The translations under genes and the position numbers were made by a program. A model generated the notes under the pieces. It worked only from the letters and a program-made list of their open reading frames with translations. It was not told the origin of the DNA and made no database searches. Positions 1-40,798 of a DNA stretch of 40,798 nucleotides are shown here, in pieces. The stretch's first letter is position 1. Every line of letters starts with the position of its first letter. The DNA comes from Deltaproteobacteria bacterium (GTDB lineage Bacteria > Desulfobacterota > GWC2-55-46 > UBA9637): NCBI GenBank assembly GCA_016219285.1, contig JACRNJ010000025.1, positions 1 to 40,798 on the forward strand, written 5' to 3'.

Positions 1-160
1 AAGCAAAACACGAAACTCCTCTTTGTTAAAGGCAAAGGAGATAATTTGTCAAGGGCTTGTCCCCTGATAGAAACTTTCAGGGGCAGGCTTTGGCTCAAAT
101 CTTGCGTTTGCCCCGAAAAATAAAAATCAAATGCATTTTTCGGGTCAAAGTGTTTATAAA
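1..160. repeat. Mosaic intergenic repeat block with two hairpins
   Basis: Positions 1-57 closely match 16182-16236 (shared AAGCAAAACAC, GGCAAAGGAG and AATTTGTCAAGGGC segments). A hairpin with CCCCTGA/TCAGGGG arms follows at about 58-82. A segment reading CTCAAATCTTGCGTTTG at about 94-110 recurs near 39644. A second hairpin has arms CCCGAAAAAT (112-121) and ATTTTTCGGG (135-144). No gene is visible here. The block behaves like a patchwork of small dispersed repeats. Confidence 0.6.
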
Positions 161-264
161 CATTTGTCATAACCTGAAAAGCTATCCTAATAGTCTAAAA
201 GTATAAGGTGTTGTTAGTATAATGACTTTTGACTTGCAGGCCTTATTTAAATCGGAGGTGCGGA

Positions 265-669
265 ATGAAAAAGATATTAACTGTCTTATTGCTAATGATA
301 TGGTGGGTTGCCTTTGCAGGGATGGGCAAAGCGCCAGAGAGTGAGATTCCAAAGCCGGAGATTGATTTTGCCGCAACGGTCATAGATGACCAGGAGATCT
401 CTACAAAGTGCAGGCTTGTAAGCTGGGAAGGTCAGCTATTTTTTCTTGGATTCAGGGGCAAAGGCGCTGTCAGTATACCGTTTGAAAAGGTCAAAAAGGT
501 AGTGTTCATTGGCGCCGGAAGCGGTGGGAAAAAGGATGCGCAGATAACACTTCGCAGTGGTGAGGTAGTAGCAGTCGCATTTGACGATGAATCAAGATTT
601 TATGGAACAACCATATTCGGCACATATAAGATTACAGCAAAAAATATAAAAGAAATAATTTTTGAATGA
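265..669 (+). CDS. Small secreted protein of unknown function
   Basis: This 134-residue protein starts at the ATG at 265, which has a strong GGAGGTG ribosome site just upstream; an ATG at 229 in the same frame lacks one. Residues 1-19 form a signal peptide (MKK followed by a hydrophobic stretch ending in FAG). The mature part is short and beta-rich, with alternating hydrophobic residues, a GKGAVSIPFEKVKKV segment and a C-terminal FGTYKITAKNIKEIIF segment. Both look like strand-turn-strand repeats that close on IPFEKVKKV/ITAKNIKEI. I do not recognise the family. It stands alone, upstream of a repeat and an opposing gene, so the context gives no function. An envelope or periplasmic location is inferred from the signal sequence. 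Confidence 0.7.
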   Translation: MKKILTVLLLMIWWVAFAGMGKAPESEIPKPEIDFAATVIDDQEISTKCRLVSWEGQLFFLGFRGKGAVSIPFEKVKKVVFIGAGSGGKKDAQITLRSGEVVAVAFDDESRFYGTTIFGTYKITAKNIKEIIFE

Positions 670-729
670 CGGCAAAGTGAAAAGTCCGACCCATCCTTTG
701 GCTGGGCGCCTGCGGGTGTTTTTGCAAGC

Positions 730-777
730 GCCGATAAACTTGTCCCTGCAAGTATTAAGCAGGGATCGGCAGACTAC
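730..777. repeat. REP-like bulged hairpin, copy 1
   Basis: A 41-nt imperfect palindrome (730-770) is followed by AGACTAC. Outer arms GCCGA/TCGGC flank a one-sided bulge TAAACTTG and an inner stem TCCCTGC/GCAGGGA. A copy at 16063-16103 has the same length, the same bulge and a changed but still paired stem. Read on the minus strand, the unit begins GTAG and runs into the hairpin, the architecture of REP elements mobilised by RAYT transposases. Confidence 0.6.
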
Positions 778-859
778 AACCGCCTTGCATCCGAAGCTTT
801 TTACTTTATCGCAGAAAATTTTTATGTGTTGCCAGAAAAAACATGACGCGTTTTCGGAT

Positions 860-1633
860 TTATCTGCCGTGGCACTTTTTGTATTTCTTATTGCTTCCGC
901 AGTAACAAGGCTCATTGCGGCCTGGCACGGCCTGTTTTTCAACAGGCAGCAGGCGAGCTGCATATCGGCTGCAATACTCCTTTAGCTTGTCTATCACAGC
1001 ATCAGCAGCCAAATCTGCTGTCGGCCACCCTTCTCTATAATGCCTTTCGCTGGCACATCTTTCTATGTCTATAGCTGTATTGATTGATGAATCGTTATTG
1101 AGGGAATCTGAAGCAGCATGGATTATGCGGCAATATCCTTTTTCTCCTTGCCTTGCGTCTAAAGAGCCCATAAAACCGCAATGCGGCGGCCGTATTTCAA
1201 CTCCGTTCATTGTGGTGGGATGTATGGCGCATACCTTTTTCTCTGATAAAAAAAGGCAGCGGAAGGCAAACATTGCCAATATGGTTATTGCCAGCTTGCT
1301 GTCTTGGATATTTATATCCCTGACAGCAATATTGTATTTTTCAGGAAGGTTGAAAAGCGGCCTTGGAGAGACCTCATTTGTTACATACCCTTTTACTATC
1401 CTCTGCGCCCTGGCATTAATCCCTTTGATTGTATCGGCCTTAAAATCATTAAGATGTGAGAGTCCGTCCTCTTTGATTATTGTATAGGAGATAATACCCC
1501 ACCATGGGTCGCAGCAACATCCTTTACACCTGTCAATGCATATTTGAGAAAAAAATGAAGATGATTTTTCAATAGCGCTCATGGTTTTTGCTCTGTTTTC
1601 AGTATTGTAACTTCGTGTATGACAGATATCCAT
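860..1633 (-). CDS. Cysteine-rich YkgJ-like protein with C-terminal SEC-C metal-binding motif
   Basis: This 257-residue protein has two cysteine-rich regions. Near the N-terminus, C32, C36 and C39-C41 form a CxxxCxxCCC cluster, and around residues 128-155 there is a C-FL-C-IHP-RPPHC pattern. Together these resemble the YkgJ-type Fe/Zn-chelating cysteine cluster family. The last 21 residues are a textbook SEC-C motif (PGRNEPCYCGS then KKYKKCHGR; C243, C245, C254, H255), a zinc-binding tail known from SecA and many otherwise unrelated proteins. There is no signal peptide or membrane segment, so it is probably cytosolic. ATG 1633 is used; an in-frame ATG at 1582 would remove 17 residues and has no better ribosome site. 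The gene stands alone. Its metal binding is inferred from the ligands and its substrate is unknown. Confidence 0.7.
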   Translation of the reverse strand: MDICHTRSYNTENRAKTMSAIEKSSSFFSQICIDRCKGCCCDPWWGIISYTIIKEDGLSHLNDFKADTIKGINARAQRIVKGYVTNEVSPRPLFNLPEKYNIAVRDINIQDSKLAITILAMFAFRCLFLSEKKVCAIHPTTMNGVEIRPPHCGFMGSLDARQGEKGYCRIIHAASDSLNNDSSINTAIDIERCASERHYREGWPTADLAADAVIDKLKEYCSRYAARLLPVEKQAVPGRNEPCYCGSNKKYKKCHGR

Positions 1634-1709
1634 TTTTTTAACACATTGCCTTTATGATGACAACATTTTTCGAATGTGTAACCTCAAAATGATAATGTCC
1701 GAAAAATAC

Positions 1710-1736
1710 TTGACAAAAGAAAGGGGGCGGTATAAC
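1710..1736 (+). promoter_or_regulatory. Putative sigma70 promoter of the integrase fragment
   Basis: TTGACA (1710-1715) and TATAAC (1731-1736) are separated by 15 bp, about 25 bp upstream of the start codon at 1761. The boxes are close to consensus but the spacer is shorter than the ideal 17. Confidence 0.5.
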
Positions 1737-1760
1737 TTACAGTAGAAAAAAGAGGTAGAT

Positions 1761-2075
1761 ATGCCAGAAGTTCAAACTGCCTTAAATAGCGTTATTTCTC
1801 AGGCGCATAAGACTCCGCAAATTATCCAGCCTCCAACCCTGATATCCTCCATATCAAAAGTGAAAGTAAGCAGAGACATCTCAGGCAAGCTCGCCGCCGC
1901 ATTTCCTTATGACCATTCACGAATCTCAAAAATCAAAACCATAGAAGGACACAAATGGAATCCAGACAAGAAACACTGGAGTTTCCCGGATTTGGATGGA
2001 GTACTCCATAAAAGTAGAAAGGTATTTGGTCAGGAACAGGTTCATATAGACCCCGCCCTCCATGTGAATCAGTAA
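1761..2075 (+). CDS. Orphan N-terminal domain of a tyrosine-type site-specific integrase (truncated)
   Basis: The 104-residue product has a clear promoter and an AGAGGT ribosome site. Residues 33-100 carry KVKVSRD..GKL, FPYD..RISKIKTIEG, HKWNPDKKHWSFP and VHIDPAL. These match from memory the leader domain that precedes the SAM-like and catalytic domains in a family of tyrosine recombinases common in Deltaproteobacteria and Nitrospirota. The KTIEGHKWNPDKKHWSFP core also resembles the HARP motif of SMARCAL1-type helicases. In full-length relatives the catalytic core follows directly after the HIDPAL segment. Here a stop codon comes four residues later and a CCCCTGA/TCAGGGG hairpin follows. No R-H-R-Y catalytic residues are present, so it cannot recombine DNA. 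It is most likely a remnant, though promoter, start and frame are all intact. Confidence 0.65.
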   Translation: MPEVQTALNSVISQAHKTPQIIQPPTLISSISKVKVSRDISGKLAAAFPYDHSRISKIKTIEGHKWNPDKKHWSFPDLDGVLHKSRKVFGQEQVHIDPALHVNQ

Positions 2076-2098
2076 CTACAGTATTTGGCCAGAGACTG

Positions 2099-2134
2099 CC
2101 CCTGAATGTTTTTATCAGGGGATTGCATTTTTTG
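2099..2134 (+). terminator. Hairpin with T-rich tail after the integrase fragment
   Basis: Arms CCCCTGA (2099-2105) and TCAGGGG (2115-2121) with a 9-nt loop are followed by ATTGCATTTTTT. It lies 24 bp after the stop codon at 2075. The same arms occur near 58-82, so it may be a dispersed repeat that also acts as a terminator. Confidence 0.45.
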
Positions 2135-2227
2135 ATAAAAGAAAAGCCCCAACGATAGTGACTTCGTTTGTGTTGTAGCCGTTACCCGCTCATTACGATC
2201 ATAATTCAAATAGTTTAAAGGTAAAAT

Positions 2228-3175
2228 ATGAAGCACATACTCGTCACCGGCGCCGCAGGTCAAATTGGCTCCGAACTGGTTCCTGTCTTAGGCAAGAGAT
2301 ATGGCTCTGAAAATGTTATTGCGGCAGGACACAAAACTCAGCCAGATAAAGAACTCTTAGACGGTGGGCCATTCTCATCCCTTGATGTAATGGATTTTGC
2401 TGCTGTTGAAAAAATTGTAAAGGAGCATCGCATTGATGCTATCTATCATATGGCAGCGCTTCTTTCTGCTGCTGCGGAAAAAGACCCGAATCTTGCGTGG
2501 GATGTAAATATAAATGGCCTCAGGAATATATTGGAGGCTGCCCGCAAATTTAATTTGTCTGTATTCTTTCCCAGCTCCATTGGCGCATTCGGCCCATCCA
2601 CTCCTGCTGACAATACACCTCAGGACACTATCCAGCGTCCAACCACCATATACGGGATAGCAAAGGTAACCGGTGAGCTTCTCTGCGACTACTATTTTCA
2701 CAAGTTCGGCGTTGATACGCGGGGCTTGAGATTTCCGGGCCTTATTTCCTATAAGACGCCGCCCAAAGGCGGCACAACTGATTATGCGGTTGAGATGTTT
2801 TATGCTGCGGTCAGAGAGAAAAGGTATGAATGCTTTCTGAAACAAGGGACACGTCTTGACATGATGTATATGCCTGATGCAATAAGGGCTGCAATAGAAC
2901 TGATGGAGGCGGATTCGGAAAGGCTTACACACAGAAATGCCTTTAACATAACAGCAATGAGTTTAGCGCCTGAGGATATCTATGCTGATATAAAGAAATA
3001 TGTCACTGATTTTGTAATGACATACAGGATAGACCCTCTGCGACAGACTATCGCAGATTCATGGCCGCATAATATGGATGATAGCGCAGCCAGAAAGGAA
3101 TGGGGCTGGAGGCCAGAATACGACCTTTCCACAATGACAAAGGAGATGATAAAGAGACTCTCGGAAAAAGTGTGA
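2228..3175 (+). CDS. tdh: L-threonine 3-dehydrogenase, short-chain dehydrogenase (epimerase-like) type
   Basis: This 315-residue extended-SDR enzyme oxidises L-threonine to 2-amino-3-ketobutyrate with NAD+. The N-terminus carries the Rossmann motif GAAGQIG (residues 8-14). The acidic residue of LDVMD at about 53-56 lies after the second strand, and HMAAL is at 74-78. The active site is S116/S117 with Y142-xxx-K146 (YGIAK). The whole sequence (FPGLISYKTPPKGGTTDYAV, the RLDMMYMPDAIRA segment and the C-terminal SWP...DDSAARKEWGW) is characteristic of the SDR threonine dehydrogenases related to animal TDH, not the zinc MDR type of E. coli. The partner ligase gene kbl follows at 4675 on the same strand, so the pair forms a threonine-to-glycine plus acetyl-CoA route. 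A toxin-antitoxin remnant on the opposite strand now separates them. The length is normal. Confidence 0.9.
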   Translation: MKHILVTGAAGQIGSELVPVLGKRYGSENVIAAGHKTQPDKELLDGGPFSSLDVMDFAAVEKIVKEHRIDAIYHMAALLSAAAEKDPNLAWDVNINGLRNILEAARKFNLSVFFPSSIGAFGPSTPADNTPQDTIQRPTTIYGIAKVTGELLCDYYFHKFGVDTRGLRFPGLISYKTPPKGGTTDYAVEMFYAAVREKRYECFLKQGTRLDMMYMPDAIRAAIELMEADSERLTHRNAFNITAMSLAPEDIYADIKKYVTDFVMTYRIDPLRQTIADSWPHNMDDSAARKEWGWRPEYDLSTMTKEMIKRLSEKV

Positions 3176-3506
3176 GATTACACAGATTAAAGAATAATAA
3201 AGGAATAATAAAGAATAAAGGGGACGGTTCTGTTTAAATTGATAAATTAGCACATGAACATAAGAACGACCAACAAATCACTCCAGCTGCCGCCAAAGAG
3301 CGGTGCGCCCCTGAGCTTGATAGGTTAGCATTTATTGTCTTATCAACTTCGAAATTTCAATGAATGGAAAATCTCTTCTGTAAGGCACTACAGCAAGACT
3401 AATTTTATCAGCAGCTTTTGGAATGAGAGAGGGACGCTTCCCGCATTTATTTTCCAGCACACAGTTCCTCTTCCACCTTTTCCGCCAAAAGCATCTTGAG
3501 TTCTGC
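3176..3506. other. Intergenic region between tdh and the PIN remnant
   Basis: It holds the attC-like palindrome (3268-3330). On the minus strand at 3332-3485 there is an open stretch that reads about 50 residues rich in K/R with two cysteines and ends at a stop at 3332. I could not assign that stretch to any family and do not call it a gene. The rest is AT-rich filler (repeated AATAATAAAG at about 3190-3215). Confidence 0.5.
3268..3330. other. attC-like (integron recombination site-like) imperfect palindrome
   Basis: The 63-bp segment starts with GACCAAC and ends with GTTAGCA, close to but not matching the R'' (RYYYAAC) and R' (GTTRRRY) core sites. AACAAATCACTCCAGC on the left mirrors GCTTGATAGGTT on the right with interruptions, and a central GCCGCC...GGTGCGC pairing closes the loop. 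This layout is typical of attC sites. Two or three core positions deviate, and no integron integrase is present in the window. Confidence 0.4.
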
Positions 3507-3601
3507 TTATTTCATATAATTCAGAAATTCCGCCAATGCCGCTATTTTAGCATCCTCAAACTTTTTTAAGCCAAGAATATGCTTATCTCCTGTTACGATA
3601 T

Positions 3602-3785
3602 CCCAAAATCCGATTTAGGATTTTGGGAAAACTGACAAGACGCCCGAAAGACAAGGCCGCAGGCGATTTTGCGACGCAGCCATACTCCTACCCGTATGGT
3701 GAGGAGAAAAATCGCCGAGAACGCAGTATTTTGGGATGGATTGTCAGTTTAAATCCCGATTTGATTTTCTAAATCGGGATTTGGG
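3602..3785. mobile_element. Hairpin-ended MITE (184 bp) with 6-bp target duplication
   Basis: The element is flanked by identical CGATAT copies at 3596-3601 and 3786-3791. Each end is its own hairpin: 3602-3627 (CCCAAAATCC, 6-nt loop, GGATTTTGGG) and 3751-3782 (AAATCCCGATTT, 8-nt loop, AAATCGGGATTT). The termini are inverted copies of each other with small differences, and an inner inverted pair AACTGACAA/TTGTCAGTT lies inside them. It has no coding capacity. It sits inside the PIN gene between codons for DYI and VTG. A transposase in trans would be needed, and none is seen in this window. Confidence 0.75.
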
Positions 3786-3905
3786 CGATATAATCAGCCT
3801 TGACATGACTATCACATTCAAGGATTCTATTATCAGGCTCATCAGCAAGGATATTTAGTTTGGCAACGGGTTTTACTACCTTTGCAACCCTGCTTATATG
3901 TTTTA

Positions 3906-4047
3906 GGAACCTCTGAAAAACTACCTTTTTTAAAATTGTCATGCCCGAATGTTTCTGTCGGGCATCCATAAGTCATTAAATTTACAAGAACTGGATTCCC
4001 GCTAAAAACATGCGGGAATGACATAAAAAGAGTTTTTCAGAGTGTCC
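3906..4047. mobile_element. 142-bp MITE, copy 1, inserted in the PIN toxin gene
   Basis: The element runs from GGAACCTCTGAAAAACT to AGTTTTTCAGAGTGTCC and is bounded by TTTA at 3902-3905 and 4048-4051. The terminal inverted repeats share CTCTGAAAAACT perfectly, with two differences outside. It contains two internal hairpins, TGCCCGA...TCGGGCA and ATTCCCGC...GCGGGAAT. A second copy of the same length, nearly identical inside, lies at 15825-15966. It is non-coding. Confidence 0.8.
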
Positions 4048-4243
4048 TTTATTGAATTTTTTATAGCCTCATCGTTCCATAAAAACTTTGTCCTTAACTT
4101 GATGGCCGTTTCAGTAAGTATGGATACGGATGTGTACAGTTTAATCTTGCCTTGCAGCGCCAGAAAATACGCCGCTTCCGCTTTTCCTCCCTTTGTTAAA
4201 AAGGCGGAGATGTAAACATTTGTGTCAAAGACAACTTTTGGCA

Positions 4244-4489
4244 TTATCTTCCTTCAAAGACCAGCCGCTCAATCTCTTTTTCTGTAATTTTCATTTCCCG
4301 CGCCTTTTTTACTCCATACTTCTGCAGCAGCCGAAACTCTTTTGCCAATTTTTCCTGCCTATAAAATGAAAACATCTCTCTGAAAAACTCGCTTATTGTC
4401 TCTCCCTTTTCTTTTGCTATTTCTTTACATTCTTCAGCAGTTTTGGGCGGCAGGGAAACGGTCATTACTACTCTTTGGCGTGACGACAT
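4244..4489 (-). CDS. Ribbon-helix-helix antitoxin
   Basis: An 81-residue protein starting at ATG 4489, which has GGAGG seven bases upstream; a longer in-frame start at 4546 has no ribosome site. Residues 6-45 fit a ribbon-helix-helix DNA-binding fold: strand RVVMTVSLP, helix AEECKEIAKEKG, then TISEFFREMFSFYR. The C-terminal half is charged, as in antitoxins that wrap their toxin. It overlaps the downstream PIN toxin start by one base, so the two formed an operon in which the RHH protein normally autorepresses the promoter. The antitoxin is intact while its toxin is split by two elements, which makes it an orphan. Assignment to an antitoxin role is by family and gene order. Confidence 0.8.
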   Translation of the reverse strand: MSSRQRVVMTVSLPPKTAEECKEIAKEKGETISEFFREMFSFYRQEKLAKEFRLLQKYGVKKAREMKITEKEIERLVFEGR

Positions 4490-4674
4490 TTTAACCTCCA
4501 TGGTATGATTTTGTATTACCATATCAAAATATTCTTTTATTTTCAAGCATGCCTTAAACCCTTGTCAAGCCTTATAAAAACCTGCTATTATGGCAGTAAA
4601 ATTTGGTATGTAGAAAATTTACGAATACAAAACACATCAAGTCAAAGCCCAATAACTGTTTCCCAAAGGCAGCT

Positions 4675-5904
4675 ATGTCTCTTAAACAAATAGAAAAAAT
4701 ACTTGATGAAAAACTCAATGACCTTAAGGCTAAAGGAACCCTCAAAGGAGAGGAAAAGGTCATTACAGGCATTATAGAGGCAAAGGATGGCTTTGGCCCG
4801 CGCTATTTGCTCGCTGGACAGGGAGAGAAAAAGTTTTTAAAGATGAACTCCAACTCATATCTTGGACTTTCCTTAAACAAGGATGTTATCAAGGCAGAGG
4901 AAGATGCTACGAGAAGATTCGGAACAGGTCCCGGCGCTGTCCGTTTTATAAGTGGGACGTATACTCCGCATGTAGAGCTTGAAAAAAGGCTGGCTCATTT
5001 CCACAATCGGGAGTCCTCTATGGTCTTTAGTTCTGCCTATTCAACGGTTATGGGGGTGTTTCCCCAGTTTATTACGGAAGATACACTTATAGTGAGCGAC
5101 GAGCTAAATCATAATTGCATTATCAATGCTATCAGGCTCTCCAGACCAGCTAAAAAGGCCGTATACCGTCATCTTGACATGACAGATTTGGAACGTATTC
5201 TCAGGGAAAACACAGGTCATGCAAAAAGGGTTATGGTGGCAACTGACGGCATCTTCAGCATGAGGGGCGATTATGCGCCTTTAGACAGAATTGTTGAAAT
5301 CTGCAAGAGATGCGAATCAGGATATGAAGAAGGGATTATAACTGTTGTTGATGACTCGCATGGCGTCGGCGCATTTGGTAAAACAGGAAGAGGCACAGAA
5401 GAACATACCAATGTCAGAGCAGATATTCTCGTGGCAACACTTGGAAAGGCGCTGGGAGTAAACGGCGGTTATATAGTCTCAACAAATACGGTGATAAGCT
5501 ATCTCAGGGAGACAGCGCCCTTTTATATCTATTCCAATCCAATCACACCTTCTGAGGCAGCAGTAGCCAGCAAATCTCTTGAAATCCTTGATAGCCATGA
5601 GGGATTAAAACTTCTTGAAGGGTTGCGAAGGCTTGCATCACGCATTAGGGAAGGATTTAGACAGTTGGGGTATGAAACCATTTCAGGTGAACATCCTATA
5701 GCTCCGATGATGATTAGGGACACTCGGAGGACATCTCAAATGGTCAAATATCTTTTTGATAATGGCATCCTTGCCACTGGCCTCAATTTTCCTGTGGTTC
5801 CCAAAGGGGATGAAGAGATAAGGTTCCAGGTCTCTGCTACCCATACTGAAAAGGATATTGATTATCTTTTGAATGTTTTAAAAAAGTTTAAAGAGGGCAG
5901 ATAA
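4675..5904 (+). CDS. kbl: Glycine C-acetyltransferase (2-amino-3-ketobutyrate CoA ligase)
   Basis: This PLP-dependent alpha-oxoamine synthase of 409 residues cleaves 2-amino-3-ketobutyrate with CoA to glycine and acetyl-CoA. Visible features are the N-terminal NSNSYLGLS (58-66), GTGPGAVRFISGT (83-95), the cofactor aspartate and histidine in VVDDSHGVGAFG (224-235), and the PLP lysine K258 in ATLGKALG. ATG 4675 was chosen because the extra 24 residues of the longer frame (from 4603) are atypical and family members begin close to SLKQIEK. The same fold covers KBL, 8-amino-7-oxononanoate synthase and serine palmitoyltransferase. The tdh gene upstream on the same strand makes KBL the best call. 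Confidence 0.88.
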   Translation: MSLKQIEKILDEKLNDLKAKGTLKGEEKVITGIIEAKDGFGPRYLLAGQGEKKFLKMNSNSYLGLSLNKDVIKAEEDATRRFGTGPGAVRFISGTYTPHVELEKRLAHFHNRESSMVFSSAYSTVMGVFPQFITEDTLIVSDELNHNCIINAIRLSRPAKKAVYRHLDMTDLERILRENTGHAKRVMVATDGIFSMRGDYAPLDRIVEICKRCESGYEEGIITVVDDSHGVGAFGKTGRGTEEHTNVRADILVATLGKALGVNGGYIVSTNTVISYLRETAPFYIYSNPITPSEAAVASKSLEILDSHEGLKLLEGLRRLASRIREGFRQLGYETISGEHPIAPMMIRDTRRTSQMVKYLFDNGILATGLNFPVVPKGDEEIRFQVSATHTEKDIDYLLNVLKKFKEGR

Positions 5905-5942
5905 GATTCAATATTTATTGCTATTTGTGCAGAATAAACTTG

Positions 5943-7103
5943 CTATGCGCTTTCAATAAATATCTGGTCAGGGTCTTCAAGATATTGAATAATTTTGTTT
6001 AAAAATTGTGCTGCCTCTGCGCCATCAATAACCCTGTGGTCAAATGTCAGAGAAAGGGAAATTACTTTTCTTATTACAATCTGGCCGTCTTTTACCCACG
6101 GCCTGTCTGAAATCTTACCTGTGCCAAGGATTGCGACATCAGGATAATTTATGATGGGCGTCGCATAAGTGCCGCCGAATGAGCCGAAGTTGGAGATTGT
6201 AAATGTGCTTCCCTTGATCTCTTCCAGTTTTATCTTTCTCTCCTTTGCCTTTTCGCTCAGTTCCTGAAGTTCCTTTGCCAAATCTAAGATTGTCTTTTTA
6301 TCAACATCTTTTACAACCGGCACCATCAGGCCTTCGGGCGTATCAACAGCAACGCCGATATTAAAATATTTTTTGACTATTATCTCTTCGCCTGCCTCAT
6401 CAACAGATGCATTGAGCATGGGATGTTCTTTTAAGGCATGTTGCGCTGCCTTCATAAGAAAAGGCAAAAATGTAAGCCGTATCTTCTTTGACAGGGCAAC
6501 CTTTTTTTCCTTTTCCCTGAGCCTCCAAAGCGCTGAAACATCGGCATCGTCCATGCCGGTAACAAATGCAGCAGTCTTCATGCTGGCCAAAAGGTTTTTT
6601 GCAATGCTCCGCCGGACGCCCTTTATCTGCACCCTTTCGATAGAGCCGAATTGGTCTTTTGTTAAATCTTTTGCTCCGCCCGATGCCTTTACCACATCAT
6701 CCTCTGTTATCCTCCCCATGGGGCCGGCGCCTTTTATCTTTTCAATATTTACGCCAAGCCTCTTTGCAAGATTTCTGACAGCAGGGGTAGCTAAAATTTC
6801 TTCTGCCTCCGGCAGGCGGCCTACAACACCGAACGATTTCTTCTCTTCCTTCCCGCCCTCTTCTATTTTCTCAACAATAGTAAGCAGCACATTGCCTACC
6901 TTTGCAATCTCACCTTCCAGTTTTCTTATCTTCTGCACAAAACCTTTTTTTGGTGAAGGCACTTCAACCACAGCCTTGTCTGTCTCAACTTCAAGGATTG
7001 TCTGATGTTCATTGACAAGGTCTCCTTCCTTGACAAGCCACCGCCGTATCTCTCCTTCGGTTATGCCTTCGCCCAAGTCGGGCAAAACGAAATCAAATAC
7101 CAT
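5943..7103 (-). CDS. Dihydrolipoamide acyltransferase (E2) of a 2-oxoacid dehydrogenase complex
   Basis: The 386-residue E2 core transfers the acyl group from lipoyl-lysine to CoA. Domains in order: one lipoyl domain (1-80) with the lipoylation site K43 in ETDKAVVEV; a linker; a peripheral subunit-binding domain (105-138: LATPAVRNLAKRLGVN...GPMGRITEDDV); and a catalytic domain (155-386) with SNFGSFGGTYATPI and the active-site histidine H356 in DHRVIDG. The start at 7103 has an AGGAG site that overlaps the stop of the amidase gene upstream. It is the last gene of the minus-strand run. No E1 or E3 gene is in the window, so pyruvate versus branched-chain substrate cannot be decided. The single lipoyl domain and KAVVEVPSP motif do not separate the two. 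Confidence 0.88.
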   Translation of the reverse strand: MVFDFVLPDLGEGITEGEIRRWLVKEGDLVNEHQTILEVETDKAVVEVPSPKKGFVQKIRKLEGEIAKVGNVLLTIVEKIEEGGKEEKKSFGVVGRLPEAEEILATPAVRNLAKRLGVNIEKIKGAGPMGRITEDDVVKASGGAKDLTKDQFGSIERVQIKGVRRSIAKNLLASMKTAAFVTGMDDADVSALWRLREKEKKVALSKKIRLTFLPFLMKAAQHALKEHPMLNASVDEAGEEIIVKKYFNIGVAVDTPEGLMVPVVKDVDKKTILDLAKELQELSEKAKERKIKLEEIKGSTFTISNFGSFGGTYATPIINYPDVAILGTGKISDRPWVKDGQIVIRKVISLSLTFDHRVIDGAEAAQFLNKIIQYLEDPDQIFIESA

Positions 7104-7111
7104 AGTATCTC

Positions 7112-7942
7112 CTACATGCCGTCTTTATCAAAGGCATACCCCATTCTGGTCTTTAATATCCCTTCAAATTTTATTATGCTTTTAAATATTGCCCCTGCAA
7201 TTGCCTCCTGAGTCTGCTGCGATGTCAGTCTTTTTTCGTCCTTGGCATTTGATATAAAGCCTACTTCTACAAGCACTGCCGGCATTGCCGCCCCTGCAAG
7301 CACAATAAAGGGAGCCTGTTTTATGCCGCGGTTTTCCCCCTTTAGCAGGCGGCAGAGGTTTTCCTGAATTATTTCCGCAAGGTGACTGCTTTCATTTAAA
7401 AACTCAGTTTGAGCCATATCAAGCAGGATGGTTCTCAGGTCATCGGTATCTTTATTGTTTTGTTTTTTGTTTCCAATAGATACGGCTGCATTCTCAAAAT
7501 CAGCCGCCCTTTTTGCGTCCTCATCCTGAGCCTCAAAACTTAAAAAATATGTCTCAACCCCGGATGCCCCTTTTCTATATGATGCATTAGCATGGATGCT
7601 TATAAACAAGTCTGCGCCATTTTTATTGGCAATAGTGGTTCTTTCGTCCAATGGAATAAATTTATCATCCGCTCTGGTAAGTAATGCCACGACGTTTGTC
7701 TTCTCTGATATAAGTTTTTTAAGTCTTTTTGCAATTTCAAGGTTTATGTCTTTCTCTTTTATCCCGGACGGCCCTATGGCGCCGCTATCCTCTCCGCCAT
7801 GGCCAGGGTCTATAACGATTATTTTTAATGTGTTGGTTGTTTTGAAGGTTTGTGTTTCAAGAAAAAATGCTTGGGCAGTGGAAGCGATTGCTAACAAGAA
7901 AGATGAAAAAATAATGAGGCTATATCTTTTTTGCCATTCCAT
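7112..7942 (-). CDS. Secreted N-acetylmuramoyl-L-alanine amidase (Amidase_3, AmiC type)
   Basis: A 276-residue zinc amidase that cuts the bond between N-acetylmuramic acid and the stem peptide. Residues 1-25 form a signal peptide (positive MEWQKR, hydrophobic core, cleavage near AQA), so it acts in the periplasm. The catalytic domain fills the rest: VIDPGHGGEDSGA with zinc ligand H48, E63, SIHANAS with H117, and the catalytic E226 in AVLVEVGFISN. There is no AMIN domain, unlike E. coli AmiB/C, so septal recruitment would need another route. It begins 5 bp after sua5 stops, within the same minus-strand operon. Family members serve in daughter-cell separation; that role is inferred here. Confidence 0.9.
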   Translation of the reverse strand: MEWQKRYSLIIFSSFLLAIASTAQAFFLETQTFKTTNTLKIIVIDPGHGGEDSGAIGPSGIKEKDINLEIAKRLKKLISEKTNVVALLTRADDKFIPLDERTTIANKNGADLFISIHANASYRKGASGVETYFLSFEAQDEDAKRAADFENAAVSIGNKKQNNKDTDDLRTILLDMAQTEFLNESSHLAEIIQENLCRLLKGENRGIKQAPFIVLAGAAMPAVLVEVGFISNAKDEKRLTSQQTQEAIAGAIFKSIIKFEGILKTRMGYAFDKDGM

Positions 7943-7946
7943 TGTT

Positions 7947-8612
7947 TTAATTATTCTTAGTTTTATGTTTTGTCCTGACTGTTGATAGCTGATCCCTTAT
8001 AACCGTTACGGGTAGTTCTCCTTCTCTTATTACCTTCAAATCCCCTTCCGTCACATCTACAATCGTTGAACCCAGTTTACCATATAGCTTGCCGCCGTCA
8101 ATGATTAAGTCTACTTTGTCTCCAAAATAGTCCGTAACTTCTCGTGCTGTTAGCGGGCTTTTTTTGCCGGATGGATTTGCGCTGGTTGTTGTAATAGGTG
8201 AATCTATTGCCTCAAGGAGTTTCTGTGTTACAGGATTGCTGGATATCCTTACGCCGACTTTTCCTGTGCCTGCTGTAAGGATTTCATGGATAGACTTTCT
8301 TGCATTGAATATAATGGTGAGCGGTCCTGGCCAGAATTTCTTTATCAATTTCTCTGCTGCGGATGGAATTTCTTCTGCAATCTCTGCCAGCATGTTTTTA
8401 TCTTTAACTAAAATTGATATTGGCTTATCAGCCTCGCGGCCTTTTAATGTGAAAAGTTTTTTTACTGCGGTTTTATTGAAAGGGTCGACTCCAAGACCAT
8501 AAAAAGTTTCTGTAGGATAGGCTACGAGGCCTCCTTTTCTAAAAACATCTTGAACTTGTTTCCATGCCAATTGTGAAACCGAAACCCCGTCTGTTTTAAC
8601 AAGGGTTGTCAT
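7947..8612 (-). CDS. tsaC: L-threonylcarbamoyladenylate synthase (Sua5/YrdC/YciO family)
   Basis: A 221-residue cytosolic enzyme that makes threonylcarbamoyl-AMP from threonine, bicarbonate and ATP for t6A37 modification of ANN-decoding tRNAs. The family signature is visible: GGLVAYPTETFYGLG near residues 28-42, KGREADKPISIL near 58-69, KFWPGPLTIIF near 92-102, VGVRISSNP and the TTTSANPSG loop. The length fits the short TsaC-like form without the extra Sua5 domain. Its ATG overlaps the purE stop by four bases (ATGA), indicating translational coupling. Confidence 0.9.
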   Translation of the reverse strand: MTTLVKTDGVSVSQLAWKQVQDVFRKGGLVAYPTETFYGLGVDPFNKTAVKKLFTLKGREADKPISILVKDKNMLAEIAEEIPSAAEKLIKKFWPGPLTIIFNARKSIHEILTAGTGKVGVRISSNPVTQKLLEAIDSPITTTSANPSGKKSPLTAREVTDYFGDKVDLIIDGGKLYGKLGSTIVDVTEGDLKVIREGELPVTVIRDQLSTVRTKHKTKNN

Positions 8613-9103
8613 ACGCTCAGTTTTTTAGCCCTATCCTCCACCTCTTTTGCCTGTCTCTCTTTATATGTTTTTAATTTTGTCCGCAATTTTTTGTCATATG
8701 TGGCAATTATCTGTGCTGCAAAAATACCGGCATTCTTTGCGCCTGCCTTGCCAATTGCCATTGCTGCAACAGGCACGCCTCCTGGCATCTGCACTGTAGA
8801 GAGGAGCGAATCTATCCCCTTTAAAGGAGAAGAATCTATTGGCACACCGATAACAGGAAGCGTTGTCTCTGCCGCTATAAATCCAGCAAGATGCGCCGCG
8901 CTTCCCGCGCCTGCAATAATTACTTTGATTCCTCTATCCGCTGCGCCCTTTGCATATTCAGAAGTCCTCTTTGGCGAGCGATGCGCTGATGAAATCGTCA
9001 TCTCATACGGTATGCCAAACTCCTTTAATACCTTTGCAGCCTCTTCCATGATTGGAAGGTCAGAATCGCTTCCCATTAAGATACCAACAAGTGGTTTTGC
9101 CAT
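8609..9103 (-). CDS. purE: N5-carboxyaminoimidazole ribonucleotide mutase
   Basis: A 164-residue class I PurE that moves the carboxylate of N5-CAIR to C4 in de novo purine synthesis. The start at 9103 is set by GGAGG a few bases upstream; a start six codons earlier would place that ribosome site inside the gene. Hallmarks are GILMGSDSDLP (7-17), the SAHRSPKR motif with H41, GAGSAAHLAG, and PVIGVPI followed by the MPGGVPVA loop. No purK is present in the window, so either PurK is encoded elsewhere or another carboxylation route is used. It is in a run with purD upstream, separated by a 246-bp repeat element. Confidence 0.93.
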   Translation of the reverse strand: MAKPLVGILMGSDSDLPIMEEAAKVLKEFGIPYEMTISSAHRSPKRTSEYAKGAADRGIKVIIAGAGSAAHLAGFIAAETTLPVIGVPIDSSPLKGIDSLLSTVQMPGGVPVAAMAIGKAGAKNAGIFAAQIIATYDKKLRTKLKTYKERQAKEVEDRAKKLSV

Positions 9104-9115
9104 AGAGCCTCCAAT

Positions 9116-9361
9116 ATTCACACTGAAAAACGCCCATCTACTGTGTTGTCGCTGCGGCTTCTGCGCTCAACCCTTGACAAAGCTGTCCTTGGCCAAAGCC
9201 AAGGGCTTGCCTTTGGCAAGCCACAGATTTGTCAAGGGTCAGCATATTTGTAGCTTGCCCATTTATGGGCGTCTTTAAAATGCGCCCAATGAATTGGGCA
9301 GCTACAATAATATTGAGCCCCGCCTGAGGCGGATAGCAGATGGGCATTTTTCAGCGTGAAT
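9116..9361. mobile_element. 246-bp composite inverted-repeat element between purD and purE
   Basis: The ends are inverted copies of about 25 bp: ATTCACACTGAAAAACGCCC at 9116 against ATTCACGCTGAAAAATGCCC read inward from 9361. Inside lie a second palindrome with perfect CCCTTGACAAA arms (9171-9181 and 9228-9238), a pair of inverted REP-like units (9250-9305) and a small CCGCC/GGCGG hairpin. An open frame of 69 residues at 9138-9347 is repeat-derived and not a gene. It fills almost exactly the purD-purE gap and stops just before the purE ribosome site. Confidence 0.6.
9250..9305. repeat. Inverted pair of REP-like units (BIME-like)
   Basis: GTAGCT at 9250 is followed by TGCCCATTTATGGGCG. The other end, read on the minus strand from 9305, gives GTAGCTGCCCAATTCATTGGGC. 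Two GTAG-headed hairpins in opposite orientation with a short spacer are the standard BIME layout. Confidence 0.6.
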
Positions 9362-9363
9362 AA

Positions 9364-10632
9364 CTATCTAACCGCTTTCTCCCCAATGTCTTTGCGGTAA
9401 TGCGCCCCATCCCACTGTATCCTTGATACAGCTGCGTATGCCTTATTTATAGCCCTTTTTACCCCTACACCCATAGCAGTTACGCCGAGTACCCTGCCGC
9501 CTGCTGTTACGAGCGTACTGTCATTTATTGCTGTGCCTGCATGAAATACAACAACATCTTTTAACTTTGCCGCCTCATCTATCCCTTTGATTTCTTTACA
9601 TTTTTCATAATCTCCCGGATAGCCCTTGGATGACATTACAACGCACATGGCAAACCTGTTGTCGCAGTTTAGTTTAATCTTTGAAAGTTTCCCATCAACT
9701 GCTGCTGAGAGCACATCTACGAGGTCATTCTTTAGCCGCATCATTATTGGTTGTGTTTCAGGGTCACCGAATCTGCAGTTAAACTCTAAAACCTTTGGTC
9801 CGTCATTTGTAATCATAAGGCCTGCATAGAGGATGCCCTTATATGGCCTTCCTTCCTTTGCCAGTGCCTTAACAGTCGGAATCATTATACTGTTCATTAT
9901 CTCTTGTTTTAGCTTTGGAGTGATTACGGGTGCCGGTGAATATGCGCCCATCCCGCCTGTGTTCGGGCCTTTGTCTCCGTCAAAGACTGTCTTGTGGTCC
10001 TGGCATGGCGGCAAAGGGACAACACTCTTTCCGTCAGTTATTGCTAAAAAAGATACTTCCTCTCCTTTTAAAAATTCTTCAACGATAACCCGGTCCCCTG
10101 ATTTTCCAAAAGCCTTTTTTTCCATTATAAGCTTTAGGGCATCTTTTGCCTCATCTTCTGTTTTGCATATTACGACACCCTTTCCTGCAGCAAGACCGTC
10201 TGCCTTTATAACCAGAGGGAAGTTCTGTTCTTTTATGTAGTCCTTTGCGTCTTTCGGATTTTTAAATATCTTATAATTAGCCGTAGGGATACCGTATTCC
10301 TGCATCAGTTTCTTTGCAAACGCCTTGCTGCTTTCTATCTCGGCTGCATTTTTTGAAGGGCCAAAAATCTTTAGCCCTTTTTCCTCAAAACTGTCTACTA
10401 TGCCGAGTGTTAAAGGAGTCTCAGGGCCGACAACGGTTAGGTCTATTTTTTCTTTTATGGCAAATTCCAGCAGGGCATTTATGTCATCACTCTTTATAGA
10501 GATGCATTCTCCAAGTTGAGCAATCCCTGGATTACCTGGTGCGCAGAAGATTTTTTTTATTTTGCGGCTTTTGGCTATCTTCCATACAATGGCATGTTCG
10601 CGGCCGCCACTTCCAACAACTAATATATTCAC
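9364..10632 (-). CDS. purD: Phosphoribosylamine-glycine ligase (GAR synthetase)
   Basis: A 422-residue ATP-grasp enzyme that joins glycine to phosphoribosylamine, the second step of purine synthesis. A GTG start at 10632 is chosen: the protein then begins VNILVVGSGGREHAI, the usual PurD N-terminus, and a G-rich ribosome site (GGGGGGG) lies upstream. The longer frame from 10698 adds 22 atypical residues encoded by a dispersed hairpin repeat. Visible motifs: VVGPETPL, the ATP-grasp KADGLAAGKGVV near 140-152, CQDHKTVFDGDKGPNTGGMG, and VLEFNCRFGDPETQ. It is first in the minus-strand series purD-purE-sua5-amidase-E2. Confidence 0.93.
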   Translation of the reverse strand: MNILVVGSGGREHAIVWKIAKSRKIKKIFCAPGNPGIAQLGECISIKSDDINALLEFAIKEKIDLTVVGPETPLTLGIVDSFEEKGLKIFGPSKNAAEIESSKAFAKKLMQEYGIPTANYKIFKNPKDAKDYIKEQNFPLVIKADGLAAGKGVVICKTEDEAKDALKLIMEKKAFGKSGDRVIVEEFLKGEEVSFLAITDGKSVVPLPPCQDHKTVFDGDKGPNTGGMGAYSPAPVITPKLKQEIMNSIMIPTVKALAKEGRPYKGILYAGLMITNDGPKVLEFNCRFGDPETQPIMMRLKNDLVDVLSAAVDGKLSKIKLNCDNRFAMCVVMSSKGYPGDYEKCKEIKGIDEAAKLKDVVVFHAGTAINDSTLVTAGGRVLGVTAMGVGVKRAINKAYAAVSRIQWDGAHYRKDIGEKAVR

Positions 10633-10667
10633 CCAGCTACACCCCCCCGTAATCTTTTTGTTTTTAA

Positions 10668-10694
10668 CCCAAAAAATGCAACTGCATTTTTGGG
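10668..10694. repeat. CCC-A6TGCA/TGCAT5-GGG hairpin
   Basis: Arms 10668-10680 and 10683-10694 pair with a single bulged A and a 2-nt loop. It lies in the 5' leader side of purD. A direct copy is at 11002-11033; relatives are at 112-144 and 23045-23070. Confidence 0.6.
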
Positions 10695-10846
10695 TCAATG
10701 GATTTTTTTCTCCAATGCTATCTCATATAACCTGTATTATCTGCATCTGTCAAGGGATTTTAGCCGCTCCAAATCACTGTCTCGTGCAGTAAGTCAGCCA
10801 TTAATTGCAAATATAAAATGGAATTTAAATTTCCAAAACAGTAGCT

Positions 10847-10866
10847 GTATAAAAATATTTTTATAC
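10847..10866. other. Perfect 20-bp AT-rich palindrome
   Basis: GTATAAAAAT followed by its exact reverse complement ATTTTTATAC, with no loop. It could be an operator for a dimeric regulator or a duplex-melting site. Its function is not shown. Confidence 0.4.
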
Positions 10867-11001
10867 CCATGCGCCTAAATCTGCCTTAATGCTAAAAATG
10901 CAGTTAATCTTTTATTTTTCGGGGTAAACCCTCACGAGCCATTGGCTCACAAAGGAGGATGAAAATAGCAGGGTGGGCTTTGCCCACCAGTACATAAGGA
11001 C

Positions 11002-11033
11002 AACCCCAAAAATGCAACTGCATTTTTTGGGTT
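11002..11033. repeat. AACCCCA5TGCA/TGCAT6GGGTT hairpin
   Basis: Arms 11002-11016 and 11019-11033 pair almost perfectly around a 2-nt loop. It is a direct repeat of the hairpin at 10668-10694, with one base moved between the C and A tracts. Confidence 0.6.
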
Positions 11034-11142
11034 AATGCGAAATTTGACTCATGTGCCTGCACGAAGATTGCGTTTAAGCAAAACCTTTGTTATTATAAAA
11101 ACCTATGGGAGTAAAGCAGATTACGCAGATGACGGCATTACT

Positions 11143-11221
11143 GTCATTCTATTCTAACGGTGAAGCCCGAAGCCTGTTCTGAGTGAACCAAAGGAGTTCA
11201 TCTCGCTTTGCTCGGAATGAC
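11143..11221. repeat. Inverted-repeat element with GTCATTC/GAATGAC ends
   Basis: The 79-bp segment starts GTCATTCTATTC and ends GCTCGGAATGAC, with AGTGAACC and GAGTTCATCTCG inside. It resembles the widespread small bacterial repeats that end in GTCATTC and GAATGAC. It is non-coding. Confidence 0.45.
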
Positions 11222-11245
11222 ATTTCCGTGCAATCAATTTATAAT

Positions 11246-11261
11246 TGTTCCACGTGGAACA
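11246..11261. promoter_or_regulatory. parS site 1 (ParB-binding)
   Basis: TGTTCCACGTGGAACA is a perfect 16-bp palindrome and a standard variant of the bacterial chromosomal parS consensus. It lies 30 bp upstream of mnmG and about 2.9 kb from parA. A second identical site is at 14009-14024. Confidence 0.93.
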
Positions 11262-11291
11262 ATATATAGAGGGACTGCGGCAAATATACTT

Positions 11292-13163
11292 ATGATAAAA
11301 GAGAATAATTACGATGTAATAGTTATCGGCGCTGGCCATGCTGGTTGTGAAGCAGCCATGGCTTGTGCAAAAATGGGGTTTAAAACCGTTGTCCTTACAA
11401 CTAACCTTGATACCATTGGACTCATGTCGTGCAATCCGGCAATAGGAGGAATTGCAAAAGGCCATCTTGTTAAAGAGATAGATGCCCTTGGCGGTGAGAT
11501 GGCAAGGAATATTGATGCCACCGGTATCCAATTCAGAACACTAAACATTAGCAACGGTCCGGCCGTAAGGGCAACAAGGGCGCAGGCAGACAGGCAATTA
11601 TACCGCCTCAGGATGAAATCTATCCTTGAATCACAAAAAAACCTGCATATCCGGCAGGCATTGGTTGAAAGGCTTATGGTGCAAGATGGGAAGATTGCCG
11701 GTGTAGAGACGAATATAGGTGAAATCTTTGAGAGCAGGGCGGTGATTATCACAACAGGCACCTTTTTAAGAGGATTGATTCATATAGGGCTTAATAATTT
11801 CCCCGGCGGCAGGGCAGGGGATATGCCATCTGTAAATCTTTCTCTAAGCCTTAAAGAGCTTGGTTTTAGGATGGGGAGGCTTAAAACAGGCACCTGTCCA
11901 CGGCTGGATGCCAAGACAATTGATTTTGCAAAACTGGAGATGCATGGCAGTGACCAAATACCTCCGCCATTTTCTTTTTCCACAAACAAGATTCAAAATA
12001 AGCAGATTCCCTGTTATATTACCTACACAAACACCGAAACCCACAACATCATAAAAGGAAATCTGGACCGTTCACCGCTTTACAGCGGGGTAATTCAAGG
12101 CGCCGGGCCGAGATATTGCCCGTCCATTGAGGACAAGGTTGTAAGATTTCCAGATAAAGGGAGACACCAGATATTCCTTGAACCGGAGGGTTATGATACT
12201 CAAGAAATATATCCAAACGGTCTTTCAACAAGCCTTCCGGTTGATGTTCAGGTAAAGTTTTTACGAACAATTACGGGGTTGGAACGTGTAGAGATTCTGC
12301 GCCCAGGGTATGCAATTGAATATGATTACGTTGAGCCGACACAGTTAAAAGCAACCCTTGAGACAAAGATGGTCGCCGGTCTTTATCTTGCAGGGCAGAT
12401 AAACGGCACCTCAGGATACGAAGAGGCGGCGGCACAGGGGATTATTGCAGGTATAAATGCTGGTTTAAAAATAAATGGCAAACCGCCGCTTTTACTTGAT
12501 AGGTCTGAGGCTTACATTGGTGTAATGATAGACGACCTTGTAACAAAGGGGACAAAAGAACCTTACAGGATGTTTACTTCAAGGGCAGAATACAGGCTTC
12601 TTTTAAGAGAGGATAACGCAGACTTGAGGCTGAGACATAAAGGCCATGAGGTTGGGCTTGTAAATGATGCGGATTATGGCGAATTTAAAACCAAAAAAAT
12701 GGCAATTACTTGCGAATTAAAAAAATTAGAGGATACAAAGATTGTGCCGACTGAAGATATAAACAATATGCTGAAAAGACTTGGGTTGGATGACATTAAA
12801 AAAGCTACAACTCTAAAAGAGCTTATCAGAAGACCATGTGTGCATTTACAAACCGTGTATGAATTTATGAATTGGCAGGATATGCCTGAACCAAAGGTAG
12901 TTGAGCAGATAGAGATAATGATTAAGTATGAAGGCTATATAAAGCAGCAGCAGGAGCAGATTGTAAGATTTAAGAAAATGGAAGAGATTAAAATACCCGC
13001 AAGCATATCTTTTAATGAAATAAACGGTCTTTCCAAAGAGGTTATGGAAAAGCTTGCGGCTATTAAGCCGGAATCCATAGGCCAGGCAGCGCGGATATCT
13101 GGCGTTACGCCGGCTGCTGTCTCAATGCTTTTAATACACTTGAAAAAGCAGGGCAGCATATAG
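11292..13163 (+). CDS. mnmG: tRNA uridine 5-carboxymethylaminomethyl modification enzyme MnmG (GidA)
   Basis: A 623-residue FAD protein that, with MnmE, installs the (carboxymethyl)aminomethyl group on U34 of tRNAs. The FAD-binding GAGHAG is at residues 13-18, and SCNPAIGG with the conserved C47 follows. [22 protein letters not shown] and [21 protein letters not shown] mark the middle, and the C-terminal helical MnmE-binding region is complete. ATG 11292 gives the usual N-terminus; an upstream in-frame ATG at 11208 would translate through the parS site. The ribosome site is weak. The gene heads the conserved origin-linked order mnmG-rsmG-parA-parB. No mnmE is in the window. Confidence 0.95.
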
Positions 13164-13173
13164 TGGATAGAAG

Positions 13174-13242
13174 AACCCACCCCTAACCCCCAAGAGGGGA
13201 ATAAAAAGAGTCCCCTCCTCGGAGGGGATAAAGGGGTGGGTT
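13174..13242. repeat. Large intergenic inverted repeat (CCCACCCC type)
   Basis: AACCCACCCCT (13174-13184) pairs perfectly with AGGGGTGGGTT (13232-13242). The interior carries further CCCC/GGGG hairpins, CCCCAAGAGGGG and TCCCCTCCTCGGAGGGG. It lies just after the mnmG stop and could act as a transcription attenuator before rsmG. Confidence 0.7.
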
Positions 13243-13280
13243 ATGCGTTTCTCCTAAATGCTATACGCTATCTTTCGACT

Positions 13281-13934
13281 ATGACAAGCAAAGAGCTAAA
13301 ACATATATTAAAGACAGGCGCAGCAGAACTTGGGATTACTGTGGGAGAAAGAGAAGCCGCTCTCTTCCTGAAATATCTTGCCGAACTAAAAGAATGGAAC
13401 AAAAAGATAAACCTTACGGCTATTACCGATGAGCGGGAGATTGTAATCAGACATTTTCTTGATTCGTTAACATTGGTTTCATTTCTTGCTAACAGGAAAA
13501 GTCTTCTTGATATGGGCTCTGGCGCCGGATTTCCAGGAATTCCGTTAAAAATTGTTCTTCCGGATTTAAAGATAACACTTATGGATTCTATCAATAAAAA
13601 GGTGGTTTTTATGAGGCACATCATAAGGATGCTTGGGCTTAAGAATATAGAAGCTGTTCAGGCAAGGGTGGAAGACCCTAAGAGCGTAAAGAAATTTGGG
13701 GCCTGTTTTGATGTTGTTACATCAAGGGCATTTGCAGAGCTTGGCAAATTTTTAGAATCGGCCTTACCATATGCAAAAAAAGGGGGTGCGCTTCTGGCAG
13801 TGAAAGGCCCCAAATGGAGTGAAGAGATAGGAGGGCTAAAAAAGTTTAAAGATATAGAATTTACTGGAACAAAACAATTAAGAATTCCATTTTCAGATAT
13901 TTTAACCACTATTCTAATCTTTAGAAAGGTATAA
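13281..13934 (+). CDS. rsmG: 16S rRNA (guanine527-N7)-methyltransferase
   Basis: A 217-residue SAM-dependent methyltransferase acting on G527 of 16S rRNA. It carries MGSGAGFPGIPL (78-89), the glycine-rich SAM loop; WNKKINLTAI near 39-48; and VTSRAFAELGKFLE near 145-158, all family signatures. ATG 13281 gives a start one or two turns before the first conserved helix. A GTG at 13236 lies inside a palindrome and is unlikely. No clear ribosome site precedes 13281, so it may be translationally weak or start elsewhere nearby. Confidence 0.92.
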   Translation: MTSKELKHILKTGAAELGITVGEREAALFLKYLAELKEWNKKINLTAITDEREIVIRHFLDSLTLVSFLANRKSLLDMGSGAGFPGIPLKIVLPDLKITLMDSINKKVVFMRHIIRMLGLKNIEAVQARVEDPKSVKKFGACFDVVTSRAFAELGKFLESALPYAKKGGALLAVKGPKWSEEIGGLKKFKDIEFTGTKQLRIPFSDILTTILIFRKV

Positions 13935-14008
13935 ACTGCCCTTGCCTGCAAGAGGCTGCAAACATCCAGCGATGTTTATTACCATTGCTACGGTAGGCTC
14001 ATGCTATT

Positions 14009-14024
14009 TGTTCCACGTGGAACA
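14009..14024. promoter_or_regulatory. parS site 2 (ParB-binding)
   Basis: TGTTCCACGTGGAACA, identical to the site at 11246-11261, lies about 150 bp upstream of parA. It is a nucleation site for the ParB partition complex. Confidence 0.93.
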
Positions 14025-14152
14025 TCTTCACCTTTTTCAACAATTTTTTCCTTGAAAATCAAAAATAGTATGATAAACTTCCCTGAAATTAGAGGGTTTG
14101 TTGACTATGGTTGGCGAATTTTAAAAAACCTGATTCTCCAGTTCACCAACCT

Positions 14153-14158
14153 TATAAT
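14153..14158 (+). promoter_or_regulatory. Possible -10 box of parA
   Basis: A perfect TATAAT lies 18 bp before the parA ATG. The only -35 at the right distance is CTGATT (14130-14135), a weak match. If used, the leader would be very short, which agrees with the absence of a ribosome site before parA. Confidence 0.3.
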
Positions 14159-14175
14159 CTAGTAATAGTAAACAC

Positions 14176-14937
14176 ATGGCAAAGATAATAAGCATAGCGA
14201 ATCAAAAGGGTGGCGTGGGAAAAACTACGACTGCTGTAAATCTTTCCGCCTCCATTGCTGTTACAGAAAAAAAGGTTCTCCTTGTTGACTTTGATCCTCA
14301 GGGCAATACTACAAGCGGTGTAGGTATTACAAAGAATGGCTCAGGGTCTGATATATACCAGGTATTAATAAAATACAAAAGACTAAAAGAGGTTATTAAA
14401 GATACAGATATTGCGTTTCTCAAAACAGTCTCTTCTACAAGAGATCTGATTGGCGCTGAAGTGGAATTAATAGACGACCCGGCAAGAGAGCTCAAGCTAA
14501 AAGATGTTCTAAAGGAAGTCATCAATGATTACGACTATATCTTTATAGATTGTCCTCCTTCTTTAAGTCTTTTGACAGTAAATGCCTTAACTGCGGCGGA
14601 TTCGGTTATTATACCAATGCAGTGCGAATATTATGCCATGGAGGGCCTGTCTGAGCTTATGAATACTGTTGGCCTTATAAAAAAGAGGCTTAATCCAGCC
14701 TTAAAAATAGAAGGTATATTACTCACCATGTTTGATTCAAGAAATAACCTTGCCCATCAGGTAGCTCAAGAGGTAAAAACACATTTTCCTGATAAGGTTT
14801 TTAGGACCATCATACCAAGAAATGTCAAACTAAGCGAAAGTCCGAGTTTTGGCAAACCCGTGATACTTTACGATATAACATCTAAAGGCGCATTGAGCTA
14901 TATGGATCTGGCAAAGGAAATTCTTATGAAAAATTAA
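14176..14937 (+). CDS. parA: Chromosome-partitioning ATPase ParA (Soj)
   Basis: A 253-residue Walker-type ATPase. It carries the deviant Walker A KGGVGKTT (11-18) with the signature lysine K11, the VDFDPQGN switch around 37-44, and IFIDCPPSLSLLTVNAL near 118-135 (Walker B). There is no N-terminal HTH, so it is of the short chromosomal Soj type. It binds DNA nonspecifically when ATP-bound and moves ParB-parS complexes toward the poles. parB follows after 10 bp, and two parS sites flank mnmG-rsmG upstream. Confidence 0.95.
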   Translation: MAKIISIANQKGGVGKTTTAVNLSASIAVTEKKVLLVDFDPQGNTTSGVGITKNGSGSDIYQVLIKYKRLKEVIKDTDIAFLKTVSSTRDLIGAEVELIDDPARELKLKDVLKEVINDYDYIFIDCPPSLSLLTVNALTAADSVIIPMQCEYYAMEGLSELMNTVGLIKKRLNPALKIEGILLTMFDSRNNLAHQVAQEVKTHFPDKVFRTIIPRNVKLSESPSFGKPVILYDITSKGALSYMDLAKEILMKN

Positions 14938-14947
14938 GGGGTTAGAT

Positions 14948-15805
14948 ATGACAGTAAAAAGAAAGATTCTTGGCAAAGGTCTGGGTGCATTGATTCAGAA
15001 TGTTGAAACAACAGGGGATAATTATTTCCTTTGCTCCATAGATGAAATAAGCCCTAGCAAGGTTCAGCCGAGAAAGGATTTTAATGAGCAGCAACTCAAA
15101 GAGCTTTCTGATTCCATAAAGGGAAATGGTGTAATAGAGCCTCTTCTTGTCCGAAGGTCGGAAATTGGATACGAGCTTATAGCGGGTGAAAGAAGATGGC
15201 GCGCGGCAAGGCTTGCTGGGCTTAAGGAAGTTCCTGTTGTTGTAAGGGATGCCACAGATGAAGAAAGCCTCGAGATTGCCATTATAGAAAATATCCAAAG
15301 GGCTGATTTAAATCCAATAGAAGAGGCGTTAGCCTATAAAAACCTGATGGAAAAATTTGGACTTTCCCAGGATGAGATGGCAAAAAAGGTAGGCAAGGAA
15401 AGGGCAACGGTTGCCAATTATTTACGACTCCTTAAGCTTGCGCCGGAGGTAAAGGATGAATTGCAAAGAGGAGCAATATCAATGGGGCACGCCAAGGTTT
15501 TACTCAGCCTTGATGCCCATGCCGCTCAAAGAGATACCTGCAGAAAAATAATAGAGAAAGGGCTGTCTGTAAGAGATACCGAAGAGGCTGTAAAGCATTT
15601 TATAAAAGGCGGCAAAAAGGAGAAAGATTCTGAAGGCAGGAAGACAACACCACAGTTGAAATACGTTGAAGATGAGATGAGAAATATCTTTGGGACAAGG
15701 GTTTCGGTAAGAGAAAAAAAAGGTAAAGGCCGTTTTGAGATAGAATTTTATTCTTATGAGGAATTGGAACGGATATTGGAGATGTTGAGGAATATCAAAG
15801 GGTGA
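14948..15805 (+). CDS. parB: Chromosome-partitioning protein ParB (Spo0J), CTP-dependent clamp
   Basis: A 285-residue ParB. The N-terminus GKGLGALIQN resembles the ParA-interacting segment. The CTPase domain has IKGNGVIEPLLVR and the GERRWRA motif (80-86), then IENIQRADLNPIEEA (113-127). The HTH (about 139-165) reads parS, and a charged dimerisation domain ends the protein. An AAGGGG ribosome site precedes ATG 14948. It partners with parA and the parS sites at 11246 and 14009. A 142-bp MITE lies 19 bp downstream. Confidence 0.95.
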   Translation: MTVKRKILGKGLGALIQNVETTGDNYFLCSIDEISPSKVQPRKDFNEQQLKELSDSIKGNGVIEPLLVRRSEIGYELIAGERRWRAARLAGLKEVPVVVRDATDEESLEIAIIENIQRADLNPIEEALAYKNLMEKFGLSQDEMAKKVGKERATVANYLRLLKLAPEVKDELQRGAISMGHAKVLLSLDAHAAQRDTCRKIIEKGLSVRDTEEAVKHFIKGGKKEKDSEGRKTTPQLKYVEDEMRNIFGTRVSVREKKGKGRFEIEFYSYEELERILEMLRNIKG

Positions 15806-15824
15806 GCTTTGTATAGATAATTAA

Positions 15825-15966
15825 GGAACCTCTGAAAAACTACCTTTTTTAAAATTGTCATGCCCGAATGCTTCTGTCGGGCATCCATAAGTCATTAAAT
15901 TTACAAGAACTGGATTCCCGCTAAAAACATGCGGGAATGACATAAAAAGAGTTTTTCAGCACCCCG
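15825..15966. mobile_element. 142-bp MITE, copy 2
   Basis: Nearly identical to the copy at 3906-4047 from GGAACCTCTGAAAAACT to GAGTTTTTCAG. The last seven bases are diverged (CACCCCG). Flanking TTAA and TTAG may be a worn target duplication. The near-identity suggests fairly recent spread. Confidence 0.75.
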
Positions 15967-16062
15967 TTAGAAGTTTTTCAATGGAAGATTTTGATGAAAC
16001 TTTATTAACATTAACTCCCTTACAATGAACTTATAACTGGGTGAATCGGCGATTTTAAAAAC

Positions 16063-16109
16063 GCCCATAAACTTGTCCCCAAGTGTTTTAATTGGGGATG
16101 GGCAACTAC
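16063..16109. repeat. REP-like bulged hairpin, copy 2
   Basis: This 41-nt hairpin (16063-16103) has arms GCCCA/TGGGC and TCCCCAA/TTGGGGA with the one-sided bulge TAAACTTG, then AACTAC. Length, bulge and tail match the copy at 730-777, and stem changes between the copies are compensatory. Confidence 0.6.
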
Positions 16110-16121
16110 TATACTTAAAAC

Positions 16122-16236
16122 AGTATGCTCCTTTTGTCCAGCCAGCTTTTCCTTGCCCTTGACAAATTATGTATTTTGTTGAAGCAAAACACAAAACTCA
16201 TTTGTCAAAGGCAAAGGAGTTAATTTGTCAAGGGCG
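16122..16236. repeat. Mosaic spacer repeat
   Basis: 16122-16165 (AGTATGCTCC, TTTTGTCCAGCCA, CTTTTCCTTG) recurs at 39603-39645. 16182-16236 recurs at 1-57. The adjoining of two blocks that are separate elsewhere suggests modular shuffling. Confidence 0.55.
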
Positions 16237-16298
16237 TTTGCACCTAAAAAGAAAAACCACATGCGCTTTTCGGCTTAATAAAAAAATAAGGAGGCAGT

Positions 16299-16670
16299 AT
16301 GTTTGGCAAAAAGGATAAAAAAAGAGTAGATTCTCAACAGATTAATGGGTTTATTGGAAAAGGAGTAACCATTACCGGAAAACTTATATTTGAAGGTTCT
16401 GTCAGGATTGATGGGAATTTTAAAGGTGAGATTGAGGCAATAAACGGAACACTTCTTGTTGGTGAAGGTGCAGTAATGGAGGCAACGGCGCTGATTGATA
16501 TTGCTATTATAAGCGGTGAATTCAGGGGAGATATTGAGGGCAAAAGCAAGATAGAACTAAGGGGGCCAGGGAGGATGTTTGGAAATATTAAAACCACAAA
16601 CCTTATTATCGGGGAGGGTGTAATATTTGAAGGAACATGCGAGATGGGCGATAAAAAGACGGATAATTAA
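16299..16670 (+). CDS. ccmA: Bactofilin (CcmA/BacM family cytoskeletal protein)
   Basis: A 123-residue protein consisting of one bactofilin beta-helix (about 17-112) with short charged ends. It shows the family repeat of glycine-turn strands: IGKGVTITGKLIFEGSVRID, GNFKGEIEA, GTLLVGEGAVMEA and GEFRGDIEG, with KIELRGPGRMFGNIKT toward the end. Bactofilins polymerise without nucleotide into nonpolar filaments at the membrane. They recruit cell-wall enzymes or, in Myxococcus, anchor ParABS. A strong AAGGAGG site precedes ATG 16299. Both kinds of partner are adjacent here: parAB upstream, and Csd6-like and Csd4-like wall enzymes downstream, the next beginning within 50 bp. Filament formation and shape control are inferred. 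Confidence 0.9.
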   Translation: MFGKKDKKRVDSQQINGFIGKGVTITGKLIFEGSVRIDGNFKGEIEAINGTLLVGEGAVMEATALIDIAIISGEFRGDIEGKSKIELRGPGRMFGNIKTTNLIIGEGVIFEGTCEMGDKKTDN

Positions 16671-16715
16671 GGGTTTATGGATACGGAAGACAAAAAGGCA
16701 GAGGTAATATTGATA

Positions 16716-18305
16716 ATGAAGGTGTTTTTTATAATAGGTTTTATTCTGTCTGTGGCGGCAAATAGCGCAGGATTTGTTTTTTCTGCTGATATTCAGGAAA
16801 ACTTTCATTCCAATGAAGCGGCAGCACAAGATTATAACGGAATCAATCCCCGATTAAAACCTTCGGAGACAGGTTTAGAAAACGGTCATTCCGTCAATGG
16901 CCTCATAGCTGATACAGTTTTACAAACTACCGTCCCTTCTTATTTTATCGAACTATGGGATTATGTCGTGCTTGTAGAAAAATCAACACAAAAACTTTAC
17001 CTCTACGACAAAGATTACAAATTGATAAAACTATTTAATATTACTACAGGCCTGCGTCAGGGTGACAAGAAAGGGATGGGCGACCTAAAAACCCCCGAAG
17101 GGATTTATTTTTTTACAATGGTTAAGGATGAAAGGGAACTGCTGCCGGAATACGGTGTTATGGCGCTGCCAATAAACTATCCAAATTTCATAGACACCAT
17201 CTTGCATAAGAATGGCAATGGAATATGGCTTCATGCAACTAATCAGCCTGCTCGGCCGTTAAAGCCATTCGATACGAGGGGATGTGTAGTGGCCGCCAAC
17301 GAGGACATTCTTGAACTTGCTGAATATATAAAACTTCAGACAACGCCAATGATAATAGTAGAGAAAATTGAATACGATACCTTTGAAAAGATAGCAAGCG
17401 CCCGCAATGGCATTAATCTGTTTGTTAAAAATTGGCAGACAAGCTGGGAAAATAAAGATATTGACAGCTACATGGATAGTTATTCAAAAAGTTTTAAGGC
17501 TAATGATATGGATTGGAAAAGCTGGAGAAAATATAAGGAGAGGCTTAATCGTCAATACAAGTACATAAATATTTCCTTATCAGATGTAAAGATTCTTCGC
17601 CATAACAATTATGCGGTTGCTTCATTTGTACAACGTTATAAAAACAATAAGTTAACAAACCTTGGAATTAAAAGATTATATCTTGTTTATGAGGAAGATA
17701 AGTGGAAAATAATTGGAGAGGAATGGAACCCGGTTCCTGCGCTTCAACCGGCAAATATTGCAAAAAGGTATGCCGCCATGAAAATGGCAAAACTTGAAAC
17801 CTCGCCAGATAAGACCGCAACGTTAGATAGAACATCTTTTCAACAGGCCAGTTTTGAGTCTCCTCCGGCTGAAAGTTCTTCTGCGACACAATCAATTGCT
17901 TCCAAAAAAACAACAACATTACCGGACCATGTAATTCAAAAAGAGCCACTTGCTTCTTCAAAAGAACAGACAATAGATATAGAAGGCTTTACCATAGATA
18001 GAGAAAAGGCGGGAAACAAGATTAGATTCAAACTAGTAAATAAAACCATGGAACAATATAAGATCTCAGGCAGGCTGGCCATTATAGCGACAAATAGAAA
18101 CGATAAAGGGATACGCTACACGTCATATCCGCCAATGATACTTGAACAGGGTACTCCCAAGAATTTTAAGAAAGGTGAATGGTTTTCCATACGACGGTTT
18201 AAGATTGTAAATGGAGAGGTAGAAGAAAGGCTCGTTAACCATGTTGTTGTGATGGTCTATTCCAATACTGGCGAGTTGCTGCTTCAAAAAGAATTTCCGA
18301 TATAA
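16716..18305 (+). CDS. Csd6/Pgp2-like periplasmic L,D-carboxypeptidase or transpeptidase (YkuD plus NTF2-like)
   Basis: This 529-residue protein starts at ATG 16716, preceded by GAGG; an in-frame ATG at 16677 adds 13 acidic residues ahead of the signal peptide. Residues 1-24 form the signal peptide. A YkuD domain spans about 80-215: VVLVEKSTQKLYLYDKD, GDLKTPEGIYFF, the conserved H173 in IWLHATNQ and the nucleophile C190 in DTRGCVV. An NTF2-like domain follows (about 232-357: FVKNWQTSWENKDIDSYMDSY to YLVYEEDKWKIIGEEW). YkuD followed by NTF2-like is the architecture of H. pylori Csd6 and C. jejuni Pgp2, which trim tetrapeptides to tripeptides. A Ser/Thr-rich linker (about 362-427) and an extra beta-rich C-terminal domain (429-529) are additions. 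Its neighbours are the bactofilin upstream and a Csd4-like enzyme downstream. Confidence 0.82.
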   Translation: MKVFFIIGFILSVAANSAGFVFSADIQENFHSNEAAAQDYNGINPRLKPSETGLENGHSVNGLIADTVLQTTVPSYFIELWDYVVLVEKSTQKLYLYDKDYKLIKLFNITTGLRQGDKKGMGDLKTPEGIYFFTMVKDERELLPEYGVMALPINYPNFIDTILHKNGNGIWLHATNQPARPLKPFDTRGCVVAANEDILELAEYIKLQTTPMIIVEKIEYDTFEKIASARNGINLFVKNWQTSWENKDIDSYMDSYSKSFKANDMDWKSWRKYKERLNRQYKYINISLSDVKILRHNNYAVASFVQRYKNNKLTNLGIKRLYLVYEEDKWKIIGEEWNPVPALQPANIAKRYAAMKMAKLETSPDKTATLDRTSFQQASFESPPAESSSATQSIASKKTTTLPDHVIQKEPLASSKEQTIDIEGFTIDREKAGNKIRFKLVNKTMEQYKISGRLAIIATNRNDKGIRYTSYPPMILEQGTPKNFKKGEWFSIRRFKIVNGEVEERLVNHVVVMVYSNTGELLLQKEFPI

Positions 18306-18359
18306 AATGGGCAAAAGAGCATATAATAGCCACTGCAGCAATTATGATATTTTTGTTGG

Positions 18360-20210
18360 ATGCGTATCGTGAAAAAACTCAGCATATATACGCTCGTAAC
18401 TGTATTTTTTCTTATGTTTTTTATCGGTAATGGGTTTTGTAAAACCGAACATGAGGTCTATTTTAAAGATACTCCATATGAGCTGAATGTTTACAAAATA
18501 TACGGCACTGAAAAAGGCAATACCCTTATGATAATAGGCGGCATACAGGGTGATGAGCCTGGCGGGTACCTTTCGGCAGACCTTTATGCAGATATGGCCC
18601 TTCGCAAAGGGAATTTAATTGTTGTGCCGCGCGCCAATTTCCTTTCCATAATAAAACATAAAAGGGCAATAAACTGGGACATGAACAGGCGGTTTGCGCC
18701 TATTAACAACAAGAATTATTATGAGGACAAGATTGTAGAAATACTTAAAGACCTAATGGCCCAGAGCGATTATCTTCTTAACCTTCACGAAGGCTCAGGT
18801 TTCTTTTTGGAAAACTGGGAGAGCGATTTAAAAAATCCCATGCGGTTTGGTCAGTCTATAATCGCAGATGCAGACATATATTATTCAAAGGAAAAGGGTG
18901 CAGATGTTCTTCTTGGAGATACAGCAAGAAAGATAGCAGGCCGCGTAAATGAAATGATAGATAATAAACAGCATCATTTCAGGTTTAACAATCATAGAAC
19001 TTTTGAAAAAAATACCGGCCATCCTGAACAGAAGAGATCGGCAACCTTCTACGCCCTGTCAACCTATGGAATACCTGCATTTGGCATAGAGATATCTAAA
19101 GAGATAAAAGACATTGAGACAAAGGTAAGGATGCAGACGATGGTTATTAACTCATTTATGAATGAGTTTGGCATTATATCTGAAAATCCAAAGGTAGCGT
19201 TGGTGTCGCCGAAGCTTAAATACTTAATTGTATCAGTCAATGGTTTGCAGAATATCCTGGTCAGAGATGGAGGCGAGATAAAAGTAAGAAAGGGGGACAG
19301 AATAAAGATTTCTCAGATAGAGGCCAATTATGAACGTGGGTTGAGTGTAGATATTATTGGGAAGGGCACTGCAAATGATTATAATAAAGAGTTTGAGATT
19401 GAAGGCCCGACAAAGGCATTTATAAGAAAAGATAACCTTAAGTGCGGCGAGGTAAATATATCTGTCGCGGATTCGAAGTTTGGAGTTTTGACTTCGAAAT
19501 TAAACGATTCTAACAATTACGCAGAAGTTTTAAAAGAGCAATCCGCAAAACCTCCCAAATTTCAATATATAATACTAGAGGTTAATGGCTTAAGGCAGGT
19601 CCTTTCTAATGCAGAGCATTTAAAGATTATAAAAGGGGATGGCATAAGACTGTTAGATGTTGTTGCGCAAGGGGTAAATGCAGGCGAGCTAACTGTAAAT
19701 TTTCTCGGTTTTGTAGGCAATAAAATTAAAAACAGCGGAGAAGACAGGGGCTATCTTATCAATACAGCCAAAGACTTATGGGTAAAATATTCAAAAAGCG
19801 GCAAAGACCTTGAGTACATGATTGCAATAAACTATAAGGATAAAAAGTTTGGAGAGGTTTTTATTGATATAGAAGAACCAAAACTAAATTACATAGTGGT
19901 TAGACATGGTCAGGGCGGTCAACGATGGTATGCCAATGGAGATACTATATCTGTTACTGTAAGGGATGTCCTGGAAGTTGTAGATATAAAAACCAATGTT
20001 AATGGAAATATAGGCGTAAAGGTGAATGTTTCCGGGGCCGAGCTGAGCGGCAAAAATAAGGTTATAACCTTTAATAAAAATCACACCGCAAATAGAAATG
20101 ATGCAATAGTGATAACAAGAGAAGGGATGATTATAGGTAAAGCAAAGATACAAATTGGAGAAGCGGTGACAGCAAAAAATAGAAATCTGAAATTAGGAAA
20201 CAGAAATTAG
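18360..20210 (+). CDS. Csd4/Pgp1-like D,L-carboxypeptidase (M99/M14 family) with C-terminal beta repeats
   Basis: A 616-residue secreted protein: signal peptide 1-26, then a carboxypeptidase domain to about 270. The metal site reads GGIQGDEPGG with Q63 and E66, then LNLHEGSG with H143; a likely catalytic glutamate is E244 in AFGIEISKE. Glutamine in place of the usual first histidine ligand is the published hallmark of Helicobacter Csd4, which trims peptidoglycan tripeptides to dipeptides and sets helical shape. After residue 280, three tandem beta-rich units begin LKYLIVSVNG, FQYIILEVNG and LNYIVVRHGQ, each followed by GD-I segments. They look like Ig-like or barrel modules. ATG 18360 was taken; a GTG at 18369 is equally possible. 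Tandem placement after a Csd6-like gene and a bactofilin supports the assignment. Confidence 0.82.
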   Translation: MRIVKKLSIYTLVTVFFLMFFIGNGFCKTEHEVYFKDTPYELNVYKIYGTEKGNTLMIIGGIQGDEPGGYLSADLYADMALRKGNLIVVPRANFLSIIKHKRAINWDMNRRFAPINNKNYYEDKIVEILKDLMAQSDYLLNLHEGSGFFLENWESDLKNPMRFGQSIIADADIYYSKEKGADVLLGDTARKIAGRVNEMIDNKQHHFRFNNHRTFEKNTGHPEQKRSATFYALSTYGIPAFGIEISKEIKDIETKVRMQTMVINSFMNEFGIISENPKVALVSPKLKYLIVSVNGLQNILVRDGGEIKVRKGDRIKISQIEANYERGLSVDIIGKGTANDYNKEFEIEGPTKAFIRKDNLKCGEVNISVADSKFGVLTSKLNDSNNYAEVLKEQSAKPPKFQYIILEVNGLRQVLSNAEHLKIIKGDGIRLLDVVAQGVNAGELTVNFLGFVGNKIKNSGEDRGYLINTAKDLWVKYSKSGKDLEYMIAINYKDKKFGEVFIDIEEPKLNYIVVRHGQGGQRWYANGDTISVTVRDVLEVVDIKTNVNGNIGVKVNVSGAELSGKNKVITFNKNHTANRNDAIVITREGMIIGKAKIQIGEAVTAKNRNLKLGNRN

Positions 20211-20244
20211 AAAAATCCTTTCCTGATTTTAGGAGGAGCGTACT

Positions 20245-21159
20245 GTGGAAAAAACCCAAAAAATCTGGATGCATGGAAAATTCATAAAATGGGATGATGC
20301 AAATGTCCATATCCTGACGCACACATTACATTATGGCCTCGGTGTATTTGAGGGCATCCGTTGTTACAAATGCGAAAATGGAAAATCTGCCGTATTCAGG
20401 CTCAAAGAACATACGGACAGGCTTTTTGAATCAGCGCATATAGTGCAAATTGAAATCCCGTATACAAGGGACGAGATAAATAAGGCCATCATTGAAACCC
20501 TGAAAATAAATAGTTTGAAGCAAGGCTATATAAGGCCTTTGGTTTATCTGGCTGAAGGCAGTATGGGCATCTATCCAAAGGAAAACCCTGTAAAGGTTGC
20601 AATCGCTGTTTGGAACTGGGGCGCTTACCTTGGTGAAAAGGGGCTCAAAGAAGGGATAAGGGTAAAAATTTCTTCATTCACTCGGCATCATGTGAATGTA
20701 GGCATGACAAAGGCAAAGGTTGTTGGAAACTATGTAAATTCCATTCTGGCAAAGCGCGAAGTTTTTGCTAATGGCTACGATGAAGCCCTGTTGCTTGACA
20801 CAGACGGTTATGTATCAGAGGGGAGCGGGGAAAATATCTTTATTGTAAAAGACGGCATTTTAAAAACTACGCCCTTAACATCCGTTTTAAAAGGGATTAC
20901 CAGAGATTCTGTCATAAAAATTGCAAAAGATAAAGGCATCACTGTGCTGGAAGGCAGATTTAGCCGAGATGAACTCTATACAGCGGACGAGGCATTCTTC
21001 ACAGGCACTGCGGCAGAGATAACACCTATCAGAGAAGTGGATAACAGAAAGATCGGCCAAGGCAAACCAGGGCCTGTGACCAAAACGATTCAGGAGACAT
21101 TTTTTAATATTGTGAAAGGGAAAGAGAAGAAATACGAAGCGTGGCTGACGTATGTGTAG
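20245..21159 (+). CDS. ilvE: Branched-chain amino acid aminotransferase
   Basis: A 304-residue fold-type IV PLP enzyme that interconverts Leu/Ile/Val with their 2-oxoacids. It starts at GTG 20245 after AGGAGGAGC. Features: [17 protein letters not shown] near 25-41, [13 protein letters not shown] near 96-108, the PLP lysine K158 in [12 protein letters not shown], and [18 protein letters not shown] with the phosphate-binding GITRDSV and [10 protein letters not shown]. Length and motifs match IlvE of the type used in many deep-branching bacteria. Its 3' end overlaps the next gene by eight bases. Confidence 0.93.
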
Positions 21160-22231
21160 ATTATTACTTGTTCTTATTACAAGTATTTTGGTCGGTCAAA
21201 TGAGCATGGTAAATTCTGAGGATATAAAAACCCCAGCACAAAAATTGGAGAAGGCAACCTTTGCAGGCGGTTGCTTCTGGTGCATGGAGCCTCCATTTGC
21301 TTCATTAAAGGGAGTAATGTCCATTGCTGTGGGATACACTGGCGGCCATGATAAAAACCCTACTTACGAGGAAGTATCTTCAGGGGTTACTGGCCATACA
21401 GAGGCTATTGAAATACTCTATGACACTGCGCAAGTTACCTATTCAGAGCTTTTGGATGTCTTCTGGAGAAATATTGACCCAACCACTGCCAATCAGCAAT
21501 TTGTGGACATAGGCGCTCAATACAGGACAGCCATTTTTTACCATAGTGAAGAACAGAGGCGTCTGGCTGAAAAATCAAAGACAAAACTGGAAAAATCAGG
21601 CAAGTTTGATAAACCGATTGTTACGGAAATAAAACCAGCCACAACATTTTATAAGGCAGAAGATTACCACCAAAAATATTATGAGAAAAATCCCATCCGT
21701 TATAAATTCTATAGATATAATTCAGGCAGAGACCGGTATCTTGAAAAGATATGGGGAGGCAAGACAGAGATTAAGAACACAGAGCAAAAGAAATACAGCA
21801 AACCATCTGTAGACGAGCTAAAGAAAAAGCTAACCCCCCTGCAGTATAAGGTTACGCAGGAAAATGGCACAGAAAGGGCCTTTGACAACGAATACTGGAA
21901 CAACAAAAAACAAGGGATATATGTTGATATTGTATCAGGAGAGCCGCTCTTCAGTTCCATTGATAAATTTGATTCAGGCACAGGCTGGCCGAGCTTTACA
22001 AAACCACTTGAGCCTGAAAATATTATTGAAAAAGAAGACAGAAGCTTCTTTACGACACGGACAGAGGTGCGCAGCAAGCAGGCAGGCTCTCATCTTGGCC
22101 ATATATTCCATGACGGTCCAAAACCTGATGGACTCCGCTACTGCATGAACTCGGCAGCCCTTCGCTTTATTCCAAAAGAAGATTTGGAAAAGAAAGGATA
22201 TGAAGCATATAAGAAACTTTTTGAGAAGTAG
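21152..22231 (+). CDS. msrAB: Secreted bifunctional methionine sulfoxide reductase MsrA-MsrB
   Basis: A 359-residue fusion that reduces both stereoisomers of methionine sulfoxide. Residues 1-22 look like a signal peptide, so it probably repairs periplasmic proteins. MsrA (33-200) has the catalytic C41 in [11 protein letters not shown] and the [25 protein letters not shown] signature split over 61-85. MsrB (222-359) has [20 protein letters not shown] split over 263-282 and the catalytic C331 in [12 protein letters not shown]. The MsrB CxxC zinc ligands are absent (VDIVSGEP where zinc forms have a cysteine), so this is the zinc-free form. A dedicated electron donor domain is lacking, unlike Neisseria PilB. 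The start overlaps ilvE. Confidence 0.92.
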
Positions 22232-22257
22232 CATGGAAAGGATACGCCTTTCATTTT

Positions 22258-22851
22258 ATGAAGATTGTGCTTGCAACACGAAACAAAGGCAAAACCAGAG
22301 AGATTAAAGAGATACTCAAAGACCTCAAGTTAGAGATACTCACCCTGAATGACTTTCCTGATATTCCAACCCCCATTGAAGATGGAAAAAGTTTTAAGGA
22401 GAATGCTTTAAAAAAGGCGCGGTTTATTGCACAAAAGTTAAATATGCCTGCGCTTGCAGATGATTCAGGTATTGAGGTGGAGGCGCTCGGCAAAAGACCG
22501 GGAATATTCTCCGCACTATATGCCGGTGAAAATGCAACTGATGAGGAAAATAACAGGAAGCTGCTTAGAGAATTAAATGACCTCCCTCTTGAAAAGCGGC
22601 ATGCCAGCTACATGTGTGTCATTGCGCTTGTTTCCCCTGCAGGGAAGGAAGAAATATTTGATGGCAATTGCGACGGGCTGATAGCGCTTGAGCCAAAAGG
22701 CGCAGGCGGTTTTGGCTATGACCCTCTTTTTTTTGTTCCGGAATATGGAAAGACAATGGCAGAGTTTCCTCCTGATATAAAAAACCGCATCAGCCACAGG
22801 GGAAGGGCATTGGCAAAACTGAAGAATAAACTTATGGCTTCCCCAAAGTAG
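22258..22851 (+). CDS. rdgB: XTP/dITP diphosphatase (HAM1/RdgB)
   Basis: A 197-residue house-cleaning NTPase that hydrolyses dITP, dXTP and XTP to monophosphates, keeping deaminated purines out of DNA. Family features: TRNKGKTREI (7-16), the metal-binding LADDSGIEVEAL (67-76), PGIFSALYAG, PKGAGGFGYDPLF and ISHRGRALA near the end. A GGAAAGGA site lies upstream of ATG 22258. It closes the ilvE-msrAB-rdgB series. Confidence 0.94.
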   Translation: MKIVLATRNKGKTREIKEILKDLKLEILTLNDFPDIPTPIEDGKSFKENALKKARFIAQKLNMPALADDSGIEVEALGKRPGIFSALYAGENATDEENNRKLLRELNDLPLEKRHASYMCVIALVSPAGKEEIFDGNCDGLIALEPKGAGGFGYDPLFFVPEYGKTMAEFPPDIKNRISHRGRALAKLKNKLMASPK

Positions 22852-22891
22852 CGAAGTCTTCAATCTTTATTTTACGGACATCCTCATATCC

Positions 22892-22920
22892 TTGACAAAA
22901 CTCATCATGGTGCATAAATT
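22892..22920 (+). promoter_or_regulatory. Putative upstream sigma70 promoter of dnaK
   Basis: TTGACA (22892-22897), 17-bp spacer, TAAATT (22915-22920). The -35 is perfect and the -10 matches four of six. It lies about 205 bp upstream of dnaK. Confidence 0.45.
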
Positions 22921-23044
22921 ATGGATTAGAAAGCGGCGTGTTAATCGGCCATTTTTTGTTTTACACTGTATTGGTGCTATACGGCTTACAGCAGAAATGA
23001 CCGTTATCCCAGACTGAATCTATCGGGGATAATTTGCCAGTTTT

Positions 23045-23070
23045 CCCAAAAATAAATGTCTATTTTTGGG
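23045..23070. repeat. CCCAAAAATA/TATTTTTGGG hairpin next to the dnaK promoter
   Basis: A perfect 10-bp stem with 6-nt loop ends two bases before the -35 box at 23073. It belongs to the dispersed CCC-A5/T5-GGG family (112-144, 10668-10694, 11002-11033). No CIRCE element was found, so a regulatory role here is only possible. Confidence 0.5.
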
Positions 23071-23072
23071 GT

Positions 23073-23101
23073 TTGACAAACAATTTAAAAAGGCTTATAG
23101 T
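23073..23101 (+). promoter_or_regulatory. Putative proximal sigma70 promoter of dnaK
   Basis: TTGACA (23073-23078), 17-bp spacer, TATAGT (23096-23101), 11 of 12 consensus bases with ideal spacing. The start codon is 25 bp downstream and an AGGAGGA ribosome site lies between. Confidence 0.7.
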
Positions 23102-23125
23102 AAAAATCAGAATAAGGAGGAAGTC

Positions 23126-25030
23126 ATGGGAAAGATTATCGGAATTGACCTTGGCACGACAAATTCTGTTGTTGCGGTTATGGAGGGGGGCGAGCCAAAG
23201 GTTATCGTCAATGAGGAGGGAAGCAGGATTACACCGTCTGTTGTTGCGTTTACACGGGAGGGCGAGGTTTTGGTGGGGCAGGTGGCAAAGAGACAGGCAG
23301 TTACAAACCCGGAAAACACCATATTTTCCATAAAAAGATTTATGGGAAGGAATTATGACGAAGTCAACGAAGAGATGAAGATGGTTCCCTATAAAGTACT
23401 CAAGGACGAATACGGCAGGGTGGTTATCGATGTCCCCAATATGAAGAAGAAATATACACCCCCTGAAATCTCCGCATTTATTCTACAAAAACTTAAAAAG
23501 GCGGCAGAGGCATATCTCGGCGAACCTGTTACTGAGGCGGTTATTACCGTGCCTGCATATTTTAACGACAGCCAGAGACAGGCTACAAAGGATGCCGGAA
23601 AGATTGCCGGTCTTGATGTAAAGAGGATTATCAACGAACCTACGGCATCTTCTCTTGCCTATGGCTTGGATAAAAAGAAGGATGAGGTCATTGCCGTGTA
23701 TGACTTTGGCGGCGGCACATTTGACATTTCCATGCTTGATGTGGGCGAAGGCGTATTTGAGGTCAAATCAACCAATGGAGATACTCACCTGGGCGGCGAT
23801 AATTTTGACCAAAAGGTCATAGACTGGCTTATTGCGGAGTTTAAAAAGGATCAGGGCATAGACCTTTCAAAGGACAGGATGGCAATTCAACGTTTAAAAG
23901 AGGCCGCTGAAAAGGCGAAGATAGAGCTTTCGTCAACCATGGAAACTGAGATAAACCTTCCGTTTATCACGGCGGATGCAACAGGGCCTAAACATCTTGT
24001 TGTGCGGCTTTCAAGGGCGAAACTTGAACAGCTTACAGAAGACCTTGTGGAGAGAAGCCACAGACCATGCGAACAGGCATTGAAAGACGCCGGCTTTAAG
24101 CCTTCCGACATAAATGAAGTTGTGCTTGTCGGAGGCATGATAAGGATGCCGAAGATTCATCAATTTGTTAAAGATTTCTTCGGCAGGGAGCCGCATAAAG
24201 GTGTAAACCCTGATGAAGTTGTCGCAGTTGGCGCAGCCATACAGGCTGGTGTGCTCGCCGGCGAAGTTAAAGAGGTTGTTCTTCTTGATGTTACGCCGCT
24301 CTCTCTTGGTGTAGAAACACTTGGCGGTGTGCTGACAAAACTAATAAACCGCAACACAACAATCCCCACCAAGAAAAAAGAGATATTTACAACTGCGGCA
24401 GACAACCAAACCCAGGTGGAGATACATGTGCTTCAGGGCGAAAGGGAGATGGCAAGAGACAACAGGACTCTCGGAAAATTTCATCTTATAGGAATTCCTG
24501 CTGCGCCAAGGGGCATTCCACAGGTGGAGGTTACATTTGATATAGATGCAAACGGCATACTGAATGTCTCTGCAAAAGACCTTGCAACAAATAAAGAACA
24601 GAGGATTACCATCACCGCCTCCAGCGGGCTTTTAAAGGATGAGGTGGAAAAGATGGTAAAGGATGCAGAGGCCCATGCGGAGGAAGACAAAAAACGCAAA
24701 GAGGTTATAGAGCTGAAAAACCAGCTTGACTCTATTATCTACGCCACAGAAAAGACTATGAATGAACACAAGGCAAAACTTCCCGCATCTGATGTGAAGG
24801 CAATTGAAGATGCGCTGGCGGACGGTAAAAAGGCCCTTGAAAAAGAGGATGCCGATGAAATGAAAAAGGCGCTGGATGCCATCAACAAGGCATCTCACAA
24901 AATGGCAGAGGTTATGTATCAGGCAGCAGCCCAGTCGGGCGCACAGCCGGGTGCGGCAGATACCGGAGCAGGGACAAAAAAAGAGGGCGATGTGGTTGAG
25001 GCAGAATTTGTGGATGAGGGAAAGAAATAG
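23126..25030 (+). CDS. dnaK: Hsp70 chaperone DnaK
   Basis: A 634-residue cytosolic Hsp70. ATG 23126 follows AGGAGGA and yields [15 protein letters not shown], the universal DnaK N-terminus. The ATPase domain (1-380) shows the phosphate loops IDLGTTNS and [12 protein letters not shown], and [11 protein letters not shown]. The linker [13 protein letters not shown] leads to the substrate-binding domain (about 390-505) and a helical lid. The tail ends [10 protein letters not shown], close to the usual EEVD-like acidic end. A J-protein gene follows, so the two form the local DnaK machine; no grpE or hrcA is present in the window. Confidence 0.97.
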
Positions 25031-25039
25031 ACAAAAATG

Positions 25040-25120
25040 AAACTGAGAAACGTGGAAGGGGAGAAACGGAGACAATACCTTCTCCGATTCACCGGCCCTC
25101 CGTTTCACCAGTTCATCTTC
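25040..25120. repeat. Imperfect inverted repeat in the dnaK-J protein spacer
   Basis: GAAACTGAGAAACG...AACGGAG on the left pairs roughly with CTCCGATTCACCGG...CGTTTCACCAGTTC on the right. It is built of GAAACGG-like units and their complement. It may be a transcript hairpin between dnaK and the J gene. Confidence 0.45.
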
Positions 25121-25130
25121 TAAAAAGGAC

Positions 25131-26033
25131 ATGGCTAAAAAAGACTATTACGAAATACTCGGTGTTTCGCGAAATGCAGCCGATGAGGATATAAAAAAGG
25201 CTTACAGGGAGCTGGCCAAAAAATATCACCCTGACCTGCATCCGGGTAATAAGAAGGCTATGGAGGCCAGATTTAAGGAGATTAACGAGGCCTACGAGAT
25301 TTTAAAAGACCCGAAAAAAAGAGAAGAATATAACAGATTCGGAAGCGCTGCGTTTGAGCCAGGATTTCAGGGCGCAAGAACCTATACCTATTCTGGCGGG
25401 GCAGTTAATCCTGAGGATTTGGGTTTTGATTTTGGCGGATTGGAGGATATATTTGGTGATATATTCGGTAAAAGGACAAGACCGCAAAGAGGGCCATCCG
25501 GAGGTGAAGATATTGAGTATGTATTGGGAATAGATTTTGAGCAGGCAATAAAAGGCACAGAGGTAAGATTAACTTTAAACGGCGAAAAAATAACGGTTAA
25601 ATTGCCGGCTGGGGTTAAAGACGGCTCAAGGGTCAGGGTGGCAGGAAAGGGCAAGGCAGGCGTTCTAGGCGGGCCGCGGGGAAATTTGTATATTGTAACA
25701 AAGGTAAAACCACACATTTATTTTAAAAGAGAAGATGACGATATATATCTTGACGTCCCAATAACCATAACAGAGGCAGTATTGGGCGCTAAGGTGCATA
25801 TTCCCACCATTGACGGAAAGGCATTGCTGGTAATTCCACCATGCACACAGAGCGGACAAAAATTACTATTAAAGGGTAAAGGAGTTCCTCATATAAAAGA
25901 TAAAGACAGAGGCAATCAATATGTTATAATAAAAATCATGGTTCCAAAAAATATTGACCAGAAATCAAAAGGGCTTTTGGAAGAATTTCAGAAGCTGAAT
26001 CAATATGACCCGCGGGAAAATACCGGTTGGTAA
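25131..26033 (+). CDS. J-domain co-chaperone, CbpA-like (no zinc finger)
   Basis: A 300-residue type II Hsp40. The J domain (4-70) carries the catalytic HPD at 33-35. A Gly/Phe-rich segment (about 72-125: GFDFGGLEDIFGDIFGKR) follows, then two C-terminal beta-barrel substrate domains (VLGIDFEQAIKGTEVRLTL; IYLDVPITITEAVLGAKVHIPT; VIPPCTQSGQKLLLKGKGVP). The four CxxCxGxG zinc repeats of classical DnaJ are absent, so this is CbpA/DnaJ2 type. It stimulates the ATPase of the DnaK encoded just upstream. ATG 25131 has an AAGGA site. Confidence 0.92.
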   Translation: MAKKDYYEILGVSRNAADEDIKKAYRELAKKYHPDLHPGNKKAMEARFKEINEAYEILKDPKKREEYNRFGSAAFEPGFQGARTYTYSGGAVNPEDLGFDFGGLEDIFGDIFGKRTRPQRGPSGGEDIEYVLGIDFEQAIKGTEVRLTLNGEKITVKLPAGVKDGSRVRVAGKGKAGVLGGPRGNLYIVTKVKPHIYFKREDDDIYLDVPITITEAVLGAKVHIPTIDGKALLVIPPCTQSGQKLLLKGKGVPHIKDKDRGNQYVIIKIMVPKNIDQKSKGLLEEFQKLNQYDPRENTGW

Positions 26034-26157
26034 ACAACATCAAGAGATACTGAATTGCAGGTGGTAATCTGATTTACGAATTACGATTTTCGAATTGCGA
26101 TTTAAAACTCTAAAGCGTAAACCTGAAATCGTACCTCTGCAATGGAGCGAAGCGACA

Positions 26158-28434
26158 ATGATAGAACTTGATGGTTTTAAGCAAAGGCTGACACCCAAAG
26201 GCCTCAAAGTTCTGGAAACCGCTATTGAGGAAAGCAAAAAGCGGCAGCACTACTACCTTGGCGTGGAACATATCTTTATATCCTTTGCCATAGTAGAAGA
26301 GGCTTTTTTCAGGGATATAATGTCAGACCTTAATCTTGATGCAAACCAGGTTGTTCAATTTCTAAACGACCACCTCAATGTACCCCGTCAATATATAGGC
26401 GTTGGCCTTAAAATCCCCCCTACCACCAAAACAATATTTAAATTTGCATGGGAAGAGGCGCAAAGATGCGGGAGGGATGAAATAGATGCCACGGATTTCC
26501 TTATAGCCATCTTTCAGGAAAGCCACAGCCTTCCTGCAAAGGTGTTCAGAAGCTTTGGTCTGGACCCTGATTATGTTATGGGTCGTATAACAGCAAAGAT
26601 TAGAAATAAAGAAGAACTGGATGAAGAGCTTAAAAAGAAGTATGAACTGCCGCCAAACCTCAGACACTTTGCAGTAAACCTTAACAAACTTGCCTGTCAT
26701 GACAAGCTTCCTACCATAATCGGGAGAGAGCATGAAATAAAGCAGACGATGGAAATCCTCTGCCATGTTGAGAGGAGCAATTCTGTTATGATAATCGGCG
26801 AGCCGGGCGTGGGAAAGACAGCCGTAGTGGAAGGGCTTGCCAGAAAGATAGAACTGGAGCCGCACAGTGTTCCAAAAAGGCTCAGGGATAAGCAGATTAT
26901 AAATCTTCAAATGAACTCCGTTGTGGCAGGCACCATCTTCCGCGGCATGTTTGAAGATAGGATTGAGAAGATAATAAAAGAACTCAAAGACAAGAAAAAT
27001 ATAATACTTTTCATAGATGAGGCCCATACGCTTATAGGCGCAGGCTCTGCAATGGGTGTGCCGTCAGATGCAGCCAATATCTTCAAATCAACCCTTGCCA
27101 GAGGAGAGATTCAGATTATAGGCGCAACAACACTCGCGGAATATAAAGAATATATTGCAGAGGATGAGGCCCTTGCCAGAAGATTCAGGATAGTAAATGT
27201 GGAAGAACCTTCAATAGATGATACAAGAAAGATACTCTACGGCATAAGGCCAAGACTTTCTAAGAATTATTCTGTAACCATAACCGATAGTGCGATAGAA
27301 ACTGCTATGGATATGTCTCAGAGATATATGCGCGGCTTAAGACTGCCTGATAAGGCAATAGGATGGCTGGATACAGCCTGTGTAAAGGTTGAGATAAACA
27401 GGCCTCATGAACCGGTTGACAATAGTGATGTTATAGATGTCATATCACAGGAAACAAAGATACCGAGGGATATGATATTCAGAGACACTACCACAAGGTT
27501 TAAAGATATGGAACCAACCATGTCAAAAAGGGTAGTCGGCCAGAGGGAGGCAGTAGACTCATTGACAAAAAGATTAAGGCTGAACAAAGGACCATTGAAG
27601 GAAAACTATGCAAGACCTGATGGTGTCTTGTTGTTTCTCGGACCAACAGGGGTTGGAAAGACAGAGCTTGCCAAGACACTGGCTGAATTTCTCTTCGGCG
27701 ATGAAAAAAAGATGGTAAGGCTCGACATGAGCGAATATAAAGACTCATCCATTGCGGTTGACAAGCTGATTGGTATGCCGCGCGGCATTGTCGGCAGTGA
27801 GCGAGGCGGCATATTAACAAATCAGGTAAGGGAAAATCCTTATTCTGTGGTTCTGCTGGATGAAGTGGAAAAGGCAAACCCCTATGTTTTAAATCTGTTT
27901 CTGCAGGTCTTTGACGAAGGGTGGCTCACGGATGGCAGAGGCAAGAGGGTATATTTCAGCGATACAGTGATTATAATGACAAGCAACCTCGGAAGCGACG
28001 AATTTAGGAAATTCACCAAACCGCTAGGGTTTTTACCCGAGGGACAGAAGTTGGGCGATTTAAAAAAAACCATTATGAAAGAGGTGGAGAATACATTCTC
28101 TCCTGAATTTTTAAACAGGATAGACGACATTATCATATTCTCGCCGCTTACAAGGGAAGAGGTAAAGAAGATCACAGCCATTTATTTGAATAATTTAACA
28201 AGGCATATGGAAGAAAACGGCAAGATATTGGAAGTCTCTGATGCGGCTCTGGATATACTGGTTAATACAGGCTACAGCCCAAAATATGGGGCGCGGTTTT
28301 TGAAAAGGAATATAGATGAGAAAATAAAGGTTCCGATAACCTTGCAGTGGAAGCAAGTCTCTGCATTCAGAATAAATGCGCTTGCTGGTGATATTGTAGT
28401 TGAGTGCGCGACTAATGATTTAGTTACAGTTTGA
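26158..28434 (+). CDS. Clp/Hsp100 AAA+ unfoldase, ClpA/ClpC-like
   Basis: A 758-residue two-ring AAA+ protein. ATG 26158 with upstream GGAG is preferred to a TTG at 26095. The N-domain (about 5-150) contains two Clp-N repeats (LTPKGLKVLETAIEES...HYYLGVEHIFISF). AAA1 has GEPGVGKTA (214-222) and DEAH (287-290). AAA2 has GPTGVGKT (495-502), VVLLDEVEKA and FSPEFLNRID. There is no long coiled-coil M domain, so it is not ClpB. A [LIV]-G-[FL]-type tripeptide LGF (623-625), in the loop that docks ClpP in ClpA/ClpC/ClpX, suggests it feeds a ClpP protease. Neither clpS nor clpP is nearby. It follows dnaK and a J protein in a proteostasis cluster. Confidence 0.85.
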   Translation: MIELDGFKQRLTPKGLKVLETAIEESKKRQHYYLGVEHIFISFAIVEEAFFRDIMSDLNLDANQVVQFLNDHLNVPRQYIGVGLKIPPTTKTIFKFAWEEAQRCGRDEIDATDFLIAIFQESHSLPAKVFRSFGLDPDYVMGRITAKIRNKEELDEELKKKYELPPNLRHFAVNLNKLACHDKLPTIIGREHEIKQTMEILCHVERSNSVMIIGEPGVGKTAVVEGLARKIELEPHSVPKRLRDKQIINLQMNSVVAGTIFRGMFEDRIEKIIKELKDKKNIILFIDEAHTLIGAGSAMGVPSDAANIFKSTLARGEIQIIGATTLAEYKEYIAEDEALARRFRIVNVEEPSIDDTRKILYGIRPRLSKNYSVTITDSAIETAMDMSQRYMRGLRLPDKAIGWLDTACVKVEINRPHEPVDNSDVIDVISQETKIPRDMIFRDTTTRFKDMEPTMSKRVVGQREAVDSLTKRLRLNKGPLKENYARPDGVLLFLGPTGVGKTELAKTLAEFLFGDEKKMVRLDMSEYKDSSIAVDKLIGMPRGIVGSERGGILTNQVRENPYSVVLLDEVEKANPYVLNLFLQVFDEGWLTDGRGKRVYFSDTVIIMTSNLGSDEFRKFTKPLGFLPEGQKLGDLKKTIMKEVENTFSPEFLNRIDDIIIFSPLTREEVKKITAIYLNNLTRHMEENGKILEVSDAALDILVNTGYSPKYGARFLKRNIDEKIKVPITLQWKQVSAFRINALAGDIVVECATNDLVTV

Positions 28435-28484
28435 TTGTAAAATTTAAATTTTAAGATATTGTATTAGAATTTGTATTTTACAAT
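28434..28484. repeat. Inverted repeat after the clp gene
   Basis: ATTGTAAAAT (28434-28443) and ATTTTACAAT (28475-28484) are perfect inverted arms around an AT-rich interior. No T-run follows, so it is not a standard terminator. Confidence 0.4.
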
Positions 28485-28512
28485 TCTCATAAAGTGAGGG
28501 AATGGAAACAGT

Positions 28513-29346
28513 ATGTTCAAAAATATCCTTATACCGCAGGATGGTTCAAAGCACAGCAAGGCAGCCCTTGCTTACGGAATCTGGCTTGCCAGAAAATTTG
28601 ATGCCAAGGTGATTGGCTTTTATGTTGTTGATGTTGTTGCAATGGAAGGCCCTTTTCTTCACGACCTTTCAGGGTCTCTTGGTTTTGAACCATTTCTAAA
28701 TTTCTCCACAAAGATGCGGGAGATATTGGAAAACAAGGGCACGGGTATTTTAAAAGAATTCAAGGAAATCTGTGAACGGGAAAAAGTGGCGCATGACAGC
28801 GCACAGGATTTTGGCATAGTTACAAATGCAATATGCGAAAAGGCAAAACTCGCTGATATTATAGTCATGGGCCGCAGGGGTATAAATATCCAGTTTGAAT
28901 ATGGCCTTCTCGGCTCAACCACAGAAGGGGTTATAAGGAAATCATCAAAACCTGTAATTATTGTCCCTGATGACTACAAGGAGTTGTCAAAACCGCTCCT
29001 TGCATATGATGGAGGTTTTACATCAAGCCGAGCCATGCACTCCGCTGCTGAATTTGTAAAAACATTGAAACTTCCATTGACAGTTTTAACAATTTCAAGG
29101 GATGGAAACAGCGAAGCCCTCTTGAAAGAGGCGGAGGAATATTTCAAACCCTATAATATTCAGCCTCAATTTATATCAGTTAAAGGAGATGCCCCGCAGG
29201 AGATAGTCAAATATTATAAGGAAAATAACCACGATCTGCTTTTCATGGGCGTAACCAGTCATTCAAGGATTGTGGAGTTGGTCCTCGGAAGCACAACAGA
29301 ATATGTCATGAGAAGCGTGAAAGGCCCTGTATTCCTGGAAAGATAG
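28513..29346 (+). CDS. Tandem universal stress protein (UspA fold, two domains)
   Basis: The 277-residue protein holds two UspA domains. The first (1-152) begins FKNILIPQDGSKHSKAAL and ends with an ATP-binding pattern MGRRG...LLGSTTEGVIRKS...PVIIVP. The second (155-277) has LAYDGGFTSSRAMHSA and MGVTSHSRIVELVLGSTTEYVMRS...PVFLE. Both retain the Gly-x2-Gly or equivalent plus GST loop, so nucleotide binding is likely in the first and plausible in the second. Tandem Usp proteins typically accompany stress responses. Here it follows dnaK-J-clp on the same strand after a 78-bp gap. Confidence 0.88.
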   Translation: MFKNILIPQDGSKHSKAALAYGIWLARKFDAKVIGFYVVDVVAMEGPFLHDLSGSLGFEPFLNFSTKMREILENKGTGILKEFKEICEREKVAHDSAQDFGIVTNAICEKAKLADIIVMGRRGINIQFEYGLLGSTTEGVIRKSSKPVIIVPDDYKELSKPLLAYDGGFTSSRAMHSAAEFVKTLKLPLTVLTISRDGNSEALLKEAEEYFKPYNIQPQFISVKGDAPQEIVKYYKENNHDLLFMGVTSHSRIVELVLGSTTEYVMRSVKGPVFLER

Positions 29347-29462
29347 CAATTTTGGTCAAAATCAAAATTCCCAATTCCCAATATACAATCCCAAATTAAA
29401 TTAGCAGCCACTTGCCTTAAACATTTCATTAGAAGTTATAAATTTGTAATCGCTGTAATTTT

Positions 29463-30176
29463 ATGAGGCTATTCCTAAACATTCTCAGCTTAACCGCCAT
29501 ACTCATACTCCATACTGTTGCGCCTGCTGAAGATATTTATAAGCAGAAACGCCAGAATATGGTGGCCCAAGATATAAGAGGCAGGGGTATCAGTGATAAA
29601 AAGGTAATGGAGGCAATGGAGAAGATACCGAGGCATCTCTATGTTGACGAATACATCAGAGACATGGCATATGCAGATTATCCACTCCCCATAGGCGAAG
29701 GCCAAACCATATCCCAACCTTATGTTGTTGCCCTGATGACAGAGACATTGAGATTGAAGCAGAGCGATAAGGTTTTGGAGATAGGCGCTGGCTCAGGTTA
29801 TCAGGCAGCGGTCCTCGCAGAGATTGTAAAAGATGTTTATACCATAGAAATTAGAAAGGGTCTTGCAGATAAGGCTGAAAAAAGGTTTGAAGAAATGGGG
29901 TATAAAAATATAAAGGTTAAATATGCAGATGGATACTTTGGATGGGAAGAATATGCCCCCTTTGATGCTATTATCATAACTGCTTCTGCAAATCATATCC
30001 CTCCGCCATTGATAAAACAGTTGAAACAAGGCGGCAGGTTAATTATCCCACTTGGAAGCACTGTTTATTATCAGACCCTGACACTTGCAACAAAAACAAA
30101 AGGAGAGATTGATTTAGAGCAGATAACTTCAGTTGCATTTGTGCCTATGATCGGAGAGGTGGGGAAGGGAAATTAG
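29463..30176 (+). CDS. pcm: Secreted protein-L-isoaspartate O-methyltransferase
   Basis: A 237-residue SAM-dependent enzyme that methylates isoaspartyl residues to start repair of aged proteins. Residues 1-22 form a signal peptide ending near APA, which predicts a periplasmic form as seen in some bacteria. The catalytic domain has [20 protein letters not shown], the substrate loop [17 protein letters not shown] split over 78-94, and SAM motif [16 protein letters not shown] (104-118). Its 3' end overlaps the convergent membrane-protein gene by 32 bp. How SAM reaches a periplasmic enzyme is unclear. Confidence 0.9.
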
Positions 30177-32505
30177 GAAATGTAAAAAATGCCAGCAGAT
30201 ATGCCCCCGCCCCTATCCATAGGACTATCTTGAAGCCTACCGCCATAGCAAGCATAATGGTGAGAATCGGCGCAAGGACTGAGAGGCAGCCGTTGACTGC
30301 CCATGCCCATGGGATGAGAGATGGGTTTCTCTGTCCAAGGATTTTCAGGCCAAGAGGGAATGGGATCCCCATGAGCATGCCAAGCGGCATGAGCATAGTA
30401 CATACGGATGCGATTTTAAACTGCATTGAATATGGCAAGATGAGAGTTGAAACAGACGGCAAAAGCAGGCTGTAGATAATAATAAGCAGCGCGATAGCAA
30501 TGAGTATATGTGCCTCCCTTAATATTGAAAACCTATGGATAAGCAGGCTGCCAATGCCTGAGCTTATGAGAAGCGATGTGAGGACTGCTGCAACTGCATA
30601 GGATGGGGTTTCCAAAGGGAGTATCATCTTATGGATTATAGAAATCTCTACAAACATGAAAGCAAGACCGAGTAAGGCAAAGTACGGAAGGACAGCAGCC
30701 ATTGAAGGAGCGCTGACACGCTTTTTCGAAAAAGCCGGAATAAGTATGATAATAATGCTCAAAACCAGCGCCTGTATAAATACTACTGGAAGAAGATACC
30801 CCTCCTCTATAAAATAGCTCCACTTTTTACCCATCATCTCATATATTGCCTTAATATTTTCAAGTCTTAAATAATAATGAAAGAAAGGCGCTTCATCGCT
30901 TACTGGCCTTATATCAAGGAGATAATTATTTTCAAATGTTTTACGCGTTTCACGGTTAAGGATATTTTCAAATGTTTTATAATATTCGCTTGAAGGCATT
31001 TTTACATAGATATTTGTTTCTTCTTCTTTTACACCAGGGTAGTATATCAGGTCAAACCGTCTCTCCTTTGAAAATTTCTTGATAACCTCTATCTCATCAG
31101 AAAAGAACGGAGACTTTTTGGCAATGATGCATATCGTCCCCCAGCTTCTGAGCGCAACAATATTTCGTTTCACATCATTTATGCCAACCCCCTCCATTGA
31201 TTGTACAATGGTATTTAAAAGCCTTAGCTCCATTCTTGGAGGCGGAAGCATAAAGAGATTTATGCTTAATGCCCCGCTATTTTTCAGATAACCGAGATAT
31301 TCCTTAAATGCCTCCACTGTAAATCTGTAGTCCTCTGCGATTCCAAAGGAGCCTGACGGTGATGCCCCCATGAATGGGATGTCAATTATATCAAATTGCC
31401 CGCCTCTTGATTTAAACCGCGACCTTCCCATACCATGGAAAGTATTTTGGCTGTAAATGCCGCGAGAAAAATTCCTAAAATCATCCCTTATAACTTTGAT
31501 GGCAAGAGGGTTGGAGTCAACCTTATAAATATTTTTTGAGCCATAATACTCAGCCAATAATACCTCCAATCCTCCTTTTGGCTCAAGTATTAGCACATCA
31601 TCTTTTTTACCAATCTCATAAATAAGGGCAGAGGGAAGGTATCTGAGGAATCTGAGTGATTCTCTATTGCCAGCATAAGTAATGGCATTTGTATCGCCTC
31701 CATCTATAGAAATGCCTATTTGTTCCGGAAGCGCATCAAGATATTTAAGGCTTAAGCCCGGCGCAAATTTTACAGCAGGGCTTTTAAATATGTCTACGCG
31801 TGAGAACGGGTTGTTATATGTCTTTATGTGTTCTGCGCCGGGATATTTTAAGGCAACCTGCAGTCCTTTATAGGGAGACATCCTCGTTTCGCTAAAACCA
31901 GGAATGATGAGAAAAGAAACGGCTGTCATAATCAGAAACAGTGAGATAATCTTCGCCTTCCAACTCCCGACGATGAATGTGCCTGTTAATGCTATAGCTG
32001 ATACAAAGAATACAGCCTTTTCAAGGCTAATGATGCTCATCAAAAATAATGCGGCTATTGAGCCTGTGCCGGCGCCAAGAAGGTCTGCACCGTAGAGCAG
32101 CCCCGATTTTTCACTTATAAAAGAAAAAGCAGTTGCAATGCTTAGCCCGAAGAAGAAGAACGGTATGGATAGCGCTATATAGTAGAGGCATATATAAAAA
32201 AGTTGAATCCTGTCCCACTGCAGCCTCACAGGGTCAAAGGGTATCTGATTAAACACTATATAGCTTAGAGATACGCCTGCGCCAAGAAATAATCCATAGG
32301 TACCAATTTTTGATGGATCTTTGATTTTTGGATATAGGGAGAGAACAGTCCCGCTTGCACCAATACCGAGCATGGCTATGCTTATGACCATAAATGCAAA
32401 GTGATACCAGAGAGAAATGGAGAATATCCTTGTTAATATTATCTCGTATGAAAGCGCTGAAAATGAGAATAGGAAGATAGCTGTGAGTATTCTTGATTGT
32501 TTCAT
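30145..32505 (-). CDS. Membrane-embedded spermidine-synthase-like methyltransferase-fold protein
   Basis: A 786-residue protein with an N-terminal membrane block (about 7 hydrophobic segments, 1-215), a soluble Rossmann domain (about 215-565) and a second membrane block (about 580-780, about 6-7 segments). The soluble part resembles SpeE/SAM-methyltransferase folds: [21 protein letters not shown], then [26 protein letters not shown] and [19 protein letters not shown]. The glycine loop (EPKGGLEV) departs from the usual ExGxGxG, so SAM or decarboxylated-SAM binding is uncertain. It resembles the membrane spermidine-synthase-like proteins of deltaproteobacteria whose role is unknown. Its tail overlaps the pcm tail by 32 bp. 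Confidence 0.7.
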
Positions 32506-32657
32506 TGCTGTAAATAGGCATTAAGCCTTTTAATCCTATCACCTTTTTCTGCCGTAGTGCAATTGCATTGTTTGCGCAGATTATTTGAATTGACTTGGTC
32601 TTTTAGGGTATGCTAATTTTTAAAATCAAACAGATTTTCTTTGAGGCAAAACTTAAA

Positions 32658-34016
32658 ATGTCTGACGATATCAAAGCAAATAATATTGAAGAATTAAAAG
32701 ACCTCATTCAAAAGAAAAATAATGCGGCTATAATCGACTGCATCATCCCGCTTCACCCGTCTGATATTGCTAAACTCCTTGCAAATCTTGAAGAAGAGGA
32801 AACAATCTACACTTTTGGCCTCTTGGAGCCTCAAATGGCATCTGCTGTGCTTTTGGAGGTAGATGAGCATATACGGGAAAAACTCATTGCGTCCATATCA
32901 AGGACAGAACTTACAGAAATAGTAGATGAGATGGCAACGGACGATGCCGCCGATGTCATCGCAGAACTTCCGCAGGAAGAGGCGAAGACAGTTCTTGAAG
33001 GTATCGGATGGGAGGAATCAGCTGAGGTTCAAAAGCTGCTCAAATATCCTGAAGATACTGCCGGCGGCATAATGCAGACCGAGCTGGTGATGGTAAATGA
33101 GGACGCCACTATTCAGGAAACTATAGAGCAGGTACGGACAAAGAGTGAGGAGATATCCAATATTCATAATGTCTTTGTTGTGGATGATTCAATAAGACTT
33201 GTAGGGATTGTCCCATTGGAAAAGCTTATTTTTGCAAGGCCGCATCTGCCAGTCAAAGATATTATGAACAATAAACCGCTTAAGGTATTAGCTGATACAG
33301 ACCAGGAAGAGGTAGCCAGGATATTCCAGAAATATGATGCGGTTACCCTTCCTGTTGTAGATAAAGATGAAAAGCTTCTGGGCAGGATTACCATAGATGA
33401 TGTCATGGATGTTATAGAAGAGGAAATCTTTGAAGACTTTTACAAGATGGCAAGCCTCAATACAGACGAGAGGGTTCTGGACTCACCATCAAGGTCATTT
33501 AAGATGAGATTCCCATGGCTTCTTATAAACCTTGCAACAGCGTTTATTGCAGCAAGCGTGGTAAAGGTATTTGAAAATACAATTCAGATGGTTGTCACAC
33601 TGGCTGTGTTTATGCCGGTTGTTGCCGGCATGGGTGGAAATGCGGCAACACAGACGATAACCGTAGTTGTGAGAGGGCTGGCGCTCGGAGAATTGGAATT
33701 AAAATATGCAAAAAAGGTGCTTATGAAAGAGGTTATGGTTGGTTTTGCCAACGGGATTTTGAATGGTATTATAGCGGCTATTGTGGCCTACCTTTTTGGA
33801 GTAAATTATATGATAGGCCTGCTTCTGTTCCTTGCCATGATTGCCAATCTTGTAATAGCAGGTTTCAGCGGAACGGTTATTCCATTGATACTGAAATGGT
33901 ATAAGTCAGATCCAGCCCTGTCAGCAACGGTATTTGTTACAACCTGCACCGATGTGGGGGGGTTCCTTTCCTTTCTGGGGCTTGCATCGGTGTTTATTAA
34001 ATACGGGCTGCTTTGA
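32658..34016 (+). CDS. mgtE: Magnesium transporter MgtE
   Basis: A 452-residue channel-type Mg2+ transporter. ATG 32658 follows GAGG and gives a normal MgtE length; an in-frame ATG at 32610 adds 16 residues. Order: N domain of helical repeats (1-120: HPSDIAKLLANLEEEE; MATDDAADVIAELPQEEA), two CBS domains (about 125-255: TAGGIMQTELV; IHNVFVVDD; VKDIMNNKPLKV; VTLPVVDKDEKLLGRITIDDVMDVIEEE), and a five-helix membrane domain with PVVAGMGGNAATQ and TFVTTCTDVGGF-like segments. Mg2+ binding to the N/CBS domains gates the pore. It is a single gene between a divergent membrane protein and recO. Confidence 0.93.
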   Translation: MSDDIKANNIEELKDLIQKKNNAAIIDCIIPLHPSDIAKLLANLEEEETIYTFGLLEPQMASAVLLEVDEHIREKLIASISRTELTEIVDEMATDDAADVIAELPQEEAKTVLEGIGWEESAEVQKLLKYPEDTAGGIMQTELVMVNEDATIQETIEQVRTKSEEISNIHNVFVVDDSIRLVGIVPLEKLIFARPHLPVKDIMNNKPLKVLADTDQEEVARIFQKYDAVTLPVVDKDEKLLGRITIDDVMDVIEEEIFEDFYKMASLNTDERVLDSPSRSFKMRFPWLLINLATAFIAASVVKVFENTIQMVVTLAVFMPVVAGMGGNAATQTITVVVRGLALGELELKYAKKVLMKEVMVGFANGILNGIIAAIVAYLFGVNYMIGLLLFLAMIANLVIAGFSGTVIPLILKWYKSDPALSATVFVTTCTDVGGFLSFLGLASVFIKYGLL

Positions 34017-34019
34017 AAG

Positions 34020-34095
34020 CAATTACGAATTATGAATTAAGAATTATTGAGAAAAGCGCCATTAAAATTCGTAATTCTTAATTTTTAATTCCAAA
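34020..34095. repeat. ATTACGAATT-type intergenic repeat
   Basis: AATTACGAATTATGAATTAAGAATT at the left and AAAATTCGTAATTCTTAATT at the right form loose inverted repeats. Similar text occurs at 26068-26100 and 36836-36896. These low-complexity units sit between mgtE and recO. Confidence 0.45.
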
Positions 34096-34103
34096 TTGTC
34101 TAT

Positions 34104-34886
34104 ATGATAGGTCATTTTACAACAGATGCTATTGTCCTGAGTTCATTGGACTACGGAGAATCCGACAGAATAGTAACATTCTACACTCTGGAATTCGGAA
34201 AGCTCAAAGGCATTGCAAAAGGCGCCAAGAGAAGCAAAAAGAGATTTGTGAATAATCTTGAGCCGTTCTCGTATATAAAGCTGTTATTTTTTCAGAAACA
34301 GGGGCGGGAACTTGTAATGCTTGAACAGGCTGAGACTGTCAGAAGATTTGACAACCTTATGCTTGATATAGACCGGCTCGCCTTTGGAAGTTACTGCCTT
34401 GAACTGCTCAATGAAATGACCATGGAAGGCCAAAAAAACCGAAAGGCATTTGAACTGCTTTTAAAATTTTTTATCATGCTTGATGCAGGGGCTCATATCA
34501 GAACCATTGTAATGCTCTTTGAGATGAGGCTGTTGTCTATACTCGGTTATCAGCCATATCTTGAAATGTGCATTGTATGTAAAAACACTCCAACAAATAA
34601 CAACAGAATATTTTTTTCTTCTGCCAGAAGTGGTATACTGTGTTCCAATTGCAGAGGGCAGGAAAAATCTCTGATACTTGCTTCTCCAGGGGCAATAAAA
34701 TTTCTTATCCTGGCAGCAAAGACCGATATTGACAAGGCAGACAGAATAGCTATGCCGGATTGGGCGGCAAAAGAATGCAAACTGGTAATGGATGATTTCT
34801 TAAGGTATCAATTGGGTAAGGAATTGAAGAGCAAGAGGTTTATAGAAAAAATAAGTTTCAAATATCAAAGCTCAAATATCAAATAA
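34104..34886 (+). CDS. recO: DNA repair protein RecO
   Basis: A 260-residue recombination mediator that loads RecA at SSB-coated gaps with RecR and anneals strands. The N-terminal OB fold (1-80) has [23 protein letters not shown] and [16 protein letters not shown] helical domain follows, with a zinc finger made by C156, C159, C180 and C183. No ribosome site is obvious before ATG 34104. It lies just ahead of glyQ, a frequent gene order. Confidence 0.93.
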
Positions 34887-34938
34887 AACCCAAAGCTCGA
34901 AGTTCAAACAATTTGGATTTTACGGAATGGGGGCAGCC

Positions 34939-35799
34939 ATGTATTTCCAGGACATAATAATGAATCTGCAAACATACTGGGCAAACCAAGGATGTATCAT
35001 TTATCAACCATACGACATGGAAAAGGGCGCCGGCACTTTCAACCCTGCAACCTTTTTACGGGTGCTTGGCCCTGAGCCGTGGAAAGCTGCTTATGTAGAG
35101 CCTTCAAGACGCCCCTCTGATGGCCGTTATGGCGAAAATCCGAACAGACTCCAGCATTACTATCAATTTCAGGTAATACTTAAACCATCGCCGGATAATA
35201 TTCAGGATATATATCTCAACAGCTTAAAAAAACTCGGCATAAATCCATTAAAACATGATATCCGGTTTGTTGAAGACGACTGGGAATCTCCCACATTGGG
35301 CGCATGGGGTCTTGGTTGGGAGGTCTGGCTGGACGGTATGGAGGTAACACAGTTTACCTATTTTCAGCAGGCGGGCGGCATGGAGCTGAAACCTGTTTCA
35401 GGAGAGCTTACATATGGCCTTGAGAGGATAGCAATGTACCTTCAAGGTATTGACAGCGTCTTTGATATAGAATGGACAAAGGGAATTAAATATGGCAATA
35501 TCCATCATAGAGATGAAGTTGAATATTCATTTTATAATTTTCAAGAGGCCGACACGGATATGCTGTTTAAGCTCTTTGATATGTATGAGAAGGAGGCTAT
35601 GAGGCTCCTTGAAAAAGAATTGACACTTCCCGCATATGATTACTGCCTGAAAAGTTCCCACACATTCAATCTCCTTGACGCAAGAGGCGCTATAAGCGTG
35701 GCTGAAAGGACAAGATTTATAGGAAGGGTAAGGAATATTGCAAGAAGATGCGCGGAGGGATATTTAAAAAACGGTGAGGTTAAGGTTAAGGTTGAGTAA
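34939..35799 (+). CDS. glyQ: Glycine-tRNA ligase alpha subunit
   Basis: A 286-residue catalytic alpha subunit of the bacterial (alpha-beta)2 glycyl-tRNA synthetase. ATG 34939 has GGGGGC upstream and yields the standard N-terminus [14 protein letters not shown]; 34927 would add four residues. Class II motifs are evident: [24 protein letters not shown] split over 14-38, [27 protein letters not shown] split over 53-79, and [11 protein letters not shown] with [17 protein letters not shown] toward the end. The beta subunit gene glyS, normally next, is not here: the following gene encodes a polyprenyl synthase. The beta subunit must be encoded elsewhere if the enzyme is to work. Confidence 0.95.
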
Positions 35800-35856
35800 T
35801 ACAAAAAAAGAGAGGAAGTATTTTTTCTTAACCTCAATATTAGCCTGTTTATTTTT

Positions 35857-36831
35857 ATGCATATCCAAGAGGCTTACGACATAATCAAACAAGACCTTAA
35901 AGAGGTAGAACTGGAATTCAAGAAAAATCTTGATTCAGATATCTACCTCATAAAAAAAGTTGGCGAATATCTCTTGAATAATGGCGGCAAGCGGCTCAGG
36001 CCGTCACTACTGCTCTTATTTGCCAGACTTTGCGGCCATCGAGGGAATCGTCATATACCGCTTGCTGTAGTTGTTGAATTCATCCACACTGCCACTCTGC
36101 TCCACGATGATGTTGTCGACAATGCCAATATGCGAAGAGGCAAGGCTGCTGCAAATACACTCTGGGGCAGCGGCGCAAGCATCCTTATCGGCGATTTCCT
36201 TTTTTCAAAGTCTTTTTACCTGACAGTAGATGATGGAGACCTGCATATTCTTAAGATTCTATCCGGTATTACAACACAGATGGCGGAAGGGGAAGTTCTG
36301 CAGCTTCTTAAAGGTAGTGACGCAGAAGTAACAGAAAAAGATTACATGGCTGTTGTAACAAACAAAACCGCATCGCTTATATCAGCCTCCTGCCGCATAG
36401 GCGCTATTTTAGGAAAGGCGCTGCAGGACAAAGAAAGCGCCGCTGCCAGATACGGCATGGATTTAGGCATAGCGTTTCAGCTTGTAGATGACTGTTTGGA
36501 CTATACATCAAGCAATGAAGAGTTGGGCAAAACCATTGGCAATGATTTAAGAGAAGGAAAAGTAACCCTTCCTCTGATACACACCATGAAGAACACTACA
36601 CGGGCAGAAAGGGAAGAAATAGTTGCGGCAATAGAAGCCAACGACCTTAAAGATTCCCAACTCTTATCTATAATGAGTTTAATTAAAAAATACAAGGGAA
36701 TAGATTATACTTTAGGCAAGGCAAGGCAGCATGTGGAAGATGCAAAAACCCACCTCGGCAGTTTTGAACCAAATCTTGAAAGGGCTGCCCTTATTGCCCT
36801 GGCGGATTATGTAGTGGAAAGAGCTTTTTGA
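35857..36831 (+). CDS. ispB: Long-chain all-trans polyprenyl diphosphate synthase
   Basis: A 324-residue prenyltransferase that elongates farnesyl diphosphate with isopentenyl diphosphate to the side chain of a quinone. GGKRLRP is at 43-49, the first aspartate-rich motif DDVVD at 84-88 and the second DDCLD at 211-215. A small residue (A79) five positions before the first motif fits long-chain products. Octaprenyl, heptaprenyl or nonaprenyl cannot be separated by eye. It sits in the position where glyS would be expected after glyQ. Confidence 0.9.
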   Translation: MHIQEAYDIIKQDLKEVELEFKKNLDSDIYLIKKVGEYLLNNGGKRLRPSLLLLFARLCGHRGNRHIPLAVVVEFIHTATLLHDDVVDNANMRRGKAAANTLWGSGASILIGDFLFSKSFYLTVDDGDLHILKILSGITTQMAEGEVLQLLKGSDAEVTEKDYMAVVTNKTASLISASCRIGAILGKALQDKESAAARYGMDLGIAFQLVDDCLDYTSSNEELGKTIGNDLREGKVTLPLIHTMKNTTRAEREEIVAAIEANDLKDSQLLSIMSLIKKYKGIDYTLGKARQHVEDAKTHLGSFEPNLERAALIALADYVVERAF

Positions 36832-36835
36832 TTTA

Positions 36836-36896
36836 CGATTTCAGATTTTAGATTTACGATTTAAAATCCCAAATCGTAATTCGTAAATCTAAAATA
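36836..36896. repeat. Palindromic ATTTACGATTT repeat
   Basis: ATTTTAGATTTACGATTT and AAATCGTAATTCGTAAATCTAAAAT form a long imperfect hairpin after the polyprenyl synthase stop. Related units lie at 26068-26100 and 34020-34095. Confidence 0.5.
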
Positions 36897-36945
36897 CTAT
36901 GAACCTTGCTGAAAAAGCCAAGATAACCCCCTTGAGGTAATAAAA

Positions 36946-37527
36946 ATGAAAAACTTCTGGCTTTGCTTTGTGCCGTTGTTTGTGGCGGTAGACATCCTCG
37001 GTGTACTCCCCATGTTTATGGGACTGACTGAGGGATTGGAACGTTCTAAGATTCGTCATATTATTTTACAATCTGTAATTACTGCAACGGCAGTTGCCCT
37101 TATCTTTCTTGCAATTGGCAAAGCAGTTCTTAACCTTCTTGGAATTACAATTGCTGATTTCATGATTGCAGGCGGAACTCTGCTTTTCGCTTTATCTTTA
37201 AGGGATATAATGACATTTGAAAAACGATTCCGTATTGAATACAGTGAAACTCTCGGCGTTGTGCCTCTGGGGGTTCCTATGATTGTTGGGCCAGGGGTTC
37301 TGGTAACCACCATGCTTCTTATTGATGAATATGGCGCTATCCCCACAGTTTCTGCCACGGTAATTAACATTATCATTGCAGGCTTTGTGTTTTTGCTTTC
37401 TGAGCCAATAAATCGTCTGCTGGGAAAATCAGGGACCATAGCGATATCAAAGCTGGCAAGCCTTGTTCTTGCCGCAATAGGCGTGATGATGGTGCGTAAA
37501 GGGATAATGACATACACCGGCAGTTAG
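36946..37527 (+). CDS. MarC family integral membrane protein
   Basis: A 193-residue protein with about six membrane segments. Family signature: PLFVAVDILGVLPMFMGLTEG near 9-29, GGTLLFALSLRDIM near 76-89, LGVVPLGVPMIVGPGVLVT near 104-122, and the closing AISKLASLVLAAIGVMMVRKG. MarC proteins were once linked to multiple antibiotic resistance; transport function is unproven. It is a single gene whose stop lies 8 bp from the convergent uvrB stop. Confidence 0.88.
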   Translation: MKNFWLCFVPLFVAVDILGVLPMFMGLTEGLERSKIRHIILQSVITATAVALIFLAIGKAVLNLLGITIADFMIAGGTLLFALSLRDIMTFEKRFRIEYSETLGVVPLGVPMIVGPGVLVTTMLLIDEYGAIPTVSATVINIIIAGFVFLLSEPINRLLGKSGTIAISKLASLVLAAIGVMMVRKGIMTYTGS

Positions 37528-37535
37528 CAGTTATT

Positions 37536-39530
37536 CTATCCTATCATGACTTCCATATCCTCCAATTCCTTTATCCTGTCTCTCAGTTCTGCCGCCTTTT
37601 CAAAATCCAGTTTCTTTACAGCCTCCTGCATTTCCTTGCGCAGCGCCTTTATTATAGACGGCAGTTCATGCGGCGGTATATACTCCTCTTTCTTTTCAGC
37701 CACAACAGGCACAGTATAGTAATCTGCCTCGTAGATAGAACTCAAAACATCTTTTATTGAGCTTTTGATTGTCTCTGGCGTAATATTGTTTTTCTTATTA
37801 TATTCTGCCTGAAGCCTTCGCCTTCTGTTTGTTTCACCAAGGGCTTTTTGCATAGAGCCTGTTACATCATCTGCATACATAATAACCTGTCCATTTACAT
37901 TCCTTGCAGCCCTGCCGCAGGTCTGGATAAGAGACCTTTCAGAGCGCAGAAACCCTTCCTTATCTGCATCCAGAATAGCTACCAGCGATACCTCCGGTAA
38001 ATCAAGCCCCTCTCTCAGGAGATTTATACCAATCAGCACATCAAATTCGCCAAGCCTCAATGCCCTTAATATCTCAACCCTTTCAAGGGTCTCAATATCC
38101 GAGTGCAGATACTTTACCCTTAAACCCAAATCAGCGTAATACCGCGTCAGATCCTCTGCCATCCTCTTTGTAAGTGTTGTTACAAGAACTCTTTCTTTTT
38201 TCTCAACCCTCTTCCGTATTTCACCGAGCAGGTCATCCACCTGTGTTTTTGCAGGCCTGATATCTATTTCAGGGTCCATAAGCCCTGTTGGCCTTACAAT
38301 CTGCTCTGCAACATGCCCCTTTGCCTTTTCCATCTCATAATTTGCAGGCGTAGCAGAGACATATATCGCCTGCGTTACCCTTTTCTCAAATTCTTCAAAC
38401 TTCAAAGGCCTGTTATCAAGGGCAGATGGCAGTCTGAATCCATATTCAACAAGCGTCTGTTTTCGCGACCTGTCTCCATGATACATACCGCCAATCTGCG
38501 GTATGGATATATGGCTTTCATCAACAACAAAAAGAAAATCTGATGGAAAATAATCAATGAGTGTATAAGGCGGCTCACCGGGCAGCCTGCCGGAGAGATG
38601 CCTTGAATAATTCTCTATGCCGGAACAATATCCCATCTCCTCAATCATCTCAAGGTCATACATTGTCCTCTGCTCAAGCCTCTGCGCCTCCAGCAGTTTA
38701 TTTCCAGTCTTTAATATCTTGAGTCTTTCCAGCAATTCCTCTCTTATGCTGTCCATTGCCCTTTTGAGATTATCCCTTGTTGTCACATAATGGCTTGCAG
38801 CATGGATGAGCGCTTTATTTAGCTTCTGAACAACCTTGCCTCTAAGCGGGTCGATCTCTGATATGGTCTCTATGGTGTCGCCAAAAAACTCAAGCCTTAT
38901 CGCCCTTTCTGCCTCATACACAGGAAATATCTCAACCACATCCCCCCTTACCCTGAATGTGCCTCTGTAAAAATCATAATCGTTTCTCTTATACTGAATC
39001 TCCACAAGCCTTTTCAAAACCTCATCCCTCTGCGTATCCATGCCCTTTTCTGCATATACATGCATGCTTCCATAATCTTCCGGCGAACCTATGCCGTAGA
39101 TGCATGACACAGATGCGACAATAATCACATCATTTCTCGTAAGCAGCGCATGGGTTGCAGAATGACGGAGCTTATCTATCTCATCGTTTATTGAAGCATC
39201 TTTTTCTATATATGTATCTGTTGTCGGCACATATGCCTCCGGCTGATAGTAGTCATAGTAGGAGACAAAATAATTAACTGCATTCTCAGGAAAAAGCTCC
39301 CTTAACTCTGCAAAAAGCTGCGCTGCCAGGGTTTTATTCGGGGCCAGCACAAGCGTCGGCTTATTCACATTGGCAATAACATTGGCTATGGTAAATGTCT
39401 TGCCGGAGCCGGTAACCCCAAGAAGCGCCTGATGTCTTGCGCCCTTTTTTATCCCCTCTGTCAGCGCCTTAATCGCCATTGGCTGGTCGCCTTTGGGGGT
39501 GAATTGAGTTGTGAGTTTGAATGTGTCCAT
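37536..39530 (-). CDS. uvrB: Excinuclease ABC subunit B
   Basis: A 664-residue damage-verification helicase of nucleotide excision repair. Walker A GVTGSGKT is at 38-45. The beta-hairpin that probes DNA is seen in [13 protein letters not shown] (90-102). Helicase motifs include [21 protein letters not shown] split over 338-358, [38 protein letters not shown] and [11 protein letters not shown]-terminal UVR motif (about 625-660, [27 protein letters not shown]) mediates UvrC contact. The start at 39530 has TGAGGTG upstream. uvrA and uvrC are not in the window. Confidence 0.97.
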
Positions 39531-39836
39531 AACACCTCAAACGCAATCTTTGGCCAAATACTGTGTCAAATCTGCCTGTCCAAATACTCACATACGTAAA
39601 AGAGTATGCTCCGTTTTGTCCAGCCAACTTTTCCTTGTCTTTGACTCAAATCTTGCGTTTGTATCTGAAAATTTAAAAACAATTTTTTAACCATCAGCTT
39701 TTAATAATAGCATATACGGCATATTTCTCAAAGACAACTTCTAAACTACTTATCATTAGTTTCTAAAATATTGACAAATGGTGATTGGTGTTATAATGTC
39801 CTGACAATGTATTAAAACTTTATTGGAGGCATTCCT
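39531..39836. other. Intergenic region upstream of the methyltransferase locus
   Basis: 39551-39565 (TTGGCCAAATACTGT) is an inverted copy of 2076-2090. 39603-39645 repeats 16122-16165. The CTCAAATCTTGCGTTTG segment near 39644 repeats that at about 94-110. After that an AT-rich stretch leads into the promoter at 39771. No gene was seen. Confidence 0.55.
39771..39797 (+). promoter_or_regulatory. Putative sigma70 promoter of the HTH/methyltransferase locus
   Basis: TTGACA (39771-39776) and TATAAT (39792-39797), both perfect, are spaced by 15 bp. The HTH peptide starts 39 bp downstream with a GGAGG ribosome site. The 15-bp spacing matches the promoter of the integrase fragment at 1710. Confidence 0.6.
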
Positions 39837-39947
39837 ATGGAAGAAAAAACTGCCTATACGACTAAAGAAGCAGCCAAATATCTCGGAATAAGTCCAGCTA
39901 CTATTTATCGTATGGAAAAACAAGGTCTAATAATCTTAAATAGATAA
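39837..39947 (+). CDS. Mini helix-turn-helix (MerR/excisionase-type) peptide, probably truncated
   Basis: A 36-codon reading frame with perfect promoter boxes and GGAGG nine bases upstream. Residues 7-30 (YTTKEAAKYLGISPATIYRM) form the helix-turn-helix of MerR or excisionase-type (HTH_17) DNA-binding proteins. Those proteins continue past the second helix with an R-rich wing, but here the frame stops after EKQGLIILNR. The methyltransferase frame opens two bases after the stop codon, so translation is probably coupled. It is either a truncated regulator or a shortened controller peptide. Both readings are inference. Confidence 0.55.
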   Translation: MEEKTAYTTKEAAKYLGISPATIYRMEKQGLIILNR

Positions 39948-39948
39948 C

Positions 39949-40798
39949 ATGACAACAAATCTGATGGTTACATCTCTATTAAGCAAACACGATATTAGGA
40001 AAGATAAATTACATGCTCCTTCTGAAGTAATTGATTTATTTAAATCTAAAGATATTGATAAGGACTGGTCTTTTGCTGGATACAAACCAAGCGATACATC
40101 AAAACTAACCCATTGCTATCACCGCTATCCAGCAAAGTTTATTCCTCAACTCGTAGAGAGATTATTTGATGAGTATCTTATCGGTATAAAAGAGCCTCAT
40201 GTTAATGACCTTTTTATGGGGAGTGGGACAACAATTGCGTGTGCAATAAGCAGGGGATATAAAACCAGTGGAACTGATATAAATTATATTTCTGAATTAA
40301 TTACAAAAGTAAAAAGCACTCCTATTAACCCTGTCATACTCAGAGAGAAAACAGAAGAACTGCTTGCAGATTTGTCTTTTTTAGAATCAGAAACACTGTT
40401 TTCTACATCAATAAAACCATATATACCAGAAACTAATATTGAAAGAATAGATTATTGGTTCAAGCCAGCGGTTAAAGAAGAATTGGGCATGATCCTTGCC
40501 AGAATCAGCAGGGAAACAGATATTAACATACGAGATTTTTTCAGTGTATGTTTTAGTCATATTCTTAAAACTGTTTCAATATGGTTGATGGGAAGCACTA
40601 AACCTACGAGAGACTTCAATAAAAAGATACAAAGACCATTCATTTGTTTTAAACGGCATCTTAAAAAGATGGAAAAGAGAAATACGGAATTTTGGGCTGC
40701 TGTTCCTGAACATATCAAATTCAATTTAGACGCATATTTAAACATCAAAAGAGGAGATGCCAGAAGGCAGCCTGTAGATGATGAAACTGTAGATATTC
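39949..40798 (+). CDS. DNA methyltransferase (N4-cytosine/N6-adenine, amino-MTase class), 5' part only
   Basis: The frame is open to the end of the window (283 codons plus one base), so it is partial at its 3' end. Residues 58-64 read HRYPAKF, and 87-95 read DLFMGSGTT, the SAM-binding motif I of amino-methyltransferases. Acidic GTDIN at 108-112 would be motif II. The catalytic (D/N/S)PP(Y/W) has not appeared by residue 283 and would lie beyond. An HRYPAKF..P block before motif I is typical of type II site-specific methylases that act on solitary sites. There is no ribosome site; coupling to the HTH peptide is likely. A restriction enzyme or other defence gene may follow outside the window. 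Confidence 0.8.
   Translation, partial: MTTNLMVTSLLSKHDIRKDKLHAPSEVIDLFKSKDIDKDWSFAGYKPSDTSKLTHCYHRYPAKFIPQLVERLFDEYLIGIKEPHVNDLFMGSGTTIACAISRGYKTSGTDINYISELITKVKSTPINPVILREKTEELLADLSFLESETLFSTSIKPYIPETNIERIDYWFKPAVKEELGMILARISRETDINIRDFFSVCFSHILKTVSIWLMGSTKPTRDFNKKIQRPFICFKRHLKKMEKRNTEFWAAVPEHIKFNLDAYLNIKRGDARRQPVDDETVDI

Follow-up and report, generated by a model that had tools for sequence, protein, structure and literature searches.

The stretch of DNA analysed here, called the window, comprises the whole 40,798 nucleotides of a contig from a deltaproteobacterium. The source organism is an uncultured relative of sulfate-reducing bacteria. Open reading frames and profile searches place the genes for a bactofilin, a YkuD-NTF2 protein and an M99 carboxypeptidase consecutively on the + strand, adjoining parAB, which agrees with the arrangement given in the original prediction. 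The features of the locus are as follows.

11208..13163, + strand: mnmG (gidA), first gene of the conserved block (open reading frame; the order mnmG-rsmG-parA-parB-bac is kept in the class)
11246..11261, no strand assigned: parS-like palindrome TGTTCCACGTGGAACA, 2 mismatches to the consensus
13236..13934, + strand: rsmG (gidB), open reading frame in the class-conserved order
14009..14024, no strand assigned: parS-like palindrome TGTTCCACGTGGAACA, motif match
14176..14937, + strand: parA (PF13614, E 1.7e-67)
14948..15805, + strand: parB (PF17762, E 9e-39; PF02195, E 2e-33; TIGR00180 above cut-off)
15832..15959, no strand assigned: MITE-like element of 128 bp, located between parB and the bactofilin gene, whose 10-bp inverted ends CTGAAAAACT/AGTTTTTCAG match perfectly
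16299..16670, + strand: bactofilin of 123 aa (PF04519, E 1.6e-22), AGGAGG ribosome site
16677..18305 (alternative start 16716), + strand: YkuD-NTF2 protein with C-terminal beta-domain (PF03734, E 2e-18; PF24125, Cds6_C, E 6e-20)
18360..20210, + strand: M99 carboxypeptidase of the Csd4/Pgp1 type with C-terminal beta-domains (PF17033, E 1e-27)
20245..21159, + strand: ilvE, downstream edge of the conserved block (NF005146 above cut-off); in class relatives it comes after the bactofilin gene or after the YkuD insert

The upstream genes represent a ParABS system, with parA, parB and parS-like sites close to the rsmG and mnmG genes; two such sites occur in the window versus 0.16 expected by chance. 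The three genes had been described as lying directly after ParABS, and they are indeed located downstream of it, but the gap between parB and the bactofilin gene amounts to 493 bp and includes the MITE-like element, 33 bp of which recur exactly at 3991-4023. With this relic of a mobile element in the gap, parAB and the downstream genes may be transcribed apart. A scan of 13900-20400 yielded promoter-like sites at chance level and terminator-like sites slightly above chance.

The domain calls for all three proteins exceed the Pfam cut-offs; by profile search, one enzyme belongs to the M99 family and the other to the Csd6-type family, and the bactofilin to PF04519 (80 bits vs. a cut-off of 27.9). 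Family searches of the 2.28-Mb, 99%-complete genome gave one match each for the bactofilin, YkuD and M99 families, all of them at this locus. No strong N-terminal hydrophobic segment was found in the bactofilin, which therefore carries no export signal. In a phylogenetic tree, it groups with the par-linked bactofilins of its class, and the M99-joined bactofilins split into two clades with support values of 0.93-0.97, indicating that the association with the enzymes arose more than once.

The YkuD-NTF2 protein shows the architecture of Csd6, Pgp2 and Bd1075, in which a YkuD domain bearing the catalytic His and Cys precedes a Csd6-type NTF2 domain, and its N-terminal hydrophobic segment predicts export. 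These three proteins are also among its solved relatives, the nearest structure being that of Bd1075 (7O21, E 2e-54), with Csd6 more distant. The residues H173 and C190 named in the original prediction are both present, the numbering applying to the in-frame ATG at 16716; counted from the first ATG at 16677, they are H186 and C203 and are invariant in 20 homologues. The C-terminal beta-domain resembles the C-domain of an unannotated membrane protein of related bacteria, designated X. By analogy with its relatives, the enzyme most likely trims stem tetrapeptides to tripeptides by cleaving off their terminal D-Ala. YkuD enzymes also include transpeptidases and enzymes detaching Braun's lipoprotein. 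It appears very unlikely that the protein acts as an L,D-transpeptidase or a DpaA-type Lpp-detaching hydrolase rather than as a carboxypeptidase, as might be suggested by the YkuD fold shared with transpeptidases and by a weak match to the DpaA model NF040599 (E 4e-4, below cut-off), since the assayed NTF2-containing relatives Bd1075, Csd6 and Pgp2, by far its best matches, are L,D-carboxypeptidases (PMC8938487), and the adjoining M99 enzyme requires a tripeptide substrate (PMC3961634, in part).

The M99 protein scores 97.7 bits against its family profile (cut-off 27), is predicted to be exported, and has its best solved relatives in the Csd4 structures 4WCK/4Q6M (sequence E 2e-21, predicted fold E 7e-27). 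The expected metal site of Q63, E66 and H143 was found; E66, H143 and the presumed base E244 are invariant in 20 homologues, and Q63 is Gln in most of these, with His in its place in the most distant homologues. The four residues correspond to Gln46, Glu49, His128 and Glu222 of Csd4 (PMC4220969), and the enzyme most likely removes meso-Dap from tripeptides to leave dipeptides, as Csd4 and Pgp1 do.

The adjacency of parB and the bactofilin gene is kept in 20 of the 20 genomes checked from the window's class, with ilvE next downstream in most, and persists in class genomes without the enzymes; where wall enzymes are present in the order of the window, they are inserted between the bactofilin gene and ilvE. 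The parA-parB-bactofilin-ilvE skeleton is the older arrangement in the class, to which the enzymes were added later. All four family relatives whose contig spans the region show the order parAB-bac-ykuD-(X)-M99, so that the gene order is conserved. The genomes G002-G004 of the same genus were considered as a natural gene-loss experiment, as M99, bactofilin and the Csd6-type domain are absent, but parB was not found either, which makes missing contigs the likelier cause, and these genomes were left out of the argument. Beyond the class, an alignment query for M99 in genome contigs found 440 loci, the analysis covering the best 80; a single-sequence M99 query of the same contigs gave no match. 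Among 52 named M99 loci with both flanks, a Csd6-type gene adjoins M99 in 44; a bactofilin gene adjoins in 27 and is absent from the flanks in 25. In 197 Desulfobacterota genomes, 39 of the 41 with M99 also carry a Csd6-type NTF2 domain (a raw count ignoring phylogeny), and 13 of 41 M99 domains have no such domain within 3.5 kb. Independently of the par-linked arrangement, an operon of the form YkuD-NTF2 – X – M99 – bactofilin occurs repeatedly in Desulfobacterota and in some further phyla, its bactofilin belonging to another clade. Desulfocarbo indianensis (L083) is a cultured carrier of the two enzymes.

In most relatives, the gene for X lies between the two enzyme genes. An AlphaFold2 model of one example (L053) contains a hairpin (5-11/17-23), a helix (24-83), a linker and a beta-domain (130-240) at a mean pLDDT of 86, with values of 86-98 across hairpin and helix. 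The model fits the combination of beta-hairpin, membrane helix and coiled coil that defines LmdC, and from the topology we infer that the hairpin faces the cytoplasm. X lacks an M23 peptidase domain and matches neither a Pfam family above cut-off nor any NCBIfam family, and is therefore not filed as LmdC. Comparing the N-terminus of X with one M23 protein of the genome gave an insignificant 8.3 bits, so the link between X and LmdC rests on the predicted topology. In a PDB fold search, the C-domain matched nothing but generic beta-sandwiches, with no E-value below 1e-3. As judged from the model, X is likely to be a tether between the bactofilin and the enzymes or the wall in these relatives. 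In line with this, an uninterrupted run of genes in the Nitrospirota bin MYbin6 (Nitrospirae) comprises an M23 gene of the hairpin type, a pair of bactofilin genes, X and M99. X was not found elsewhere in the window genome, where the only related sequence is the C-domain of the YkuD protein, and the proposed tether is thus not directly applicable there.

With the enzymes assigned to the M99 and Csd6-type families and the synteny conserved, the "cell-shape module" is well supported as a gene set. The three genes probably represent a bactofilin-associated wall-editing module which trims tetra- via tri- to dipeptides locally and thereby shapes the sacculus. The exported YkuD-NTF2 enzyme would convert tetra- to tripeptides like Bd1075, Csd6 and Pgp2, and the M99 enzyme would then trim these to dipeptides. 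As the site would be marked by bactofilin polymerised on the membrane's inner face, trimming would be local and would reshape the sacculus, with curvature as the most plausible outcome. In most relatives, the bitopic X would bind the bactofilin by its cytoplasmic beta-hairpin and hold the enzymes or the wall by its periplasmic beta-domain; in the window organism, the YkuD enzyme itself carries, as a fusion, a domain related to this periplasmic part. The curved or helical cell shape originally predicted is plausible, in keeping with Csd4, Csd6 and Bd1075, but goes further than the evidence. The chances appear even that YkuD-NTF2 – X – M99 – bactofilin is a morphogenetic operon not described before, widespread among Desulfobacterota and some further phyla. 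X would then be a non-enzymatic transmembrane adaptor whose LmdC-type cytoplasmic hairpin brings both carboxypeptidases, the L,D- and the D,L-type, to the filaments of bactofilin; the operon would have arisen at least two times, each with another bactofilin, and in one case on the par-linked bactofilin of the class to which the window belongs.

The enzymes may instead serve general peptidoglycan turnover or recycling, or stress-related remodelling, the neighbouring bactofilin merely reflecting inherited gene order. The parB-bactofilin adjacency predating the enzyme insertion and the roughly half of M99 operons without an adjacent bactofilin would fit this explanation, which is nevertheless unlikely, because two bactofilin clades joined the enzymes independently, the bactofilin gene directly follows M99 in many genomes, often at short or negative spacing, and in both enzyme families the characterised members have roles in cell shape (PMC8938487; PMC3961634, in part; PMC3310797). 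Even less likely is the weakly supported coupling to ParABS, according to which the bactofilin would contact ParABS as well as the wall enzymes and tie trimming spatially to chromosome segregation. It would be consistent with the common strand of all five genes in the window and its family relatives, the class-wide parB-bactofilin adjacency, a Neomarinimicrobiota contig (L127) with parAB-bac divergent from YkuD-M99, and the scaffolding of ParA by BacNOP in Myxococcus (PMC5703909, in part). However, most M99-YkuD operons lie away from parAB, and the enzymes are paired with other bactofilins at loci of that kind. MYbin6 combines a par-type bactofilin with X and M99 without parAB, and another genome (G008) keeps bac-ykuD-M99 with no parAB in the adjoining 2.6 kb. 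Moreover, parB-bac is the default of the class even without the enzymes and is already known for Myxococcus bacM (PMC5703909, in part). The predicted coupling therefore exceeds the evidence, and parAB adjacency alone is a poor ground for reading functional coupling.

The direction of periplasmic wall enzymes by a cytoplasmic bactofilin is known mainly for the M23 endopeptidases LmdC and Csd1. In the open-access literature, we found no established tether for the carboxypeptidases curving Helicobacter, Campylobacter and Bdellovibrio, and no report of a bactofilin-Csd4-Csd6 operon, of Csd4 in Deltaproteobacteria, or of a YkuD-M99 link to bactofilin and X. Since the operons keep the scaffold, two enzymes and a candidate tether together, they open the tethering question to experiment: they point to a candidate for the missing membrane partner, suggest what each of its parts binds, and offer many natural variants with X separate, with X absent and its domain fused to YkuD, or with the bactofilin before or after the enzymes.

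The YkuD-M99 pairing itself is already published, as pgp1-pgp2 genes within 300 bp in Nitratiruptor, Nautilia, a Desulfococcus and Persephonella; the portion of that report used here does not mention bactofilin, X or parAB (PMC3961634). In Myxococcus xanthus, bacM lies immediately downstream of parAB, as in the window's whole class, and the portion of the source used here describes no wall carboxypeptidases there (PMC5703909). The original prediction had cited Myxococcus bactofilins as ParABS scaffolds, a role shown for BacNOP, encoded at a separate locus, and not for the par-adjacent BacM (PMC5703909, in part). Activities and shape phenotypes are on record for Bd1075, Pgp2, Csd6 and Csd4 (PMC8938487; PMC3961634, in part; PMC3310797; PMC4220969). 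Csd6/Pgp2, Csd4/Pgp1 and CcmA of Helicobacter and Campylobacter share with the window the three families, the catalytic residues and the predicted order from tetra- via tri- to dipeptides. The genes are dispersed in C. jejuni (0915, 1104, 1344; PMC3961634, in part) but contiguous in the window, where the M99 protein carries a longer series of C-terminal beta-domains and the YkuD protein an extra X-type C-terminal domain. Bdellovibrio Bd1075, an L,D-carboxypeptidase, gives the cell a vibrioid form by way of its NTF2 domain (PMC8938487); the window enzyme differs by the additional beta-domain and by adjoining M99 and bactofilin genes. In the BacA-LmdC systems of Hyphomonas and Rhodospirillum, a bactofilin gene likewise adjoins that of its wall-hydrolase partner, an M23 endopeptidase recruited to the bactofilin by its cytoplasmic hairpin (PMC10945521). 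According to the model, X shares the LmdC topology of hairpin, membrane helix, coiled coil and periplasmic domain, but has an unassigned beta-domain at its end where LmdC has the M23 peptidase, and its gene lies with those of carboxypeptidases. Helicobacter Csd5, finally, is a single-pass membrane protein that links CcmA to peptidoglycan; its short N-terminus contacts the bactofilin in the cytoplasm, and its SH3 domain lies in the periplasm (PMC9448923); compared by layout, X appears similar, differing by its coiled coil and another type of C-terminal beta-domain.

The bactofilin, YkuD-NTF2 and M99 genes, originally predicted to form a cell-shape module directly after parAB, are indeed consecutive on one strand, and their products all exceed the Pfam cut-offs, with the expected catalytic residues present in the enzymes. 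The three are the sole matches to their own families in searches of the 2.28-Mb source assembly, of which the window is one contig, and the accompanying parAB genes are associated with two parS-like palindromes. The gene order is as follows:

mnmG, + strand
rsmG, + strand
parA, + strand
parB, + strand
16299-16670, + strand, bactofilin
16677-18305, + strand, YkuD-NTF2 protein
18360-20210, + strand, M99 carboxypeptidase
ilvE, + strand

The reading as a module proved sound, as profile searches place both enzymes in the expected families. The best solved match of the YkuD-NTF2 protein by sequence is 7O21 (E 2e-54), the L,D-carboxypeptidase Bd1075 of Bdellovibrio, which is directed to the outer curve by its own NTF2 domain (PMC8938487), with Pgp2 and Csd6 far behind (E 1e-21 to 5e-21). 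For the M99 protein, both sequence and predicted fold (model pLDDT 84) point to Csd4. The window's closest named relatives among the matches listed are the uncultured 'Deltaproteobacteria' RIFCSPHIGHO2_02_FULL_43_33 and GWC2_42_11 (72% and 55% M99 protein identity). A C-terminal beta repeat of the window's M99 protein (residues ~390-506) is shared with XrtA/PEP-CTERM-type (TIGR03015-like) ATPases of relatives, where it likewise makes up the C-terminal domain (42-50% identity; L029 295-1845, L030 376-1908); it is possibly a wall-binding domain. A single ORF beside ilvE (21152-22231) resembles, by eye, an MsrA-MsrB methionine sulfoxide reductase fusion.

In the best supported reading, the YkuD-NTF2 enzyme would make tripeptides and the M99 enzyme dipeptides, because characterised relatives have these activities (PMC8938487, PMC3961634, PMC3310797 and PMC4220969), and the bactofilin would localise both, in most genomes through a membrane protein, X, encoded between the two enzyme genes. 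The enzyme families likewise suggest a role in cell shape; Csd4 homologues of >50% similarity are reported solely in species with curved or helical cells (PMC3310797).

The original prediction further held that wall trimming is coupled to ParABS through the bactofilin. The synteny check shows that the order parA-parB-bac-ykuD-M99 is conserved in four family relatives, in two of which additional DNA separates parB from bac, and a relative from the same taxonomic order (G008) has bac-ykuD-M99, with no parAB within the 2.6 kb remaining upstream on its contig. Within the class, parB is followed by a bactofilin gene in 20/20 genomes examined, and ilvE comes next 3' of the bactofilin block in most genomes whose contig extends that far. 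The interval in between is empty or contains a YkuD gene without NTF2 domain (three family f4 genomes; L165, L166, L176), one whose product has a weakly NTF2-like tail (L175) or, in the window's taxonomic order, YkuD-NTF2 plus M99. Because of this variation, and because the Csd6-type NTF2 domain is confined within the class to the window's taxonomic order, save one sub-cut-off match, the most likely history is that a pre-existing parAB-bactofilin-ilvE arrangement acquired the enzyme genes. The par link of the bactofilin is old and separate from the wall enzymes. According to PMC5703909, the Myxococcus bactofilin gene bacM adjoins parAB, but ParABS scaffolding by Myxococcus bactofilins, as invoked originally, was demonstrated for BacNOP, which are encoded elsewhere. 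Since the class-wide link is older and the scaffolding concerns BacNOP, parAB adjacency is not taken as evidence for coupling of trimming to segregation, for which there was no support beyond that adjacency. An apparently separate par-adjacent case occurs in a Candidatus Neomarinimicrobiota locus (L127 987-7066), where parA-parB plus bactofilin are divergent from YkuD-NTF2-M99. The parB-bactofilin gap of the window harbors a 128-bp MITE-like element (15832-15959) with perfect 10-bp inverted ends, 33 bp of which are repeated exactly at 3991-4023.

More interesting than the ParABS adjacency is a recurrent operon including X. The best 80 of 440 loci retained from an M99 alignment query are all named and come mostly from Desulfobacterota, but also from Nitrospirota, Latescibacterota, KSB1 and Neomarinimicrobiota. 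Their most frequent arrangement is YkuD-NTF2 – X – M99 – bactofilin; among the 52 with both flanks, M99 is adjoined by a Csd6-type gene in 44 and by a bactofilin in 27. Of 197 Desulfobacterota genomes surveyed (>=90% complete), 41 have M99, 51 have the Csd6-type NTF2 domain and 39 have both, as raw counts ignoring shared ancestry; 28 of the 41 M99 domains have an NTF2 domain of this type <=3.5 kb away. The pgp1-pgp2 pairing was already noted in four genomes by Frirdich et al., 2014 (PMC3961634), while no report linking bactofilin and X with the enzyme pair was found in the open-access literature searched. Many YkuD proteins of relatives (L056, L058, L085 and others) carry two tandem NTF2-like domains, as opposed to the NTF2 and X-type domains of the window's protein, and three further Csd6-type NTF2 domains are encoded in open frames of 757-911 aa on contigs C85, C122 and C150 of another genome of the window's taxonomic order (G010). 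In the Olavius algarvensis Delta 4 endosymbiont (L079 9905-12091), M99 and bactofilin share one 728-aa open frame, representing either a sequence or assembly error or a real fusion, which would place the bactofilin in the periplasm.

In a tree of 69 bactofilins, 39 of the 40 post-M99 sequences fall in one clade (support 0.93) and the par-linked sequences, among them that of the window, in a second (support 0.97). The two groups are distinct, despite deep branches that are uncertain because bactofilins are short, indicating that the bactofilin-enzyme link arose twice with different bactofilins; such independent joining to the same enzymes argues for a functional link. Both kinds of bactofilin-hydrolase module occur at one locus of Nitrospirae bacterium MYbin6:

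L055 7519-11800, consecutive genes for an M23 protein with LmdC-like N-terminus, two bactofilins from separate clades, X and M99

The second bactofilin of this locus belongs to the par-linked group and its M99 branches beside the window's taxonomic order (support 0.70), with no parAB within the fetched flanks; therefore, bactofilin, X and M99 can co-occur without parAB. One of six M23 matches in the window genome also has an LmdC-like N-terminus (KKSFFTVFIVPQDPSHIRKFRLPGK..; L190, contig C31 of G000, ~698-985); the gene is not adjacent to the bactofilin gene, and the peptidase is a candidate second bactofilin partner.

Protein X (200-350 residues) is encoded between YkuD and M99 in all four family members and in most relatives overall, and has no curated family match above cut-off in Pfam or NCBIfam. 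A genome search found no X in the window genome, where the C-terminal domain of the YkuD protein is related to that of X. Because family relatives have the fused domain as well as a separate X, the free-standing gene was apparently lost in the window lineage. Sequence comparison of the X N-terminus with that of an M23 protein did not establish homology, and PDB fold searches returned only generic beta-sandwich matches, none reaching E 1e-3. In an AlphaFold2 model from 50 sequences, X begins with a confidently predicted beta-hairpin, continues as a single long helix that includes the membrane span and ends, beyond a disordered linker, in a beta-domain. From this topology, we infer that X may tether the enzymes to the bactofilin: the predicted layout matches that of LmdC, consisting of a hairpin that binds bactofilin, a membrane helix, a coiled coil and a periplasmic domain (PMC10945521), and also resembles that of Helicobacter Csd5 (PMC9448923).
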